The notes below the pieces were generated by a model. It made no database searches and was not told the DNA's origin. It saw nothing but the letters and a program-made list of their open reading frames with translations. A stretch of 64,000 bases of DNA. Origin: Dyella jiangningensis (lineage in GTDB: Bacteria > Pseudomonadota > Gammaproteobacteria > Xanthomonadales > Rhodanobacteraceae). The stretch covers positions 496,001 through 560,000 of the forward strand of contig NZ_NFZS01000004.1 of the NCBI RefSeq assembly GCF_003264855.1. Direction: 5' to 3'. A program made the position numbers and the translations under genes. Positions 1-64,000 of the stretch are shown piece after piece (within the stretch, counting starts at the first letter, position 1; each line of letters starts with the position of its first letter).

Positions 1-431
1 TCTTCCGGCGCGTCGGTCACGTGCCACGGTTCCGGCTGCCCGGCCTCGTGGCGGTCGGTCAACCTTTCCAGCAGGCTGCGCAGCCACACGGGATCGTGGG
101 TGACACGCAGGCGGCCATGGACGTGCACCACCGCGTAGTTCCACGTCGGCACTTCGCGGTGGGTTTCCCGCTTGCTCGGGTACCAGTTCGGACTCACATA
201 GCCGTCCGGGCCGCGGAAGATCACCAGCACCTCGGCGCCGTCGAGCTTCGCTAGCTCGTTGCCGCGTGCCACGTGGCCGTGCAGCTGCGTGTCGCTCACC
301 AGTTCCAGCGGAAGGTGGTTGGCGCATACGCCACCCTCGCCCTGGGCGACCACGGTGGCGAACGGGTACTCACGCATCAGCGCGTGCAACTTCTCGCTGC
401 GCGTTTCCTTGAAGTGCGTGGGCAGGTACAT
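1..431 (-). CDS. PaiB-family FMN-binding protein (C-terminus cut by window edge)
   Basis: The 143 visible residues match the N-terminal two thirds of the PaiB/FMN-binding negative transcriptional regulator family. They open MYLPTHFKE, followed by the GPDGYVSPNWY and PTWNYAVVHVHG segments that form the split-barrel flavin site. In Bacillus, PaiB is linked to polyamine acetylation and sporulation control; in proteobacteria its role is poorly known. The start codon lies 2 bp beyond the argF' stop, so the two are probably co-transcribed, although no arginine role is known for PaiB. The remaining C-terminal third lies outside the window, at the low-coordinate end. Confidence 0.85.
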   Translation of the reverse strand, partial: MYLPTHFKETRSEKLHALMREYPFATVVAQGEGGVCANHLPLELVSDTQLHGHVARGNELAKLDGAEVLVIFRGPDGYVSPNWYPSKRETHREVPTWNYAVVHVHGRLRVTHDPVWLRSLLERLTDRHEAGQPEPWHVTDAPE

Positions 432-433
432 GT

Positions 434-1441
434 TCAGCGCTGACCGATCAGCGACGCCATCACCGCCTTCTGCACATGCAGGCGGTTCTCGGCTTCGTCG
501 ATGGCGATGCAGGCGGGCGAATCCATCACCGCGTCGGTAGCCTTCACGTTGCGACGCAGCGGCAGGCAATGGCTGAACAGACCGTTGTTGGTCAGCGCCA
601 TCTTCTGCTCGTCCACGATGAAGTGCTTGTGCGCGTCGCGGATCGGCTTTTCCTGGTCCCAGCGGCCGAAGAACGGCAGCGCGCCCCAGCTCTTCGCATA
701 GACCACATCGGCGCCACGGTAGGCTTCCTCGATGTTGTGGCTGACCTTCAGCGAACCGCCGTTTTCCTTCGCGTTCTGATAGCCGAACTCCATGTAGCGC
801 TCATCGAGCACGTAGTCCGGCGTCGGGCACAGCAGCGTCACGTCCATGCCCATCTTGGTGGCGATCAGCAGCGCGGAGTTGGCCACCGCGGTGTTGAGCG
901 GCTTGGGGTGGTAGGTCCAGGTCAGCACGTACTTCTTGTTCTGCAGGCTGCCCAGGTGCTCCTTCATCGCCATGGCATGCGCGAGCTCCTGGCACGGATG
1001 GGTGATGGTCTCCATGTTGATCACCGGCACCGTGGCGTACTTGGCGAATGCCTTGATGACGTTGTCCTGCCGATCCACCGACCAGTCCTGGAACTTCGGG
1101 AAAGCGCGCACGGCGATCAAGTCCACGTAGCGCGACAGCACGCGCGCCACTTCGGCGATGTGCTCTTCGGTATCGCCGTCCATCACCGTGCCGACCTCGA
1201 ACTCGATCGGCCACGCGTCCTTGCCCGGCGCCAGCACGATGGCGTGGCCACCCATATGGAACGCACCCAGCTCGAAACTGGTGCGCGTGCGCATCGACGG
1301 GTTGAAGAACATCAGCGCCACGGACTTGCCGGCCAGCTGCTGGCCGCGAGGCGAGCGCTTGAAGGCGGCGGCCTGTTCAAGCAGCGCATCGATCTCGGCG
1401 CGGCTGTAGTCCTGGGTAGTCAAGAAATGGCGGAGAGTCAT
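434..1441 (-). CDS. argF': N-acetylornithine carbamoyltransferase
   Basis: Carbamoylates N-acetylornithine to N-acetylcitrulline in the acetylated arginine pathway found in Xanthomonas-type bacteria, in place of ornithine carbamoyltransferase. The 335-residue length fits. The carbamoyl-phosphate loop reads SMRTRTS (residues 49-55) where ordinary OTCases have STRTR. HPCQ is at 148-151, with a Glu at 144. HCLPLRRNVKATD spans 291-303, and its Lys300 matches the carboxylated lysine of the Xanthomonas enzyme. ATG at 1441 is the only sensible start. The other arg genes that often cluster with it in Xanthomonas are not here; PaiB follows at once. A strong terminator-like hairpin precedes the gene, so attenuation is possible. 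Confidence 0.93.
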   Translation of the reverse strand: MTLRHFLTTQDYSRAEIDALLEQAAAFKRSPRGQQLAGKSVALMFFNPSMRTRTSFELGAFHMGGHAIVLAPGKDAWPIEFEVGTVMDGDTEEHIAEVARVLSRYVDLIAVRAFPKFQDWSVDRQDNVIKAFAKYATVPVINMETITHPCQELAHAMAMKEHLGSLQNKKYVLTWTYHPKPLNTAVANSALLIATKMGMDVTLLCPTPDYVLDERYMEFGYQNAKENGGSLKVSHNIEEAYRGADVVYAKSWGALPFFGRWDQEKPIRDAHKHFIVDEQKMALTNNGLFSHCLPLRRNVKATDAVMDSPACIAIDEAENRLHVQKAVMASLIGQR

Positions 1442-1480
1442 GATCGTGGATGCCTTTGTCGAATCTTGGATTCCGGAAAC

Positions 1481-1508
1481 AAAAAAACCCGGCTGCTGGC
1501 CGGGTTTT
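1481..1508 (-). terminator. Terminator-like hairpin in the argF' leader (candidate attenuator)
   Basis: Read on the minus strand, this is a 10-bp stem (AAAACCCGGC / GCCGGGTTTT) with a 5-nt loop, running straight into seven further T residues. It ends only about 40 nt before the argF' start codon, and no other annotated gene lies upstream on this strand that it could close. An intrinsic terminator in this place suggests transcriptional attenuation. The 5' arm contains ACCCGGCC (1498-1505), which can instead pair with GGCCGGGT at 1543-1550. Confidence 0.7.
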
Positions 1509-1540
1509 GTCGTCGATACACATGAAACGCGTGCGACAGC

Positions 1541-1675
1541 CTACCCGGCCGAGTGTCGGACCAGCGGTCGGCGAGCACGCGACGTCATGCCAGCGGCCAT
1601 GCGGGCGCTGGTAAGGACAGTAGCGGTATAGACGGCTGCGGACATGGGTGTTCCGGGTGGTAGAACGTTCATCAT
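1541..1675 (-). promoter_or_regulatory. Possible leader peptide ORF of argF'
   Basis: An open frame upstream of the argF' hairpin has in-frame ATGs at 1675, 1672, 1645 and 1588 and a TAG stop at 1541-1543. The last 15 codons read MTSRARRPLVRHSAG and carry four Arg codons. The last codons and stop contain GGCCGGGT, the exact complement of the terminator 5' arm. A ribosome reaching the stop would mask this segment and allow termination; one stalled at the Arg codons would leave it free to form the antiterminator. No strong Shine-Dalgarno picks the start; CGGAA before 1645 is the best. This is inference from pairing only. Confidence 0.4.
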
Positions 1676-1721
1676 GACGGGATTTTCGCTGCCATGCAAC
1701 AAGATATCGGGCCTGGATGCC

Positions 1722-1747
1722 AAAACGCCGCCCGGAGGCGGCGTTTT
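1722..1747. terminator. Bidirectional intrinsic terminator after the glycine-zipper gene
   Basis: A perfect 11-bp stem, AAAACGCCGCC / GGCGGCGTTTT, with a CGGA loop. It lies 6 bp beyond the stop of the leftward glycine-zipper gene and has A/T tracts on both sides, so it could act in both directions. It separates that gene from the argF' leader. Confidence 0.85.
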
Positions 1748-1753
1748 GTGATC

Positions 1754-2296
1754 TCAATCAGCGGGAGAAACGCTGACCCGTACCCTCAGGCGCTCGCCCG
1801 GGTCGTAGTTGAGCCGGGAGACGTACACCTCACCGCGATAGCGGTATTCGACGTCGTAACCCATGATACGACGCTGCTCGCTGACGGCAGCCACCTGCCG
1901 GCAATGCGTCTCGGTGGTTTCGTATTCGCCACCGCCCGAGCGGGACACGCTGTTGCCCACTGCGCCACCCGCCACCGCACCGGCAACCGTGGCCGCCGTG
2001 CGTCCATCGCCCTTGCCGACGGTGCTGCCCAATACGCCACCCACCACGGCACCGAGAATGGTGCCGGCGGCACTGCCTTGCGGCGGCGCCGAACGCACCA
2101 CCGGCTGGTCATAGCACTCCTGGCGCGGCACTTCGGTGCGGGCCACGCCATACACGGGATCGACGCGCAGCACGTCGGCCCACCCGTAATGGGTGTTGTC
2201 GTCGTTCTGGTATTGCTGCTGGTACCTCGCATCCTGTGCGGACACGCCGGCGGTCATCAAAGACAACACCAGCGCGGGGAACAACCATCGGGTCAC
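1754..2296 (-). CDS. Glycine-zipper 2TM-domain envelope protein
   Basis: A 180-residue exported protein. A signal peptide (about residues 1-20, cleavage after VSAQ) is followed by a polar, Tyr/Gln-rich region. Next comes a glycine zipper at roughly 75-118 (GTILGAVVGGVLGS..., then VAGAVAGGAVGN) of the Gly-zipper 2TM/Rick_17kDa-like type. A C-terminal beta-rich tail holds the EYRYRGEVYVSRL segment. No lipobox Cys is seen, so it is probably periplasmic or outer-membrane associated rather than a SlyB-type lipoprotein. Function is unknown; relatives affect envelope integrity. It is a single-gene unit with its own terminator. Confidence 0.8.
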   Translation of the reverse strand: MTRWLFPALVLSLMTAGVSAQDARYQQQYQNDDNTHYGWADVLRVDPVYGVARTEVPRQECYDQPVVRSAPPQGSAAGTILGAVVGGVLGSTVGKGDGRTAATVAGAVAGGAVGNSVSRSGGGEYETTETHCRQVAAVSEQRRIMGYDVEYRYRGEVYVSRLNYDPGERLRVRVSVSPAD

Positions 2297-2538
2297 TGCG
2301 GCCTCCGCTTAAGGCAATCGGGCGCATCTTTGCGCTTCTTACCATCCATTCCAGCAAATTCACTCTGAATCGACGCTTAGAAGCTCACCTCAAGTCTGCC
2401 CGTTGCCTGCCGTCATTCACCCGCCAGCGTGAAGGGGCGACCGGGCCATCGGCCTGCGCGCCGCCCGGCGGCTTGTTAAGATGCGCGACCGGCTTGCGCT
2501 GCCTGGCGCCTGCTTCCACCGTCCGGACCTCCTGACCG

Positions 2539-3924
2539 ATGCCCATTTCGCTCCACAACAGCCTGACGCGCCGCGTCGAACCGTTCGCCCCGCTCGATCC
2601 GAACCGGGTGACGATGTACCTGTGTGGACCGACGGTCTACAACTACGTGCATATCGGCAATGCGCGTGGCCCGGTGGTCTTCGACGTGCTGGTCCGGCTG
2701 CTGCGTCGCCACTATCCGCACGTGGTGTACGCCCGCAACATCACCGACGTGGACGACAAGATCAATGCCGCCGCCCAGCAGCTGGGCGTGGGCATCGAGA
2801 GCATCACCGGCCGCTATGCCGAGGCCTATCGCGAAGACATGGCCGCGCTGGGCATCGCCCCTCCGGATGTGGAACCGCATGCGACCACGCATATTCCGCA
2901 GATCATTGCGATGATCGAACGACTCATCGCCAGCGGCCACGCCTATGCGGCGGAAGGCCACGTGCTGTTCGAGGTGGAGTCGTTTTCGGCCTATGGCGCC
3001 CTTTCCGGGCGCGATCCGGACGAACTGCTGGCGGGCGCGCGCGTCGAAGTGGCGCCGTACAAGAAGAACCCGGGCGACTTCGTGCTGTGGAAGCCATCCA
3101 CGCCCGAACTGCCCGGCTGGGATAGCCCCTGGGGCCGCGGCCGCCCCGGCTGGCACATTGAGTGCTCGGCCATGAGCGAGGCGCACCTCGGCGAAACCAT
3201 CGACATCCATGCCGGCGGCGTGGACCTGCAGTTCCCCCATCACGAAAACGAGATCGCCCAGTCCACCTGCGCCCATGGCGGCAAGGTGTTCGCGCGTTTC
3301 TGGCTGCACAACGGCATGCTGACCTTCAGCGGCCGCAAGATGTCCAAGTCGCTGGGCAACGTGATGCTGGTGCATGAGCTGCTGAAGGCGCATCCGCCCG
3401 AGGCGCTGCGCCTGCTGCTGCTGCGCGGCCACTATCGTCAGCCGCTGGACTGGTCCGAAGCCGCCGTCGCGCAGTCGATCAGCACGCTGGACGGCTGGTA
3501 TCGCGTGCTGCGCGATCTGGCGGACATCGCGGTGGACAACGATCTTCCGGTACCCGAAGCGGTGGAAGCCGCGCTGTGCGACGACCTCAACACGCCGCAG
3601 GCCTTGGCCGAGCTGTCCCAACTGGCCGACCAGGCTCGCCAGGCCAGTGACGCGGAGGCACGGCGCGCCGCCAAAGCCGCGCTACTGGGCGCAGGCGCGA
3701 TCCTGGGCCTGCTTCAGCAGGATCCGGAAACGTGGTTCAAGCAGGCGTCCGGTGCCACCGAGATCGACGAGGCTCGCATCGAAGCATTGCTTGAGGAGCG
3801 CCGCGCTGCGCGAGCCTCGCGCGACTTCAAGCGCGCCGATGAGATCCGCGACGAACTGACGACCATGGGTATCGTCATCGAGGACGGCGCACAGGGCACG
3901 CGATGGAGCGTGGCCAAAGGTTGA
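2539..3924 (+). CDS. cysS: Cysteinyl-tRNA synthetase
   Basis: Charges tRNA-Cys with cysteine in the cytoplasm. At 461 residues it has the usual length for the monomeric class I enzyme. The HIGH motif reads HIGN (38-41) and KMSKS is at 267-271. The catalytic zinc ligands that give cysteine specificity are all visible: Cys29, Cys209 (WHIEC), His234 and Glu238 (HHENE). The C-terminal anticodon-binding domain contains [14 protein letters not shown]. The start at 2539 agrees with family N-termini ([12 protein letters not shown]). SufE, a cysteine desulfurase partner, follows 68 bp downstream on the same strand. Confidence 0.97.
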
Positions 3925-3992
3925 GCAGCCACGCGTGGTCGAACGCCAGCACGGGACAGCGGCGATCCGGCAAACGCGCGATAATAGGCCTT

Positions 3993-4427
3993 ATGAACGC
4001 CATTGCCACATCCAGCGCCGAGCTGGCGCAGCAGGACATCGTCGACGAATTTGCCTTCTTCGGCGATTGGACCGAGCGCTACCAATACCTCATCGACCTG
4101 GGCAAGCAGCTGCCGCCCTTCCCCGAGGAGCTGAAGACCGAGGATTACCGCGTGCATGGCTGCCAGTCGCTCGTGTGGCTGGTGCCCAGCGGGAACGCGG
4201 GCAGCCTGCACTTCCAGGCCGCCAGCGATTCGGCCATCGTCTCCGGCCTCATTGCGTTGGTGCTGCGGGTCTACTCCGATCGCCCGGCCAGCGAAATCGT
4301 GGCCACCGAGCCGCGCTTCATCGAAGCCATCGGCCTGGCCAAGCATCTGTCGCCGACGCGCTCGAACGGACTTGCCGCGATGCTGGCCAAGCTCAAGGCA
4401 TACGCGGCGGCGACGCTGAATTCCTGA
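3993..4427 (+). CDS. sufE: SufE-family sulfur acceptor
   Basis: Accepts persulfide sulfur from a SufS/CsdA-type cysteine desulfurase and passes it on for Fe-S cluster assembly. The 144 residues cover the whole family fold. DDW-like FGDWTERYQYLIDLG is followed by PPFPEEL and the active-site loop VHGCQS with the persulfide-carrying Cys57. The chosen ATG at 3993 gives the normal N-terminus; an in-frame upstream ATG would add an unlikely extension. It sits alone after cysS and not in a sufABCDSE operon, so it could equally be called CsdE. Confidence 0.88.
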   Translation: MNAIATSSAELAQQDIVDEFAFFGDWTERYQYLIDLGKQLPPFPEELKTEDYRVHGCQSLVWLVPSGNAGSLHFQAASDSAIVSGLIALVLRVYSDRPASEIVATEPRFIEAIGLAKHLSPTRSNGLAAMLAKLKAYAAATLNS

Positions 4428-4562
4428 GCGCGCTCGGCGACGCAGCGGCTATCCAGCGGCGCTGTGCACGAAAGCGGCCACGGCAGTGAGGCCACCGCTT
4501 CAATCGCCAACAGCGGCGGCGACATATGTATGACCGTCTGCTTGCCACGACGTGGAAAAACA

Positions 4563-4585
4563 AAGCCCCGCCAATGGCGGGGCTT
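4563..4585 (-). terminator. Intrinsic terminator of dksA
   Basis: The hairpin AAGCCCCGCC / GGCGGGGCTT has an AAT loop and is followed on the minus strand by TGTTTTT. It lies about 30 bp past the dksA stop and closes that transcript. The rightward sufE also ends shortly before it, so it may serve both. Confidence 0.85.
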
Positions 4586-4614
4586 CGTTCATCCGGAGGT
4601 TGTCCGTGGAACGA

Positions 4615-5691
4615 TCAGTCGCCCATCTGCTTCTGCAGATGCTCGCGACGCTCCTGCGCATCGAGCGACAGCGTGGCGATCGGACGAGCGTCGAGACGCT
4701 CCAGGCCGATTTCCTCGTCGGTCTCTTCGCAGTAGCCGTAACGACCTTCCTCGATGCGGCGCAGGGCCTTGTCGATCTTGGAGATCAGCTTGCGGTAGCG
4801 ATCACGGGTGCGCAGCTCAAGCGAATTTTCGGTTTCGCGGGTGGCGCGTTCGGCTTCGTCGCCCACGTCGCGCACTTCGTCACGCAGGTTTTCCATGGTC
4901 TGGCGCGACTCCTCCACCAACTGCTCACGCCATTCGCGCAGCTTGTTGCGGAAATACGCCAGGTGCTTCGGGTTCATGTACTCCTCGTCGTTCGAGGGGC
5001 GATAACCCTTGGGCAGGTCGATCGTGGTGGTCGAAGGCAGCGCGTAGCGACCGTCTTCCCGTGTGATGCCGTTATCGAGAGTTGCGGATTTGTTCATCGA
5101 GGACTGCTGGGCTTTCTGCTTCTTGAGGGGAGTATGGCGGGCGGTGGCACTGGCCACCTTACCGACAATGGGGGGAACGGCCGGCTTGGCTGGCGGCGCC
5201 GGAGGCGCCTTGACGGGCGCCGGTTGTGCAGCCTTGGCTGCGACGGCTGGCTTGGCCGGAGCCTGCTTGGCAGCGGGCTTGGCAGGCACAGCCTTGGCGG
5301 GCCTGGCGGGAGCGGCGACCGTCTTCGGCGGCGGCTTCTTGGCCGGAGCCGCGGCTTTCTTGGCCGCCGGCTTGGCGACGCTCTTCACCGCGGCCGGCTT
5401 CTTGGCCGGGGCTGCCTTCTTTGCAGGCGGCTTGGAAGCTGCCTTCTTGGCGGCCACGGGCTTGGCAGGGGCTTTGGCGACCTTCTTGGCGACGACCTTC
5501 TTCGCCACCACCTTCTTGGGTGCAGCCTTCTTCGCCGCGGGCTTCTTGGCCGCAGCGGTCTTGGCTGTCGCAGCCGGCTTGGCCGCACGCGCAGTCGCAG
5601 CCTTCTTGCCGGTCTTGACGTCCTTCACCTTGCCGGCAGGCTTTCCCTTCTGCGGCTTGGTGGCTGTCGCACTACGCGTCGTTTTCGCCAT
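4615..5691 (-). CDS. dksA: DksA-family RNA polymerase secondary-channel factor with a histone-H1-like N-terminal tail
   Basis: The conserved C-terminal half (about residues 199-358) is DksA. It has a long coiled coil whose tip keeps the Asp/Asp/Ala pattern (Asp275, Asp278, Ala280), the residues by which E. coli DksA acts on RNA polymerase with ppGpp. The zinc finger has lost three of its four cysteines: Cys321 stays, but the others are Thr324, Ser342 and Ala345. About 195 residues of Ala/Lys/Pro repeats (KKAAPAKK, AAKKP and similar) precede it, like a histone H1 tail. An internal Met199 could start a normal-sized DksA of 160 residues. The gene stands alone with its own terminator. Confidence 0.92.
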   Translation of the reverse strand: MAKTTRSATATKPQKGKPAGKVKDVKTGKKAATARAAKPAATAKTAAAKKPAAKKAAPKKVVAKKVVAKKVAKAPAKPVAAKKAASKPPAKKAAPAKKPAAVKSVAKPAAKKAAAPAKKPPPKTVAAPARPAKAVPAKPAAKQAPAKPAVAAKAAQPAPVKAPPAPPAKPAVPPIVGKVASATARHTPLKKQKAQQSSMNKSATLDNGITREDGRYALPSTTTIDLPKGYRPSNDEEYMNPKHLAYFRNKLREWREQLVEESRQTMENLRDEVRDVGDEAERATRETENSLELRTRDRYRKLISKIDKALRRIEEGRYGYCEETDEEIGLERLDARPIATLSLDAQERREHLQKQMGD

Positions 5692-5816
5692 TTCCCTTCA
5701 CCATTTTGGCCTTGGCGGCCGGGTGTTATAGCCCATGTATCTAACACCGGCAACCTTGCTTCTGGAATACTTGCGACACTACATGCCGCAAACTGTTTCG
5801 GCAGCGTCAAACCGTC

Positions 5817-6077
5817 GTGACCCGACTAATACTTCTACTGCTCGGCTTCTACAAGCGTTGGCTAAGCCCCCTGCTGGGCCAGCGCTGCCGCTTCCACCCC
5901 AGCTGCTCCGATTATGCACGGATTGCCGTTGCACGCTTCGGACCGCTACGTGGCGGCGTGCTGACGGGCTGGCGCCTGCTGCGCTGCCAGCCCCTGTGTG
6001 AAGGGGGCGAAGACCCCGTGCCCGAGCAGTTCACCTTCCGCCGTTGCCGTACCGCTGGAGCGAACCATGTCCACTGA
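5817..6077 (+). CDS. yidD: YidD membrane protein insertion efficiency factor
   Basis: An 86-residue YidD-family protein that assists YidC in inserting inner-membrane proteins. It shows an N-terminal amphipathic/hydrophobic stretch (LILLLLGFYKRWLSPLLG), the family core CRFHPSCSDYA, and a later RLLRCQPLCEGG. It starts with GTG at 5817. Its last 11 bp overlap the start of the dihydroorotase gene, so the two are translationally linked. In most proteobacteria yidD sits between rnpA and yidC near oriC; here it does not. Confidence 0.93.
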   Translation: MTRLILLLLGFYKRWLSPLLGQRCRFHPSCSDYARIAVARFGPLRGGVLTGWRLLRCQPLCEGGEDPVPEQFTFRRCRTAGANHVH

Positions 6078-7404
6078 GTGGCTGATCAAGAACGCCGAAC
6101 TGGTCAATGAAGGCCGTCGTTTCCATGCCGACGTGCGGGTGAAGCAGGGCCGCATCGACGCCATCGGCGGCGACCTCGACGCCCGTCCCGGCGAACAGGT
6201 GATCGACGCCAGCGGCCTGTGGCTGTTCCCCGGCATGATCGACGACCAGGTGCATTTCCGCGAACCGGGCCTGACCCAGAAGGCCGACATCGCCCACGAA
6301 TCACGCGCCTGCGCCGCCGGCGGCATCACCAGCTTCATGGAGATGCCCAACACCAAGCCGCCCGCCCTGGACCGGGACACATTGGAGGCCAAGTACGCCC
6401 GCGCGGCGGAAACCTCGGCGGTGAACTACGCCTTCTACATGGGCGCCAGCAACGACAACCTGGAAGCCATCCGCCGCCTCGACCCGCTGGCGGCACCCGG
6501 CATCAAGGTATTCATGGGCGCTTCCACCGGCAACATGCTGGTGGACAACCCCGAGGTGCTGGACGGCATCTTCCGCGAGGCGCCGACGCCGATCATCACG
6601 CATTGCGAAGACACGCCGATGATCGACGCGAACCTTGCCAGGGCGCACGAGAAGTACGGCGACGACATCCCCGCCCGCGAGCACCCGCTGATCCGCTCCC
6701 GCGAGGCCTGCATCAAGTCCACCCGCCTGGCGATCGACCTGGCGAGGAAGCACAACAGCCGCCTGCACGTGCTGCACATTTCCACCGCCGACGAACTGGC
6801 GCTGTTCGAGCCGGGTCCGCTCAAGGGCAAGCGCATCACCGCCGAAACCTGCGTGCACTTCCTGCATTTCGACGACCACGACTACGAGCGCCTGGGCTTC
6901 CTGATCAAGTGCAACCCGGCGATCAAGACGGCCGCCGATCGCGAGGCGATCATCCAGGCGCTGGCGGAAGGTCGCCTGGACGTGCTCGCCACCGACCATG
7001 CGCCGCATCTGCTGGACGAGAAGGCGCAGCTTTACGACAAGGCGCCCAGCGGCCTGCCGTTGGTGCAGTTCGCGCTGCAGGCAGCGTTGCAGCGCGTGTT
7101 CGAGGGCAAGCTGGCGCTGGAACGCGTGGTCGAAGCGGTGACGCACGCGCCAGCCACCTTGTTCGACGTGAAGGAGCGAGGATTCCTGCGCGAGGGTTAC
7201 GCCGCCGACCTGGTGCTGGTCGATCCGAACAGGCCGCACACCGTGCGCCGCGAGGAAGTGCTGTCCAAGTGCGCGTGGTCGCCGTTCGAGGGGTATACGT
7301 TCAACAGTTCCATTGCCGCCACCTTCGTGAACGGACAGCGCGTGTGGGATGGGAAGAACGTGGACCAGAGCGTACGCGGCCAACGACTGGCGTTCGCGCG
7401 CTGA
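6067..7404 (+). CDS. pyrC: Dihydroorotase (class I type)
   Basis: Cyclises carbamoyl-aspartate to dihydroorotate in pyrimidine synthesis. The 445-residue amidohydrolase shows VHFREPG near residue 62, MPNTKP, the carboxylated-lysine segment GIKVFMGAS, metal His residues in THCED and LHVLHIST, and the catalytic Asp in ATDHAPH. The usual HxH metal motif reads Gln61-Val-His63. I recall this QVHFREPG variant from other class I relatives, but it departs from the canonical pair. ATG at 6067, inside the end of yidD, gives a normal N-terminus. A REP-like hairpin follows. Confidence 0.88.
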   Translation: MSTEWLIKNAELVNEGRRFHADVRVKQGRIDAIGGDLDARPGEQVIDASGLWLFPGMIDDQVHFREPGLTQKADIAHESRACAAGGITSFMEMPNTKPPALDRDTLEAKYARAAETSAVNYAFYMGASNDNLEAIRRLDPLAAPGIKVFMGASTGNMLVDNPEVLDGIFREAPTPIITHCEDTPMIDANLARAHEKYGDDIPAREHPLIRSREACIKSTRLAIDLARKHNSRLHVLHISTADELALFEPGPLKGKRITAETCVHFLHFDDHDYERLGFLIKCNPAIKTAADREAIIQALAEGRLDVLATDHAPHLLDEKAQLYDKAPSGLPLVQFALQAALQRVFEGKLALERVVEAVTHAPATLFDVKERGFLREGYAADLVLVDPNRPHTVRREEVLSKCAWSPFEGYTFNSSIAATFVNGQRVWDGKNVDQSVRGQRLAFAR

Positions 7405-7420
7405 TTCACAAGAGCTTTTC

Positions 7421-7499
7421 TGTAGGAGCGCACCCAGTGCGCGATCATGGTGCCGAAGCGCATGGCTGAGCCGGGTCGCGCACTGGGTGCGCTCCTACA
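7421..7499. repeat. REP-like inverted repeat, copy A
   Basis: Two perfect 24-bp arms (left 7421-7444, right 7476-7499) with a core of GTAGGAGCGCACCCAGTGCG, around a 31-bp spacer. It lies between the converging pyrC and ybaY-like genes and may fold in the RNA of both. The same arms recur near 17.2, 24.7, 35.2 and 50.5 kb, and degenerate forms at 45.7 and 60.9 kb. Confidence 0.9.
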
Positions 7500-7512
7500 G
7501 GGATAGGCAACC

Positions 7513-7968
7513 TTACGGCACGGCTTTGAGCGTGATGCTCACCGGCCCGTTCTCGCCCGATCGACCCAGCACGCTCGTGCGCGTGTCGTTGATCGCCAGC
7601 AGCTTGTCGCCCTGCTGCAGGCGCACGTTGATGGCGAAATCCACGCCATCGCGCAGATCCGACGGGTCATAGCTGATCAGGAAATCCACCGGCGATGCGC
7701 CGACCGGCTGGATGCGTTCTTCGGATACCGTGCGGGCGGGAGCATCCTGTCGGCTCACGTCGGCCAGGGTCACCAGGAGATAGGCATCAGCCGGCAACGG
7801 TTGCGGCAGCTCGTAGCGGATGTCGCCCGTGAGCGATTTCATCAGCGATTGATGCGCAGGCGCGGCCGCCGCGGGGGTCGCCGACTTGTGCTCGCCGTGG
7901 TGGGAGAACATCGAACAGCCAGCGAGCGCGACGACGGCGATGGCCAGCAATGGAAAGCGGGACAGCAT
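7513..7968 (-). CDS. YbaY-family lipoprotein
   Basis: A 151-residue lipoprotein. The signal peptide MLSRFPLLAIAVVALAGC ends in a clear lipobox, so the mature protein is lipidated at Cys18. The mature domain matches the YbaY/type III secretion-pilotin-like family (GDIRYELPQPLPADAYLLVTLADVS, later FLISYDPSDL). The molecular function is not established. The longer upstream frame lacks a signal peptide and was not used. It is the last gene of the leftward run that begins with the deaminase at 13 kb, 63 bp after folE2. Confidence 0.82.
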   Translation of the reverse strand: MLSRFPLLAIAVVALAGCSMFSHHGEHKSATPAAAAPAHQSLMKSLTGDIRYELPQPLPADAYLLVTLADVSRQDAPARTVSEERIQPVGASPVDFLISYDPSDLRDGVDFAINVRLQQGDKLLAINDTRTSVLGRSGENGPVSITLKAVP

Positions 7969-8031
7969 GCGGATCTCCTGGACAGCCCGGCGAGGCTCAA
8001 CGGATGCTAGCAGGCGGCAATCCATGCCGGC

Positions 8032-8985
8032 TCAGGCGCAGCCCTTGCCTGCGTAACCACCTTCGACGCCCTTGCTGGCATACGCCACGGCATCATGCGG
8101 GTGCAGGCTTTCCTGGTGCTCGACGCGGATGTGGAAATCGCTGAGCGTTGCATCGACATCAAGGGCCTTCTGGATGCGACGCGCAGCGTCCTCGCAGAAC
8201 ATCAGGTTGCCGCCATTGGCGAGCGCAAAGGCTTGCTCGTCCTCGCGCTTCACCGCCGTCTGTACCGGCGTGCCCAGTGCGTGTTCCGTGCGATCGATCA
8301 GGCTGATGAGATCGAACTTGGCGCCTTCGGTGGGGCGCACGCGCAGGCGGGCGACGCTGCGTTGCGCATGCGGGGTGGCGACGATGCCCTTTTCGCTGCC
8401 CAGCCATGCGAGCACGGCGGCATGATCGACCGGCTCGGCCGCGTCGAAATCCTTTGAGAACTGTTCCTGGATCAGTTGGCGCGAGAGCGCCGCGGATGCG
8501 GGACAGGTCGAGGAATAGACCACCTCGGTGCCCAGTTCGAGCAGGAACTGATCACCCACCAAGCTGGCCTCGATGGAGACCGGGTAAGCGCGCCAGCCGC
8601 TGTTGCCGCTGCGCAAGGCAGGGCGCCGCACGAGATGCTCGAAGCGGATGCTCAGGCACGCCCGATCGGAAAGGTCCTTGTGCGAATCGAGGAAGCCTTG
8701 CAGCAGCTCGCGCAATGACGAAGCACTCAGCGTCTGCGTGCTCAGCGCCTGCTCCACCTGCAGGTACAGACGGGACATATGGATGCCGCGCTTGTCGGGG
8801 CGGCGCAGATTGACGAAGGCGCCGACGCGCGCACTCGCGCGCTGGACGTCGCCGTCGCCGGCATCGAAGCGCACGGGCACCTCGATGCCATCCATGCCCA
8901 CCCAATCCAGCTCGCCCGCCAGGTGCGGCTGGGCATGGACGGCCACGTCGGGCATCAGGCGGGCAGTGTTTTCCTCGGTATACAT
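8032..8985 (-). CDS. folE2: GTP cyclohydrolase FolE2 (type IB)
   Basis: Converts GTP to dihydroneopterin triphosphate, the first step of folate synthesis. FolE2 is the COG1469 enzyme that does not need zinc, unlike FolE. The 317 residues contain the nucleophilic Cys161 in SSTCPAS, the KRGIHMSRL segment, and PDxxH-like HPHDAVAY near the end. ATG at 8985 gives MYTEENTARLMPDV; the longer open frame upstream has no family similarity. No zinc-regulator site was recognised upstream by eye. Whether the genome also has folE cannot be told from this window. Confidence 0.9.
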   Translation of the reverse strand: MYTEENTARLMPDVAVHAQPHLAGELDWVGMDGIEVPVRFDAGDGDVQRASARVGAFVNLRRPDKRGIHMSRLYLQVEQALSTQTLSASSLRELLQGFLDSHKDLSDRACLSIRFEHLVRRPALRSGNSGWRAYPVSIEASLVGDQFLLELGTEVVYSSTCPASAALSRQLIQEQFSKDFDAAEPVDHAAVLAWLGSEKGIVATPHAQRSVARLRVRPTEGAKFDLISLIDRTEHALGTPVQTAVKREDEQAFALANGGNLMFCEDAARRIQKALDVDATLSDFHIRVEHQESLHPHDAVAYASKGVEGGYAGKGCA

Positions 8986-9085
8986 GGTGAATCCTGTGAT
9001 CCGGCAGGCGTCTGGGCGCCGTGGCCCATCAATCTTGGGGCAAGCTTGCGCGCTCGCAATAGTGGCGCGGGAGAAACGCAGCGTC

Positions 9086-9925
9086 TCAGTCGACCAGCTT
9101 TCGCCACGCCCGCGCGGCCTGCCAGGCCTGCCACGCCACGACCGGCCCCTGGCGGCCCTGCCCCTGGCGCAGCACGGCCAGCGGATCGGCGGCCTTGCGC
9201 GCCTTGGCGACGAGGCCGCGCCCATGGCGTGATTCCAGCCCGCGAAAGGCACTCAGCGGCCCTGGCAGGCGCTCGGCCTCGCGCCACGCGGCGTGAAGAT
9301 CATCGAGCTGGGCGCGAACGGCCTCGTGCCGCGCAGGGCTCGCCGTGCGCAGGTCGTTGCGACTCAACCCATGCCTAGCCAGGCGTGCCATCGGCAGTGC
9401 CAGCCGATCGCGCTCGGCGTCTTCTTCCAGGCGCAACAACGAGAACAACAAATGGGACAAGGTGGCGATACGGGCGGCGCGTGCCGAAGATGCACCCTCA
9501 CCGAACCACCACGCGGTTTCCAGTTCGGCGATCGCACCATGCAGCAGGGAACTCGCGGCCACCTGCGCCTGGAAATCGGCGGCGGTGCCCTCTTCCAACT
9601 GCGCCATCGCCGCCAGCACCGGAGCCAGCCAGCGCTCGTTCGGCAGGGCGTGGGCACGATCATCGTCGAACAGCACCTGGGTCAGCGGATGCCGCCCACC
9701 GCTGGCCGCCGCACCGGAGAGCTCTTCGGCCCACCAGTTCAACTTGGTCGCCGCCACGTGCGGCTCGCGGATGCCATACGCCGCCGCCAGCCACTCCTGC
9801 TCGAGTGCCGCCAACGCAATGTGGCCGGGATAGGTTTTCGGATCAACGAAAGCCAACGCGACGCGCTGCTGAGGCTGCACCGCCAACCACTTGTCAATGT
9901 AGCTCTGCAGAGCGGTATCGCTCAC
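9086..9925 (-). CDS. Squalene/phytoene synthase-fold protein, probably not a prenyl synthase
   Basis: A 279-residue all-alpha protein. It shows the family segment ATKLNWWAEEL (compare KLxWWRDEL) and a relic of the second Asp-rich region, LRLEEDAERDRLALP. The first DDxxD-type motif is absent and the second lacks its leading Asp, so catalysis on farnesyl or geranylgeranyl diphosphate looks unlikely. It starts at GTG 9925, overlapping the gph stop by 4 bp (GTGA), so translation is coupled to gph. The role is unknown; proteins of this type resemble the mitochondrial assembly factor NDUFAF6. Confidence 0.6.
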   Translation of the reverse strand: MSDTALQSYIDKWLAVQPQQRVALAFVDPKTYPGHIALAALEQEWLAAAYGIREPHVAATKLNWWAEELSGAAASGGRHPLTQVLFDDDRAHALPNERWLAPVLAAMAQLEEGTAADFQAQVAASSLLHGAIAELETAWWFGEGASSARAARIATLSHLLFSLLRLEEDAERDRLALPMARLARHGLSRNDLRTASPARHEAVRAQLDDLHAAWREAERLPGPLSAFRGLESRHGRGLVAKARKAADPLAVLRQGQGRQGPVVAWQAWQAARAWRKLVD

Positions 9926-10593
9926 GCCGTCACCCGCAAGCGCGCGGTCAGGTCAGCCGGATGATCGATTACGAGGTCGGCGCCCCACTGTGCCGGGTCG
10001 CCGCCATCGAGATAACCCCAACGCACCGCAACGGTATAGGCGCCAGCCGCGCCGCCAGCCAAGACGTCGCGGCGATCATCGCCGACGAACAGGCAGCGCG
10101 CGGGATCGAGGCCAGCACGCTCGCAGGCGAGCAGCACCGGTGCGGGGTCGGGCTTCTTCACCGGCAAGGTATCGCCGGATACCACGGCGACCGCGCGATC
10201 GGCCCACCCGATGCGCGTCACCAGGTCGTCGGTAAGAAAGCCCGGCTTGTTGGTGACGATGCCCCATGCGATGCCCTGGGCCTCCAAAACGGTGAGCAGT
10301 TCATCGACACCGTCGAACGGGTGCGTGTGCTCGGCCATCACCGCCTGGTAAAGCTCCAGGTAGCGGGGCAGCAGCGGAAGGAGCGCTTCGTCGTCGAAGT
10401 CGGGAAACGCACAACGCAGGATGGCGCGCGAGCCACGGGACACGACTTCACGCACCCTTTCAAAGGGCGGCGCCGGCACCTGCATTTCCTCGCACTGCAT
10501 TTTCAGTGCGATGTAGAGGTCAGTAGCGCTGTCGAGCAACGTGCCATCGAGATCGAACAGCACGCCCTGGATGTCTTGGGGAAACGGCTTCAT
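9922..10593 (-). CDS. gph: Phosphoglycolate phosphatase (HAD family)
   Basis: Removes phosphate from 2-phosphoglycolate formed during DNA repair or oxygenase side reactions. The 223 residues have the HAD motifs: nucleophile DLDGTLLDS near the N-terminus, motif II in VTNKPG, Lys in VKKPDP, and acidic motif III VGDDRRD. ATG at 10593 overlaps the ubiG stop (ATGA), as is typical for the ubiG-gph pair, and supports this start over the much longer open frame. The next gene overlaps its stop in turn. Confidence 0.93.
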   Translation of the reverse strand: MKPFPQDIQGVLFDLDGTLLDSATDLYIALKMQCEEMQVPAPPFERVREVVSRGSRAILRCAFPDFDDEALLPLLPRYLELYQAVMAEHTHPFDGVDELLTVLEAQGIAWGIVTNKPGFLTDDLVTRIGWADRAVAVVSGDTLPVKKPDPAPVLLACERAGLDPARCLFVGDDRRDVLAGGAAGAYTVAVRWGYLDGGDPAQWGADLVIDHPADLTARLRVTA

Positions 10594-11336
10594 GCGGGTT
10601 TGCGGTCGAAGGGAGTCCCTGCGGGACGGGCGCTGATCAGATAGTTCACCGACGTGAAGCGGCTGATCCACGCCTTGCGGTTGATCGGGTTGTAGCCCAG
10701 ACCGGAAACGTCTTCGACTTCGAGCCCGGCGTGGCGCATCAGGCGCCCCAGTTCGGAGGGCTTGAGGAACTGCGCATAGTGATGCGTGCCGCGCGGCAGC
10801 ATGCGCATGAGGTATTCGGCACCAAGGATGGCCGCGCCAAACGCGGCCGGCGTGCGGTTGAGCGTGGACATCACCACTACGCCACCTGGTTTCACCATGC
10901 GCGCCAGGTCGTTGACCAGCGCCTCGGGATCGGGCACGTGCTCGATGAGTTCCATGCAGCACACGGCATCGAAGCTCTCCGGTTCGGAAGATGCGAGCTC
11001 GGCCGACGATTGCACGCGATAATCGATGCGGAGGTCCGGCGTTTCCAGCCGGGTTTCGTGCAGATGCAGCTGCGCGATCTCGATCACCTTCTCGCCCATG
11101 TCGATGCCAGTCACATGCGCGCCCGCCTTCGCCAGCGCTTCGCTGAGCAGTCCGCCGCCGCAGCCCACGTCGGCCACGCGCGCACCCGGCAAGTTCACGC
11201 GTGCCGCCACGTAGGCAGCGCGCACGGGGTTGAGATCATGCAACGGACGGGACTCGCCATCCGGATCCCACCAGCGCGCGGCGAGCTTGCCGAAACGGGC
11301 GATTTCCTCGGGGCTGACATTCGCAGCTGCTTGCAT
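10590..11336 (-). CDS. ubiG: Ubiquinone biosynthesis O-methyltransferase
   Basis: Performs both O-methylation steps of ubiquinone synthesis with S-adenosylmethionine. The 248 residues show EEIARFGKLAARWWDPDGE, the SAM motif VADVGCGGGLLSE, the MELIEHVPDP acid loop and SGLGYNP near the C-terminus. GAGG lies 9 nt before the ATG at 11336, which decides the start; an ATG at 11345 directly abuts that GAGG and would add only three residues. It sits between a YciI-like gene and gph, and overlaps gph by 4 bp. Confidence 0.95.
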   Translation of the reverse strand: MQAAANVSPEEIARFGKLAARWWDPDGESRPLHDLNPVRAAYVAARVNLPGARVADVGCGGGLLSEALAKAGAHVTGIDMGEKVIEIAQLHLHETRLETPDLRIDYRVQSSAELASSEPESFDAVCCMELIEHVPDPEALVNDLARMVKPGGVVVMSTLNRTPAAFGAAILGAEYLMRMLPRGTHHYAQFLKPSELGRLMRHAGLEVEDVSGLGYNPINRKAWISRFTSVNYLISARPAGTPFDRKPA

Positions 11337-11367
11337 CGGTTGCATCCTCAAAGGCTGGTGGCGGAGC

Positions 11368-11622
11368 TTAGCGCGCCTGCCATTCGTAGACCGTGATTTC
11401 CCAGCCGCCGCTGGTGTATGCGGGGTCCTGGTGGGCGATCGAAAGCGCTTCGTCCATGCTTTGCGCACGCATGAGGTAGGCACCACCGGACTTGTCGCTG
11501 AAGCCGCCCGACAGTTCCAGCACGCCGCCCGTACGCAGCCCCTGCAGGAAATCCAGATGCGGCTGCACCATCGCCGGATCGAAGTTCGCGCGGCGCATCG
11601 CCATCACGAGGTAACGGTTCAT
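11368..11622 (-). CDS. YciI-family small protein
   Basis: An 84-residue ferredoxin-like dimeric domain of the YciI/YCII-related family. It reads MNRYLVMAMRRANFDP, then the conserved His in QPHLDFLQ, GGFSDKSGGAYLM, DEALSIAHQDP, and a Trp-rich end. Family members are small enzymes or stress-linked proteins of mostly unknown substrate; one relative dehalogenates chlorinated aromatics. It lies 9 bp after the deaminase and 31 bp before ubiG, so it belongs to the same leftward operon. Confidence 0.8.
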   Translation of the reverse strand: MNRYLVMAMRRANFDPAMVQPHLDFLQGLRTGGVLELSGGFSDKSGGAYLMRAQSMDEALSIAHQDPAYTSGGWEITVYEWQAR

Positions 11623-11631
11623 GTCGCCACC

Positions 11632-12972
11632 TCAGCCCGCGTCGATTGCCGCGATGCGCTCGCGCCACGCATGCGTCTTCGCCAGCACGGCGTCGGTGTC
11701 GATGTCGGTGAGCACCCGCCCCGCGAGCTTGCGCACGCCATGGATCCACACGTCGGTGACCTGATGACGCCCCGTCGCATAGGCCAGCTGCGATGCGATG
11801 TGGAACAAGGGCTGCGTTTCGAGATCGGAAAGCCGGATGGCCGCGACGTCGGCCTGCTTGCCGGCTTCGATGGAACCGATCCTGTCGTCCAGGCCCATGG
11901 CACGCGCGCCGTTGAGCGTCGCTGCACGCAGGGCATACGCGGCATCGAAGGCCGCGGCGTCGTTCGCCACTGCCTTGGCCAGCAGCGCCGCCGTGCGCAT
12001 CTCGCCAAACATGTCCAGGTCATTATTGGACGCGCAGCCATCGGTGCCGATAGCGACGTTCACGCCGGCCTGGCGCAGCTTTTCCGCCGGACAGAAACCG
12101 GAAGCAAGCTTGAGGTTGGATTCGGGGCAATGCACGACCGACACGCCCGCTTCCGCGCAGGCCGCAATTTCCGCGTCGGTCATCTGCGTCATGTGCACGG
12201 CGATCAGGCGATCGTTGACGATGCCGAGCTTCTGCAGGCGCTGGAACGGACGCAGGCCGCTCTTGGCCTTTTCCTCTTCCACCTCGTGTGCGGTTTCATG
12301 CGTATGCAGGTGCACCTGGATGTCGAGCTGGTCGGAAAGCACGCGGATGCGCTCGAAACTTTCGTCCGACACCGTGTACGGCGCGTGCGGCGCGAACGAG
12401 GTGCCGATCAGCGCGTCGCCGAGGAAGCTGTCGTGCACTTCGATGGCACGGTCGAAATACTCGTCCTGCGTCTTCGCCCACGCGGTGGGGAATTCGATCA
12501 CCGGCAGACCGACCACCGCGCGAAAACCCATGCGCTTGTAGGTGGCACCGATGACATCGGGGAAGAAATAGTTTTCGTTGGCGCAGGTGGTGCCGCCACG
12601 GATCATCTCGGCCACTGCCAGTTCCACGCCATCGCGCACGAACTCGTGGCCGATCACCTGGCCTTCCACCGGCCAGATGTGCTTCTGCAGCCACACCATC
12701 AGCGGCAGGTCATCCGCCAGGCCGCGTAGCAAGGTCATCGGGTTGTGCGTGTGCGTGTTGACCAGGCCGGGAATCAGCACATGCTCACCCAGTTCGGCAC
12801 GTTCGCGAGGTGCATAGGCGGTGCGTGCATCGTTGATTGGCAGCAACGCCACGATGACACCCTTGTCCACCGCAACGGCGTGATGCTCCAGTACGACGCC
12901 ATGGGGTTCCACGGGCACGACCCAGCGGGCCTCGATCAACAGGTCGATGGATTGCGGGGTGGTCTGGCTCAT
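11632..12972 (-). CDS. mtaD: 5-methylthioadenosine/S-adenosylhomocysteine deaminase (TRZ/ATZ amidohydrolase)
   Basis: A 446-residue metal-dependent deaminase of the Atz/Trz branch. It has the N-terminal HxH in VNTHTHNP, a metal His in HLHTHET, a His in HMTQM, and the metal Asp of GTDGCASNNDLDM. The family deaminates methylthioadenosine or S-adenosylhomocysteine. The substrate here is inferred, and N-ethylammeline-type annotations are common for the same family. ATG at 12972 (MSQTTPQS) is preferred over a longer frame. It heads the operon ahead of the YciI gene and ubiG, a conserved link between SAM by-product recycling and a SAM-using enzyme. Confidence 0.85.
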   Translation of the reverse strand: MSQTTPQSIDLLIEARWVVPVEPHGVVLEHHAVAVDKGVIVALLPINDARTAYAPRERAELGEHVLIPGLVNTHTHNPMTLLRGLADDLPLMVWLQKHIWPVEGQVIGHEFVRDGVELAVAEMIRGGTTCANENYFFPDVIGATYKRMGFRAVVGLPVIEFPTAWAKTQDEYFDRAIEVHDSFLGDALIGTSFAPHAPYTVSDESFERIRVLSDQLDIQVHLHTHETAHEVEEEKAKSGLRPFQRLQKLGIVNDRLIAVHMTQMTDAEIAACAEAGVSVVHCPESNLKLASGFCPAEKLRQAGVNVAIGTDGCASNNDLDMFGEMRTAALLAKAVANDAAAFDAAYALRAATLNGARAMGLDDRIGSIEAGKQADVAAIRLSDLETQPLFHIASQLAYATGRHQVTDVWIHGVRKLAGRVLTDIDTDAVLAKTHAWRERIAAIDAG

Positions 12973-13067
12973 CCTTAGGCTCGCTTTATCGATGGTGGAT
13001 ACGACATGGGGCGGATCACCTTGCGGTGGCCGCCCCATGGTTGCCTAACGGCATGACGCTTTTCGCT

Positions 13068-13239
13068 CGTCATTCCTGCGCAGGCAGGAATCCAGTGACT
13101 TTGCGTTGGATCGTGCGAAGAGAGAAATGCGTGCTTCGCACCACATATTTCACTGGATGACTCGCTACGCTCGCCCCTTCGGGGCCGTCCTACGGACGTT
13201 CTTCGCGCTGCGCGCTCGTCCGGCTGCGCCGGGATGACG
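13068..13239. repeat. Imperfect inverted intergenic repeat (CGTCATTCC type)
   Basis: The 300-bp gap between efp and the deaminase gene holds no gene. It contains a unit that begins CGTCATTCCTGCGCAGGCAG and ATCCAGTGA and ends with TCACTGGATGA and GGGATGACG in the opposite sense. This is a short-hairpin family recurring in xanthomonads; a related pair is at 54781-54930. It may fold in both flanking transcripts. Confidence 0.65.
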
Positions 13240-13276
13240 CATTGGCAGACCGCGCGCAAGCGCGCGGGCCAAAGCG

Positions 13277-13846
13277 TCACTTGCCGACGCGGCTGACGTA
13301 TTCGCCCGTGCGGGTGTCGACCTTGATCACTTCGTCGGTGGTCACGAACAGCGGCACGCGCACCACGGCACCGGTTTCCAGCGTGGCCGGCTTGCCGCCG
13401 CCGCCGGAGGTGTCACCACGCAGGCCGGGGTCGGTCTCGGTGATCTTCAGCTCGACGAAGTTCGGCGCCTGCACGGCGATGATCTCGCCGTTGAACAGCG
13501 TGACCACGCACTCTTCCTCACCCTTGAGCCACTTCACGGCATCGCCCATGCCAGCCTTGCCGGCCTGGTGCTGCTCGAAGCTCTCCTGGTGCATGAAGTG
13601 CCAGAACTCGCCGTCCGAATACAGGTACTGCATGTCGGTATCCACGACGTCGGCGACTTCGAAGCTGTCGCTGGACTTCATGGTCTGCTCGGTGGTGCGG
13701 CCGTTCTTCAGATTGCGGATGAAGATGCGGGTGAACGCCTGACCCTTGCCCGGCTTGATGAAGTCGGCGTCGGTAATGACCCAGGGGTCATTGTTGTGAA
13801 GGATCTTCATACCCTTCTTGACGTCGTTAAGACCGGCGGTGGCCAT
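13277..13846 (-). CDS. efp: Elongation factor P
   Basis: Rescues ribosomes stalled on polyproline. The 189-residue length and three-barrel layout are typical. The modification loop PGKGQAF carries Lys34, the position beta-lysylated by EpmA/EpmB. ATG at 13846 ([13 protein letters not shown]) is used; upstream residues in the same frame are not conserved. epmB is the divergent neighbour, 83 bp away, which strongly suggests that this EF-P is lysylated. Confidence 0.96.
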
Positions 13847-13929
13847 GCGCTCTGCTCCAGATGTAGCGCCGCCCACAGGCGGCTAGAATAGGGGGTTTCC
13901 GGGGCCAGCGGCCCGCTTCAAGACCCACT

Positions 13930-14940
13930 ATGATAACCGCAAGCCACGCCGCCCGCCTATCTCCGCCCGGTTCCGACTGGCGCACGCTATGGCGCGAGGC
14001 CGTCACGGATCCCCGTGACCTGCTGACGCTGGTGGGCCTGGAACACCTGGCCGATAGGCTGCCCGCGGGCGACGCCGGCTTCAGCGTGCGCGTTCCGCGC
14101 GGCTTCGTGGCCCGCATGCGGCAGGGCGATGCCCATGACCCCCTGTTGCTGCAGGTGCTGCCCCAGTTGGCCGAAACCCTGCTCGCCTCGGGCTTCAGCA
14201 CCGACGCGGTGGGCGACATGGCCGCCCGCTCGGCCCAGGGCGTGCTGCACAAGTACGAAGGTCGCGCGCTGCTGATCGCCAGCGGCAGCTGCGCCATCAA
14301 CTGTCGCTACTGCTTCCGCCGCCACTTCCCCTACGGCGACGAGATGGCCGCCGCGGGCCAGTGGCGCAAGGCGCTGGACCATGTGCAACAGGACGCCTCG
14401 ATCAGCGAGCTGATCCTCTCCGGCGGCGATCCCTTGTCGTTGACCACCGCCAAGCTGGAGGAGCTGAGCCGCGGACTGGAGGCCATTCCCCATGTCACAC
14501 GCCTGCGCATCCATACCCGCCTGCCGGTGGTGCTCCCCGAGCGTATCGACGATGCCCTGATCGACTGGCTCGCCAGGCTGCCACTGCAGAAGGTGGTCGT
14601 GCTGCACGCCAATCACGCCAACGAGTTCGATGCGTCCGTCGATGCCGCCTGCGCCCGCTTGCGTGAGGCCGGCGTCACGCTGCTCAACCAGTCGGTACTG
14701 CTACGCGGCGTCAATGACGAGGCCGACGCGCTGGCCGCGCTGTCCGAGCGCTTGTTCGCCGCTGGCGTGCTGCCCTACTACCTGCACCAGCTTGACCGGG
14801 TGCAGGGAGCGGCCCATTTCGAAGTGGACGACGCCCGCGCCCTCGCCCTGGTCGAAGCCGTCCGCCATCGCCTGCCCGGCTACCTCGTGCCCAAACTGGT
14901 GCGCGAAATAGGCGGCGAGGCGTCCAAGCGCCCGCTGTGA
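13930..14940 (+). CDS. epmB: EF-P beta-lysylation protein EpmB (lysine 2,3-aminomutase-like)
   Basis: A radical-SAM, PLP-dependent enzyme that makes (R)-beta-lysine for attachment to EF-P Lys34. The 336 residues include the cluster motif Cys121-x3-Cys125-x2-Cys128 (SCAINCRYCFRRHFPY), the SGGDPLSL SAM segment and HTRLPVVLPER. The C-terminus (GYLVPKLVREIGGEASK) holds the conserved PLP-lysine region. The length is that of EpmB, not the longer KamA of lysine fermentation. It is divergently paired with efp, the classic arrangement. epmA is not in the window. Confidence 0.94.
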   Translation: MITASHAARLSPPGSDWRTLWREAVTDPRDLLTLVGLEHLADRLPAGDAGFSVRVPRGFVARMRQGDAHDPLLLQVLPQLAETLLASGFSTDAVGDMAARSAQGVLHKYEGRALLIASGSCAINCRYCFRRHFPYGDEMAAAGQWRKALDHVQQDASISELILSGGDPLSLTTAKLEELSRGLEAIPHVTRLRIHTRLPVVLPERIDDALIDWLARLPLQKVVVLHANHANEFDASVDAACARLREAGVTLLNQSVLLRGVNDEADALAALSERLFAAGVLPYYLHQLDRVQGAAHFEVDDARALALVEAVRHRLPGYLVPKLVREIGGEASKRPL

Positions 14941-15101
14941 TGCGCTCGGCCCGTGCGCGACCCGCAGTGTGGGCAAGGTCACTTCAGGAATATTTCCGCT
15001 AGCCGTGACTCGCGGAATCCGCTAAAACCACGAATGGCCCGCGCCCTGCTGTCCCGGCAGGTTCCACAGCAGCGGCGAACAATGGATAGCTCGACGTGCC
15101 C

Positions 15102-17144
15102 ATGAAAACTGACCAGGTCATCAAGATCCTTTTCATCGAAAAGTCAGTCGAAGACGCGGAACAGATCATCAGCCTGCTGCGCAACAACGGCATCGCCGTT
15201 CGCCCGGCACGGGCGACCACCGCCGATCAGGTGACCGCCGCGCTCGACGAACTGGGCCCGGACATCGTGCTGTTCGACCCCGCCGTGGGCACGCTGGAGC
15301 TGCGCGAGGTGTCGCGCATGCTCGACGCCCACGGCCGCGACCTGTCGCTGGTCGCCCTGGTCGGCCAAGTGGACAACACCGTCGTGACCGAGCTGTTCGT
15401 CAATGGCGCCCGCAGCGTGGCGCTGCGCTCGCAGCCCCGGCAGCTGATGGCGGTGATCCAGCGCGAATTCGATGCGCTGAATACGCGCCGCCAGCTGCGC
15501 CGCCTGGAAACGGCACTGCGCGAGTCCGAGCGCCGCTGCGACGCGTTGCTCGATTCCTCCACCGACGCCATCGCCTATGTGCACGAAGGCATGCACGTGC
15601 GCGCGAACCAGGCCTACCTGGACACCTTCGGCTACACCGAATTCGACGACCTGCTCGGCCTTCCCGTGCTGGACATGATCGGCCCGACCGACGCCGACGA
15701 GTTCAAGAACACCTTGAAGGGGCTGTCACGCGGCGAGAAGCCCACCGGGCCGATCGAGCTGCAGGCCCGTCGCGCCGACGCCACCAGCTTCAAGGCCAGC
15801 GTGGAATTCGCCCACGCGACGTTCGAGGGCGAGCCCTGCCTGCAGGTGGTGTTCCGCCGCCAGCAGGTCGACGCCAGCGTCATCGAGCAGTTGCAGCGCG
15901 ATCCGGTCACCGGCCTGTTCAATCGCTCCCGCATGCTCGAATGCATCGACCAGGCGGTGGCTGCGGCGACCGAAGGCACCAAGGGCCAGTCGCTGCTGCT
16001 GATCGAACCGGACAACTGGCAGGCGATCGTGGGCGGCGTGGGCCTGGCCAAGGCCGACGAGCTGCTGGCCGCCTTCGCCAATCGCGTGGAGGGCCAGCTC
16101 GGCGCCCACGATACGGCGGGCCTCCTCGCCGAACACACCGTCGGCGTGTTGTTGCACACTCGCAACGACGAGGCGATCAAGCAGTGGATCACCGGCCTGC
16201 AGCAGGCCATCGCCGGCGGCATCTTCGACCTGGGCAGCCACTCGCTCACGGTTACCGTCAGCATCGGTGGCAGCCTGCTGGGCGAGCGCAATGCCAATAC
16301 CGAGCTGCTGCTCAACCAGGCCAGCCAGTCTTTGCGCAATGCGCAGAGTCAGGGTGGCAACCGCAGCGAACTGCACGACCCGGCTGCGCGCGAGAAGGCC
16401 GAGGAAGAGCGCGAGCGTTACTGGCTGGGCGTGCTGAAGCAGGCGCTCACGCAGGACGACTTCGTCCTCTACCACCAGCAGACCATCAGCCTGCAGGACG
16501 CCGAGGGCGAGTTCTCCGAAATCCTGCTGCGCCTCAACGGCCCGCAGGGCGAGGTGCTGCCGGGCTTCTTCATGCCCATCGCCGAAAAGCACAATCTCAC
16601 CCCGGCCATTGACCGCTGGGTACTGAACCAGACCATCGAGCATCTGCGCGCCCGCGACCGCAGCGGCTCTCCCACCACCTTCTTCGTCAAGCTCACTTCC
16701 CGCTCGCTCGAAGACACCCAGCTGCTGCCCTGGCTGGGCGAACGCCTGAAGCAGGCGGCCCTGAAGAACGGCAAGCTGGTGCTCGAGACCACCGAGAGCA
16801 AGGTGGTGACGGCGCTGCGTCCCGCGCAGGAATTCATCAAGGCGTGGAAGCAGCTGGGCGGCCAGTTCGCGCTGGAGCAGTTCGGTTCCGGCCTCAACTC
16901 GTTCCAGCTGCTCAACCATATCGACGCGGACTACCTGAAGATCGACCGCAGCTACATGGCCGACCTGCCTCAGCAACAGGAAAGCCAGAAGAAGGTGGCG
17001 GAGATCTGCCGCCAGGCCCGCGAACTGAAGAAGCAGACCATCGCCGAATGGGTCGAGGACGCCGCCAGCACCTCGCTGCTGTTCGCCTGCGGCGTGGACT
17101 TCGTGCAGGGCAACTTCCTGCAGGAGCCGCAGCGGCTGGCCTGA
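15102..17144 (+). CDS. fimX: FimX-like degenerate REC-PAS-GGDEF-EAL c-di-GMP receptor
   Basis: 680 residues in four domains: receiver (about 6-125), PAS (145-255), GGDEF (262-420) and EAL (435-680). The GGDEF site reads AEHTV (343-347) and the EAL site EIL (473-475). The usual DDFGTG is EQFGSG (592-597), while YLKIDRSYM and the final QGxxxxxP remain. Both enzyme activities are therefore probably lost and c-di-GMP binding kept, as in FimX of Pseudomonas and Xanthomonas, which controls type IV pilus assembly through PilZ/PilB. ATG at 15102 is chosen; an in-frame GTG lies 6 bp upstream. A terminator follows. Confidence 0.85.
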   Translation: MKTDQVIKILFIEKSVEDAEQIISLLRNNGIAVRPARATTADQVTAALDELGPDIVLFDPAVGTLELREVSRMLDAHGRDLSLVALVGQVDNTVVTELFVNGARSVALRSQPRQLMAVIQREFDALNTRRQLRRLETALRESERRCDALLDSSTDAIAYVHEGMHVRANQAYLDTFGYTEFDDLLGLPVLDMIGPTDADEFKNTLKGLSRGEKPTGPIELQARRADATSFKASVEFAHATFEGEPCLQVVFRRQQVDASVIEQLQRDPVTGLFNRSRMLECIDQAVAAATEGTKGQSLLLIEPDNWQAIVGGVGLAKADELLAAFANRVEGQLGAHDTAGLLAEHTVGVLLHTRNDEAIKQWITGLQQAIAGGIFDLGSHSLTVTVSIGGSLLGERNANTELLLNQASQSLRNAQSQGGNRSELHDPAAREKAEEERERYWLGVLKQALTQDDFVLYHQQTISLQDAEGEFSEILLRLNGPQGEVLPGFFMPIAEKHNLTPAIDRWVLNQTIEHLRARDRSGSPTTFFVKLTSRSLEDTQLLPWLGERLKQAALKNGKLVLETTESKVVTALRPAQEFIKAWKQLGGQFALEQFGSGLNSFQLLNHIDADYLKIDRSYMADLPQQQESQKKVAEICRQARELKKQTIAEWVEDAASTSLLFACGVDFVQGNFLQEPQRLA

Positions 17145-17155
17145 TAGCTGCCTTT

Positions 17156-17294
17156 TGTAGGAGCGCACCCAGTGCGCGATCAGGGGACCGCGTAAATCAT
17201 TGACCCGCGAAAGCCCGCCTTATGGCGGGCTTTTTTTGCGCATGACGCCTGCCGCATGCGCCGACGCCGATCGCGCACTGGGTGCGCTCCTACA
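17156..17294. repeat. REP-like inverted repeat, copy B, split around a terminator
   Basis: Left arm 17156-17179 and right arm 17271-17294 are the same 24-bp arms as copy A, but 91 bp apart instead of 31. The spacer contains the fimX terminator. It lies between the convergent fimX and rplS units. Confidence 0.85.
17210..17237 (+). terminator. Intrinsic terminator of fimX
   Basis: The stem GCCCGCC / GGCGGGC with a TTAT loop is followed by seven T residues. It lies 65 bp after the fimX stop, inside the spacer of REP-like copy B. Confidence 0.88.
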
Positions 17295-17323
17295 GAAAGC
17301 TGGCGCAGACAGTCGCTCAAACA

Positions 17324-17353
17324 AAAACCCCGCGGATCGCTCCGCGGGGTTTT
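17324..17353 (-). terminator. Intrinsic terminator of the rpsP-rimM-trmD-rplS operon
   Basis: A perfect 13-bp stem, AAAACCCCGCGGA / TCCGCGGGGTTTT, with a 4-nt loop and a T tract on the minus strand, 25 bp past the rplS stop. It can also act on rightward transcription. Confidence 0.9.
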
Positions 17354-17377
17354 CGGTATTTCGGTAAGACGCCGGGA

Positions 17378-17770
17378 TTACTCCGCGGCGGCAGCCTTCT
17401 TCGCGGCCTTGGCGGCCGAGACGGCGGCAACGTCTTCCTTGATGCGGGCAGCTTTGCCTTCCAGGTTGCGCAGGTAGTACAGCTTGGCGCCACGCACCTT
17501 GCCCTTGCGCTTCACTTCGACCGAGTCGATGGCCGGGCTGTGGGCCTGGAACACGCGCTCCACGCCGGTCCCGTGCGAGATCTTGCGCACGGTGAAGGCC
17601 GAATGCAGGCCGCGGCTGCGCTTGGCGATGACGACGCCCTCGAACGCCTGGACGCGCTCGCGGTTACCTTCCTTCACCTTCACGTTGACCACCACGGTGT
17701 CACCAGGGCCGAATTCCGGCAGCTGGCGGGTGATCTGCTCGGCTTCGAACTGTTCGATGATCTTGTTCAT
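17378..17770 (-). CDS. rplS: 50S ribosomal protein L19
   Basis: A large-subunit protein at the interface with the 30S subunit. The 130 residues contain the family hallmarks [23 protein letters not shown] and the [11 protein letters not shown] segment. The C-terminus ([10 protein letters not shown]) is an Ala/Lys tail longer than in E. coli L19 (115 residues). It is the last gene of the operon, 26 bp after trmD, with a strong terminator behind it. Confidence 0.97.
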
Positions 17771-17796
17771 GGCAACACCTGTCTAATTTCTCGCCC

Positions 17797-18564
17797 TTAG
17801 TGGGCCGTATCGTCGTGCCGCGACTGCTGAGCATGCTCGCGACGGAATTCATCCAACAGCGCTCGGGATTCCGCATCCAGCGCGCGCTGCGCCAAAAGGT
17901 CGGGACGCCGCAACCAGGTCCGTCCCAGCGATTGCTTCAGGCGCCAACGGCGGATCGCCGCGTGGTCACCGGAGAGCAGTACGTCCGGTACGTCGCCCAG
18001 TGCGTCATGCACCGGTTTTGCATAGTGCGGGCAATCCAGCAGTCCGTCCGAAAACGAATCCTGCTGCGCCGACTGCGCGTCGTTCAACGCGCCGTCCTGC
18101 AAGCGGCCCACGGCGTCGATGATCACTGCCGCGCCCAGCTCGCCGCCGGACAGCACATAATCGCCGATGGAAATCTCCTCGTCGACCTCGTGCGCCAGCA
18201 GACGCTCGTCCACACCCTCGTAACGCCCACAGAGCAAGGCGATACGCGGCAGCTTCGCCAGCGCTTCCACCCTGCCCTGCGTCAGCCGCGCTCCCTGCGG
18301 ACTGAGGTAAATCACATGCACCGGTTCCGATGCGGCCTCGCGCACGGCCCTGAGGGCATCGCGCAAAGGCTGGATCAGCATCACCATCCCGGGCCCGCCG
18401 CCGCAGGTGCGGCCGTCCACGGTACGGTAATTGTCGGTGGCGAAGTCGCGCGGATTCCAGGTTTCCACCTGCAGCAACTCACGCTGCTGCGCACGTCCCA
18501 CGACACCCACGGCAGCACACTGACGCATGAAGTCGGGAAACAACGTGACGACGTCGATGCGCAT
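17797..18564 (-). CDS. trmD: tRNA (guanine-37-N1)-methyltransferase
   Basis: Methylates G37 of tRNAs reading CNN codons, which prevents frameshifting. The 255-residue SPOUT enzyme shows the trefoil-knot motifs [11 protein letters not shown] and [16 protein letters not shown], and the C-terminal DCPHYAKP and [13 protein letters not shown] segments. ATG at 18564 is preceded by GAGG and fixes the start ([12 protein letters not shown]). It lies between rimM and rplS. Confidence 0.97.
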
Positions 18565-18597
18565 GATCCTCAACCCTTGTGGCGGCGCGTGGCGCGC

Positions 18598-19113
18598 TCA
18601 GAATTCAGGATCCCAGTCCACCACCATGCGCCCACCGGACAAGTCCACCGAACGCACATACGAACCCTGGATAAAAGGAATCAGCCGCTCACGCGTACCG
18701 TCCTTCACCACCACGACATCGTTGGCGCCGGTGGCGAACAGATGACTGACCCGCCCCAGTGCCACGCCTTCCGTGGTGACGACCTCCAGACCCTCGAGGT
18801 CGACCCAGTAATACTCATCCTTGCCGGGAGGCGGCAGCAGTTCGCGGGCGACATAGATGTCCTGTCCCACCAACGCTGCTGCTGCGTCTCGATCGTCCAC
18901 TTCAGGAAACTGGGCGATGAGCCCCTTGCCTTGCGGACGACCTTTGACTCCCGTGATCTCCGTTTCCACACCCGGCGCCGATGTGAGCAGCCAGGGTTGG
19001 TAGGTGAAGATCTTCGTGCGGGGCTCGGTCCAGGATTCGATCTTGAGCCAGCCCTGCACGCCATACAGTCCGACGATGCGTCCCACCAGGACGCGCCGAC
19101 CGGCTGCCGTCAT
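18598..19113 (-). CDS. rimM: 16S rRNA processing protein RimM
   Basis: Assists maturation of the 30S head and binds S19. The 171 residues have the N-terminal beta-barrel [20 protein letters not shown] and the C-terminal PRC-barrel with [13 protein letters not shown] and the end [12 protein letters not shown]. It starts 2 bp after the rpsP stop, which supports ATG 19113 over the longer frame. Confidence 0.95.
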
Positions 19114-19115
19114 GC

Positions 19116-19370
19116 TCAGGCAGCCTGCTGCTTGCCGGCTTCCTTGACGAGGGAGGCGACCTTGTCGGTCAGCTGCGCACCCTTGCCAATCCACTCCTGG
19201 ACGCGAGCGACGTTCAGCTCAAGGCGCTTGTCCTTGCCCGAAGCCACCGGATTGTAGAAACCCACGTTCTCGATGCTGCGACCGTCGCGCTTGTTGCGCT
19301 GATCGGTGACAACGATGTGGTAGAACGGACGGCCCTTGGCGCCGCCGCGCGAAAGACGAATCTTGACCAT
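19116..19370 (-). CDS. rpsP: 30S ribosomal protein S16
   Basis: An early-binding 30S protein. The 84 residues start [20 protein letters not shown] and hold the conserved [12 protein letters not shown], followed by a short Lys/Ala tail. ATG at 19370 is the family start; the upstream in-frame residues are not conserved. It is first in the rpsP-rimM-trmD-rplS operon, with ffh 143 bp upstream on the same strand. Confidence 0.97.
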
Positions 19371-19513
19371 AAATAAAAGCTCCAGAGTTGCCGGAATGCC
19401 GGCAGCACGCACGTGGCCGTGCGCGGTGAACGCGACATTTTAATGAATTTTGGGGAAAAAGGAAGAGCTGACAGATAGATCGGACCGAACATGTCGGCCC
19501 GATCCGTTCAGCC

Positions 19514-20896
19514 TCAGCGCATCGGCGGGAAACCGCCGCCCATGCCGCCCATACCCTTCATGGCGCCACGCATCTGCCGCAGCAGGCCCTTGGTGCCGCC
19601 CTTGGAGAGCTTGGACATCATCTTTTCCATCTGCATGTACTGCTTGAGCAGACGGTTCACGTCGGCCGGCTGCGTGCCCGAACCGCGTGCCACGCGGGCA
19701 CGGCGCGAGCCATTGAGCAGGTCCGGATGGCGACGTTCCTTCTTGGTCATCGACTGGATGATCGCGACCATGCGCTTGATCTCGCCGTCGTTGACCTTGG
19801 ATTTCACGTTCTCCGGCAGCGCGGACACGCCGGGCAGCTTGTCCATCAGGCCGGCCAGGCCGCCCATGTTGGTCATCTGCTCGAGCTGGTCGCGCATGTC
19901 GTTGAGATCGAAGCGCTTGCCCTTGATGACCTTCTCGGCGAGCTTCTGCGCCTTCTCCTGGTCGACCTTGCGCTCTACCTCCTCGACCAGCGACAGCACG
20001 TCGCCCATGCCGAGGATGCGCTGTGCGACGCGATCGGGATGGAACGGCTCCAGCGCATCGGTCTTCTCGCCGGCGCCGAGGAACTTGATCGGACGACCGG
20101 TGACATAGCGCACCGACAGCGCCGCACCACCGCGCGCATCGCCGTCGGTCTTGGTCAGCACCACGCCGGTGAGCGGCAGCGCCTCGGCAAACGCCTTGGC
20201 GGTATTGGCGGCGTCCTGGCCGGTCATGGAGTCGACCACGAACAGCGTTTCGACCGGCGTGATCGCGGCGTGCAGCGCCTTGATCTCCGCCATCATCGCT
20301 TCGTCCACGTGCAGGCGGCCGGCCGTGTCGACCAGCAACACGTCGACCACTTCGCGACGGGCCGCGGCGATCGCGTTCTTGGCGATATCGACCGGATTCT
20401 GGCCCGCCTCGGACGGGAAGAACTTGACGTCGACCTGCTCGGCCAGCGTGCGCAGCTGCTCGATGGCGGCCGGACGGTACACGTCGCAGCTCACCACCAT
20501 CACCTTCTTCTTCTTGCGCTCGGTGAGGAAGCGGGCGAGCTTGGCCACCGTGGTGGTCTTGCCGGCGCCCTGCAGGCCCGCCATCAGCACCACGGCCGGC
20601 GGCTGCTGGGCAAGGTTGAGCTCGGTGTTGGCCGTGCCCATCAGCGCGGTCAGCTCGTCGCTGACCACCTTCACCAGGGCTTGGCCCGGCGACAGGCTCT
20701 TGAGCACTTCCTGGCCCACCGCGCGCACCTTCACGCGCTCGATCAGCGCCTGCACCACCGGCAGGGCCACGTCGGCCTCCAGCAGGGCGATGCGCACTTC
20801 CCGCAGCGATTCGCGGATGTTTTCCTCGGTCAGGCGACCGCGGCCACGCAGGCGGTTGACGGTGGCGGAAAGGCGTTGGCTGAGCGATTCGAACAT
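19514..20896 (-). CDS. ffh: Signal recognition particle protein Ffh
   Basis: The GTPase that, with 4.5S RNA, targets nascent membrane proteins to FtsY. The 460 residues comprise the N domain (to about 90) and the G domain with GLQGAGKTTT (P-loop), DVYRPAAIEQL, DTAGRLHVDE, TKTDGDARGGA and LGAGEKTD. The Met-rich M domain ends in the Gly/Met tail MRGAMKGMGGMGGG. A partial hairpin near 19477-19503 separates it from rpsP but has no adjacent T tract, so read-through into the ribosomal operon is likely. Confidence 0.97.
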   Translation of the reverse strand: MFESLSQRLSATVNRLRGRGRLTEENIRESLREVRIALLEADVALPVVQALIERVKVRAVGQEVLKSLSPGQALVKVVSDELTALMGTANTELNLAQQPPAVVLMAGLQGAGKTTTVAKLARFLTERKKKKVMVVSCDVYRPAAIEQLRTLAEQVDVKFFPSEAGQNPVDIAKNAIAAARREVVDVLLVDTAGRLHVDEAMMAEIKALHAAITPVETLFVVDSMTGQDAANTAKAFAEALPLTGVVLTKTDGDARGGAALSVRYVTGRPIKFLGAGEKTDALEPFHPDRVAQRILGMGDVLSLVEEVERKVDQEKAQKLAEKVIKGKRFDLNDMRDQLEQMTNMGGLAGLMDKLPGVSALPENVKSKVNDGEIKRMVAIIQSMTKKERRHPDLLNGSRRARVARGSGTQPADVNRLLKQYMQMEKMMSKLSKGGTKGLLRQMRGAMKGMGGMGGGFPPMR

Positions 20897-20956
20897 GGCA
20901 GACAGGAGTCCAGGGACAAGCGACTAAATATAGCAGAGGCGTGGATCAGCACGGGA

Positions 20957-22273
20957 TCAGCGCCGCGGAGGCTGCGCTTTGACCCAATTGGAGATATCCC
21001 GGATGACCTGATCGTCCACGTGCGCCGGCGCCTGGTAGTCCGCTGGCGTGCCGCTGCTGCCTGCCGGCATGAACAGGTGGCTGAGGCCGTCGTATCGATG
21101 GAACGTGACCTGCGGTCGCCCCGCGAGCGCGCTTTGCCAGCGGGCGAAATCCTGCTGCGGCGACACCTGGAAGTCGCTGCCGCCCTGGAGCAGGAGCAGC
21201 GGGACGTGCAGGCCTTTGGCTACGGCCACCACGTCGTAGTCGCGCAGGCTCAGCTGGTAACTCTGCGGCACGCCTTCGAACGATCCCGTGGGATGCTTGC
21301 CAACGCCCGCCTCTGCCAGCCATTGCTTCTCGTCCGCGATGGCCTTCAGGCCGTGGGCCACCTGCTCGTCGCTCATTCCCCGTCGCTTGCCCACCTCGCG
21401 CACCTGCTGGGCCTGCACGTCCAGCAACGATCGTGCAGGCGCGGCCAGCAGGACCAATCCGGCCAATCCCGGGTTCCGCTGCCCGATGCGTGGCGCCATG
21501 TAAGCACCCAGGCTATGCCCGAGCACGAACACCCGGTGCGGATCAATGCCGGGCTGCGAGCCCGCCAACCGGGTTGCCGTCAGCGCGTCGTCGGTGACTT
21601 CGTCATCGATGGTCACGTCGGTGGTCGCCGCCATCCGCGTCGCATAGGTCAAGCTGCGCTTGTCGTAGCGAAGACTGGCGATGCCCGCGGCCGCGAGACC
21701 CTGCGCGATGTCGCGGAACGGCTTGTTCGGACCGATGGTTTCGTCGCCGTCGTGAGGGCCTGAGCCCGCGACCAACACGACGACAGGAAACGGCCCCTCG
21801 CCGGCCGGCAGAGTGAGAATGCCGGGCAGCGGCCCGAGCGGCGTCGACACGGCAAGACGCCGCTCGCCGGTTCCAAGCGCCTCCGTCGACACGGATGACG
21901 GCATCGGCAGAAAACGCAACCCACTGACCTCGCCTTCACCATTGCAGGCGACGCGCATGACCAACTGCCCCTGGGCGAAATGCAAAGGCGTTTCGACCGT
22001 GCCGCTGTCCTGCGCGCCGGCCTTGGGAGCGTCCGCACGCTCGAATGCGCCGAACTTCGTCGGCAGCATGTGCTGCCAGATATCGCCGAGCCTTGGCGCA
22101 TCCACGGCGGCCTTCACACGCCCGTCAAAATGGCGGGTCGCCGCAGCAAAGTCGCCTTTGCGCAAGGCGTCGATGATGTCGGCCGATCGCGCCATGCACG
22201 TGTCCGCCGCGGCCTGTGCCATGACGGCCCAGCCCATCAAACCCGCGCACGCGATCAGGCTCACCCGGCGCAT
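20957..22273 (-). CDS. Exported alpha/beta hydrolase with N-terminal DUF3887-like domain
   Basis: 438 residues. A signal peptide (MRRVSLIACAGLMGWAVMAQA) precedes a DUF3887-like region (about 25-115). The serine hydrolase domain that follows has the oxyanion region VVLVAGSGPHDGD, nucleophile elbow GHSLG, and a late HLFMPAG His. Such proteins are annotated as dienelactone-hydrolase-like or acyl-CoA thioester hydrolases. The substrate cannot be read from sequence, and the protein is expected in the periplasm. It is divergent from the CcsA-like gene, 127 bp away, and convergent with nothing; ffh lies downstream on the same strand. Confidence 0.78.
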   Translation of the reverse strand: MRRVSLIACAGLMGWAVMAQAAADTCMARSADIIDALRKGDFAAATRHFDGRVKAAVDAPRLGDIWQHMLPTKFGAFERADAPKAGAQDSGTVETPLHFAQGQLVMRVACNGEGEVSGLRFLPMPSSVSTEALGTGERRLAVSTPLGPLPGILTLPAGEGPFPVVVLVAGSGPHDGDETIGPNKPFRDIAQGLAAAGIASLRYDKRSLTYATRMAATTDVTIDDEVTDDALTATRLAGSQPGIDPHRVFVLGHSLGAYMAPRIGQRNPGLAGLVLLAAPARSLLDVQAQQVREVGKRRGMSDEQVAHGLKAIADEKQWLAEAGVGKHPTGSFEGVPQSYQLSLRDYDVVAVAKGLHVPLLLLQGGSDFQVSPQQDFARWQSALAGRPQVTFHRYDGLSHLFMPAGSSGTPADYQAPAHVDDQVIRDISNWVKAQPPRR

Positions 22274-22400
22274 CGCTTTCTCCCTGGCAAAGTGGGTTGC
22301 CCCAAGGACGCGACCGTACCCGTGGCGAACCTTGGGCAAACCGTCGCGTCCCTGCAAGTGCCGTTCACGCGCTGACGACCCTGTGCCACACTTGCCCGCC

Positions 22401-23204
22401 ATGCTGACCGCCGCCGCACTGATCGCCATCGTCGACTACCTGCTCGCCGCGGGTCTTCCCACGTGGCCGCTGTTTGCGCGCCACAACACCTCGTCGGTGC
22501 TTCAACGCGTGGCGCTGGCCGCGGCCACTGTGGCGGTGCTCACGCATGCAACCATCCTGCTCAGCCTGCACAGCGGCACGCTGGACCTGCACTTTTTCGC
22601 GGCGTTGTCCCTGGTGGCCTGCGTCGTCTCGGCGCTGACCCTGGTCGTGAACATCTGGCGTCCGGTGGCGGCCTTGGGCGGCATCGTCTTTCCACTGTCC
22701 GCGCTGCTGCTGGCCGTCGACACCTTCGCCGCACCGCCCACCGCCCCGCAACCGCTGGAATGGCAGATCAAGCTGCATGTCACGGTGGCGCTGCTGGCCT
22801 TCAGCGTGCTCTCCATCGCGGCCGTGCTTGCCATACTGCTGGCCATCCAGGAGCGCGCGCTGCGCCATCGCCAGTTTGGACCATGGCTGCGCTCACTGCC
22901 CCCGCTGACGCTGACTGAAACCCTGTTGTTCCGACTGATCGGCGCGGGCTTCCTGCTGCTCACGCTCACGCTGCTGACCGGCATCCTGTTCGTCGACAAC
23001 CTGTTCGGGCAGCACCTCGTGCACAAGACGGTGTTGTCGATCATCGCGTGGCTCGTGTTCGGCGCGCTGCTGTTCGGACGCTGGCGTTACGGGTGGCGCG
23101 GCCGCAGCGCCGTCAACCTCACCCTGGTCGGCATGGGCGTGCTGCTGCTTGCCTTCTTCGGCACCAAGGCGGTGCTGGAGCTGATACTGCATCGCATGCC
23201 ATGA
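22401..23204 (+). CDS. CcsA/YpjD-like cytochrome c assembly family membrane protein
   Basis: A 267-residue integral membrane protein with about eight hydrophobic segments. It matches the cytochrome-c-assembly (CcsA/CcmC-type) family, with conserved His residues in [15 protein letters not shown] and [14 protein letters not shown]. In gammaproteobacteria this YpjD-type gene commonly lies next to ffh, as it does here two genes away. It may handle heme or be a relic; the function is not proven. Its stop overlaps the purU start (ATGA). Confidence 0.8.
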
Positions 23205-24061
23205 GCGCCGCCGGCCAGTTCGTGCTCACGCTGTCCTGTCCGGATCGTGCCGGCATCGTGGCGGCGGTCTCGAACCACCTGGCCGCCAACCAATGCAACA
23301 TCGTGGAAGCCCAGCAGTTCGGCGACGCCGAAACCGGCCGCTTCTTCATGCGCCTGGTATTCGAGAGCACGCAACATGGGCCAGAGGCCCTGCGCACAGG
23401 GCTCGACGGCTTTGCCCCCTCGCTGAAGATGCAGTGGACGCTGCGTGACCGCTCGCAGCGCCGGCGCGTGATGCTGCTGGTATCGAAGTTCGATCATTGC
23501 CTCGCGGACACCTTGTACCGCTGGCGGATCGGCGAGTTGCCGATGGACATCGTGGGCGTGGTGGCCAACCATCCGATCGAGACCTATCGCCACCTCGACT
23601 TCGACGGCATTCCGTTCCATTACCTGCCGGTCGACCGCGACAGCAAGGTCCAGCAGGAAGCCCAGCTATGGTCGCTGATCGAGCAATCGGGCGCCGAACT
23701 GGTCGTGCTTGCACGTTACATGCAGGTGCTTTCCAGCGAGCTTGCCGATCGCCTCGCTGGCCGCTGCATCAATATCCATCACTCGTTCCTGCCGGGATTC
23801 AAGGGCGCCCGCCCGTATCACCAGGCACACCGGCGCGGCGTCAAGCTGATCGGCGCCACGGCCCACTTCGTGACCACCGATCTCGACGAAGGCCCGATCA
23901 TCGAGCAGGACATCGAACGCGTGACGCACGCGGACACGCCCGACGACCTGATCCGCATCGGCCGTGACATCGAACGGCGCGTATTGGCGCGCACACTCCG
24001 CCTTTATCTTGATGATCGTGTGCTGCTCAATGGCAGCAAGACCGTGGTTTTCCATTCCTGA
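23201..24061 (+). CDS. purU: Formyltetrahydrofolate deformylase
   Basis: Hydrolyses 10-formyl-THF to THF and formate, balancing one-carbon pools. The 286 residues consist of an N-terminal ACT domain ([18 protein letters not shown]) and a formyltransferase-fold catalytic domain with [30 protein letters not shown] and GATAHFVT (catalytic His and neighbours). ATG at 23201 overlaps the previous gene by 4 bp. The GST gene follows 12 bp later. Confidence 0.95.
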
Positions 24062-24073
24062 CGGGAGAAGCTC

Positions 24074-24682
24074 GTGGAACTGATCGGCATGCTCGACTCG
24101 CCCTACGTACGCCGCACGGCGATTTCCCTGCGACTGCTGGGCATTCCATTCACGCACCGCAACTGGTCGGTATTCCGCAACTTCGACGAGTTCCAACGGG
24201 TGAACCCGCTGGTAAAAGCGCCCACGCTGGTGCTGGACGATGGCACGCTGCTCACCGAGTCCGGCCTGATCATCGACTGGGCACAATCCATCAGCCGCAA
24301 AGCGGCGCTGATGCCCGACGACGCCACGCAGCGCCTGCGCGCCACACGCCTCATCGGCATCGCCATCGCCGCCAGCGAGAAGAGCGTGCAGATCGTGTAC
24401 GAGCACAAGCGCGAGGAAGACAAGCGCGATGCCGGCTGGCTGCAGCGTGTACGGGGACAGCTGCAGTCGGCCTGTAATCTCCTCGAACGTGAACTGGACG
24501 GCGTGCAGGGCTGGTTGTTTGGCGACGCGCCTACACAGGCTGACGTATCGATTGCCGTGGCATGGGGTTTTACCCAGATCGTTGCGGCCGATGTCATCGA
24601 CGCGAAGGTCTATCCGACGCTGGCGACATTCTCGCAGCGGGCGGAGCAACATCCGGATTTCGCGGCGCTACCGCCGGTATAA
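24074..24682 (+). CDS. Glutathione S-transferase family protein
   Basis: A 202-residue cytosolic GST: thioredoxin-like N-domain (MELIGMLDSPYVRRTAISLRLL, cis-Pro in VKAPTLV, then LTESGLIIDW) and an alpha-helical C-domain. The N-terminal Ser in SPYVRR is the likely glutathione-activating residue. It starts with GTG at 24074 behind a GGGAGAAG ribosome-binding site. It is the last gene of the ccsA-purU-GST unit; REP-like copy C follows 17 bp later. The substrate is unknown. Confidence 0.87.
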   Translation: MELIGMLDSPYVRRTAISLRLLGIPFTHRNWSVFRNFDEFQRVNPLVKAPTLVLDDGTLLTESGLIIDWAQSISRKAALMPDDATQRLRATRLIGIAIAASEKSVQIVYEHKREEDKRDAGWLQRVRGQLQSACNLLERELDGVQGWLFGDAPTQADVSIAVAWGFTQIVAADVIDAKVYPTLATFSQRAEQHPDFAALPPV

Positions 24683-24699
24683 AGCGGCGAACCTGTCGT

Positions 24700-24782
24700 T
24701 GTAGGAGCGCACCCAGTGCGCGACCGCAAAGCCGCGGCGTCATTGCTCCGTAGGCTTTTCGCGCACTGGGTGCGCTCCTACA
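24700..24782. repeat. REP-like inverted repeat, copy C
   Basis: Perfect 24-bp arms, 24700-24723 and 24759-24782, with a 35-bp spacer. It lies between the convergent GST and radA genes. Confidence 0.9.
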
Positions 24783-24808
24783 GAACGATCAAGAACCTGC
24801 GCAGCTGG

Positions 24809-26188
24809 TTAACGGCACGCATCCAGCGCCTGCGACAGGCGCTCCACCGCCACCACTTCCATCTCACCCACCTTGCCCTTCTTCGGCGCGTTCGCCTTGG
24901 GCACGATGGCCTTCTGGAAGCCGTGGTGTGCGGCCTCCTTCAAACGCTCCTCACCGTTGGGCACAGGACGGATTTCGCCAGACAAGCCCACTTCACCGAA
25001 CGCGATGGTCTTCTCCGGCAACGGGCGGTCGCGTAGCGACGACAGCACCGCCAGCAGCACCGGCAAGTCGGCGGCGGTTTCCTGCACGCGGATGCCACCC
25101 ACGACATTGACGAACACGTCCTGGTCGTACGCCGCGACGCCGCCGTGACGGTGCAGCACGGCAAGCAACATCGCCAGGCGATTCTGCTCCAGGCCCAGCG
25201 CCACGCGGCGCGGATTGCCCAGGGAAGACTGGTCGACCAGCGCCTGCACCTCCACCAACAGGGGCCGCGTGCCTTCGCGCGTCACCATCACCGCGCTGCC
25301 GGAAGTCGGACCGCTGTGTGCAGACAAAAAGATCGCCGACGGATTGGGCACTTCGCGCAGGCCCTTTTCCGACATGGCGAACACGCCCAGTTCGTTCACC
25401 GCACCGAAGCGGTTCTTGAAGGCGCGCAGCACGCGGAAGCGGCTACCGGATTCGCCTTCGAAGTACAGCACCGCGTCCACCATGTGCTCGAGCACGCGCG
25501 GACCGGCGATGCCACCCTCCTTGGTGACGTGGCCCACCAGGAACACCGAGGTGCCGGTTTCCTTGGCGAAGCGCGTGAGCTTGGCCGCCGACTCGCGCAC
25601 TTGGCTCACCGAGCCCGGCGCCGCGGTAAGCAGTTCTGTCCAGATGGTCTGGATCGAGTCGATCACCAGCACACGCGGGCGGCTATTCAGTGCCTGCTCG
25701 ATGATGCGCTCGATGCAGGTTTCCGCCAGCGCGTGCAATGGACCCAACGGCAAGTCCAGGCGTTGCGCGCGGGACGCCACCTGCGCGAGCGATTCCTCAC
25801 CCGTGACGTAGACACTGGGTACACGGGAGCCCAGCGTGCCGAGCATTTGCAGCAACAGCGTGGACTTGCCGATGCCCGGGTCGCCGCCAATCAGCACCAC
25901 CGAGCCATCCACGAGGCCGCCACCCAGCACGCGATCGAGCTCGCCGATACCGGTGAGCGTGCGCGACTCCGCGGTGAGTGCCACCGCCGTGAGCGGCGTG
26001 ACCTTCGGCGAACCCGCTGCCGCGCCGGCATAGCCGGTCGTGCGCGCCGCAGCCACCGACTTGATCGACGGCTGCACCACGAATTCGCTCAGCGTGTTCC
26101 ACGCGTTGCATTCGATGCACTGGCCCTGCCATTTGGAATGCTCGGCGCCGCAGTCGGCACAGACATAGGCGGTCTTGGCTTTGGCCAT
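24809..26188 (-). CDS. radA: DNA repair protein RadA
   Basis: A DnaB-type helicase that promotes branch migration in recombination. 459 residues. The zinc finger is Cys10/Cys13/Cys24/Cys27. The Walker A is GGDPGIGKST, followed by the RadA-specific KNRFG loop and a C-terminal Lon-protease-like domain (VFVNVVGGIRVQE, GEVGLSGEIRPV). It is the last gene of the rpsF-to-radA series, 72 bp after alr. Confidence 0.96.
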   Translation of the reverse strand: MAKAKTAYVCADCGAEHSKWQGQCIECNAWNTLSEFVVQPSIKSVAAARTTGYAGAAAGSPKVTPLTAVALTAESRTLTGIGELDRVLGGGLVDGSVVLIGGDPGIGKSTLLLQMLGTLGSRVPSVYVTGEESLAQVASRAQRLDLPLGPLHALAETCIERIIEQALNSRPRVLVIDSIQTIWTELLTAAPGSVSQVRESAAKLTRFAKETGTSVFLVGHVTKEGGIAGPRVLEHMVDAVLYFEGESGSRFRVLRAFKNRFGAVNELGVFAMSEKGLREVPNPSAIFLSAHSGPTSGSAVMVTREGTRPLLVEVQALVDQSSLGNPRRVALGLEQNRLAMLLAVLHRHGGVAAYDQDVFVNVVGGIRVQETAADLPVLLAVLSSLRDRPLPEKTIAFGEVGLSGEIRPVPNGEERLKEAAHHGFQKAIVPKANAPKKGKVGEMEVVAVERLSQALDACR

Positions 26189-26260
26189 CCGGAATCCCCG
26201 AAAAACGTTGCTTGATGCGCTGAGCTTAGCCGGCCGCCATCGCAGGTGGCGAGACGCGGA

Positions 26261-27349
26261 TCAGGACTCGTCTTCGACGAACAACACGCGTCGGGTCATG
26301 CCGCAGGTCAGGTCATAGGAGATGGTGCCGGCCTGCGACGCAACGACCTCCACCGGGAGTTCCGGCCCCCACAGTGTGACGCGATCGCCCACCGCGGCTT
26401 CCGGTGCAGCGCGCAGATCCAGCGTGATCAGGTCCATGGAGACACGACCGATGAGCGGCACCTGCCGGTCACCGACCAGCACTGGCGTGCCAGCCACGGC
26501 ACTGCGCGGGTAGCCATCGCCATAGCCCACCGCGGCGACGCCAACCGGCATGTCTTCCGGGCAAGTCCAGGTGCCGTTATAGCCAATGCGTTCGCCCCGG
26601 CCGATGCGGTTGATGGCGATCAGCCGCGTGCTCAGCGTCATCGCAGGACGAAAACCGAAGTCCGCGCCCGACTTGCCGTCCACTACCGACAACCCGTACA
26701 GCAGGCCGCCCGTACGCACCCAATCACCCTTCGCCTCGGCCCAACCGAGCACGGCCGCCGAGTTGGAGAGCGAGCGAGGGCCGCGCAATCCTTGCGTTGC
26801 CTTGGCAAAACGCGCGATCTGAGCCATCGTTTCCGTGCCGCCGAAAACTTCGGACTCGGCGAAATGCGTCAGCAAGCCGATCTCCGGATCGATGCCCGGC
26901 ATCGCCGCAAGCTGCGCATGCACGAAGGCGACCGCTTCCGGTGCAAAACCGAGGCGGTGCATGCCGCTGTCGACCTTCAGCCACACGCGCAGCGAGCCGC
27001 GTGCGGGTGACGCCGCCTTCAACCAGTGCAGCTGTTCCTCGTGATGAATCGCGGCATCGAGGTTCAGGCGCTGCATTTCGGCGATATCGCTTGCGCGATC
27101 GGGCCCCGACAACACCACGATCCGCTGCCGATGACCCGCCGCGCGCAAGCGCAGGCCATCCCCGAGTGCCGCCACGGCAAAGGCATCGGCGTCGCCGTCC
27201 AATGCTCGTGCAACACGCTCCAAGCCATGGCCATACGCATCGGCCTTCACCACGGCCATGACCCTGGCGGGAGCCGCCAATTGCTTGATGCGGGCGAGAT
27301 TGTGGCGCAAGGCGCCCAGATGGATGGTGGCGACGGTCGTGCGGCTCAT
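26261..27349 (-). CDS. alr: Alanine racemase
   Basis: PLP enzyme that interconverts L- and D-alanine for peptidoglycan. The 362 residues contain the PLP lysine Lys35 in VVKADAYGHG, the catalytic Tyr region GERIGYNGT, GYGDGYPR, and GRVSMDLITLD. ATG at 27349 (MSRTTVATIHLG) is used. It is between dnaB and radA as in many gammaproteobacteria, but two small envelope genes intervene between dnaB and alr. Confidence 0.95.
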   Translation of the reverse strand: MSRTTVATIHLGALRHNLARIKQLAAPARVMAVVKADAYGHGLERVARALDGDADAFAVAALGDGLRLRAAGHRQRIVVLSGPDRASDIAEMQRLNLDAAIHHEEQLHWLKAASPARGSLRVWLKVDSGMHRLGFAPEAVAFVHAQLAAMPGIDPEIGLLTHFAESEVFGGTETMAQIARFAKATQGLRGPRSLSNSAAVLGWAEAKGDWVRTGGLLYGLSVVDGKSGADFGFRPAMTLSTRLIAINRIGRGERIGYNGTWTCPEDMPVGVAAVGYGDGYPRSAVAGTPVLVGDRQVPLIGRVSMDLITLDLRAAPEAAVGDRVTLWGPELPVEVVASQAGTISYDLTCGMTRRVLFVEDES

Positions 27350-27533
27350 GCCTGCTTGGCGCCGGCTGCGGCGCATGACGGAAGAGTGGGGAAAAAGAAG
27401 CCAGGGCCGGCGGCCCGGACAGGCCGCCAGCTTAGCAGCCTTGTCCGGAACCAGCCGGTCTCGTGTGGTTCACCCTAACCCCAGGCCGCGTCGGTTCGCG
27501 GTCACCGACGTGGCATTTCCGGGGCGACGGTCG

Positions 27534-27755
27534 CTAGTCGCGGTCGTCGCGCCGAGTGCAGCGTTCCATCGCGGCGCGATGAGCCTTGTTGTACTCGTGC
27601 TCGGTCATCGCTCCCGAGGCAAGCGCATCCTGCAAGTCGGTCATTTGCTTGCCGCAGGTTTCATGGTTGGCCTGCACCACGTGGGTGCGGCCGCCGCAAC
27701 CGCCCAACGCCAGGCATGCGGTTGCCAGCAACGCAGGGATCACGACTCGGTTCAT
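27534..27755 (-). CDS. Small hypothetical lipoprotein
   Basis: 73 residues. The signal peptide has a lipobox (CLALGGC, Cys20). The mature part of about 50 residues holds two further cysteines (Cys34 and Cys66) and a charged, SHOCT-like segment (DLQDALASGAMTEHEYNKAHRAAM). It is likely anchored in the outer membrane. The function is unknown. It begins 10 bp after the DUF3309 gene and may share its transcript. The 180 bp between it and alr hold nothing I can name. Confidence 0.65.
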   Translation of the reverse strand: MNRVVIPALLATACLALGGCGGRTHVVQANHETCGKQMTDLQDALASGAMTEHEYNKAHRAAMERCTRRDDRD

Positions 27756-27765
27756 GGCGGCGTCC

Positions 27766-27918
27766 TCAGATAACGCCCAACACCAGCAGAACGATCAGGA
27801 TGATCAGGATCAGCCCCAAACCGCCGCTGGGGCCGTAACCCCATGCGCGGCTATAGGGCCAGGTAGGCAGAGCGCCAAGCAACAGCAACACGATGATAAG
27901 CAGAAGGATCAGCGACAT
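27766..27918 (-). CDS. DUF3309 family small membrane protein
   Basis: A 50-residue protein made of two hydrophobic helices around the family signature LGALPTWPYSRAWGYGPSGG. This matches DUF3309, which is widespread in proteobacteria and of unknown function. The ATG at 27918 (MSLILLLII) is the family start, not the one ten codons upstream. It forms a pair with the small lipoprotein that follows; 161 bp separate it from dnaB. Confidence 0.85.
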   Translation of the reverse strand: MSLILLLIIVLLLLGALPTWPYSRAWGYGPSGGLGLILIILIVLLVLGVI

Positions 27919-28079
27919 GCGTTGTGCCTCTTGCGGTGAAGACGACACGAGGGTGCGCCCGCGGATGTGAACCGCCCACGGGTTTTACGTGCACGAAACG
28001 CATACGGACGCGATCGGTACAGGCGCCATTCGCGAAACGGAATGGAGCCTAAAGCACGCGGCGCTTGCCGCGCGTCGGC

Positions 28080-29507
28080 TCAGTCGAAAGCGCCGACGAA
28101 GGAATCGGGCGCGTAGTTCTCGAACTTCGTGTAGTGACCGAGGAAGGTCAGCTTCACGGTATCGGTCGGGCCGTTACGCTGCTTGCCGATGATGATTTCA
28201 GCCAGGCCTTTGTCCGGCGATTCCTTGTTGTAGTACTCGTCGCGGTAGATGAACATGATCACGTCCGCGTCCTGCTCGATAGCGCCCGACTCGCGAAGGT
28301 CCGACATCATCGGGCGCTTGTCGGCGCGCTGCTCCAGCGAGCGGTTCAACTGCGAGAGTGCGATGACCGGACAGTTGAGTTCCTTGGCCAGGCCCTTGAG
28401 CGAACGCGAGATCTCGGAGATCTCCGTCGCGCGGTTTTCCTTCATGCCCGGCACCTGCATCAGCTGCAGGTAGTCGATCACGATCAGTCCGAGACCGCCA
28501 TGTTCGCGGTGCAGGCGTCGGGCGCGCGAACGCATTTCCACCGGCGACAGGCCCGGCGTGTCATCGATGAAGATCTTCGCTTCGGACAGCAACGCGATCG
28601 CGTTGGTGACACGCGGCCAGTCTTCTTCGGCCAGATCGCCGTTGCGCAGGTGCTGCGCGTGGATGCGACCCACCGAGGAAATCATTCGGAAGGCCAACTG
28701 CGAGGCCGACATTTCCATCGAGAAGATCGCCACGGCCTTCTTGCCGCGCATCGCCACTGCTTCGGCCATGTTCACCGAGAACGCGGTCTTGCCCATCGAG
28801 GGGCGCGCCGCGACGATGATCAGATCCGACGGCTGCAGGCCCGAGGTCAGTTCATCGAGATCGGTGAAGCCGGTGGATACGCCGGTGAGCTGGCCCTTAT
28901 TCTCGAAGCGCTCGGAGAGAATGCGGAAGGCATCCTTCACCGCCTCGCGCATGGACACGGTGTCCTTCTTGCCGCGCGCGCCCGACTCGGCGATCTTGAA
29001 CACGGCCTGCTCGGCGCGCTCCAGCACCTCCTGCACACCCATGCCATCAGGTTGATAACCGTCCTCGGTGATACCCACGCCGGCATCGATGAGCTGGCGC
29101 AGCACCGACTTCTCGCGCACGATTTCCGCGTAGGCGCCGATGTTCGCCGCGCTCGGGGTGGTGTTGGCCAGCTCGATCAAGTAAGCGGCGCCGCCGACCA
29201 TCTCGGCCAGCCCGTTCGCTTCGAACCAGTCGCCCAGGGTCACCGCATCGCAAGGCATGCCCTTGCCCGCTAGCTCGGTGATGGCGCGCCAGATCAGGCG
29301 GTGATCCTTGCGGTAGAAATCCTGTTCGCTCAGGCGGTCGGCCACCTTGTCCAGCGAATCGGGCGAGAGCATGAGGCCGCCCAGCACGGCCTGTTCCGCA
29401 TCGATCGAATGCGGTGGCACGCGCAACGCATCAACGCTGGACATCGGCTTGCGCTCGGAGCGCCGCCGGCGGCCGGGTTCGTCGGAACGGTCGGAAACGA
29501 AGGACAT
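28080..29507 (-). CDS. dnaB: Replicative DNA helicase DnaB
   Basis: The hexameric replication-fork helicase. 475 residues: N-terminal DnaG-interacting domain (VPPHSIDAEQAVLGGLM), linker, and RecA-like domain with Walker A ARPSMGKTA, Walker B VIDYLQLM, and SQLNRSLEQRADKRP. ATG at 29507 follows GAGGAACCGC, a good ribosome-binding site; the longer upstream frame has no similarity. It is separated from rplI by 210 bp containing a terminator and DnaA-box-like sequences, so it probably has its own promoter. Confidence 0.97.
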   Translation of the reverse strand: MSFVSDRSDEPGRRRRSERKPMSSVDALRVPPHSIDAEQAVLGGLMLSPDSLDKVADRLSEQDFYRKDHRLIWRAITELAGKGMPCDAVTLGDWFEANGLAEMVGGAAYLIELANTTPSAANIGAYAEIVREKSVLRQLIDAGVGITEDGYQPDGMGVQEVLERAEQAVFKIAESGARGKKDTVSMREAVKDAFRILSERFENKGQLTGVSTGFTDLDELTSGLQPSDLIIVAARPSMGKTAFSVNMAEAVAMRGKKAVAIFSMEMSASQLAFRMISSVGRIHAQHLRNGDLAEEDWPRVTNAIALLSEAKIFIDDTPGLSPVEMRSRARRLHREHGGLGLIVIDYLQLMQVPGMKENRATEISEISRSLKGLAKELNCPVIALSQLNRSLEQRADKRPMMSDLRESGAIEQDADVIMFIYRDEYYNKESPDKGLAEIIIGKQRNGPTDTVKLTFLGHYTKFENYAPDSFVGAFD

Positions 29508-29603
29508 GCGGTTCCTCGGAGCGAACCGACGGCAATCCGCCGGTGGCGTGGCAATAGGCACAGAGCATACGCGGCGCCATCTCAGGCGACGAGACAATAA
29601 CCC

Positions 29604-29633
29604 TGTGGAAAAGCTGTGTTTATCTGTGGATAA
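29604..29633 (-). promoter_or_regulatory. DnaA-box-like sites upstream of dnaB
   Basis: TGTGGATAA at 29625-29633 is a perfect reverse complement of the DnaA box TTATCCACA. TGTGGAAAA at 29604-29612 differs from it by one base. Both lie 100-130 bp before the dnaB start, in the intergenic region. They could give DnaA control of dnaB, but chance cannot be excluded from two sites. Confidence 0.45.
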
Positions 29634-29665
29634 GGCGGTGGACAACGCCAGGCGCCAGACCAAAA

Positions 29666-29692
29666 GCAAACGGGCGCCCGGAGGCGCCCGTC
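29666..29692 (-). terminator. Hairpin terminator after rplI
   Basis: The stem CGGGCGCC / GGCGCCCG with a 4-nt loop is followed on the minus strand by TTTGCTTTTGG. It lies 25 bp past the rplI stop. The T tract is interrupted, so termination may be partial. Confidence 0.7.
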
Positions 29693-29717
29693 TGGGTATC
29701 GCAAGCGATGGATCGGC

Positions 29718-30167
29718 TTACTTTTCGCCGACCACGATCACCTTGACCTGGGTCTGCACGTCGGCGTGCAGCGCGATCACGGCTTCGAACTCGCCGGTGT
29801 GGCGGATCGGGCCTTCGCCCTGGATCACTTCGTTCTTGTGCACGTCGTGACCGGCAGCCTGCAGGGCTTCGGAGATTTCGCGCGGACCGACCGAGCCGTA
29901 CAGCTTGCCTTCCGGGCTGGCATTGACGGTGAGGGTCACCTCAACGCCTTCCAGCTTGGCCTTGCGGCCTTCGGCGCCGGACAGCTGCGAGGCAGCCTTG
30001 GCTTCGTACTCGGCGCGGCGCTTCTCGAAGGCTTCGAGGTTGGCGGCGGTGACCGGCACGGCCTTGCCCTGCGGCAGGAGGTAGTTGCGGCCGTAACCCG
30101 GCTTGACCTTGACCTTGTCGCCCAGGTTGCCGAGGTTGCGGACTTTCTCGAGAAGAATCAGTTCCAT
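29718..30167 (-). CDS. rplI: 50S ribosomal protein L9
   Basis: The 149 residues are standard L9: N-terminal [34 protein letters not shown], a connecting helix, and the C-terminal domain with [11 protein letters not shown]. It follows rpsF and rpsR but is separated from rpsR by a 218-bp gap carrying an inverted repeat, unusual inside this operon. Confidence 0.97.
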
Positions 30168-30238
30168 GGTGGTTCCTTTTCGTTAGCACCGGTGTGGCCC
30201 GGCGCAGCCGTGGACGGTTGTCCGAAGTTGGTTTTCCA

Positions 30239-30373
30239 CTCCTTCTCCCCTGCGGGGAGAAGGCCGGGATGAGGGGCCAACCTTGCGAGCATCTTGGATC
30301 GAAGCTCGCTTGGCATGCTCTACCGCGAGCACCCACCCCTCACCTCAGTCCTCTCCCCACAGGGGAGAGGAAG
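30239..30373. repeat. Inverted CTCTCCCC/GGGGAGAG repeat inside the rpsR-rplI gap
   Basis: Two copies in opposite sense: 30239-30277 (CTTCTCCCCTGCGGGGAGAA then GATGAGGGG) and 30335-30373 (CCCCTCACC then CTCTCCCCACAGGGGAGAGG). Each copy holds a small GC-rich hairpin, and the pair can fold as one large stem in the rpsF-rpsR-rplI mRNA. A third copy is at 45167-45202, near the ohr gene. Confidence 0.75.
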
Positions 30374-30385
30374 CAAAGTCACGAC

Positions 30386-30616
30386 TTAGACGTCGTGGTT
30401 GTCCGTGTACGGCAGCAGGGCCAGGAAGCGGGCGCGCTTGATGGCGGTCGCCAGCTGACGCTGGTAGCGGGCCTTGGTGCCGGTGATGCGGCTCGGCACG
30501 ATCTTGCCGTTCTCGGTCACGTACTGGCGCAGCGTGTTGAGATCCTTGTAATCGATCTCCTTCACGTTTTCAGCCGTGAAGCGGCAGAACTTGCGGCGGC
30601 GGAAGAACTTGGACAT
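30386..30616 (-). CDS. rpsR: 30S ribosomal protein S18
   Basis: 76 residues, starting [25 protein letters not shown], with the conserved [19 protein letters not shown] block that contacts S6 and 16S rRNA. It lies 16 bp after rpsF and is co-transcribed with it. Confidence 0.97.
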
Positions 30617-30632
30617 GGCTTAGTGCTCCTGA

Positions 30633-31034
30633 TCAGTCGTCGCTGTCGCGATCGTTGTCGTCACGGGCTTCGTCGTCGCGGCGGCGCGAGGACTTGGCGT
30701 CATCCTTTTCCTTGGACTTCAGGATGAAGGACTGCTCGGTGTCGGCAGCGTCACGCTTGATGACCAGGTGGCGCAGGACGGCGTCGTTGAAGCGGAAGCC
30801 CGACTCCAGCTCGTTCAGCACGTTCTGGCTCACTTCGATGTTGAGCATGACGTAGTGAGCCTTGGCCAGGTTCACGATCGGGTAAGCCAGCTGGCGGCGG
30901 CCCCAGTCTTCCAGGCGGTGGATCTTGCCGCCGTCGGTCTCGATCAGCGCCTTGTAGCGCTCGATCATCGCCGGGACCTGCTCGCTCTGGTCAGGGTGGA
31001 CCAGGAACACGACTTCGTAATGTCGCAGGGACAT
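30633..31034 (-). CDS. rpsF: 30S ribosomal protein S6
   Basis: The 133 residues give the S6 ferredoxin fold ([36 protein letters not shown]). An acidic/basic C-terminal tail of about 25 residues ([17 protein letters not shown]) may be extended by glutamates in species with RimK. It is first in the rpsF-rpsR-rplI series. The 190 bp upstream, to the IscA-like gene, must hold the promoter. Confidence 0.96.
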
Positions 31035-31226
31035 TGGTGGATAACTCCTTGTGGATGCGGCCTTTTTGGGGCCTGGCAGCCTCCCGCCCTATGCGGTGAG
31101 GCAAGGTTCCGTCCAAGCCTGCTGGGCGTGGACAGAAGCGGAAGTGTAAGGGAATTCAGGGGTTTGGGGCAAGCGGTTACCCCATGGGCACGCCCGTTGC
31201 GACGCAACCTGGCCCCGGCGAAGCGT

Positions 31227-31553
31227 TCAGCCGACCGTGAAACTCTCCCCGCAGCCGCACTCGCCCGTGGCGTTGGGGTTGTGGAACACGAAGCTGGCGT
31301 TGAGGCCCTGGCGCTGGAAGTCGATGACGGTGCCGTCGATGAGCGGCAGGCTCTTGCCATCCACGATCAGGGGCACGCCGTCGACGTTCAGCGTCTCGTC
31401 GCCCTCACCCACGCTCTGGGCCAGGTCCACTACGTAGCCGAAGCCGGAGCAGCCGGTTTTCTTCACGCCGAAACGCACACCCGCGGCGCCGGGGGTGCCT
31501 GCAAGGAAGGCGCGCATGCGCTCGCTGGCGGCAGGAGTGATGGTGATGGTCAT
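31227..31553 (-). CDS. IscA/SufA-family iron-sulfur assembly protein
   Basis: An A-type Fe-S carrier of 108 residues with the three invariant cysteines Cys35 (KKTGCSGF), Cys99 and Cys101 (ECGCGESF). It receives clusters from a scaffold and delivers them to apoproteins. The N-terminus (MTITITPAASERM) is nearer SufA/IscA than ErpA, but the three cannot be told apart safely. It is a single gene between rpsF and asnS, divergent from asnS. Confidence 0.88.
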   Translation of the reverse strand: MTITITPAASERMRAFLAGTPGAAGVRFGVKKTGCSGFGYVVDLAQSVGEGDETLNVDGVPLIVDGKSLPLIDGTVIDFQRQGLNASFVFHNPNATGECGCGESFTVG

Positions 31554-31687
31554 GGGCGATGCAACTACCGCAGGGATTTGATGGTCGGAAAACGGACGCG
31601 AGGGTCGCGACCTGAACGGAACGTCGATTATGATGCCAGATTCGTCTTATGCGTCCGATATGCGGCGCCCAGCAGGAGTTTCAATCC

Positions 31688-33088
31688 ATGGCGGTGGTTA
31701 GCGTCAAGCAGGCTCTTTCCGGCTCTATCGAAGCCGGCAGCGTGGTCACGGTGCGCGGCTGGGTGCGCACGATCCGCGATTCCAAGGGTGGCCTGTCCTT
31801 CGTGAACGTGACGGACGGTTCCTGCTTCGACCCGATCCAGGCGGTGGTCACCGACAAGGTCGCCAACTACGAGAGCGAGGTGAAGCACCTCACCACCGGC
31901 GCCGGCCTGATCGTCACCGGCACGCTGGTGCCATCGCAGGGCAAGGGCCAGCGCTTCGAGATCCAGGCCGAGTCGGTCGAGGTCACCGGCTTCGTGGACG
32001 ATCCGCTCACCTACCCGATCCAGCCCAAGCCGCACACCATGGAGTTCCTGCGCGAAGTGGCGCACCTGCGCCCGCGCACCAACCTGTTCGGTGCGGTGAC
32101 CCGCGTGCGCCACACGATGATGACGGCGATCCACCGCTGGCTCACCGAGCAGGGTTTCTTCTGGATCAATACGCCGATCATCACCACGTCCGACGCCGAG
32201 GGCGCCGGCGACATGTTCCGCCTGTCCACGCTGGACCTGGCCAACCTGCCGCGCACGCCCGAGGGCAAGATCGACTTCCGCAAGGATTTCTTCGGTCGCG
32301 AGGCATTCCTCACGGTGTCAGGCCAGCTCAACGTCGAGGCGTACTGCCTGGCCATGAGCAAGGTGTACACCTTCGGCCCGACCTTCCGCGCCGAGAACTC
32401 CAACACGCCGCGCCACCTGGCCGAGTTCTGGATGGTGGAACCGGAGATCGCCTTTGCCGACCTGCACGCCGACGCGGACTGCGCCGAAGGCTTCCTCAAG
32501 GCCATCTTCAAGGCCGTGCTGGAGGAGCGCGCGGACGACATGGCGTTCTTCGCCGAGCGCGTGACGCCGGATGCGATCAGCCGTCTGGAAGCCTTTATTG
32601 CCAAACCGTTCGAACGCATCGATTACACCGAGGCCGTCGAGATCCTCAAGAAATCGGGCCAGAAGTTCGAATTCCCGGTGGCCTGGGGCATCGACCTGCA
32701 GACCGAACACGAGCGTTACCTGGCCGAGAAGCACGTCGGCCGTCCGGTCGTGGTGATGAACTATCCCGAGCAGATCAAGGCCTTCTACATGCGCCTGAAC
32801 GACGACGAGAAGACCGTCGCCGCGATGGACGTGCTGGCGCCTGGCATCGGCGAAATCATCGGCGGCAGCCAGCGCGAAGAGCGCCTGGAATATCTCGACC
32901 GCCGCATGGTGCAGTTCGGTCTCGATCCAGCCACCTATGGCTGGTACCGTGACCTGCGCCGCTACGGCACGGTGCCGCACGCAGGATTTGGTCTCGGCTT
33001 CGAGCGCCTGCTGGTGTATGTGTGCGGCTTGTCCAACATTCGCGATGCCATCCCCTACCCTCGCGCGGCGGGGACGGCCGAATTCTGA
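31688..33088 (+). CDS. asnS: Asparaginyl-tRNA synthetase
   Basis: A class IIb synthetase of 466 residues. It has an N-terminal OB-fold ([26 protein letters not shown]) and a catalytic core with motif 2 [21 protein letters not shown] and motif 3 [10 protein letters not shown]. The N-terminal OB sequence and the [11 protein letters not shown] motif favour Asn over Asp specificity. ATG at 31688 is the family start. Its presence suggests direct Asn charging and no need for the transamidation route. The MalM-like gene follows by 14 bp. Confidence 0.96.
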
Positions 33089-33102
33089 TTGACGGTTATG
33101 CC

Positions 33103-33981
33103 ATGCGTTATCGCCTGATCGCCTCCATTGCCATCGCTGCTTCCGCCGCCCTCGCTGCCGGATGCCACAGCATGAAAACCTTCGTGCCGCCCAACCTGCG
33201 GGCGCCGGAGAACGCGAACGGCAGCCTCGAGCAGGCGCGCAAGACGCTGCAGCAGGCCACGCCCTGCTGCAGCACGTTCGCGGACTTCTCCTTCCAGGAC
33301 AATCTTCCCTGGCAACCGAAGAAATTCGTGCTCGGCCCGGGCAGCACGGTGGTCAGCTTCAACGGCGAGCACAGTTACTTCCTCAGCTTCAGCCTGCCTC
33401 GCGAGACGCAGCTGCCTTACCGCGTCGCCCTCAAGTCGGAATTGAACGGGCGTTGGCTGCGCGCCAGCTACCTGTTCGCGCCCACCGTGGTGCTACTGGA
33501 CGACGCCTTCCAGCCGATCGCCACGCAGGACGTGGGCCTGTGCGAGCACATGGGCTGGACGGACGAGACGACCGGCGCCTTCGGCAGCATCGAGGTCACC
33601 GACAAGCGCGCGCGCTACCTGGTGCTGTACAGCTCGGCCAAGCAGCAGGCCAGCAGCACGTATTGGGAACAGTCGCCGGCGGCGTTCTCCGCCGAAGCAC
33701 CGGTGAAGATGGCTGCCGCCGGCACGTTCAAGGTCCCGCATGGTCCGGATGGGACCGTGTGGATCGGCATGATGGACAAGACCTACCAGGGCGCCGTGGA
33801 CAATGCGATCTGCGCGAAGGCGCAGCAGGGCGAAGGCGTGCTGAGCACGCTGCGCGATTCCATTCCGTTCCCGGTGATCGGCGACGGCAACAAGCCCGGC
33901 GCGCCCGCTTCCGCAACACCCAAGAGCAACGGGACGGACGCCCCGAACACCCCGGCAACGGGCAGCTCGCCGAGCAGCTGA
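33103..33981 (+). CDS. MalM-family lipoprotein
   Basis: 292 residues. The lipoprotein signal MRYRLIASIAIAASAALAAGC has a lipobox. The mature region resembles MalM, the periplasmic protein of the maltose operon: FADFSFQDNLPWQP, then SYFLSFSLP and LFAPTVVLLDDAFQPI. A disordered Ser/Thr/Pro tail ends it. No maltose genes are nearby; it follows asnS by 14 bp and may be co-transcribed. MalM's function is itself unclear, so no role is assigned. Confidence 0.75.
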   Translation: MRYRLIASIAIAASAALAAGCHSMKTFVPPNLRAPENANGSLEQARKTLQQATPCCSTFADFSFQDNLPWQPKKFVLGPGSTVVSFNGEHSYFLSFSLPRETQLPYRVALKSELNGRWLRASYLFAPTVVLLDDAFQPIATQDVGLCEHMGWTDETTGAFGSIEVTDKRARYLVLYSSAKQQASSTYWEQSPAAFSAEAPVKMAAAGTFKVPHGPDGTVWIGMMDKTYQGAVDNAICAKAQQGEGVLSTLRDSIPFPVIGDGNKPGAPASATPKSNGTDAPNTPATGSSPSS

Positions 33982-34020
33982 GCACGGCGGCGCCCACGCA
34001 ACCCTGAAGACAGGCACGGC

Positions 34021-34335
34021 ATGATCGAGCTTTACCTCACCCTATTGATGGCCGGCGTCGCCTGCTTCCTGCTGCATTTCGGATCGCAGTATCGCGTGGC
34101 CTCGCTGCTGCGCCGCCATCATCCGCACGAATGGCAGATCATCGCCGAGGCCGACGGCCGGCCCGCGAACCTGCTGCGCACCTGGATGCGCCTGCAGCTC
34201 GCCCTGCGTTCGCCGGTATTGCCCGCACTCGAAGACAGCGCCATCACGCGCTGGCGTCGCGCATGGCGCTACAGTCTGTGGGTAGCGTGGCTGTGCTGGT
34301 TCGGCGCCCTCGGCATCCAGCTCAACGCACGCTAG
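34021..34335 (+). CDS. Hypothetical two-TM membrane protein
   Basis: 104 residues. One hydrophobic helix lies at the N-terminus (about 3-20, IELYLTLLMAGVACFLLHF) and one at the C-terminus (about 84-100, YSLWVAWLCWFGALGI). Between them is a basic, Arg-rich cytoplasmic-type segment. I do not recognise a family. It starts 39 bp after the MalM-like gene and ends 28 bp before an SDR on the same strand, so it is probably a real gene of that unit. Confidence 0.6.
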   Translation: MIELYLTLLMAGVACFLLHFGSQYRVASLLRRHHPHEWQIIAEADGRPANLLRTWMRLQLALRSPVLPALEDSAITRWRRAWRYSLWVAWLCWFGALGIQLNAR

Positions 34336-34363
34336 TTCCCTTCCACCGCAAGGAGCCTCTCCC

Positions 34364-35152
34364 ATGCAGCTGGACCTGAGCGGACGTCACGCCCTTGTCT
34401 GCGGTGCCTCGCAAGGTATCGGCCGCGCAAGCGCCATCGAGCTGGCCGAACTGGGCGCCAGCATCACCGTGCTGGCGCGCAACGCGGATGCACTCAAGGC
34501 AGTCGCCGACGAACTGCCGCGCAAGCATGGACAGCAGCATCGCTGGTTCGCGGTGGACATGTCGCAGACCGACAACCTGCGCACGGCATTGGTCGACATC
34601 GTTGCGCCGAATCCGATCCAGATACTGATCAACAACACGGGCGGCCCGCCGGGTGGTCCGGCGCATACCGCCGAGGTAGGCGCCTACGAGGCGGCGTTCC
34701 GACAGCACCTGCTGGCCGGCCAGACGCTGTTGCAGGCCTTGCTGCCGGGCATGCGGGCCAGCAGTTATGGCCGCATCGTCAACGTGATCTCCACGTCGGT
34801 GAAGGAACCCATCGCGGGCCTCGGCGTATCCAACACCGTGCGCGCCGCCGTGGCCGCCTGGGCGAAAACGCTTTCCAGCGAACTGGCCTCCGACGGCATC
34901 ACGGTGAACAACGTACTGCCGGGCTATACGCGCACCTCGCGACTGGACAGCCTGCTTTCGGCGCAGGCCAGCACCAGCGGCCGCTCGGGCGACGAGATCG
35001 CCCAGGGCATCCTGGCCTCCGTGCCGGCGCGCCGGTTTGGCGAAGCGTCGGAAGTGGCGTCGGTGATCGCATTCCTCTGCACGCCTGCTGCGGCCTACGT
35101 GAATGGCGTGAGCATTCCCGTCGACGGCGGGCGCACGCGCACGCTGGCCTGA
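34364..35152 (+). CDS. SDR-family oxidoreductase lacking the canonical YxxxK
   Basis: A 262-residue Rossmann SDR with the cofactor motif CGASQGIGRAS near the N-terminus, NNTGGPPGG in place of NNAG, and the C-terminal SIPVDGGRTRTLA. At the active site the sequence reads GVSNTVRAAVAAWAK: Ser replaces Tyr and Arg replaces Lys of YxxxK. Some SDRs of this subgroup share this change, and their reaction is uncertain. Annotation as 3-oxoacyl-ACP reductase would be unsafe. REP-like copy D follows 22 bp downstream. Confidence 0.82.
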   Translation: MQLDLSGRHALVCGASQGIGRASAIELAELGASITVLARNADALKAVADELPRKHGQQHRWFAVDMSQTDNLRTALVDIVAPNPIQILINNTGGPPGGPAHTAEVGAYEAAFRQHLLAGQTLLQALLPGMRASSYGRIVNVISTSVKEPIAGLGVSNTVRAAVAAWAKTLSSELASDGITVNNVLPGYTRTSRLDSLLSAQASTSGRSGDEIAQGILASVPARRFGEASEVASVIAFLCTPAAAYVNGVSIPVDGGRTRTLA

Positions 35153-35174
35153 TACAGGGCGCGACCGGCCCTTT

Positions 35175-35257
35175 TGTAGGAGCGTACCCAGTGCGCGAAA
35201 AGCCCACGAAGCGCTGACGCCGCAACACCGCGGTCGCGCACTGGGTGCGCTCCTACC
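35175..35257. repeat. REP-like inverted repeat, copy D (slightly degenerate)
   Basis: Left arm 35175-35198 has one change (GCGTACCC for GCGCACCC); right arm 35234-35256 is intact except for its last base. The spacer is 35 bp. It lies between two rightward genes. Confidence 0.88.
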
Positions 35258-35328
35258 GTTGAGCCTCTGCCCTGCGCATACGCACGCGTCCGGTGCATTC
35301 CGGTGCCCCAGGCCTTAAGCTTGTACCG

Positions 35329-36780
35329 ATGCCAACCCTGCGCCTCGCCAACCTGATCGACGGTCGCCTGCAGGCACCGCGACATGATCGCTGGCTGGAC
35401 GTGTTCGAACCGGCCACCGGCCAGGTCTTCGCACACTGTCCCGATTCCTCTGCCGAAGATGTCGCCGAAGCGGTCGCCGCGGCGCAGCGTGCGGCACCGG
35501 CGTGGGCGGCGACACCCACGGAACGCCGCGCCAGCCTCCTGAATGCCCTCGCCGATCTCATCGAAGCCAGGCTCGAGGAGTTCGTGGCGCTGGAATCGCG
35601 CGACAGCGGCAAGCCGTTGGCGCAGGCGCGCAACCTGGATATCCCGCGCGCCGTCGCCAACCTTCGCCATTTCGCGGCAGGCATCGTGGCGTGGAGCAGC
35701 GAGTCGCACGCGATGGAAACCGGCGCGATCAACTACACGCTGCGCCAGCCCTTGGGCGTGGTCGGCTGCATCAGTCCGTGGAACCTCCCGCTGTACCTGT
35801 TCACCTGGAAGATCGCGCCTGCGCTTGCCGCCGGCAACGCCGTGGTCGCCAAGCCCTCGGAAATCACGCCGTGCACGGCCGCCCTGCTGGGCGAACTGAG
35901 CATCGAGGCCGGCTTTCCACCGGGCGTGTTCAATATCGTGCAGGGTCGGGGCCCCAGCGTAGGCCAGGCGATCGTGGAGCACGTCGCGGTGAAGGCTGTG
36001 TCGTTCACCGGCAGCACGCGCACCGGTGCGCAGATCGCTGCCGCGGCGGCGACGCACTTCAAGAAGGTCTCGCTGGAATTGGGCGGCAAGAATCCCGCCG
36101 TCGTGTTCGACGACGCCGACCTCAGCGATGCCAACCTCGACACCATCGTGCGTTCGGGCTTCGCCAACCAGGGCGAAATCTGCCTGTGCGGCTCGCGCCT
36201 GCTGATACAGCGCTCGATCTACGACAGCTTCCGCGAGCGCTATCTGGCACGCGTGAAGGCGCTTCGCGTGGGCGATCCGAACGAGGCAGGCAGCGACCTC
36301 GGCGCACTCGTCTCGCGCGAGCATTTCGACAAGGTGATGGGCTGCGTCGCCACCGCGCGCGAGGAAGGCGGCCGGGTGCTTTGTGGCGGCGATGCGGTAC
36401 AAATCGCGGGGCGCTGTGCTGAAGGCTGGTTCGTGGCGCCCACCGTCATCGAAGGCCTGGACAGCGATGCCGCCACCAACCAGCAGGAAATCTTCGGTCC
36501 GGTGGTGAGCCTGATTCCCTTCGAGGATGAAGCCGAGGCACTGGCCATCGCCAACGGCACGGGCTACGGCCTCGCCGCGTCGGTGTGGACGCGCGATCTG
36601 TCGCGCGCGCATCGTTTCGGCGCACTACTGGATTTCGGCATCGTGTGGATCAACTGCTGGCTGCTGCGTGACCTGCGCACGCCCTTTGGCGGCACGAAGC
36701 AATCCGGGCTCGGCCGCGAAGGCGGCACGGAAGCGTTGCGCTTCTTCACCGAGCCGAAAAACATCTGCATTCGCTATTGA
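35329..36780 (+). CDS. Aldehyde dehydrogenase, 2-hydroxymuconate/2-aminomuconate semialdehyde type
   Basis: NAD-dependent ALDH of 483 residues. It contains SPWNLPLYLFTWKIAPALAAGN, KPSEITP, FTGSTRTG, catalytic Glu in LELGGKNP, and catalytic Cys in NQGEICLCGSR, with EIFGPVV near the end. The sequence style (ANLIDGRLQAP start, GCISPWNLPLYL) is that of 2-hydroxymuconic or 2-aminomuconic semialdehyde dehydrogenases. The RidA-type protein two genes on resembles 2-aminomuconate deaminase, so a role in tryptophan/kynurenine or aminophenol breakdown is plausible but inferred. ATG at 35329 is chosen over an upstream one. Confidence 0.85.
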   Translation: MPTLRLANLIDGRLQAPRHDRWLDVFEPATGQVFAHCPDSSAEDVAEAVAAAQRAAPAWAATPTERRASLLNALADLIEARLEEFVALESRDSGKPLAQARNLDIPRAVANLRHFAAGIVAWSSESHAMETGAINYTLRQPLGVVGCISPWNLPLYLFTWKIAPALAAGNAVVAKPSEITPCTAALLGELSIEAGFPPGVFNIVQGRGPSVGQAIVEHVAVKAVSFTGSTRTGAQIAAAAATHFKKVSLELGGKNPAVVFDDADLSDANLDTIVRSGFANQGEICLCGSRLLIQRSIYDSFRERYLARVKALRVGDPNEAGSDLGALVSREHFDKVMGCVATAREEGGRVLCGGDAVQIAGRCAEGWFVAPTVIEGLDSDAATNQQEIFGPVVSLIPFEDEAEALAIANGTGYGLAASVWTRDLSRAHRFGALLDFGIVWINCWLLRDLRTPFGGTKQSGLGREGGTEALRFFTEPKNICIRY

Positions 36781-36790
36781 GACGACCGAC

Positions 36791-37459
36791 GTGAAAAGCC
36801 CACTCCAGAACCTGCTCGAAAGCAATCGCGCCTGGTCCTCCGCCGTACGCGCGGAAGATCCCCGTTTCTTCGAGCGCCTCGCGCAACAGCAGGCACCGAA
36901 GTATCTGTGGATCGGCTGCTCCGATTCGCGCGTGCCGGCGACCCAGATCGTCGATTTGCCGCCCGGCGACATCTTCGTCCAGCGCAACGTCGCCAACGTG
37001 GTGTCGCATACCGACCTCAATTGCCTCAGCACCATCCAGTTCGCCGTGGATGCGCTGAAGGTCGAGCACATCATCGTGGTCGGCCACTACGGCTGCGGCG
37101 GCGTGCAGGCCGTCCTCGACGAACGCCGCATCGGCCTGGTCGACAACTGGCTGCGCCATGTAGGGGACGTGGCGCAGAAGCATTCCGGCCTGCTCAATTC
37201 CATCGACCTGATGAATCTTCGCAACGCACGCCTGTGCGAACTCAATGCGATGGAACAGGTGGTCAACGTGTGCCACACCACCATGGTGATGGATGCATGG
37301 GAGCGCGGGCAGAAGCTGTCCGTGCATGCGTGGTGTTACAGCCTGTTCGATGGCCACGTGAATGACCTTGGCATGCACGTGAGCTCGCGCGAAGACCTCA
37401 AGCCTGCGTATGAGCATGCGCTGCAGCGCCTGGGCACCATTCCGGAATTCAACCGGTGA
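36791..37459 (+). CDS. can: Beta-class carbonic anhydrase
   Basis: Interconverts CO2 and bicarbonate. The 222-residue length matches E. coli Can (220). Zinc ligands are visible: the Cys and Asp of CSDSR, and the His and Cys of HYGCGG; the Asp-Arg dyad lies in CSDSR. It starts with GTG at 36791, 10 bp after the ALDH stop, and the next gene overlaps its stop by 4 bp (GTGA). The tight packing between ALDH and RidA-type genes suggests one transcript. Confidence 0.94.
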   Translation: MKSPLQNLLESNRAWSSAVRAEDPRFFERLAQQQAPKYLWIGCSDSRVPATQIVDLPPGDIFVQRNVANVVSHTDLNCLSTIQFAVDALKVEHIIVVGHYGCGGVQAVLDERRIGLVDNWLRHVGDVAQKHSGLLNSIDLMNLRNARLCELNAMEQVVNVCHTTMVMDAWERGQKLSVHAWCYSLFDGHVNDLGMHVSSREDLKPAYEHALQRLGTIPEFNR

Positions 37460-37884
37460 GCGAGATCGTCCGCACCAGCAAGGCGCCGGCGCCGGTTGGC
37501 GCCTACCCGCATGCGCGACGCGTCGGCGATCTGCTGTTCCTCTCCGGCGTGGGTCCGCGCCAGCCGGACGACAACGCCATCCCCGGCAACGTGTACGACG
37601 CGCACGGCAAGCTGGTGAGCTACGACATCGAGGCACAGTGCCGCCAGGTATTCGCCAACGTGCGCGCCGTGCTCGACGCCAGCGGAGCGCGCTGGGAAGA
37701 CCTGGTGGATGTCACCGTGTTCCTCACCGACATGACACGCGACTTTCCCGTCTACAACCGGCTCTATGCCGAACACTTCGCCGGCGTGGACGCGTGTCGC
37801 ACGACGCTGGGCATCACCGCGCTGCCCACGCCGATCGCCATCGAGCTGAAGTGCGTCGCGTCGCTGCCACGGAACGAAGAGTGA
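37456..37884 (+). CDS. RidA-family protein, 2-aminomuconate deaminase-like
   Basis: 142 residues of the YjgF/RidA fold, with PHARRVGDLLFLSGVGPRQPDD, a long loop, QVFANVRAVLDASG and the C-terminal ITALPTPIAIELKCVA. This length and the PVGAYPHARRVG start fit the 2-aminomuconate deaminase (NbaF/AmnD-like) subgroup better than imine deaminase RidA of about 128 residues. It starts with GTG at 37456, overlapping the can stop, and a bidirectional terminator follows. The assignment rests on context plus resemblance. Confidence 0.78.
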   Translation: MSEIVRTSKAPAPVGAYPHARRVGDLLFLSGVGPRQPDDNAIPGNVYDAHGKLVSYDIEAQCRQVFANVRAVLDASGARWEDLVDVTVFLTDMTRDFPVYNRLYAEHFAGVDACRTTLGITALPTPIAIELKCVASLPRNEE

Positions 37885-37924
37885 TCACGGCGCGTGCGGT
37901 GAAGTCTCGACAAGGGCACCAAAC

Positions 37925-37956
37925 GAAAAACCCCGGCATGCGTGCCGGGGTTTTTC
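37925..37956. terminator. Bidirectional intrinsic terminator
   Basis: GAAAAACCCCGGCA / TGCCGGGGTTTTTC forms a long stem with a very short loop and A/T tracts on both sides. It closes the ALDH-can-RidA unit from the left and the small basic protein gene from the right. Confidence 0.92.
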
Positions 37957-37974
37957 GTTGAAGCGGCCGCGGTA

Positions 37975-38220
37975 TCAGTGACTGGTGGTCGTGGCCGGCA
38001 AGGCCGACTTGGCTGATTTCTTGGCCGACTTGCCCTTGTGGTTGCTGGTGCCCGACTGGTCGGATTTCTTCTTGTGGTGATGCGAGGACGAGTGGGCCGG
38101 TTGGGTCGATGAAGCAGCCTTGGTCGCGGGCGCCGCCTGCGGGGCAGCATCCTGAGCCATCACGGAACCGCAGAGAGCAACGCCCGCCACGAGGAGGGAA
38201 GCGATCGCGAACTTACGCAT
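37975..38220 (-). CDS. Small exported His/Lys-rich protein (acid-shock-protein-like)
   Basis: 81 residues. A clear signal peptide (MRKFAIASLLVAGVALCGSVMAQ) is followed by a low-complexity Ala/Ser/His/Lys mature chain with HHHKKK and SAKKSAK repeats. This resembles Asr, the periplasmic acid-shock protein of enterics, in layout, though low-complexity sequence makes homology uncertain. It is a single gene with a shared terminator. About 180 bp of non-coding sequence separates it from hutG. Confidence 0.6.
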   Translation of the reverse strand: MRKFAIASLLVAGVALCGSVMAQDAAPQAAPATKAASSTQPAHSSSHHHKKKSDQSGTSNHKGKSAKKSAKSALPATTTSH

Positions 38221-38401
38221 GGTGCAGAACCTCGAACGTCATGTGTCGCGGACCCGGCCGGAACCCGGCGACGCGGGCGGCGCGACGGCTACACCATGAC
38301 ACGTTTCGGCGCAGCCTTGAATACGGGTTTTCCTGCCTCTGCGTGAGATTTCCGGGGCCCGCGGCTTGACATTGCAAGTCCCTAACACGGAGCGAAGCTT
38401 C

Positions 38402-39187
38402 TTACGTCCCCGTGCACAGGCGCAGCAGCTGCAGGATCACTTCCTGCAGTGGCGCCGCCTTGGCCGAGTCATACGCGAAGCTGTCTTCGTCCATGTAGTT
38501 GAGCTGCGCCAGCTCCAGTTGGACCGCCTGCACATGGGCATCCGGACGGCCATAGTGGCGCGTGATGTAACCGCCCTTGAAGCGCCCGTTGAGCACATGG
38601 CTGTATCGCGATTGGCTCTCCAATGCGCCCTGCAGCTGCTGCTGCAATGCCGGCCCGCAACTCTCGCCGTCGGCGGTACCGAGGTTCAGGTCAGGCAAGC
38701 GACCTTCGAACAGCATCGGCACCTGGCTGCGGATGGAGTGGCCTTCCCACAGCACCGCGCGCCCGTGTTCGGCGAGCAGGCGTTCAAGTTCTTGCGACAA
38801 CGCCTGGTGATACGGCTGCCAGCATTCGTTCACCCGACGTTGGATTTCCTCGGTCGTCGGCTCTTCGCCGTCCAGGTAGAGCGGCGCGCCGTCGAAACCC
38901 ACGGTCGACACCAGCCCGGTTTCCTTGCGTCCCGGATACAGCGCGTGGCCGTCCGCCGGCCGGTTGAGATCGACGACGTAACGCGACAGGCGCGGGCGCA
39001 GCACGCTCGCGCCGAGCTCCTTTGCCAGCGGCTCGTAGAGGCGGCCGACGTGCCAGTCGGTATCCGGTGCGCGCCGCGCCGCCGGATGCATGCGCGCAGC
39101 GATGGCCTCGGGAATATGGCTGCCGTCGTGCGGCAGGCTGATGAGCAGCGGCGCGGTGCCGCGATCGAGCGTGAACGTGGTGGTCAT
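38402..39187 (-). CDS. hutG: N-formylglutamate deformylase
   Basis: Hydrolyses N-formylglutamate to glutamate and formate, the last step of one histidine degradation route. 261 residues of the FGase family: LLISLPHDGSHIPE, DTDWHVGRLYEP, RYVVDLNRPADG, and LWEGHSIRSQVPMLFEGRLPDLNLGT carry the metal ligands. The rest of the hut operon is not adjacent; it follows glutathione reductase by 53 bp. Confidence 0.92.
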   Translation of the reverse strand: MTTTFTLDRGTAPLLISLPHDGSHIPEAIAARMHPAARRAPDTDWHVGRLYEPLAKELGASVLRPRLSRYVVDLNRPADGHALYPGRKETGLVSTVGFDGAPLYLDGEEPTTEEIQRRVNECWQPYHQALSQELERLLAEHGRAVLWEGHSIRSQVPMLFEGRLPDLNLGTADGESCGPALQQQLQGALESQSRYSHVLNGRFKGGYITRHYGRPDAHVQAVQLELAQLNYMDEDSFAYDSAKAAPLQEVILQLLRLCTGT

Positions 39188-39240
39188 GACGGCAGTTTAG
39201 CGTCGTGCCTGAAACGTCGGCACGCGGCGGTGCGGCGACG

Positions 39241-40587
39241 CTAGCCCATCAGCACGAGCTCTTCGGCGGAACTGGGGTGAATCGCCACGGTGGCATCGAG
39301 GTCGCGCTTGCGCATCCCCATCTTCATCGCCACCGCGAACCCCTGCAGCATCTCGTCCGCTCCCGGTCCAAGCACGTGGATGCCTACCACGCGCTCGTCG
39401 TCGCCCACGCAGAGGACTTTCATCAGGCTTGGGGCGGTACGGCCAGCCACAGCCCATTGCAGCGGCGTAAAGCGGCTGCGATAGACGTGCACCTGGTCGC
39501 CGTGGAATTCGCGCGCCTGCGCTTCGGTCATGCCGATCATGGCGAGCGGCGGCTCGGCGAACACCACGGTGGGGATGTTCTCGTAGTCGAGACGGCTGTT
39601 CGGTTGCCCGCCGAACAGGCGATCGGCGAGGCGACGCCCCGCCGCCACGGCCACCGGCGTCAGTTGTGGACGCTCGGTGACGTCTCCCACCGCACTGATG
39701 CCGGCGACGTTGGTGGCCTGCCAGGCGTCGGTAACCACGTGCCCACCTTCGTCGACATGCACGCCGGCGGCATCGAGGTCCAACCGGTCGCTGTTGGGTA
39801 CGCGACCCACCGCCCACAGCACGGCATCGTAGGGGCCGCAGGGACCATTCACTTCGTCGTCGATCACGATGTCCTGCCCTTCGCGATGAAGGCCCGTGAC
39901 CTGCACCTGGCCGGTAATCGCGATGCCTTGCTCGTGCATGCGTTCACCCAGCGCGTCGACCAGTTCCGCGTCGAAGTCGGTGAGCATGCGGTTGCGCACA
40001 TGCAGCGTCACTTCGCTGCCGAGCGCGCGCAACAGGCCGGCGAATTCCACCGCGATATAGCCGCCACCGATCACCGCGATGCGACGCGGCAACTGGTGCA
40101 GCGCGAAGATGTCGTCGGACACGAGCCCGAGGTCGAAACCCGGCAGGTCGAGCCGGCGCGGCCTGCCGCCCGTGGCGATGAGGATCTGCGTGGCGCGCAG
40201 TTCGTCGCCGCTGGAGGTCGCGATGGTGTCCGGAGCGACGAAGCGACCAGTTTCCGCAAACACCTGGATGCCGGCTTCCTCCAGGCGGGCGTCGTAGCGC
40301 AGCCGGATACCGTCGATGTAGCTCTGGCGCAGCTGGCGGAAGTGCTCCCAGTCGAGCTGGCCCACGCGGGTCGCGAAGCCGTAGTCCTGGGCGAGCGTCT
40401 GCTGCTGCGCCAGCTGCGCCGCAAACCACAGCGCTTTCTTCGGCACGCAGCCGACGTTGACGCAGGTGCCACCCAGCGCACCCGGTTCCAGCAAGGCGAC
40501 GCGCGCGCCGTGGCGGGCTGCACGGAACGCAGCGGCCAAACCGCCGGAGCCACCGCCCAGCACGATCAGGTCGAAGGTGTCGGCCAT
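39241..40587 (-). CDS. gor: Glutathione reductase
   Basis: NADPH- and FAD-dependent disulfide reductase of 448 residues. FAD motif GGGSGGLAAA (11-20). Redox pair Cys42 and Cys47 in GGTCVNVGCVPKK. NADPH-binding GGGYIAVEFAG, then VGDVTERPQLTPVA. The C-terminal interface motif ends near HPSSAEELV, holding the catalytic His. ATG at 40587 starts it. Lies between dadA-like and hutG genes, all leftward. Confidence 0.94.
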   Translation of the reverse strand: MADTFDLIVLGGGSGGLAAAFRAARHGARVALLEPGALGGTCVNVGCVPKKALWFAAQLAQQQTLAQDYGFATRVGQLDWEHFRQLRQSYIDGIRLRYDARLEEAGIQVFAETGRFVAPDTIATSSGDELRATQILIATGGRPRRLDLPGFDLGLVSDDIFALHQLPRRIAVIGGGYIAVEFAGLLRALGSEVTLHVRNRMLTDFDAELVDALGERMHEQGIAITGQVQVTGLHREGQDIVIDDEVNGPCGPYDAVLWAVGRVPNSDRLDLDAAGVHVDEGGHVVTDAWQATNVAGISAVGDVTERPQLTPVAVAAGRRLADRLFGGQPNSRLDYENIPTVVFAEPPLAMIGMTEAQAREFHGDQVHVYRSRFTPLQWAVAGRTAPSLMKVLCVGDDERVVGIHVLGPGADEMLQGFAVAMKMGMRKRDLDATVAIHPSSAEELVLMG

Positions 40588-40644
40588 CGAAATCTCCAGT
40601 CGAGGTATGACCCTAAGCGAGCAAACGGCCACATGGCGTAAGGA

Positions 40645-41904
40645 TCACACGCCAAAGCGCGCTGGCGCATACGGGGACGGATCGATCGGCGGCGTGCCGC
40701 CACGCATCAGTGCGGCCACCAGTTCACCGGTGGCGGCCGACATGCTTACGCCAAGCATGCCGTGCGCCGTGGCGAACATGAGGTTGGACCAGCGCGAGCT
40801 CGGACCGATGATCGGCACCTCGTCCATGCTCATCGGTCGCCAACCCCACCACTCTTCCAGCAATTGCGGGCCTTCGGGTTCGTGCAGCCCTTGGGCGGCG
40901 CCGCGGCGCAAGGCATCGAGGCGCGTGCGGTTGAGTCCTTCCACGTAGCCGGAGAACTCCATGGTGCTGCCGAGCCGGTAGCCGGTTTCCCAGGTCGTCA
41001 CGCAGACCGCGGCTTCGCGCAGCACCAGTGCATGGCGCGGCACCCGCGTGGGTCGCGTATAGGTGAGCGAGTATCCCTTGCCAGGCTGCATCGGAAGCCG
41101 CAGGCCAAGGCTGCGACCGAGCAATGGCGACCAGGCGCCCAGCGCCATCACCACGCGGTCCGAGCGGAACACGCCGCGCGTCGTCCGCACATGTTCGATG
41201 CGACCCTCGCGCAGGCCGAAGTCGTCGATGCGCGCGCCGGTTTCGATGGCGCCACCCAGTTCCATCACGCGGCGCGCCAGTTCCGCCGCATAGCGGTCGG
41301 GTCGCAGGCGCGCATCGCCGGGATGAAACAGGCCACCGGCCACGCCCGGCTTCAACGCGGGTTCGCGCGCTTCCACCTCGTCGCCCTTGAGGCGCTGCAC
41401 CTCGACGCCCAGGCGCTCGAGCACCTGGGCGTGATGCCGTTCGTCCGCCTCGAGCGCCTGTGGCGTGCGGTACACATAGAGCTCGCCCTCTTCACCGAAC
41501 TCGCAGTCCAACGGCTCCTCGCGCACCAGCGAACCCAGCAGGCCGCGTGAACGCTGCAGGATCGCCGACCGCGCCCGGGCGGCATGCTCGAAGTCGCGCC
41601 AGTTGCAATGCCGGGCAAAGCCCAGCAGCCAGCGAAGGCGGGGACCGTCGAATCGGGGGTTGAGGTAGAGCGGCGCGTCGGCGCGAAGCATCGAGCGCAA
41701 GGCGACGCCGAGCATGCCTGGCATGGCCAGGGGGGCGGCGTGGCTGGGGGTGATCGTTCCACAATTGCCGTGCGAACTGCCACAACCCGGGGTACCCTGC
41801 TCCAAAACGCGCACGGTAGCTCCGGACTTCAGCAGGTACAACGCACAGGCCAGGCCGATGACGCCGCCGCCAAGAATCAACACATCACTGCGTGAAGCAT
41901 CCAT
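40645..41904 (-). CDS. dadA: D-amino acid dehydrogenase (DadA family)
   Basis: An FAD-dependent, probably membrane-associated dehydrogenase that oxidises D-amino acids into the respiratory chain. 419 residues: N-terminal FAD motif LILGGGVIGLACALYLL, SSHGNCGTITPSH, GKGYSLTYTRP, and WWGWRPMSMDEVPIIGP near the end. ATG at 41904 is used; the longer frame upstream is the antisense of a Gln-repeat gene and codes poly-Cys, so it is not real. alr is elsewhere in the window and not linked. Confidence 0.88.
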   Translation of the reverse strand: MDASRSDVLILGGGVIGLACALYLLKSGATVRVLEQGTPGCGSSHGNCGTITPSHAAPLAMPGMLGVALRSMLRADAPLYLNPRFDGPRLRWLLGFARHCNWRDFEHAARARSAILQRSRGLLGSLVREEPLDCEFGEEGELYVYRTPQALEADERHHAQVLERLGVEVQRLKGDEVEAREPALKPGVAGGLFHPGDARLRPDRYAAELARRVMELGGAIETGARIDDFGLREGRIEHVRTTRGVFRSDRVVMALGAWSPLLGRSLGLRLPMQPGKGYSLTYTRPTRVPRHALVLREAAVCVTTWETGYRLGSTMEFSGYVEGLNRTRLDALRRGAAQGLHEPEGPQLLEEWWGWRPMSMDEVPIIGPSSRWSNLMFATAHGMLGVSMSAATGELVAALMRGGTPPIDPSPYAPARFGV

Positions 41905-41956
41905 CCGGTTATTGTAGCGTCGCAAACGCCCGCCCCTACCCCGAGTGACCTGAGCG

Positions 41957-43372
41957 ATGGAACGATCCGTTGTGCAGTTCGGCAGGTTGAAGCACGTGCG
42001 GTACCTGGCAGTGATCTGCGCGATCGCAGGAGGCATGGCTTCCCCGGCCTGCCTCGGTGCGACAGGGCAACAACAGCAACAACAACAGCTGCAGGAATTG
42101 CAGCAGCAGTTGCGACAACAGCAACAGGAAAAACAGCAGCAGGCGCAGCCGCCGCAACAACCGGCAACGGCGTCGTCGAGCACCAAGGTGTCGCGCGACC
42201 TGTTCTCGGAAACCGCGCGCATGCGCAGCGACCTCGCCCGCTACATGTACCTCAAGGAGGTCATGCAGCAGCTCACGCGGGAAGACCGCCTGATCGACCA
42301 GCAACTGCTGGCGTCGGTCGAGGACGAGCTGGGCCTCTACAGCGAAGCGGTCTACGACTTTCCGTTCGACAACCGGGTGCAGACACCCGTGCCGCTGCCC
42401 TCGCCCGTCGACTGGCAGCCCACGAGCGCGGTGGATGAAATCGTGAAGCTGGCGACCGACCGGCACATCGTGATGATCAACGAGGCGCACCACGATGCGC
42501 ACACGCGCGAACTGACCCTGGAGCTGCTGCCCAAGCTGCGCGCCGAAGGCTTCAACTATTTCGCGGCCGAAGCGCTGGTCAACACCGACACTGACTTGAT
42601 GAAGCGCGGCTACCCGATCAACACCTCCGGCAGCCAGTACCTGCACGAACCGCTGTATGGCGACATCATCCGCCAGGCGATCAAGCTCGGTTTCCAGGTC
42701 GTGTCCTACGAGTCCGAGAATGACGTGCTGGCCGACCGCGAGCAGGGGCAGGCCAACCTGCTCTACCAGAAGGTGTTCGCCAAGGATCCGAAGGCCAAAC
42801 TGTTCGTGCACGCGGGCTACGCGCACATCGACAAGGCGCCGGGCAACCTCGGCGGCTCGATCAAGCCGATGGCGATGCTGCTCAAGCAGCTCTCCGGCTT
42901 CGACCCGCTGAGCATCGACCAGACGCGCTGGCGCGACATCGGGCCGATGCCCGACAAGGATCTCTACAAGCGACTCACCGCCCAGTTTCCGGTCACCGAC
43001 CCTTCCGTGCTGATCAGCCGCCAGAACGGCAGCGTGTGGTCTTCCGATCCGGATCGGCACGACGTGGACGTGATCCTGCCGCCGCCCGGCCACCAGCGCC
43101 GCCCGCATTGGCTGACGCTCAACGGGGCGCGCGTCCCTCGCGTGGTATCAACCGATTTTTGCCAGAGCCAACTGCCTTGCGTGGTGGAAGCGCACTACGC
43201 CAACGAAAGCGACGACTCCATTCCCGCCGACCGCTATACCTTCCTCACCGCCAACAGCATCAACACGCTGTATCTGCGCCCCGGCGAGTACCGGGTGATC
43301 GCGAAGAACCGGGACGGCCACAACCTGGGGCAGCGCAACCTCACGGTCGATGGCTCGGAATCTTCGCCCTAG
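41957..43372 (+). CDS. Exported poly-Gln protein of the TIKI/ChaN/EreA superfamily
   Basis: 471 residues. A signal peptide (to about residue 35) is followed by a Gln-rich low-complexity stretch (about 38-70, runs of five to seven Gln). The main domain (about 155-345) contains MINEAHHDAHTRE, the FAAEALVN acid and LFVHAGYAHI, which match the Glu/His metal-site pattern of the ChaN/EreA/TIKI fold. A C-terminal beta domain of about 120 residues contains two cysteines. It could be an envelope metallohydrolase or heme-linked protein; the substrate is unknown. It is divergent from dadA, 52 bp away. Confidence 0.7.
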   Translation: MERSVVQFGRLKHVRYLAVICAIAGGMASPACLGATGQQQQQQQLQELQQQLRQQQQEKQQQAQPPQQPATASSSTKVSRDLFSETARMRSDLARYMYLKEVMQQLTREDRLIDQQLLASVEDELGLYSEAVYDFPFDNRVQTPVPLPSPVDWQPTSAVDEIVKLATDRHIVMINEAHHDAHTRELTLELLPKLRAEGFNYFAAEALVNTDTDLMKRGYPINTSGSQYLHEPLYGDIIRQAIKLGFQVVSYESENDVLADREQGQANLLYQKVFAKDPKAKLFVHAGYAHIDKAPGNLGGSIKPMAMLLKQLSGFDPLSIDQTRWRDIGPMPDKDLYKRLTAQFPVTDPSVLISRQNGSVWSSDPDRHDVDVILPPPGHQRRPHWLTLNGARVPRVVSTDFCQSQLPCVVEAHYANESDDSIPADRYTFLTANSINTLYLRPGEYRVIAKNRDGHNLGQRNLTVDGSESSP

Positions 43373-43461
43373 CTGAGATTATTTCGCGCAAACTCTTCGC
43401 TCTTTCAGATAAGTAATTGATTTGCTAGTCTCACGGCCAATCCACGCAGAAGGGATAGCCG

Positions 43462-44025
43462 ATGAGCCCGGAGGTCGACGCTCCATCCACAGCGAACGCG
43501 CCGTGGCGATCGGCGCGTCTGCTCCTGCTGGGTTCGGCCCTCCTGCTGCTGACCGCCTGCGCGAGCGGCCCGCGCAAGCCGGCACCGCGTGAATCCCAAT
43601 CCGCCCTGGCCAATCTTCCGGCGCGCGCTCCGGCCGGCAACGCGGGCACGGCCAACGACGTACTGTTCCGCGCGATCGCCCTGGTGGGCACGCCCTACCG
43701 CTGGGGCGGCAACACACCCGACGGCGGGTTCGATTGCAGTGGCCTGGTCGATTACATCTATCGCAATGCGGCAGGCCTTTCGCTGCCCCACAGCTCACGC
43801 GAGATGTCGGAACTGAACGGCGAACGCGTGCGCCGCATGACCGACCTGGTAAGCGGCGACCTGGTGTTCTTCGGCGGCCATACGGGCATCAGCCATGTCG
43901 GCGTCTACGTGGGCAAGGGTCGCTTCGTCCACGCCCCCAACAGCGGCGGCACCGTACGGCTGGACGATATCGACGGCCCCTACTGGCGCGATCATTTCGC
44001 CTTCGGCAAACGCCTGCTCGATTAG
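43462..44025 (+). CDS. NlpC/P60-family lipoprotein (murein endopeptidase)
   Basis: 187 residues. A signal with lipobox LLLTAC gives a lipidated Cys33, after an unusually long polar start of about 18 residues. The NlpC/P60 domain carries the catalytic triad Cys92 (FDCSGLV), His145 (SHVGVYVG) and His157 (FVHAPNSG). It resembles MepS/Spr, which cleaves D-Ala-mDAP cross-links in peptidoglycan. It is a single gene between the TIKI-like gene and ohrR. Confidence 0.9.
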   Translation: MSPEVDAPSTANAPWRSARLLLLGSALLLLTACASGPRKPAPRESQSALANLPARAPAGNAGTANDVLFRAIALVGTPYRWGGNTPDGGFDCSGLVDYIYRNAAGLSLPHSSREMSELNGERVRRMTDLVSGDLVFFGGHTGISHVGVYVGKGRFVHAPNSGGTVRLDDIDGPYWRDHFAFGKRLLD

Positions 44026-44084
44026 CCTCCGCCCCTCCATGGACCAAGCCTTAGGCATGGCCTATCGTTTCGATCGGAAAATTG

Positions 44085-44098
44085 AATTGTATACAATT
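44085..44098. promoter_or_regulatory. OhrR operator (palindrome)
   Basis: AATTGTATACAATT is a perfect 14-bp palindrome 26 bp before the ohrR start. It fits the TACAATT-type inverted repeat bound by OhrR in Xanthomonas and Bacillus. Its position indicates autoregulation of ohrR and control of ohr by peroxide release. Confidence 0.8.
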
Positions 44099-44123
44099 TA
44101 ATTTTGCACGTAGAATTGCAGCC

Positions 44124-44582
44124 ATGAAACGCAAGCCAACCCCTAATCACCTGCTGCTGGACCAGCAACTGTGTTTTGCGCTGTACGCCGCCTCGCGTTC
44201 CGTCACCGGCCTGTACCGGCCGCTGCTGGAACCACTGGGGCTGACCTACCCGCAATACCTGGTGATGCTGGTGCTGTGGGAGCAGGACGGCCTGACCGTG
44301 CGCGAGCTGGGGCAACGCCTCCAACTGGATTCGGGAACGCTCACACCGCTGCTGAAGCGGTTGCAGGCGGCCGGACTGGTCGACCGTCAACGGCGTACGG
44401 AAGACGAGCGCGAGGTGGACATCCGCCTGACCGACGCCGGCCTCGCCCTGCGCGACCAGGCCAGCGACGTACCCAAATGCATGGCCCAACGCCTGCAGCT
44501 TTCGCTCGAACAGATGCAAACGTTGCGCGATGAACTGAAGCGAATGACCCGGCAACTCCAACTCTCCCCCATCGAGGACTGA
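44124..44582 (+). CDS. ohrR: Organic hydroperoxide-sensing repressor OhrR (MarR family)
   Basis: 152 residues with the winged-helix core ([39 protein letters not shown]). The peroxide-sensing cysteine is Cys17 in [13 protein letters not shown]. Tyr residues that hydrogen-bond the reduced Cys are in YPQYLVM. A second Cys near residue 118 (VPKCMAQ) could form the disulfide seen in 2-Cys OhrR of Xanthomonas. ATG at 44124 follows the operator; ohr starts 2 bp after the stop. Confidence 0.94.
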
Positions 44583-44584
44583 CC

Positions 44585-45013
44585 ATGAACATCAGCAAGA
44601 TTCTCTACACCGCCACCGCTACCGTGACCGGCGGCCGCGAAGGCCACGCCAAGAGCGGCGACGGCGTGCTCGACCTGCAGTTGGTCGTACCCAAGGGCCT
44701 GGGCGGCCCGGGCGGCGCCGGCAGCAATCCGGAACAGCTGTTCGCCGCCGGCTATGCAGCCTGCTTCGAAGGCGCCGTGCGCTTCGTGGCGCGCCAGAAG
44801 GGCGTGACGCTGAAGGACGCCTCGGTAACCGCGCACGTCGGCATCGGCCCGCGCGAACCGACCGGCTTCGGCATCGCCGTGAAGCTGGACGTGAGCCTGC
44901 CCGGCATCGACCGCGCCGTGGCGCAGGATCTGGTGGACACCGCGCACAACGACATCTGCCCGTATTCGCATGCGACGCGCGGCAATGTGGATGTGCAGAT
45001 CACGCTGGTGTGA
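44585..45013 (+). CDS. ohr: Organic hydroperoxide reductase Ohr
   Basis: Thiol peroxidase that reduces organic hydroperoxides using lipoylated proteins. The 142 residues have the catalytic pair Cys60 (GYAACFEGA) and Cys125 (DICPYSHATRGN), with the conserved Arg in the loop SGDGVLDLQLVVPKGLGG region as in the family. It forms an operon with ohrR and is followed by a terminator. Confidence 0.97.
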   Translation: MNISKILYTATATVTGGREGHAKSGDGVLDLQLVVPKGLGGPGGAGSNPEQLFAAGYAACFEGAVRFVARQKGVTLKDASVTAHVGIGPREPTGFGIAVKLDVSLPGIDRAVAQDLVDTAHNDICPYSHATRGNVDVQITLV

Positions 45014-45032
45014 GTGGTTGTAGCGTGGAAAA

Positions 45033-45065
45033 AATAACGGCGCCGAGAGGCGCCGTTGTCTTTTT
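45033..45065 (+). terminator. Intrinsic terminator of ohrR-ohr
   Basis: The stem ACGGCGCC / GGCGCCGT with a GAGA loop, then TGTCTTTTT, starting 24 bp after the ohr stop. Confidence 0.88.
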
Positions 45066-45166
45066 GTGGGTTTGCGCGTGCCGTCGAGGGCCGGATTTTG
45101 AGCGGCTTGCCTCTCGACTAGTCAGGGTGCTGCACGCACGGTAACCAACGTTATCGCGAGCACCTG

Positions 45167-45202
45167 CCCCTCACCCCGGCCCTCTCCCCGGCGGGGAGAG
45201 GG
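45167..45202. repeat. CCCCTCACC/GGGGAGAGG hairpin repeat, third copy
   Basis: Same unit as the pair at 30239-30373, including the preceding CGCGAGCACC. It contains the small stem CTCTCCCC / GGGGAGAG. Confidence 0.75.
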
Positions 45203-45694
45203 AGAAGTGGAGCACCGAGGCGCAAAACAAAGCTGCTTTAAGTCCTCTTCGCTACGGCGCGTTGCGGTGTAGCCGCTCCGTTCGAGGTAGTAACGAGCGC
45301 AGCAAGGCTGGCCTCGTTCCTCCGACGCTTCCATTCCCCGTACTGCTATGAGCCTTGGCTCTAAAAGGCCACTACTTTGGGTTACTTTTGACGCGAAGCT
45401 CATCCCGCGGGACTTTGACTCCGGGCTAGCGCCCTCCGCCCTTTGGGCCGGCTTCGTCGTTCGCACGCCAAGAACGCGTGCGTGGGCCAACAAAAGAAAG
45501 GGTCTCGAGCTTCCCACGGGACCAGCTTCGCGTCGCCCCGCAGGGACTAGCTTCGCGTCGCCGGCAGGGGATCGAAACGCCCGCTGCGTCCCACGGGGAC
45601 TCCCTTCGGTCGTAAACGGCATGCTCGTGGCAGCACGGCTACCGAAGGCAACGGCCGCTCTTAGCTAGAGCGATAAACGTGCGGACCGGAAAGG

Positions 45695-45721
45695 CTGTCG
45701 CGCACGGGGTGCGCTCCTGCA
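45695..45721. repeat. REP-like half copy (degenerate)
   Basis: TGTCGCGCACGGGGTGCGCT and CCTGCAG correspond to a single right arm with changes. No matching left arm is nearby. Confidence 0.6.
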
Positions 45722-45874
45722 GGGAGGTGCCGCGTCGGGTTGAGGCCAGGGTTTCGCACAGACGACGCGCGCCCCTAAAAGTTCACTAGCTAACCAAGGC
45801 AATGGCCCGCCCCCATTCCGGCCAGGCCACGCCCCTAGTCCGCCCTCATCCAACGAGAGCGGAGCGGCCAAGCA

Positions 45875-46360
45875 TCAATGCGCCTCGGCACCCGGCGGAT
45901 GCGCATGACCGTGCTGGATTTCTTCCTCGGTGCCGTCACGCACTTCATTGACGGTCACGTCAAAGTTCAGCGTCTTGCCGGCCATCGGATGATTGAGGTC
46001 CACGTCGACCGTGGTCATGCCCACCTTCTGCACCACCACCACGCGGTGGCCGCCTTCCTTCAGCGCCAGCACCGTGGTCATGCCCGGCTTGAGCTTGGCA
46101 GCCTGCTGGAAGTACTTCTTCGGCACGCGCTGGGTGAGGCCTTCCTGGCGCTCGCCGTAGCCCTCGGCCGGGGCGATCTCGGCCTGCAGGGTGTCGCCTG
46201 CCTCGTGGCCTTCCAGCGCCTTCTCCAGGCCCGGGATCAGCTGGCCATGGCCGAGCAGGATCCACAGCGGTTCGTTGCGGTCGAGCGAGCTCTCGACCTT
46301 CTCGCCGTCCACGGTAAGCGTGTAGTGGAGCGAGATGACTTTGTCCTTGCCAGCCTTCAT
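45875..46360 (-). CDS. slyD: FKBP-type peptidyl-prolyl isomerase SlyD
   Basis: A chaperone-isomerase of 161 residues. N-terminal FKBP half (VISLHYTLTVDGEKVESS, PLWILLGHGQLIPGLEKAL), the inserted IF chaperone domain (about 70-130) and DLNHPMAGKTLNFDVTV. The His-rich metal tail of E. coli SlyD is reduced to HGHAHPPGAEAH, so nickel delivery may be weak. Stands alone, 49 bp from the MFS gene. Confidence 0.93.
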   Translation of the reverse strand: MKAGKDKVISLHYTLTVDGEKVESSLDRNEPLWILLGHGQLIPGLEKALEGHEAGDTLQAEIAPAEGYGERQEGLTQRVPKKYFQQAAKLKPGMTTVLALKEGGHRVVVVQKVGMTTVDVDLNHPMAGKTLNFDVTVNEVRDGTEEEIQHGHAHPPGAEAH

Positions 46361-46409
46361 TGCGTGTCTCGTGAGGAATGCAAACCCCGTATTCTAGCAG
46401 CCTGGCCGC

Positions 46410-47654
46410 CTAGACGCCCTTTTCCGGGCGAGGCTGGCCGAACCTCACGCCACGCGCCTCCGGCCCCAGCCAGGCCAGCACGGCCAGCAGCACCGCCACG
46501 CCGGCAATCCACACCGACATGGCGAAGGCCAGGTCCCCGCCGTGCCAGCCGGCGATCCACAACTGGGCGTTGGCCGTCACGGCGGCCAGCAGGTTGCCGG
46601 TCTGGTAAGCGAAGCCGGGCAACGTGCCGCGCATGCCTTCCGGCGCCAATTCGTTCAGGTGCGTCGGCACCACGCCCCAGGCGCCCTGCACCATCACCTG
46701 GACCAGGAAGGCGCCCAGGGCCAGTAACGGTAGCGAGCCGCCGTGCATCCACAGCGGAATGACGGGAATGGCCAGCAGCGCCGCCAGGATGATGGTCCGC
46801 CGCCGTCCGAAGCGTTCTGACAGGGCACCGAAGAACAGGCCACCCACCAGCGCGCCGAGATTGAGCATCGCCACCAGCATGAAGGCGGCGCCGGAACCGG
46901 TCGGCAGGTGCAGGCTTTCCTCTTCGAACGTGTGATAGAGGTCCTGCGAGCCGTGGCTGAACATGTTGAACGCCATCATCAGCAGCATCAGGTAGATAGC
47001 AAGCTTCCAGTGGCCACGCATCGATTCCAGCAGGCCGCGCCTGGGCTGGGTCGCCTGGCCCTGCTGCCATACCTCCGACTCGGGCACGGTGCGACGGATG
47101 TAGAGCACCAGCAAGGCCGGTGCCGCGCCAACCACGAACAGGCCACGCCAGCCGATGTGGTCCACCAGCAGCCAGTTGACCAACGCGCCCAGGAAGAACC
47201 CCACGGGATAGCCGCTTTGCAGCAGGCCCGATACCACGCCGCGCGCCTTCGCGGGAATGGACTCCATCGCCAGCGAGGCGCCGATACCCCATTCGCCACC
47301 CATCGCGATGCCGAACAGGAACCGCAGCACCAGCAACGCCGTGAGCGAGTTGGCAAACGCGGTCGCCAGTTCGAAGAGCGAAAACAGGATCACGTCGAGC
47401 ATCAAGATGGGTCGCCGCCCGTAGCGGTCGGCCAGGCGTCCAAACAGCAACGCGCCCAGTGGACGCGCCGCGAGGGTAAGGAAGAGCCCATAGGTGACGT
47501 GTTCCTTGCCGACGTGGAACTCCTGCGCCACGCTCACGATCACGAAGGTGAGCAGGAAGTAGTCGAACGCATCCAGCGTCCAGCCGAGAAAGCTGGCCAA
47601 TACGGTGTGACGCTGGGTGGTGTTCAACTCGCGCAGAGGTGCAAACGGCGACAT
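46410..47654 (-). CDS. MFS transporter, sialate/lactate:H+ symporter-like
   Basis: A 414-residue, 12-TM major facilitator. The first MFS loop motif is GRLADRYGRRPILMLDV, with the second-half copy GALSERFGRRRTI. GWTLDAFDYFLLTFV in TM1 and GGEWGIGASLAMESIP in TM4-5 are hallmarks of the SHS (NanT/Jen1-like) family that imports carboxylates such as lactate or sialic acid. No catabolic partner lies next to it, so the substrate is open. ATG at 47654 is chosen over a longer frame. Divergent from the methyltransferase gene. Confidence 0.85.
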   Translation of the reverse strand: MSPFAPLRELNTTQRHTVLASFLGWTLDAFDYFLLTFVIVSVAQEFHVGKEHVTYGLFLTLAARPLGALLFGRLADRYGRRPILMLDVILFSLFELATAFANSLTALLVLRFLFGIAMGGEWGIGASLAMESIPAKARGVVSGLLQSGYPVGFFLGALVNWLLVDHIGWRGLFVVGAAPALLVLYIRRTVPESEVWQQGQATQPRRGLLESMRGHWKLAIYLMLLMMAFNMFSHGSQDLYHTFEEESLHLPTGSGAAFMLVAMLNLGALVGGLFFGALSERFGRRRTIILAALLAIPVIPLWMHGGSLPLLALGAFLVQVMVQGAWGVVPTHLNELAPEGMRGTLPGFAYQTGNLLAAVTANAQLWIAGWHGGDLAFAMSVWIAGVAVLLAVLAWLGPEARGVRFGQPRPEKGV

Positions 47655-47811
47655 CGGCGGCTCCGTGTGGTCGTGCCCGCCCCTGCGGCGCACAGGGCGC
47701 CAAGCGAACCATCATGGCGGCCGCGGCGCAAGAGAGCGCTTCGGGAAGTGGCGGATGGCAAATGCTCGGCGCAGACTCTCTTCACACCACGCAGTCACGG
47801 AGTCGGCTCAC

Positions 47812-48477
47812 ATGTCCGCCATGGATGCTACCGCTCTCGATCGGATCGCCGACTCCTACGATCACTGGTTCCAACGCCGCTACGTCCAGGGCAAGTTGGC
47901 GGCCGATCCCGCTTACGCAGCCGTGGCCGACCTGATCGCGCGCCGCCCGATGCCGCTGCTCGATATCGGCTGCGGCATCGGCCTGCTCGGGCAGTACCTG
48001 CACGCACACGGCGAGCTGCCGCAATACCTGGGCGTGGACCACGATGCCCGCAAGATCGATGCCGGACGTCGCGCCATGCGCCTGGCCGGGCTGGAGGGCG
48101 TGCTGCCCCTGCGCCTCGCCGACGGCGCCACGGCGTATTCGCTGCGCGGCCATGTCGCCCTGCTCGACGTACTGCATTACCTCGACGTGGAACGCCAGCG
48201 CGAACTGGTGGCGAATGCGGCGGCCCACTTGGCGCCGGGCGGCATGCTGATCGTCCGCAGCGTGCTGCGCGAGCGCAGCTGGCGTTATGCCGCCACGCGC
48301 GTCTCGGAGTTCTTCCTGAGCGCCAGCGGCTGGATGCGCGTGGGCGCGCAGCACTATCCCAGCGGGGACGAGCTGCGCGCCCTGCTGGCTGATGCCGGCC
48401 TGGTCGTGAGCATCCGTTCGCTGCACGGAAAGACCCCGTTCGACTGCTATCTCATCGTGGGCGAAAGGCCTTGCTGA
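47812..48477 (+). CDS. Class I SAM-dependent methyltransferase
   Basis: 221 residues with motif I LLDIGCGIGLLGQYL, motif II LGVDHDARKIDAG and the post-motif acid in HVALLDVLHYLD, then LAPGGMLIVRS. The substrate is not identifiable. ATG at 47812 has GGAG 8-9 nt upstream; an ATG nine bases later is the alternative. It lies alone between the MFS gene and the RhlE-like helicase, 142 bp before the latter. Confidence 0.82.
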   Translation: MSAMDATALDRIADSYDHWFQRRYVQGKLAADPAYAAVADLIARRPMPLLDIGCGIGLLGQYLHAHGELPQYLGVDHDARKIDAGRRAMRLAGLEGVLPLRLADGATAYSLRGHVALLDVLHYLDVERQRELVANAAAHLAPGGMLIVRSVLRERSWRYAATRVSEFFLSASGWMRVGAQHYPSGDELRALLADAGLVVSIRSLHGKTPFDCYLIVGERPC

Positions 48478-48619
48478 GCGGCCAATGAGCGGCCCACCGC
48501 GCCCACCCAGCGTGGCGGCGCCTTTTCCGCTATACTCCACGCCGGGCTAAACGCCTCCCTCCCCTTTTGAATACTGCAACGCGGTTCGTTAGAACGCTCC
48601 GAGTTGCTCTGGAGCTTCC

Positions 48620-49936
48620 ATGTCTTTCGAATCGCTGGGCCTTGCGCCCGCGTTGTTGCGCGCGCTTGCCGAACAGGGCTACGCCGAACCTACCCCGATC
48701 CAGGCCGCTGCCATTCCCGTCGTGCTGGAAGGCGGTGACCTGCTGGCTGCCGCGCAGACCGGCACCGGCAAGACGGCCGCCTTCTCGCTGCCGTTGCTGC
48801 AGCACCTTTCCACCGCCGGCGCCACGCAGACGCGTCGTCCGCGCGCGCTGGTACTGACTCCGACCCGCGAGCTCGCCGCCCAGGTACATGACAACCTGCG
48901 CGATTACGGCAAGCACCTGCGCATCAGCAGCACCACCATCTTCGGTGGCGTGAGCATGGGCCCGCAGATGCAGGCCCTGCGTCGCGGTGTGGACATCGTC
49001 ATCGCCACGCCGGGTCGCCTGATCGACCACATGCAGCAGCGCTCCATCGACCTGTCGGGCGTGGAAGTGCTCGTGCTCGACGAAGCCGACCGCATGCTCG
49101 ACATGGGCTTCCTGCCGGCGCTCAAGCGCATCCTCGCGGCGCTGCCGCGCCAGCGCCAGACGCTGCTGTTCTCGGCCACCTTCGCGCCGCCGATCAAGGC
49201 GCTGGCGATGCAGTTCATGCATCAGCCGCGCGAAGTGTCGGTGACGCCGGCCAACTCGGTGGCCACCACGGTCACACATCATGTGCACCCGGTCGACGCC
49301 GCCAAGAAGCGCGACCTGCTGCTGCACGTGCTTTCGCAGGACAGCCGCCGCCAGACCCTGGTGTTCAGCCGCACCAAGCATGGCGCCGACAAGCTGGTGA
49401 AGCAGCTGGAAATGGCCGGCCTGCGCGCCGCCGCCATTCACGGCAACAAGAGCCAGAACGCCCGCACGCGCGCGCTCAGCGACTTCAAGAGCGGCCGCAT
49501 CACCGTGCTGGTCGCCACCGACATCGCGGCACGCGGCATCGATATCGACCAGTTGCCCATCGTGATCAACTTCGACCTGCCGATGGTCGCCGAAGACTAC
49601 GTGCACCGCATCGGACGCACCGGTCGCGCCGGCGCGGACGGCATGGCCGTGTCGCTGGTAAGTCATGAGGAAGCAGGCCTGTTGCGCGATATCCGCAAGC
49701 TGCTCAAGCAGGACATCGCGGTGAGCGACGTGCCGGGCTTCGAGCCGTCGCATCCGCTGCGCACCGACGCCAATGCGCCGAAGCCGGTGCAAGGCCAGAG
49801 CCAGCGCCAGCCGCGCCAGGCTCGTCCGCAGGGTTCGCATCGCCCGCACAACAACGGATACGCACACGGCAGTGAGCGCCCGGCGGAAGGCAACCGGAAG
49901 CGTCGTCGCCCGCGCCGGCCCGCCGCCAAGGCGTGA
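48620..49936 (+). CDS. rhlE: DEAD-box RNA helicase, RhlE-like
   Basis: 438 residues with all DEAD-box motifs: Q motif [10 protein letters not shown], Walker [30 protein letters not shown] in [16 protein letters not shown], then [16 protein letters not shown] and [11 protein letters not shown] basic, Gln/Arg/Pro-rich tail of about 60 residues follows and probably binds RNA. RhlE proteins assist rRNA maturation and RNA degradosomes. The 140-bp upstream gap holds the promoter. Confidence 0.92.
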
Positions 49937-50057
49937 CGATCGGCACGCACGGGGCCCAACCACTGTCCTAGACGGTTGGGCCTAGGCGATACGTGGAATA
50001 CAACGCCGGCGTTCTCGTCCCGATCATGCAGGGCCTTCCGTATCGAGGAGTCCCTGC

Positions 50058-50453
50058 ATGAAAGCGTTTTTCCACTGGCTGTTGTTCCCCCTGCGGCTGA
50101 TTTTCGGCGCCTGGTTCGTCTTTGCCGGCCTCAATGACCTGCTGCATTTCTGGCAGCCACCCGCACCGGTGACGCCGCAGTCGCAGGTCTTCATGCAAGG
50201 CCTCGCCGGCAGCGGCTACATCTTCCCCGTGCTCGGCATCCTGTACACCGTGAGCGGACTTTGCCTGCTCGCCAACCGCTTCGTCGCGCTGGCCTTGGTA
50301 ATGCTGGCGGCGCCGGTGGTGGTGATTTTCGGCTACCACGCGGTAATGGAAGATCACCTGCTGGGCCCGGGGCTTCTCCTGTTGCTGATGTACCTCGCCT
50401 TGGCGTGGCAGCAGCGGGCGACCCTGGGTGTGCTGTTGAGGCCTATCGCCTAA
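50058..50453 (+). CDS. DoxX-like membrane protein
   Basis: A 131-residue protein with four hydrophobic helices in the DoxX layout: LLFPLRLIFGAWFVFAGLNDL, GSGYIFPVLGILYTVSGL, ALALVMLAAPVVVIFGY, LLLLLMYLALAW. The physiological role of DoxX proteins is poorly known; some take part in thiosulfate oxidation or redox stress. REP-like copy E starts 15 bp after the stop. Confidence 0.8.
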   Translation: MKAFFHWLLFPLRLIFGAWFVFAGLNDLLHFWQPPAPVTPQSQVFMQGLAGSGYIFPVLGILYTVSGLCLLANRFVALALVMLAAPVVVIFGYHAVMEDHLLGPGLLLLLMYLALAWQQRATLGVLLRPIA

Positions 50454-50467
50454 CCTCTGGATTCCGT

Positions 50468-50550
50468 TGTAGGAGCGCACCCAGTGCGCGAAAAGCCGAC
50501 GGAGCGATGATTTTGTCAGGCTGCGGTCGCGCACTGGGTGCGCTCCTACA
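50468..50550. repeat. REP-like inverted repeat, copy E
   Basis: Arms 50468-50491 and 50527-50550 are perfect 24-bp copies with a 35-bp spacer. It lies between the convergent DoxX and rimJ genes. Confidence 0.9.
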
Positions 50551-50582
50551 AAAGAGGTTGCCATCCCGACAACGGCCGGCGA

Positions 50583-51134
50583 TCAATCGTCGCGAATGCG
50601 GGCGGTGAGCACGTGGTCTTCCCACACGCCGGCGATCTGCAGATACCGTTTCGCGTAACCTTCGCGCTCGAAGCCCAGGCGTTCGAGCAGCCTGCCGCTG
50701 CGCTCGTTGCGCGGCATGAAGTTCGCCATCACGCGATGCATGTCCAGCTCGCGGAACGCCCAGGGCATCACCGCCGACAGTGCCTCGTACATGAGCCCCT
50801 GTCCCTCCCTGCTCCCGGCAATGCTGTAGCCGAGATGACAGGCCTGGAAGGCGCCGCGCACGATGTTGGCGAACGTGAAGTTGGCGATGACGTCGTTGCC
50901 GACGAGGTCGAGCACGACGAAGGGATAGACGCGATCCGTGCGCATCGCTTCGCGTGCGTCGGCCAGCGTCCGGATGCAGTGGTCCAGCGTGTAGTAGGAC
51001 GAATCGCGCAGCGGCTCCCACGGCGCCAGATGTTCGCGGTTCTGCACGCGATAGCGCAGCAGCCGCTGCGCATCGCCCGCATCAACCACACGTACCAGGG
51101 TGCGGGGCGTGTGGATGGGATAGATCAGGTTCAC
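50583..51134 (-). CDS. rimJ: RimJ-like GNAT N-acetyltransferase
   Basis: A 183-residue acetyltransferase close to RimJ, which acetylates the N-terminus of ribosomal protein S5. It has LRYRVQNREHLAPWEP, the acetyl-CoA loop in HLGYSIAGSREGQGLMYEAL, and the family signature MHRVMANFMPRNERSGRLLERLGFEREGYAKRY-L (split here by residue). It overlaps the S-formylglutathione hydrolase stop by 4 bp, so it is the second gene of that pair. RimL-type targets are possible. Confidence 0.85.
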   Translation of the reverse strand: MNLIYPIHTPRTLVRVVDAGDAQRLLRYRVQNREHLAPWEPLRDSSYYTLDHCIRTLADAREAMRTDRVYPFVVLDLVGNDVIANFTFANIVRGAFQACHLGYSIAGSREGQGLMYEALSAVMPWAFRELDMHRVMANFMPRNERSGRLLERLGFEREGYAKRYLQIAGVWEDHVLTARIRDD

Positions 51135-51979
51135 GGACGTCCGAGCGCGCTGGCGTGATGACGCAGATGGTCATCGATGAACGTGCTGATGAAGTAGTAG
51201 CTGTGGTCGTAGCCGGCATGGCGACGAAGCACCAGCGACTGGCCTCCTTCCGCGCATGCCTGGTCGAACAACTCGGGCTTCAGCTGCGTGGACAGGAAGC
51301 CGTCGGCCTCGCCCTGGTCGATCAGGATGGTGCCGTCGAAGGTTTGCCGGCGCACCAGCTCGCACGCGTCGTATGCCGCCCATGCGGACGTGTCTTCGCC
51401 GAGGTAGCGCGGGAGGGCTTTCTCGCCCCAGGGTACCTGCGTCGGCGCCACGATCGGCGCGAACGCGGATACCGAGCGATAGCGGCCGGGATGCTTCAGC
51501 GCGATGGTCAGCGCGCCATGACCGCCCATCGAATGGCCCATGATGCCGCTGCGCTCGCGGTCGGCCGGAAAGTGCTCTGCAATGAGCGCCGGCAGTTCAT
51601 CCACCACATAGCTGTGCATGCGAAAGCGCGACGACCACGGCGCCTGCGTGGCATCCACGTAGAAGCCGGCGCCCTCGCCGAATTCCCAATCGCCCGTTGC
51701 GCCGTCGAAGCCGGTGTTGCGTGGACTGGTATCGGGCATCACCAGGATCAGCCCCAGCTCGGAAGCAAGCCGCTGCGCGCCCGCCTTGATGGTGGCGGTC
51801 TCTTCGGTGCAGGTGAGTCCGGCGAGGTAATACAACACCGGACACACTTCGCTGGCGGCCTGCGGCGGCTGGTAGAGCGCAAAACGCATCGGCCCGCCGC
51901 AGCTTTCCGAGTGATGCCGATAGAAACCCTGCGTGCCGCCGTGGCAGCGCTGCTCGGAGATCGTTTCGATCTCGGTCAT
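51131..51979 (-). CDS. fghA: S-formylglutathione hydrolase
   Basis: Esterase of the glutathione-linked formaldehyde detoxification route, releasing formate. The 282 residues have the nucleophile elbow GHSMGGHGA, LTCTEETATIKAGAQR, PDTSPRN and a C-terminal His in GYDHSYYFIS. The partner alcohol dehydrogenase (AdhC/FrmA) is not adjacent; rimJ overlaps downstream and an SDR lies upstream. ATG at 51979 is used. Confidence 0.93.
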   Translation of the reverse strand: MTEIETISEQRCHGGTQGFYRHHSESCGGPMRFALYQPPQAASEVCPVLYYLAGLTCTEETATIKAGAQRLASELGLILVMPDTSPRNTGFDGATGDWEFGEGAGFYVDATQAPWSSRFRMHSYVVDELPALIAEHFPADRERSGIMGHSMGGHGALTIALKHPGRYRSVSAFAPIVAPTQVPWGEKALPRYLGEDTSAWAAYDACELVRRQTFDGTILIDQGEADGFLSTQLKPELFDQACAEGGQSLVLRRHAGYDHSYYFISTFIDDHLRHHASALGRP

Positions 51980-52031
51980 GGCAATTCTCCGTGGATGACG
52001 CAAGCGCACCATGATAGTGGGGCTTGCGGCA

Positions 52032-52781
52032 TCAACGCTCCTGGTCGGTAGGCCGCATCAACACTTCGTTGATGTTGACGTGCGAAGGCCGCGATACGCA
52101 GAACACGATGGCGTCCGCCACGTCGCGCGCCTGAAGCTGACGCATGCTGTCGGCCCACGCATTGAGGTTGGCCTTCACCTCGGCGTGGCCGATGTGATCG
52201 CGCAGCTCCGTCTGCACAACGCCCGGCTCGATCACCGTGACGCGGATGTTGTGTTTGTACACCTCGCGCCGCAGCGCTTCGGAAAATGCGCCGACACCGA
52301 ACTTGGTCGCCGAATAGGCCGCCGCGTTGGGGTTGGCCACGCGCCCTGCCGTCGATGAAATATTCACGACATGGCCGTCGCGTCGCTCGCGCATACCGGG
52401 CAGCGCCGCCTGCGTCGAGGCAATGAGGCTGAGCACGTTCAGTTCCAGCATCCGGCGCCAGCGACCGAGGTCGGCCTCCTCGACCGGCTCCAGGTACATC
52501 ACGCCGGCGTTGTTCACCAGGATGTCCAGACGTCCGAAATGCGCCTCGGTTTCCTTCACGATCCGCTGCGCTTCGTCTTCGGAGGCGAGATCGGCGGTCA
52601 ACACGAACGGCTCGGCGCCGAGCGTCGCCAACTGCGCAGCCAAGACCTCGAGCCGGTCGCGCCGGCGTGCGGCAATGGCGACCTTGGCGCCCGCCTCGGC
52701 CAGCGCCAGTGCCGTGGCCTCGCCGATGCCGGAGGAGGCGCCGGTCACCAGCGCTATACGGCCTTCCAGGGGTTTGGACAT
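52032..52781 (-). CDS. Classical SDR oxidoreductase
   Basis: 249 residues with cofactor motif TGASSGIGEA, ARR after beta-2 suggesting NADP(H), NNAG, catalytic Ser in NISSTAG and the intact YSATK (YxxxK). The style is that of YdfG-type 3-hydroxy acid/serine dehydrogenases or clavaldehyde-like SDRs; the substrate is unknown. It is leftward, 52 bp before fghA, and divergent from the DeaD-like helicase. Confidence 0.87.
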   Translation of the reverse strand: MSKPLEGRIALVTGASSGIGEATALALAEAGAKVAIAARRRDRLEVLAAQLATLGAEPFVLTADLASEDEAQRIVKETEAHFGRLDILVNNAGVMYLEPVEEADLGRWRRMLELNVLSLIASTQAALPGMRERRDGHVVNISSTAGRVANPNAAAYSATKFGVGAFSEALRREVYKHNIRVTVIEPGVVQTELRDHIGHAEVKANLNAWADSMRQLQARDVADAIVFCVSRPSHVNINEVLMRPTDQER

Positions 52782-52899
52782 GAATTTTCCTCGTCGATGG
52801 CGCCTTTGGCGCAACAAAATCACCGGTTTGGGCGGGCCGGCCTGTTACAATACCGTCATTCTCCCGCATGCCCTCGTGCATGCCATGTCGAGGTTCCCC

Positions 52900-54765
52900 A
52901 TGTCCTCCCCGTCTTCCGATTCCCAGCCGGCAGCCGTCGGCTTTGCTGCGCTTGGCCTTCATTCCGAGCTGCTGCGCGCTCTGTCCGACGTCGGCTACGA
53001 ATCGCCTTCGCCGATCCAGGCCGCCACCATTCCACCGCTGCTGGAAGGCCGCGACGTGCTCGGCCAGGCGCAGACCGGCACCGGCAAGACCGCCGCGTTC
53101 GCGCTGCCGATCCTTTCGCGCATCGACCTCAAGCCCGGCAAGCCGCAGGCGCTGATCCTCGCGCCCACGCGCGAGCTGGCCATCCAGGTGGCCGAAGCGT
53201 TCCAGCGCTACGCCACCTATATGCCCGGCCTGCAGGTGCTGCCGATTTACGGCGGCCAGAGCTATGGCCCGCAGCTGCACTCGCTCAAGCGTGGCGTGCA
53301 GATCGTGGTGGGCACGCCCGGCCGCGTGATCGATCACCTTGAGCGCGGCACGCTCGATCTCTCGGAATTGAAGTTCCTGGTGCTCGACGAAGCCGACGAA
53401 ATGCTGCGCATGGGCTTCATCGACGACGTGGAGAAGGTGCTGGAGGCCACGCCGCCGACGCGCCAGGTCGCGCTGTTCTCCGCCACCATGCCGGCGCCGA
53501 TCCGCAAGATCGCGCAGCAGCACCTGAAGGATCCGGTGGAGGTGACCATCAAGGCCGCCACCACCACCGCCGCCAACATCCGCCAGCGCTACTGGTTCGT
53601 CAGCGGCATGCACAAGCTCGATGCGATGACGCGCATCCTCGAAGCCGAGCCGTTCGACGCGATGATCATCTTCGCCCGCACCAAGCAAGCCACCGAAGAG
53701 CTCGCCGAGAAGCTGCAGGCGCGCGGCCTCGCCGCTGCCGCCATCAACGGCGACATCGCGCAGGCGCAGCGCGAGCGCGTGATCCAGCAGCTGAAGGACG
53801 GCAAGCTGGACATCCTGGTCGCCACCGACGTGGCCGCGCGCGGCCTCGACGTGGAGCGCATCAGCCACGTCATGAACTACGACATTCCCTACGACACGGA
53901 AAGCTACGTGCACCGTATCGGCCGCACCGGTCGCGCCGGTCGCAGCGGCGAGGCGATCCTGTTCGTCACGCCGCGCGAGAAGGGCATGCTGCGTGCGATC
54001 GAGCGCGCCACGCGCCAGCCGATCGAGGAAATGAAGCTGCCGACCGTGGAAGCGGTCAACGACGTGCGCATCGCCAAGTTCAAGCAGCGCATCAGCGACA
54101 CGCTGGCCGTGGGCGAGCTGGAACTGTTCCAGCAGCTGATCGAGCAGTACGAGCAGGAACACAACATTCCCGCCATCGAGATCGCCGCCGCGCTGGCTCG
54201 CATTGCGCAGGGCAACCAGCCCTTGCTGCTGACGCCGCCACCCAAGCGCGAACGCGAACATGCGCCGCGCGAGCGCGAGCATGGCCGTGAGCGAGACGGG
54301 CACGAGCATCGTGGCGAACGTGAGCACCGCTCGCGTGATCGCGACGGCGCGCCTCGCGAATTCGTGCAGCGTCCCGTGCGGCCGCATCACACCGAGGAAG
54401 GCAAGCGCACCTATCGCATCGAGGTGGGTCACGAGCACGGCGTGAAGCCCGGCAACATCATCGGTGCCATCGCCAATGAAGCCGGTCTGGAAAGCGGCTT
54501 CATCGGTCGCCTGAGCATTCGCGGCGAATACAGCCTGATCGACCTGCCCGACGGCATGCCCAAGGAAGTATTCGAGCACCTGAAAAAGGTGTGGGTGAGC
54601 CAGCAGCAGCTGCGCATCAAGGAGTGGGACGGCGACGACAGCGGCGCCGACGAACCGGCACCGCGCCGTGCCGGCGGCTACCGTCCGGGTGGCTTCAAGA
54701 AGCCGCACGGCAAGCCGCGTCCGCACAGCCACGGCGGCGGCAAGCCGCCGCGTCGCGGGAAGTAA
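52900..54765 (+). CDS. deaD: DEAD-box RNA helicase DeaD/CsdA-like
   Basis: 621 residues. The helicase core has [45 protein letters not shown] and [11 protein letters not shown] dimerisation-like region is followed by an Arg/Glu/His-rich linker (about 445-490, repeated REREH). A DbpA-type RNA-binding domain (about 500-570, YRIEVGHEHGVKPGNIIGAI) and a Gly/Pro/Lys/His tail complete it. CsdA-type helicases act in cold adaptation and 50S assembly. GAGG lies 6 nt before the ATG at 52900 and decides the start over an ATG 15 bp upstream. Confidence 0.93.
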   Translation: MSSPSSDSQPAAVGFAALGLHSELLRALSDVGYESPSPIQAATIPPLLEGRDVLGQAQTGTGKTAAFALPILSRIDLKPGKPQALILAPTRELAIQVAEAFQRYATYMPGLQVLPIYGGQSYGPQLHSLKRGVQIVVGTPGRVIDHLERGTLDLSELKFLVLDEADEMLRMGFIDDVEKVLEATPPTRQVALFSATMPAPIRKIAQQHLKDPVEVTIKAATTTAANIRQRYWFVSGMHKLDAMTRILEAEPFDAMIIFARTKQATEELAEKLQARGLAAAAINGDIAQAQRERVIQQLKDGKLDILVATDVAARGLDVERISHVMNYDIPYDTESYVHRIGRTGRAGRSGEAILFVTPREKGMLRAIERATRQPIEEMKLPTVEAVNDVRIAKFKQRISDTLAVGELELFQQLIEQYEQEHNIPAIEIAAALARIAQGNQPLLLTPPPKREREHAPREREHGRERDGHEHRGEREHRSRDRDGAPREFVQRPVRPHHTEEGKRTYRIEVGHEHGVKPGNIIGAIANEAGLESGFIGRLSIRGEYSLIDLPDGMPKEVFEHLKKVWVSQQQLRIKEWDGDDSGADEPAPRRAGGYRPGGFKKPHGKPRPHSHGGGKPPRRGK

Positions 54766-54780
54766 CCAGGCCCACACCGC

Positions 54781-54930
54781 CGTCATTCCGGCGAAGGCCG
54801 GAGGCGCTTTACAACAGCCGAAGGCTGGTCATCCCGTTGCGACACGTCTGCTTTTCGCCAAGCACATGAAAGCCTCGCGCGAAAGCCGACCATCATCGCG
54901 GCTGGATTCCGGCCTGCGCCGGAATGACGA
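54781..54930. repeat. Inverted intergenic repeat (CGTCATTCCGG type)
   Basis: The 296-bp gap between deaD and ygiD has no gene. It has CGTCATTCCGGCGAAGGCCG at 54781 and GGATTCCGGC plus GCCGGAATGACG at 54904-54930 in opposite sense, so the whole can fold as a stem. Related to the unit at 13068-13239. May act as the deaD 3' end. Confidence 0.7.
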
Positions 54931-55061
54931 GTTGGTGTTTCGGATCATGGGACGCGGGGTCCCTCTTATCGTTCCCCTGCGGTGACGGATCGTTCACCGC
55001 ACGCGCGCTGCAATCGGCGCCGATATCCCTAATCTAGGGCGGTACTTTCGAGGTAACCGCC

Positions 55062-55862
55062 ATGACCACCCTGCCCAGCCTTTACATCTCCCACGGATCG
55101 CCGATGACCGCCATCCAGCCGCGGCGCGTAGGCGAGCGCCTGGCGGAGCTGGCCAAGGCGTTGCCACGGCCCAAGGCGATCGTCATCGCCACCGCCCATT
55201 GGCTGGCACGCCAGCCGCATGTCGGCGGCGCGACGCGACCGGAAACCATCCACGATTTCTACGGCTTTCCGCAGGCGCTGTTCGACATCCAGTACCCGGC
55301 CAAGGGCGAGCCCGCGCTCGCCGCGCGCATCACGGAGCTGCTGGACAAGGCCGGCCTGCCGACCACGCTCGATCCCTCTCAGGGGCTGGACCACGGCGCC
55401 TGGGTGCCGCTGCGCCTGCTCTACCCCGAAGCCGACATTCCGGTCGTACCGATGTCGATCCAGCCCCAGCTCGGTCCGGCGCATCAGTACGCCGTCGGCC
55501 GCGCCTTGGCGCCATTGCGCGAAGAAGGCGTGCTGGTCATCGGCTCGGGCAGCATCACGCACAACCTGCACGATTTCCGCTCGGGTTACAGCGAAGAACG
55601 CGAAGCGCCGTACGTGCGTCCCTTCATCGAGTGGGTCGAACGCAAGCTGGCCGAGGGCGACGTCGAGGCCTTGCTCGACTATCGCCGCCAGGCACCGTTC
55701 GCCGAACGCGCCCATCCCACCGATGAACATTTCCTGCCGCTGTTCGTCGCGCTGGGCGCGGCGGGCGAACAGGCGCATGCCACGCGCATCGACGCCGGCA
55801 TCGAGTACGGCCTGCTGGCGATGGACATCTATCGCTTCGACGGCGCCGTCACTGCACGATGA
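55062..55862 (+). CDS. ygiD: 4,5-DOPA-extradiol-dioxygenase-like protein (YgiD/DODA)
   Basis: A class III extradiol ring-cleavage dioxygenase homologue of 266 residues. Putative metal ligands are His in ISHGSP near the N-terminus, His in TAHWL, and later His in GLDHGAW and ITHNLHDF. Bacterial YgiD cleaves DOPA in vitro; the natural substrate is unknown. Its last 14 bp overlap, tail to tail, the 3' end of the cupredoxin gene on the other strand. Confidence 0.88.
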   Translation: MTTLPSLYISHGSPMTAIQPRRVGERLAELAKALPRPKAIVIATAHWLARQPHVGGATRPETIHDFYGFPQALFDIQYPAKGEPALAARITELLDKAGLPTTLDPSQGLDHGAWVPLRLLYPEADIPVVPMSIQPQLGPAHQYAVGRALAPLREEGVLVIGSGSITHNLHDFRSGYSEEREAPYVRPFIEWVERKLAEGDVEALLDYRRQAPFAERAHPTDEHFLPLFVALGAAGEQAHATRIDAGIEYGLLAMDIYRFDGAVTAR

Positions 55863-56202
55863 TGGTGCCCACCATCATCGGATGGATCGAACAGTAGTAC
55901 ACGTAAGTGCCGGGCTTGGAGAACGTCACGGCATAGGTGTCGCTGGTATCCAGCGCAGGCGATGAGGCGAACTGCTTGCCTGCGCTGGTGATCACGTGTG
56001 GTTCCTCGTCGCGGTTGATCCACACCACCCGCGTACCCACGGCGACGGTCATCGTGTTCGGCGCAAAGGCGAAGTTGCGGATCTCGACCTGGGTAGCCGC
56101 CGCATTCTGAGACACCCCCGCCTTGGCCGCGATCGCGGGCGCGGTCACGCCACAGCTCAGGCAAAGCATCGACATGAACGCGGCGTGCCGTAGCATCTTC
56201 AT
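55849..56202 (-). CDS. Exported cupredoxin (plastocyanin/amicyanin-like)
   Basis: 117 residues with a signal peptide (to about residue 26). The type 1 copper site is complete: His69 (EPHVI), Cys104 (YYCSIHP), His107 and Met110. It is likely a periplasmic electron carrier or copper-binding protein. Its ATG overlaps the phosphoesterase stop (ATGA), so the two are translated together. The 3' end overlaps ygiD on the opposite strand. Confidence 0.9.
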   Translation of the reverse strand: MKMLRHAAFMSMLCLSCGVTAPAIAAKAGVSQNAAATQVEIRNFAFAPNTMTVAVGTRVVWINRDEEPHVITSAGKQFASSPALDTSDTYAVTFSKPGTYVYYCSIHPMMVGTIIVQ

Positions 56203-57140
56203 GACATCACCTCATCGGTGAGCGCGAGCGCCTGGCTGCCCTGCACGTGGCGCACCTCGCGAATGCCGAGGTAACGATGCAACGCTTCCGGTGGCACATC
56301 CTTCATCGGCCCCGGTGCCGGACCCACGCCGGGCGCCGGTTGCGGATAGGCGGTGGAACGCGCCGTGTAGAACGTGATGTTGCCTTCCACCTTCTGCTGG
56401 ATCTGGTGGATATGGCCGTTGAGCACGCTCACCGAGCCGAAACGTTGCAGCAGGCGCATGGCTTCGGCGCTGTCGTCGGTACCCCAGCCCCACTCGGGAT
56501 AGAGCGACCACAGCGGCATGTGCGCGAACACCACCAAGGGCGTCGACGCCGACAACGGTGCGAGATCCTTCTTCAGCCACGCCAGCTGGTCGGCGCCCAG
56601 TGAGCCAAGGCCTCCCGCCTTGAGGTTCAGCACGTTGATCAGGCCGACGAAATGCACGCCGCGATGATCGAAGCTGTACCAGCCGCCCGTTTGCTGCTTC
56701 TCGCCGAAGCGGCGGAAGAACTCCGTGCCGTTGTCGCCGATCACGTCATGCTCGCCGGGCACGTAAAAGGTCTTGTCCACATGCGCTTCCTGCATGATGC
56801 CGGCCAGCGTGTCGAATTCGTCCGGCCGCGAGAGATGGGTGAGATCGCCGGTATGCAGCAGGAAGTCAGGCCGCGCTTTCTGCGCATTCACCATCGCCAG
56901 CGAAGCGCGCAGCGTGGAGGCCACGTCCATGTTCGGCGCCTTGTGGAAACCGATGTGCGAATCGCTGATCTGTACGAAGGCGAAGCTGGCATCGGCGGCG
57001 TCCTTGGCGCCCTGCCCGGTCAACGCCTGCGCGCGCAGCACGCCGCCCTGCATGAGCCACAGGGTGCCGGCGCCCGCCCACGCCATGCACTGGAGAAACT
57101 GGCGGCGGCCAGGGCTCGTGTTGTCGTCTGAATCACGCAT
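56199..57140 (-). CDS. Tat-exported calcineurin-like metallophosphoesterase
   Basis: 313 residues. A twin-arginine signal (GRRQFLQ then a hydrophobic stretch) precedes a calcineurin-type fold with the metal motifs ISDSHIG, HTGDLTH, PGEHDV (for GNHD), FAHMPLW and GHIHQ. It may hydrolyse phosphate esters or nucleotides in the periplasm; the substrate is unknown. It is first gene of the pair with the cupredoxin, and its promoter faces that of the ECF sigma gene across 146 bp. ATG at 57140 gives the Tat signal. Confidence 0.87.
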   Translation of the reverse strand: MRDSDDNTSPGRRQFLQCMAWAGAGTLWLMQGGVLRAQALTGQGAKDAADASFAFVQISDSHIGFHKAPNMDVASTLRASLAMVNAQKARPDFLLHTGDLTHLSRPDEFDTLAGIMQEAHVDKTFYVPGEHDVIGDNGTEFFRRFGEKQQTGGWYSFDHRGVHFVGLINVLNLKAGGLGSLGADQLAWLKKDLAPLSASTPLVVFAHMPLWSLYPEWGWGTDDSAEAMRLLQRFGSVSVLNGHIHQIQQKVEGNITFYTARSTAYPQPAPGVGPAPGPMKDVPPEALHRYLGIREVRHVQGSQALALTDEVMS

Positions 57141-57185
57141 GGTCGGACTCTCCGGATAGGGGAAACGGGTACATCCCGCCTTACC

Positions 57186-57280
57186 CACTACCGTTCCGCC
57201 CGTGCGCTTATTCCCGCCCTTGGCGCCTTCACGCGGCCTGCGGTCGTCCTTGGAATAAAGTGGTCATGGTCGAGGTATTA
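57186..57280. promoter_or_regulatory. Two divergent ECF-type promoter-like motifs
   Basis: On the minus strand, GGAATAA begins at 57214 and GTAGTG lies at 57191-57186. On the plus strand, GGAATAA begins at 57252 and GTATTA lies at 57275-57280. In both, exactly 18 nt separate GGAAT from GTA, so the shared pattern is GGAATAA-N16-GTA. GGAA at -35 and GT-rich -10 boxes are typical of ECF promoters. The matched spacing suggests both operons answer to the sigma factor encoded here. Confidence 0.5.
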
Positions 57281-57286
57281 CCTTGC

Positions 57287-57859
57287 ATGCCCATGGATTC
57301 GTCTGCCCGCATGACCGGCCCTGACACCGCGCGAAGCGCCCGCTTCGAGTCGCTGGTGCTGCCGCATCTCGACGCGGCCTACAATCTGGCGCGATGGCTG
57401 GCGCGCGATGCCGGCGATGCGCAGGACGTGGTGCAGGAAGCGATGCTTCGCGCGCTGCGTTACTTCGACAGTTTCCATGGTAGCGATGCGCGGGTGTGGC
57501 TACTCACCATCGTGCGCCACACCTATTACACGATGCGCAGCAAGCATCGGCAGGACGACCTGCATGCGGAGCTCGACGACGACCTCCATCCGGTGGCGGA
57601 CGAAAGCCCTTCGCCGGAAACGCTCACCCTGCTCGCCGTCGACGTGGGCGCCCTGCGCGCCGCATTGGAACGCATGCCGCCACCGCTACGCGAAGTCATC
57701 GTGCTGCGCGAACTGGAGGAGTGCTCGTACAAGGAGATCGCGGCCATCATCGAACAACGCATCGGCACCGTGATGTCGCGACTGGCCCGCGCACGCGAAC
57801 GCCTGCGCGCCGAACTGGGCCATCATCCGAAGGAGGTGCGCCGCCATGATGTGCGATGA
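57287..57859 (+). CDS. ECF-family RNA polymerase sigma factor
   Basis: About 190 residues. Region 2 (FESLVLPHLDAAYNLARWLARDAGDAQDVVQEAMLRALRYFDSF, then RVWLLTIVRHTYY) and region 4 (LREVIVLRELEECSYKEIAAIIEQRIGTVMSRLARARERLR) are complete, and no region 3 is present. In-frame ATGs at 57266, 57287, 57293 and 57311 leave the start uncertain; if the GTATTA box is the -10, only 57287 or later can be used. The anti-sigma gene overlaps its end by 14 bp. Confidence 0.9.
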   Translation: MPMDSSARMTGPDTARSARFESLVLPHLDAAYNLARWLARDAGDAQDVVQEAMLRALRYFDSFHGSDARVWLLTIVRHTYYTMRSKHRQDDLHAELDDDLHPVADESPSPETLTLLAVDVGALRAALERMPPPLREVIVLRELEECSYKEIAAIIEQRIGTVMSRLARARERLRAELGHHPKEVRRHDVR

Positions 57860-58628
57860 CGCGAAGTTGCTGCTCCACGCCTATCTCGACGACGAGCTCG
57901 GTGCCGGCGACAGCGCGGCCGTCGCCCATCACATGCGCGAATGCCCGGCATGCACGGCGCGCTTCGATGCGTACGCCACGCTGCACAAGGCGCTGTCCCA
58001 GCCCGAGCTGTACCACCGGGCATCCGACGCGCTACGCCAGCGCTGGACCGCTTCCACGGCAGTCGCGGTCACTCCGCCTCCCCGCGCACGCCGCCCGCGC
58101 ACGCCCCTGTCGGTGGCGGCGGCGGCCGGCTTCGTGGCTGCGTTGCTGCTTTCCGGACCGGCGTGGCTGCACCTGCTGCGATCGGGCCGCGCGGCCGATG
58201 CACTGGTCGCCGATGTGGTGTCCGGCCATGTGCGCTCCCTGCAGCAACAGCACCTGATGGACGTGGTGTCGACCAACCAGCACACGGTCAAGCCCTGGTT
58301 CGAGGGCAAGCTGGATTTCGCGCCGCGCGTGAAGGACCTCTCCGACGAAGGCTTCCCGCTGGCCGGCGGACGGTTGGACGCCGTCGAGGGACGCAGCGTC
58401 GCCGTGCTGGTGTACAAGCGCCGGCTGCACGTGATCAACCTGTACCAGTGGCCGGTGGAAACCGGTGCCGTATCGCCACAGACGGTCGCGCAGGAGCACG
58501 GCTACACGGTGATCCGCTGGACCGACGCCGGCATGCAGTACATCGCCATCTCCGATGTCAACGAGAGCGACCTGCGCCAGTTCGTGCTGGCCTTCCAGAA
58601 CGATGGTGGCACCGCCGTCGCCAGGTAG
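57846..58628 (+). CDS. Zinc-binding anti-sigma factor (ZAS), membrane-anchored
   Basis: 260 residues. The N-terminal zinc anti-sigma motif is C-x25-H-x3-C-x2-C: Cys3, His29, Cys33 and Cys36. This is followed by a basic linker, one transmembrane helix (about 88-111) and a periplasmic domain of about 150 residues with no recognised family. It should hold the upstream sigma factor inactive; the CxxC points to redox or metal control, while the periplasmic domain could sense envelope conditions. It overlaps the sigma gene by 14 bp. Confidence 0.87.
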   Translation: MMCDDAKLLLHAYLDDELGAGDSAAVAHHMRECPACTARFDAYATLHKALSQPELYHRASDALRQRWTASTAVAVTPPPRARRPRTPLSVAAAAGFVAALLLSGPAWLHLLRSGRAADALVADVVSGHVRSLQQQHLMDVVSTNQHTVKPWFEGKLDFAPRVKDLSDEGFPLAGGRLDAVEGRSVAVLVYKRRLHVINLYQWPVETGAVSPQTVAQEHGYTVIRWTDAGMQYIAISDVNESDLRQFVLAFQNDGGTAVAR

Positions 58629-58634
58629 TGCGGC

Positions 58635-58997
58635 TCAGGCCGGCTGGGCGATGGATGGCCAATCCGAGGGCGCCAACGGCTGCATGCCGTGCGCCAGTCG
58701 CGCCTTGTCGCATTGCGCACTGGGACGGCCGGATTCCCACGCCGGTTCCACCTCGCGGCACACCGACGGCCGGCGCTCGTACACGCCGCAGTGCGCTGCT
58801 TCACCCACGGTGCCCTGCAGCGCCACGCAACGCGGCTTGGACGCCTGCGTACCGCGCATGACGAGACGATGAGGGTCCAGCGTCTCGGCCAGCTCCGGTG
58901 GCACCACGCCGCCCAGCGAGGCATCCGCCTCGGACCAGTGGAAGGCCACGCGGAAATAGGCGCAACAGGCGCCGCAACGTAGGCAGGGATGGAGCAT
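58635..58997 (-). CDS. YkgJ-family cysteine-cluster protein
   Basis: A 120-residue protein with the metal-cluster pattern MLHPCLRCGACCAYF, a later Cys in KPRCVAL, then HCGVYERRPSVC and QCDKARLAHG. This is the YkgJ (CxxCxxCC) domain, thought to bind zinc or an Fe-S cluster; function unknown. ATG at 58997 gives the standard start. It is convergent with the anti-sigma gene, 6 bp away. Confidence 0.88.
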   Translation of the reverse strand: MLHPCLRCGACCAYFRVAFHWSEADASLGGVVPPELAETLDPHRLVMRGTQASKPRCVALQGTVGEAAHCGVYERRPSVCREVEPAWESGRPSAQCDKARLAHGMQPLAPSDWPSIAQPA

Positions 58998-59111
58998 GCA
59001 GGCGGCTTTGAGGCGCACCCCAAGGCGCGCAGCAGCGGCATTCTAGAACGCGCCGGCCGCCCATGCAGCGGGGTGCCGGGACCGGATTCCGAACGATGGC
59101 GGCGCCGCGGC

Positions 59112-59978
59112 TCAGGGCTCCCCGGCAAACGTGTTGCAACTACCCAGGTCGCCACCCTCGAATCCGGCGCGGAACCACTTCACGCGTTGCTCCGACGTGC
59201 CATGGGTAAAGGAGTCGGGCACCACGCGTCCCTGCGCCTGCTGCTGCAGGGCATCGTCGCCGATCTTGCTGGCCGCGTTGAGAGCGGACTCGATGTCACC
59301 CGGTTGCAGCCATTGCAGGCGTTGCTGGGTGCGGTTCGCCCACACGCCGGCAAAGCAGTCGGCCTGCAGCTCCTGCCGCACCGAAAGGCCGTCGGCGCCT
59401 TCCATGCGCGCACCGCGCCGCCGCGCCTGCTCCACCTGATCGAAGATGCCCAGCTGGTTCTGCACGTGATGGCCCACTTCGTGGGCAATCACATAGGCGC
59501 GCGCGAAATCGCCGGAAGCGTGGAAGCGGTTCTCCAGCTCGCGGAAAAATGCGACGTCCAGATACACCATCTGGTCACCAGGGCAGTAGAACGGCCCCAC
59601 CGCGGTGGACGCCATGCCGCACGCCGTATTCACCCCGCCGCTGAAGAGCTTGAGCTGCGGGTCGACGTATTGGCGCCCGTGGCTGGCGAAGATGTCCGTC
59701 CAGGTCTTCTCGGTGGAACCGAGCACGGCGCGGATGAAATCCTCGGTCTGCGGATCGACTTCGGCGCGCTGCCCACTCGGCGCCGCCACCTGGCCACCCG
59801 TATCCGCCTGGTTGAGCAGCGCGGTGGGATCCTTGAAGAACACCAGGCCCAGGATGGCCAGGATGATGATGCCGCCGATGCCCATGCCGCGCCCGCCGCC
59901 GAAGCGTGGGCCACCGCCCCCGCCACTGCCGTCGTCGACGATGACATTCTGACTGCGCTCGCCCTTCTGCCAGTCCAT
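59112..59978 (-). CDS. Neutral zinc metallopeptidase (YpfJ family)
   Basis: 288 residues: a Gly-rich cytoplasmic start, one transmembrane helix (about 33-48), then a periplasmic peptidase domain with HEVGHH at 166-171, the catalytic Glu167, and a downstream ELQADCFAGVW that supplies the third ligand. Matches the YpfJ/KPN_02809 putative neutral zinc metallopeptidases, with unknown substrates. ATG at 59978 (MDWQKGERSQN) is the family start. A MITE-like element lies 78 bp upstream. Confidence 0.88.
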   Translation of the reverse strand: MDWQKGERSQNVIVDDGSGGGGGPRFGGGRGMGIGGIIILAILGLVFFKDPTALLNQADTGGQVAAPSGQRAEVDPQTEDFIRAVLGSTEKTWTDIFASHGRQYVDPQLKLFSGGVNTACGMASTAVGPFYCPGDQMVYLDVAFFRELENRFHASGDFARAYVIAHEVGHHVQNQLGIFDQVEQARRRGARMEGADGLSVRQELQADCFAGVWANRTQQRLQWLQPGDIESALNAASKIGDDALQQQAQGRVVPDSFTHGTSEQRVKWFRAGFEGGDLGSCNTFAGEP

Positions 59979-60055
59979 CCGATGCCCCTCCCAACCGCAC
60001 GCGACGGTGCTACCGGAGCACGATACCCCCTCCCGCCGCCCAGCGTCGATGGCTA

Positions 60056-60409
60056 GGCAACACTGAATAAGTATCGCCGTCGTCATGACGTTTGGAAGGC
60101 CCGCTGGCTGTGTTGCGTGGCGCAGGCAAGACTGGCTGTCTTGCCAAGTCGCGCGGCGCAGCCAGCGGGCCTTCCAAACGTCACCCCACACTTTCCATTC
60201 AATACGCTGGGGCCCGTCCTGTCTGTCCGCACGCCTTCGGTCCGTTGTCTCGACAGACAGCCAGTCTGCCTTCCTCGCTCCTCAAAGCCGCGGCCATCCA
60301 TGGCCGCTCCCCGCGTGCGTCAACGGCCCTGTGGCCTGCGAACCGACAGGACGGGTGACGACGCGAAGCTAGTCCCGTGGGACGACGTCGATACTTATTC
60401 AGTGTTGCC
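60056..60409. mobile_element. MITE-like element of 354 bp
   Basis: Perfect 21-bp terminal inverted repeats (60056-60076 and 60389-60409, starting GGCAACACTGAATAAGTATC), flanked on both sides by CTA (60053-60055 and 60410-60412), a likely 3-bp target duplication. Inside is a second inverted pair of about 23 bp (60086-60108 and 60159-60181, GACGTTTGGAAGGCCCGCTG...). No transposase gene is present, so it would need one in trans. The parent family is not identified. It lies in the gap between the divergent peptidase and MAPEG genes. Confidence 0.8.
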
Positions 60410-60442
60410 CTAGAGTGGGCCACCTTTCTCCGAGAGCTCGCC

Positions 60443-60838
60443 ATGATTCAGCACTTGCCCGCCATTGTCGTCCTGCTCACCGTCCTGCTGCAGTTCGGCA
60501 CCATGTGGGCAGCGGGCCACGCACGCGGCAAGTACGGCATCAAGGCGCCGGCGGTGAGCGGTCATCCGGCCTTCGAACGCGCGTTGCGCGTGCAGATGAA
60601 CACGCTGGAAGCGACCGTGATGTTCCTGCCTTCGCTGTGGCTGGCCGTGCAGTACGGGTTTCCGCTGTGGGGCGGGCTGACCGGCCTGGTGTGGGTGATC
60701 GGCCGCGTGTGGTACGCGATGGCCTACCTGCAGGATGCCGCCAAGCGCGGACCGGGCTACATGGTGGCTTCAATGGGCTGGATCGCCACGCTGTTGCTCG
60801 GCGTGGTCGGATTGGCGCGGGCGCTGATGGCCTCTTGA
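60443..60838 (+). CDS. MAPEG-family membrane protein
   Basis: A 131-residue protein with four hydrophobic helices and the MAPEG signature region FERALRVQMNTLEATVMFLPSLWLA, including the conserved Arg-x-x-x-Asn-x-x-Glu. Relatives are microsomal glutathione transferases; in bacteria the function is mostly unknown. ATG at 60443, 31 bp after the MITE-like element, which may supply or disrupt its promoter. A REP-like degenerate hairpin follows. Confidence 0.87.
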   Translation: MIQHLPAIVVLLTVLLQFGTMWAAGHARGKYGIKAPAVSGHPAFERALRVQMNTLEATVMFLPSLWLAVQYGFPLWGGLTGLVWVIGRVWYAMAYLQDAAKRGPGYMVASMGWIATLLLGVVGLARALMAS

Positions 60839-60847
60839 GGCGAAAGG

Positions 60848-60918
60848 CTGTCGCGCACAGGGTGCGCTCCCGCAAGTCAGCGCTGCTTCTTGTGGCAGCG
60901 CACCCCGTGCGCGACAGC
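60848..60918. repeat. REP-like repeat, degenerate copy F, arms reversed
   Basis: TGTCGCGCACAGGGTGCGCT at the left and AGCGCACCCCGTGCGCGACA at the right, 30 bp apart. The arms match those of copies A-E, but with the right-type arm first. Lies between the convergent MAPEG and TerC-CorC genes. Confidence 0.75.
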
Positions 60919-60923
60919 GCACC

Positions 60924-62480
60924 TTATCCTTCCGGCGTCACCTTCAGGCGCTCGATGCGCGCCCCGTCCATCGCCACCACTTCGAAGTGCAGCCCTTCGC
61001 TGACGAAGGTATCGCCGACGCTGGGGAGACGACCCAGTTGCTGCAGCACATAGCCGGCGAGCGTGGAAAAACTGTCATCACCGCTCAGCTTGAAGCCCAG
61101 CAGGTGTTCGACACGACGCAGGTCCAGGCTGGCATCGAGCAACCAGCTGCCGTCCACTGCCTGCACGGCAGACGGATCGCCGCTTTCATCGTCGGGAAAT
61201 TCACCGGCAATCACTTCGAGCACATCGGTCGGCGTCACCAGGCCGAGTACGCTGCCGTATTCGTCCACCACCAACGCCACCTGCAACGGTGAACGGCGGA
61301 ACTCCTCGATCAATCGCAGCACGCTCAGCGACTCGAGCACGGTCAGCGGCTTGCGCACCACTTTTTCCACGTCGATGCGACCGTGCTCGAGCAGGCTTGC
61401 CAGCAGGTCGCGCGACGATGCTACGCCGACCAACTGGTCGAGATCATCGCCGGCCACCGGCAGCCACGCATGGCTGGACGCGCTCACTTCCGCGCGAAGC
61501 TGATCGACGCCCTCGCGCGGATCGATCCAGTTGATTTCCGGGCGCGGCGTCATGATCGAACGCACCGGGCGATGCGCGAGATCGAGCACGCCCTGCACCA
61601 TCGCCAGTTCATCCTTGCCGAACACCGCCACGTTGCCTTCGGGGCTCGCGGCGGTGGGATGAGGTGCGGCCTCCTCTTCCTCCTTGCCCGCACCGCCCAG
61701 CAGATTGATCACCGCCATCGCCGTGCGATCGCGCAGCGTGCGTGCGCTGCCCAGCAGGCTGCGCTGGCGATTGCGGCGCATGGTCTGGTTGAAGGCCTCG
61801 ATCATGATCGAGAAGCCGATCGCGGCGTACAGATAGCCCTTCGGGATATGGAAGCCGAACCCTTCCGCCACCAGGCTGAAGCCGATCATCAACAGGAACG
61901 ACAGGCAGAGGATCACCACCGTCGGCCGCGCGTTGACGAAGTTCGTCAGCGGCTTGCTGGCGCTGATCATCAGGATCATCGCCACCACCACCGCGATCAT
62001 CATCACGGAGAGCTGGTCGACCATGCCCACGGCGGTGATCACCGAATCGAGCGAGAACACCGCGTCGAGCGCGACGATCTGCGCGACCACCAGCCAGAAG
62101 CGCGCCGGTGCGCGCTTGGCGGCGTCATGGTGGTCGTCTGCCTCAAGCCGCTCGTGCAGCTCCACCGTCGCCTTGAACAGCAGGAAGGCACCACCCAGCA
62201 GCAGGATGATGTCGCGCCACGACAATGACAGCGCGCCCCATTCGAGAATGGGCGCGGTGAGCTTCACCAGCCAGGACATCGCCCCCAGCAGGACCAGGCG
62301 CATGACCAGCGCCAGCAACAGGCCCAGCACGCGGGCATGGTCGCGCTTCTTGGCCGGCAGCTTGTCGGCGAGGATCGCGATGAAGACGAGGTTGTCGATG
62401 CCGAGCACGATCTCCAGCACCACCAGGGTGAGGAGTCCTGCCCACGCAGTAGGGTCGGCCAGCCAATCGAAAGCGAACAT
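60924..62480 (-). CDS. TerC-CorC fusion membrane protein (YegH/YoaE type)
   Basis: 518 residues. The TerC domain (about 1-235, eight hydrophobic helices) has acidic membrane motifs [13 protein letters not shown] and [17 protein letters not shown]. It is followed by two CBS domains (about 295-420, [11 protein letters not shown]) and a CorC/HlyC C-terminal domain (about 435-518). TerC proteins export Mn2+ or act in metal-stress complexes; the fused form is of unclear function. No Mn riboswitch was recognised upstream. Standalone gene. Confidence 0.9.
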
Positions 62481-62691
62481 GGGTCGGCGCTCGGCGCGCC
62501 GTTTTCCTCCTTGGAACTGCCGCCACTATACAGGGCGACCGCGTGAACACGGCGAAAGCCGCTACGTCGACCGTGCCAAAGGACAGGATTGCGCCCGCGC
62601 CGCGGCAGGGACTAGCGTGGTTCCGTCAGGCGACGAGCGCGTTGCGCCCTGGCGGATCGACCTGCACGCGCGCCTGCTGGACCCGCCATCG

Positions 62692-63510
62692 ATGGATGCG
62701 AACCGATTGAAATACGCCTCTGATTCGCCGCCATCCCTGTCCTTCCCGACGCCGGCGCCAACCGCCTGGCATGCTTTCGGACTCATCGCGCTGTACTTCG
62801 CCTTGCAGCTCGCGGTGGGCGGCCTCATCGGGCTCACGGCCGGTGTGGCCATCGTGCTGCAGCATGGCGGAGGCCTGGGCGACGTGGTCCACCAGGCCCG
62901 CGCCTGGCTGGGCCAATCCAATGCCAGCGCCACGGCAGTGATGGCCACGCTGGTGGTGTCCGCGTCACTGATCGTGCATCTCGCCCACCGACGCTGGCCA
63001 TTGCTCTGGCATCGCGGCGACCTTCCGGGATTGGGATTCACCCCGACGCGGGCGCCGACGCTGTATGCCGTTGCCGTCGTGCTCGGCATGCTCATGCCTT
63101 TCATCGGCGGCCTGCTGACGCAATGGCTGGCTCAAGGCCATGAAGTCAGCCAGGACATCAAGCAGCTCGGCGCGCACATCTCGCCACTGCTGCGGTTGCC
63201 GTTGGCACTGCTCGTCGTCAGCGTGGGACCTCTGGTGGAGGAGCTCTTGTTCCGCGGCGTGCTGCTTTCGGCGATCAGTCGCCATGTAGGCAGTGGCTGG
63301 GCCATCGTCATCACGGCCGTGCTGTTCGCCTGCGTGCACCTGCCCGACCTGTCGTTCCTCTGGTACGCGCTGCCGAACCTCGCGCTGCTGGGTCTGGTGC
63401 TCGGCTGGCTGCGCGTACAGTCCGGCTCGATCTGGCCGGCCGTACTGGCTCACGGTGCGAACAACCTGCTCGCCGTGGTGTCGTGGTTCATGATGATGCC
63501 GGGCAACTGA
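62692..63510 (+). CDS. CPBP family intramembrane metalloprotease
   Basis: 272 residues with about seven hydrophobic helices. The Abi/CPBP motifs are present: VEELLFRGVL (EExxxR), a FACVHLPD His segment and the last HGANNLL. Bacterial members process peptides or bacteriocin-type substrates or have unknown roles. ATG at 62692 is used; the long upstream frame is antisense to the TerC gene and not real. It is convergent with maf. Confidence 0.88.
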   Translation: MDANRLKYASDSPPSLSFPTPAPTAWHAFGLIALYFALQLAVGGLIGLTAGVAIVLQHGGGLGDVVHQARAWLGQSNASATAVMATLVVSASLIVHLAHRRWPLLWHRGDLPGLGFTPTRAPTLYAVAVVLGMLMPFIGGLLTQWLAQGHEVSQDIKQLGAHISPLLRLPLALLVVSVGPLVEELLFRGVLLSAISRHVGSGWAIVITAVLFACVHLPDLSFLWYALPNLALLGLVLGWLRVQSGSIWPAVLAHGANNLLAVVSWFMMMPGN

Positions 63511-63531
63511 AGCGACGATCGCGGCAGCGTT

Positions 63532-64000
63532 TCATCCATGGCGTATCACGCCATGCGCGCGCAATAACCTCGCCGTTTCGAACACCGGCAAACCCATGAC
63601 GCCCGAGTGGCTGCCATCGAGGTGTTCGACCAGCTTCGCTCCGTGTCCCTGGATCGCATACGCGCCCGCCTTGCCGAACGGTTCGCCGGTGGCGATGTAG
63701 GCGGCGATGACGGCGTCGTCGAGTTCGGGCATGCGTACGCGCGACAGGCTGGTGTCGCTCCACTCGCCCTTGCGGCCCACCAGCCAGATGGTGGAAATCA
63801 CTTCGTGTACGCGCGCCGACAACCTGCGCAGCATCGCAGCGGCATCGGCGGCGTCGGCGGGTTTGCCGAAGACTTCGTCGTCGAGCACCACCTCGGTATC
63901 GGCCCCGAGCACGACGGCCTGCGGATCGTTCAACGCGGCATAGCCCGCCAGCGCTTTCTCGCGTGCCACGCGACTGACGTACTCGCGCGGCGCTTCGGCC
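63532..64000 (-). CDS. maf: Maf-family nucleotide pyrophosphatase (N-terminus cut by window edge)
   Basis: The visible 155 residues include the catalytic loop VVLGADTEVVLDDEVFGKP, the LSARVHEVIST segment and the C-terminal EPFGKAGAYAIQG and SGVMGLPVFET. Maf enzymes remove non-canonical or specific dNTP/NTPs (YhdE-type acts on dTTP/UTP). The N-terminal nucleotide-binding LASxSPRR motif must lie beyond the window, at the high-coordinate end. Confidence 0.92.
   Translation of the reverse strand, partial: AEAPREYVSRVAREKALAGYAALNDPQAVVLGADTEVVLDDEVFGKPADAADAAAMLRRLSARVHEVISTIWLVGRKGEWSDTSLSRVRMPELDDAVIAAYIATGEPFGKAGAYAIQGHGAKLVEHLDGSHSGVMGLPVFETARLLRAHGVIRHG

What the first reader, a model, noticed from the sequence alone, without database searches (positions are those of the whole stretch)
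1441..1675. Possible ribosome-mediated attenuator with Arg codons upstream of argF'
The sequence shows a strong intrinsic terminator 40 nt before the argF' start and, upstream, an open frame ending in MTSRARRPLVRHSAG with four Arg codons. The frame's last codons and stop contain GGCCGGGT, an exact complement of ACCCGGCC in the terminator's 5' arm. This is the geometry of trp/his-type attenuation. Proteobacterial arginine genes are usually ArgR-controlled; I know of no described Arg-codon attenuator in this group.
Basis: partly seen in the sequence, partly recalled or inferred. Interest (0 to 1): 0.7.

Follow-up and report, generated by a model that had tools for sequence, protein, structure and literature searches.

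The report
Arginine-sensing leader switch before argF'
A tiny hidden gene in front of the arginine-making genes very probably lets the ribosome itself sense arginine shortage and switch those genes on, in bacteria that lack the usual arginine repressor protein.

Summary
Upstream of argF' (minus strand) a 34-codon leader ORF (1645-1541) carries MTSRARR and ends in GGCCGGGT, the complement of the 5' arm of the terminator (1508-1484) before argF'. argF' heads an arginine cluster (argG, argE, argB/A, argC, argH). MTSRARR precedes argF' in 118 of 118 usable leaders from four families of the order; in seven deeper families 17 of 20 leaders have other Arg clusters at that place. Segment 2 mostly starts 17-18 nt after the last Arg codon, wherever the stop codon lies. 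Control Arg codons are never CGG, AGA or AGG. The ArgR domain was found in 8 of 200 order genomes, all from one family that lacks a close argF'. The Xanthomonas 'sRNA' Xoo5 (Rfam RF02242) is this leader in relatives; its published 5' end lies 2 nt before the leader AUG, suggesting leaderless translation there. Ten paper searches found no earlier description. No arginine response has been measured. Loose ends: the cloned 3' end of Xoo5, the unremarkable growth of its deletion mutant, only moderate covariation, and three argF' genes without a leader.

The parts
1671..1699 (-). Putative promoter of the leader: TTGCAT (1699-1694), 17 nt, CATGAT (1676-1671)
   Evidence: Read from the sequence; a block tgttgc...cat..t is partly conserved at this distance in 79 f1 loci. 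The consensus scan lists no promoter, so this is inference.
1541..1645 (-). Leader ORF, 34 codons plus TAG: MSAAVYTATVLTSARMAAGMTSRARRPLVRHSAG
   Evidence: start column ATG or GTG in 78 of 80 rows. In-frame ATGs further upstream exist.
1568..1588 (-). Conserved MTSRARR stretch; control Arg codons CGT 1579-1577, CGC 1573-1571, CGA 1570-1568
   Evidence: 118 of 118 usable f1-f4 leaders
1543..1550 (-). Segment 2, GGCCGGGT, antiterminator 5' half (overlaps the last ORF codons and the T of the stop)
   Evidence: position 17-18 nt after the last Arg codon in 82 of 83 f1 leaders
1498..1505 (-). Segment 3, ACCCGGCC: shared 3' half of the antiterminator and 5' arm of the terminator
1481..1508 (-). Intrinsic terminator hairpin (1508-1484) with T tract
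   Evidence: terminator pattern present in 118 of 118 f1-f4 leaders
434..1441 (-). argF', N-acetylornithine carbamoyltransferase, the first controlled gene
   Evidence: NCBIfam NF003384, 613.7 bits against a cut-off of 288

Best explanation
A ribosome-mediated transcription attenuator of the arginine biosynthesis cluster. With enough arginine the ribosome reads R-A-R-R and reaches the stop codon, where it covers segment 2; the terminator forms and RNA polymerase stops before argF'. With little charged tRNA-Arg the ribosome stalls at CGT/CGC/CGA; segment 2 stays free, pairs with segment 3, blocks the terminator, and argF' (probably with the genes downstream) is transcribed. Shown by sequence: the parts, their order and spacing, conservation, codon choice, absence of ArgR. 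Inferred: translation of the leader, stalling, the transcriptional switch, the response to arginine, and that this control stands in for ArgR.
For: Leader in 79 of 79 usable loci and, as MTSRARR, in 39 of 39 usable f1-f4 regions. Other Arg clusters before argF' in 17 of 20 regions of seven deeper families; 16 of 20 reach 4 Arg in 6 codons against 5 of 20 on the reverse strand. MTSRARR found in whole genomes: 79 of 82 places lie 111-255 nt upstream of argF' on its strand. Segment 2 offset nearly fixed although the stop codon moves from +3 to +27. Simulated stalls: antiterminator probability in nascent RNA 0.99 at R1-R3, 0.15 at the unconserved R4, 0.00 at the stop. Control codons: 0 of 354 CGG in f1-f4 and 0 of 75 CGG/AGA/AGG in deep runs, against 12.7% CGG+AGA+AGG in 80 argF' genes. 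ArgR domain in 8 of 200 order genomes, all f12. argF' leads an arg cluster in the three genomes examined. Orthologous RNA seen by Northern blot and 5' RACE in X. oryzae (PMC3039613).
Against: No measured arginine response and no proof of translation. Full-length folding favours the terminator in every state (0.78-1.00), and nascent RNA without a ribosome also prefers the antiterminator (0.98), so the switch must be kinetic and the untranslated state is not explained. Arm-swap covariation is moderate and absent in f2, f5, f8, f10; complement not significant in 3 of 3 f3, 5 of 7 f4, 5 of 25 f2 and 6 of 16 deep leaders. The cloned 3' end of Xoo5 lies before the terminator hairpin and its bands (about 130 and 100 nt) are shorter than the 159 nt I count to the end of the T tract in L119. 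The authors report no growth difference of sRNA deletion mutants, Xoo5 included, in rich or minimal medium. L143, L145 and L154 have no recognisable leader and their genomes show no ArgR.
Confidence: 0.87

Rival explanations
1. The conserved nascent peptide (A-x-x-A-x-G-M-T-S-R-A-R-R) is the sensor: it arrests the ribosome through the exit tunnel, perhaps with a ligand, as TnaC or the fungal arginine attenuator peptide do; the Arg residues matter more than the charging of tRNA-Arg.
For: Non-Arg residues A(-6), A(-3), G(-1), T, S and A are conserved while third positions change in most of them; conservation stops right after RARR(P).
Against: Seven deeper families have different peptides with only Arg clusters in common. 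Arrest by abundant arginine at RARR would free segment 2 and raise expression, the wrong sign. The bias against CGG, AGA and AGG points to codons.
Confidence: 0.08
2. The RNA is a trans-acting small RNA (Xoo5 as annotated); the ORF and terminator are incidental.
For: Discrete short transcripts with growth-phase changes; Rfam files it as sRNA.
Against: Three-base periodicity of change, fixed place before argF', mutually exclusive pairing, Arg clusters in unrelated-looking leaders of deep families. Hfq had no reported effect on Xoo5. A second role in trans is not excluded.
Confidence: 0.03
3. A riboswitch or T-box-like RNA senses arginine or tRNA-Arg directly, without translation.
For: Terminator and antiterminator are both strong.
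Against: No matching Rfam family above cut-off; outside the coding motif and segments 2-4 the RNA differs between families; coding signature.
Confidence: 0.02

Closest known systems
trp, his, leu and thr operon attenuators (ribosome-mediated attenuation)
   Same: Leader ORF rich in codons of the pathway's product, overlapping exclusive antiterminator and terminator, biosynthetic genes downstream
   Different: Amino acid is arginine; leader mRNA looks leaderless in relatives; f1-f4 peptide conserved beyond the control codons; protector hairpin not evident
Xoo5 small RNA, Rfam RF02242 (PMC3039613)
   Same: Same place (between PXO_00354 and PXO_00353, the latter N-acetylornithine carbamoyltransferase), same MTSRARRP...AG* reading frame
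   Different: Described as an sRNA of unknown function; the model ends before the terminator; no leader peptide mentioned in what I read
Salmonella speF leader with orf34 (PMC6386406, passages)
   Same: Arg codons in a leader ORF report arginine supply
   Different: Controls ornithine decarboxylase through Rho, RNase G and translation, not an intrinsic terminator before arginine genes
Pseudomonas carA leader (PMC4997734, passages)
   Same: Leader and possible attenuation before an arginine- and pyrimidine-related gene; leader peptide reported for P. aeruginosa
   Different: Attenuation there is tied to pyrimidines; ArgR acts as well
uORFC-8-2 cysS motif and similar predictions (PMC8632094, passages)
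   Same: Computational leader-peptide attenuators of a single order
   Different: Cysteine codons before a synthetase gene in Rhodobacterales

Membership tests
Ribosome-mediated amino-acid attenuators | Short leader ORF with codons of the amino acid that the operon makes | tested here: met
   MTSRARR in 118 of 118 usable f1-f4 leaders; Arg clusters in 17 of 20 deep ones; arg genes downstream in three genomes
Ribosome-mediated amino-acid attenuators | Intrinsic terminator between leader ORF and first gene | tested here: met
Ribosome-mediated amino-acid attenuators | Antiterminator exclusive with terminator, exposed by a stall and covered at the stop codon | tested here: met
   In silico in the window and by spacing in relatives, weaker in f3, f4 and part of the deep families
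Ribosome-mediated amino-acid attenuators | Protector hairpin that gives termination without translation | tested here: inconclusive
   Nascent RNA without ribosome prefers the antiterminator (0.98), the full RNA the terminator (1.00)
Ribosome-mediated amino-acid attenuators | Leader is translated | tested here: inconclusive
   Synonymous pattern of change; no protein or ribosome data
Ribosome-mediated amino-acid attenuators | Derepression on starvation for the amino acid | not testable with these tools
   Needs a bench test
Rfam RF02242 Xoo5 | Score at or above the gathering cut-off of 50 bits | tested here: not met
   Window leader 29.2 bits, E 0.0041 for 5 kb; 12 of 20 relatives' loci, all f2, exceed 50
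SpeFL/ORF34 leader peptides | HIRRT*HIMM core before an ornithine decarboxylase gene | tested here: not met
   By inspection of the peptide; the downstream gene is argF'

The most novel reading that the evidence does not exclude
An old, order-wide arginine attenuator with a promoter welded to a leaderless leader ORF stands in for ArgR; in four families including Xanthomonas-type and Dyella-type genomes the plain Arg-codon run was refined into an exit-tunnel peptide (AxxAxGMTSRARR) ending at a nearly fixed CGA codon, so that the nascent chain and the charging of one tRNA-Arg are read together.
Probability: 0.3. Interest if true: 0.85.

Novelty: new variant of a known kind. Interest (0 to 1): 0.74.

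Why it matters
It would explain how a large bacterial order without ArgR controls arginine synthesis, add arginine to the amino acids whose synthesis Proteobacteria control by leader-peptide attenuation, and give a function to a catalogued RNA of unknown role (Xoo5). The near-leaderless start, the avoidance of CGG, AGA and AGG, and the conserved peptide each make predictions that simple reporter fusions can test.

Tried and rejected
Arg density of a single leader as proof: rejected for f1 and f2. Rfam hits Leu_leader, rnk_pseudo, P9, sR035 and BSR0602: all below their cut-offs. Arm-swap test: 10 families, own 19.6 against permuted 17.3, permuted at least as good in 1.2% of draws; driven mainly by f1, f9 and less by f3 and f11. 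Alignment of 23 sequences (22 relatives and the window, whose stretch I cut short inside segment 3): GTCG and CGAC around the antiterminator loop hardly vary, so they do not test pairing. Plasmid records: no match. MTSRARR outside the order: 0 of 271 class genomes (3 of 274 with it are order members). Pattern places not assigned to argF': G156:C90, a second one in G233 (C59), and G113, whose argF' place I had not typed in. L058 and L168 were left out of counts because they hold only 66 and 40 nt upstream. No structure prediction or covariance model was made.

Literature: searches listed no paper that, by title, abstract start or the passages I opened, describes an arginine attenuator before argF' or in Xanthomonadales. 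The library holds open-licence papers only. Vitreschak 2004, the standard survey of proteobacterial attenuators, was seen only as a reference in PMC1262725. What I saw: PMC3039613 section 6 whole and passages elsewhere; passages only of PMC6337395, PMC8632094, PMC1262725, PMC1183508, PMC4046766, PMC4997734, PMC6386406, PMC12508126 and PMC2965389; listings for the rest. Names TnaC, fungal arginine attenuator peptide and the inosine tRNA-Arg that reads CGU, CGC and CGA are recalled as regards mechanism.

Full report
Setting. The window is G000:C4:496001-560000. Its argF' protein is 100% identical to that of Dyella amyloliquefaciens and 99% to that of Dyella jiangningensis (best segment), so the host is Dyella or close kin. 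argF' (434-1441, minus) is N-acetylornithine carbamoyltransferase. Downstream on the same strand in L176 come a gene with an FMN_bind_2 domain, then argG, argE, argB, argC and argH. An f2 genome (L177) and a distant f9 genome (L181) have argF', argG, argE, argB, argC, argH in the same order. The argB protein belongs to a long form that also matches acetyltransferase models, written argB/A here.

Observation. The start at ATG 1645 is inferred from relatives: that codon is ATG in 69, GTG in 9 and something else in 2 of 80 rows; in-frame ATGs further upstream exist. The complete architecture occurs once on both strands of the window and in none of 20 shuffles, which however make fewer terminators. 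Arg density alone is unremarkable, and the fold of the whole leader has z -1.29.

Conservation near by. One search kept 80 of 388 argF' relatives. 79 have enough upstream sequence; all 79 carry MTSRARR and GCCGGGTAG with exactly the same distance between them (16 codons), and a terminator. The five codons between MTSRARRP and AG* vary widely.

Conservation across the order. 195 of 200 order genomes match argF' (some matches are weak and probably other carbamoyltransferases). I fetched 60 upstream regions chosen by hand to span families; L168 has only 40 nt. A first pattern, RARRP, found 33 of 60. MTSRARR is in all 39 usable regions of f1 (4), f2 (25), f3 (3) and f4 (7). The remaining 20 come from seven deeper families (f5-f11): 17, in six of them, have a short ORF with another Arg cluster (NPRRRR, ALRRRRR, VVVRRRR, IRRRRRR and others) before a similar terminator; 3 do not (L143 of f6; L145 and L154 of f10). 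The Arg clusters were picked by eye. As an unpicked test, 16 of 20 deep regions reach 4 Arg in 6 codons of an ORF, against 5 of 20 on the reverse strand; 11 of 20 have p below 0.05 against shuffles. Together, 137 of 140 loci looked at (118 + 17 + 3, and 2 too short to judge) split as 135 with a leader, 3 without, 2 unusable.

Whole genomes. The degenerate MTSRARR pattern has 82 places in 81 of 200 order genomes (34 of 34 f1, 35 of 35 f2, 3 of 3 f3, 8 of 10 f4, 1 in f10); the reversed pattern has 1. 79 of the 82 lie 111-255 nt upstream of argF' on its strand. Outside the order: 0 of 271 class genomes.

Geometry. The complement of the terminator's 5' arm starts 17 or 18 nt after the last conserved Arg codon in 82 of 83 f1 leaders and 23 of 25 f2 leaders, at 18 in 3 of 3 f3, and at 15-16 in 5 of 7 f4; the stop codon lies anywhere from 3 to 27 nt after that Arg codon. 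Where the stop comes early (L114, L125, L128, L171) the GCTGGG(T) segment stays in place behind it, so RNA element and peptide end are separable. The complement beats shuffles at p below 0.05 in 80 of 83 f1, 20 of 25 f2, 0 of 3 f3, 2 of 7 f4 and 10 of 16 deep leaders assessed (L155 escaped the terminator pattern there). In the 11 best deep leaders the offset is 14-19 nt in eight and 6-11 nt in three. f9 uses another sequence, TCTTTGG, that fits its own terminator. Exchanging terminator arms between families lowers pairing on average, but not in f2, f5, f8 and f10, partly because GCUGGGU can pair with either arm type through G-U. So covariation is moderate support.

Simulated states. Nascent RNA up to segment 3 forms the antiterminator with probability 0.99 with the A site at R1, R2 or R3, 0.15 at the fourth Arg codon and 0.00 at the stop codon; the footprint was assumed. 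Antiterminator stretch -25.6, terminator hairpin -15.4 kcal/mol. In full-length RNA the terminator has 0.78-1.00 in all states, so the choice must be made during transcription; without a ribosome the nascent RNA also forms the antiterminator (0.98), so termination without translation is not explained.

Codons. In 118 leaders first and second positions of A(-3), T, R, A, R, R are fixed while third positions vary; G(-1) is Gly in 116; TCG (Ser) is invariant; the last Arg codon is CGA in 115. Fixed residues of MTSRARR follow partly from the search pattern, but no usable f1-f4 leader failed it. Control Arg codons: 0 CGG of 354, and 0 CGG, AGA or AGG of 75 in the deep runs, where 26 of 75 are CGA. 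Background CGG+AGA+AGG: 12.7% in 80 argF' genes, 44 of 134 in f10 and 22 of 58 in f9 arg genes; CGA 1.5%, 16 of 134 and 10 of 58. Related sequences make the binomial values meaningless as probabilities. CGU, CGC and CGA are read by one inosine-bearing tRNA-Arg (recalled). That attenuators favour the codons most sensitive to starvation is discussed in PMC1183508 (passages).

Missing repressor. The ArgR DNA-binding domain is absent from the window's genome and found in 8 of 200 order genomes, all f12; the samples hold nine f12 genomes, the ninth 77% complete. The C-terminal domain is absent from 59 of 59 genomes of the window's family and from six further genomes, among them the three with no leader. 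So three argF' genes have neither; how they are controlled is open. f12 genomes match argF' only weakly.

Known transcript. RF02242 (Xoo5) hits the window leader below cut-off and f2 leaders over its full length with up to 145.6 bits; 17 of 20 loci scanned match at E up to 0.01 and 12 exceed 50 bits. The source paper lists Xoo5 between PXO_00354 and PXO_00353, 124 nt, 5' end by RACE (PMC3039613), and names PXO_00353 N-acetylornithine carbamoyltransferase and PXO_00352 argininosuccinate synthase. The model begins CU-AUG, so the mapped 5' end is 2 nt before the leader AUG. In 44 of 52 leaders of f2-f5 and f7-f11 a TTG lies 39-34 nt before the chosen start codon, against 1-8 in eleven windows further upstream. 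A promoter at fixed distance from the start codon fits leaderless leader mRNA across those families. In f1, the window's family, the promoter-like block lies about 20 nt further upstream and GGAA precedes the start, so initiation may be ordinary there.

What does not fit. The Xoo5 3' end (from clones) precedes the terminator hairpin; bands of about 130 and 100 nt are shorter than the 159 nt that I count in L119. Two bands early and one late in growth could be processing. Deletion mutants showed no growth difference in rich or minimal medium; what exactly was deleted I did not see.

Verdict. Arginine-codon attenuation is the best explanation (0.87); a contribution of the nascent peptide is open.

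Noticed in passing
Rfam RF02242 (L119, L170 and other f2 loci): The family is filed as an sRNA gene but lies over a leader ORF before argF' in the loci scanned; a cis-regulatory leader label would fit better.
   Followed up: partly
window 3-428 (-), L176:7791-8570: A gene with an FMN_bind_2 domain (Pfam PF04299) lies between argF' and argG in the window's genome; in L177 and L181 argG follows argF' directly in the ORF lists.
   Followed up: partly
window 1720-1748: A GC-rich inverted repeat with flanking A and T runs lies between the end of the upstream gene (1754-2296, minus) and the leader; it could end that gene's transcript. Seen by eye and not listed.
   Followed up: no
L143 (f6), L145 and L154 (f10): argF' upstream regions with no recognisable Arg leader in genomes with no detected ArgR domain; L145 still has a similar terminator.
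   Followed up: partly
G233:C59:24904-24923 and G156:C90:2559-2578: MTSRARR pattern places away from argF'; could be chance or a second leader.
   Followed up: no
PMC3039613, Table 4 (passage): Deleting another RNA, Xoo1, lowered argininosuccinate synthase 3.25-fold and N-acetylornithine carbamoyltransferase 1.7-fold in X. oryzae.
   Followed up: no
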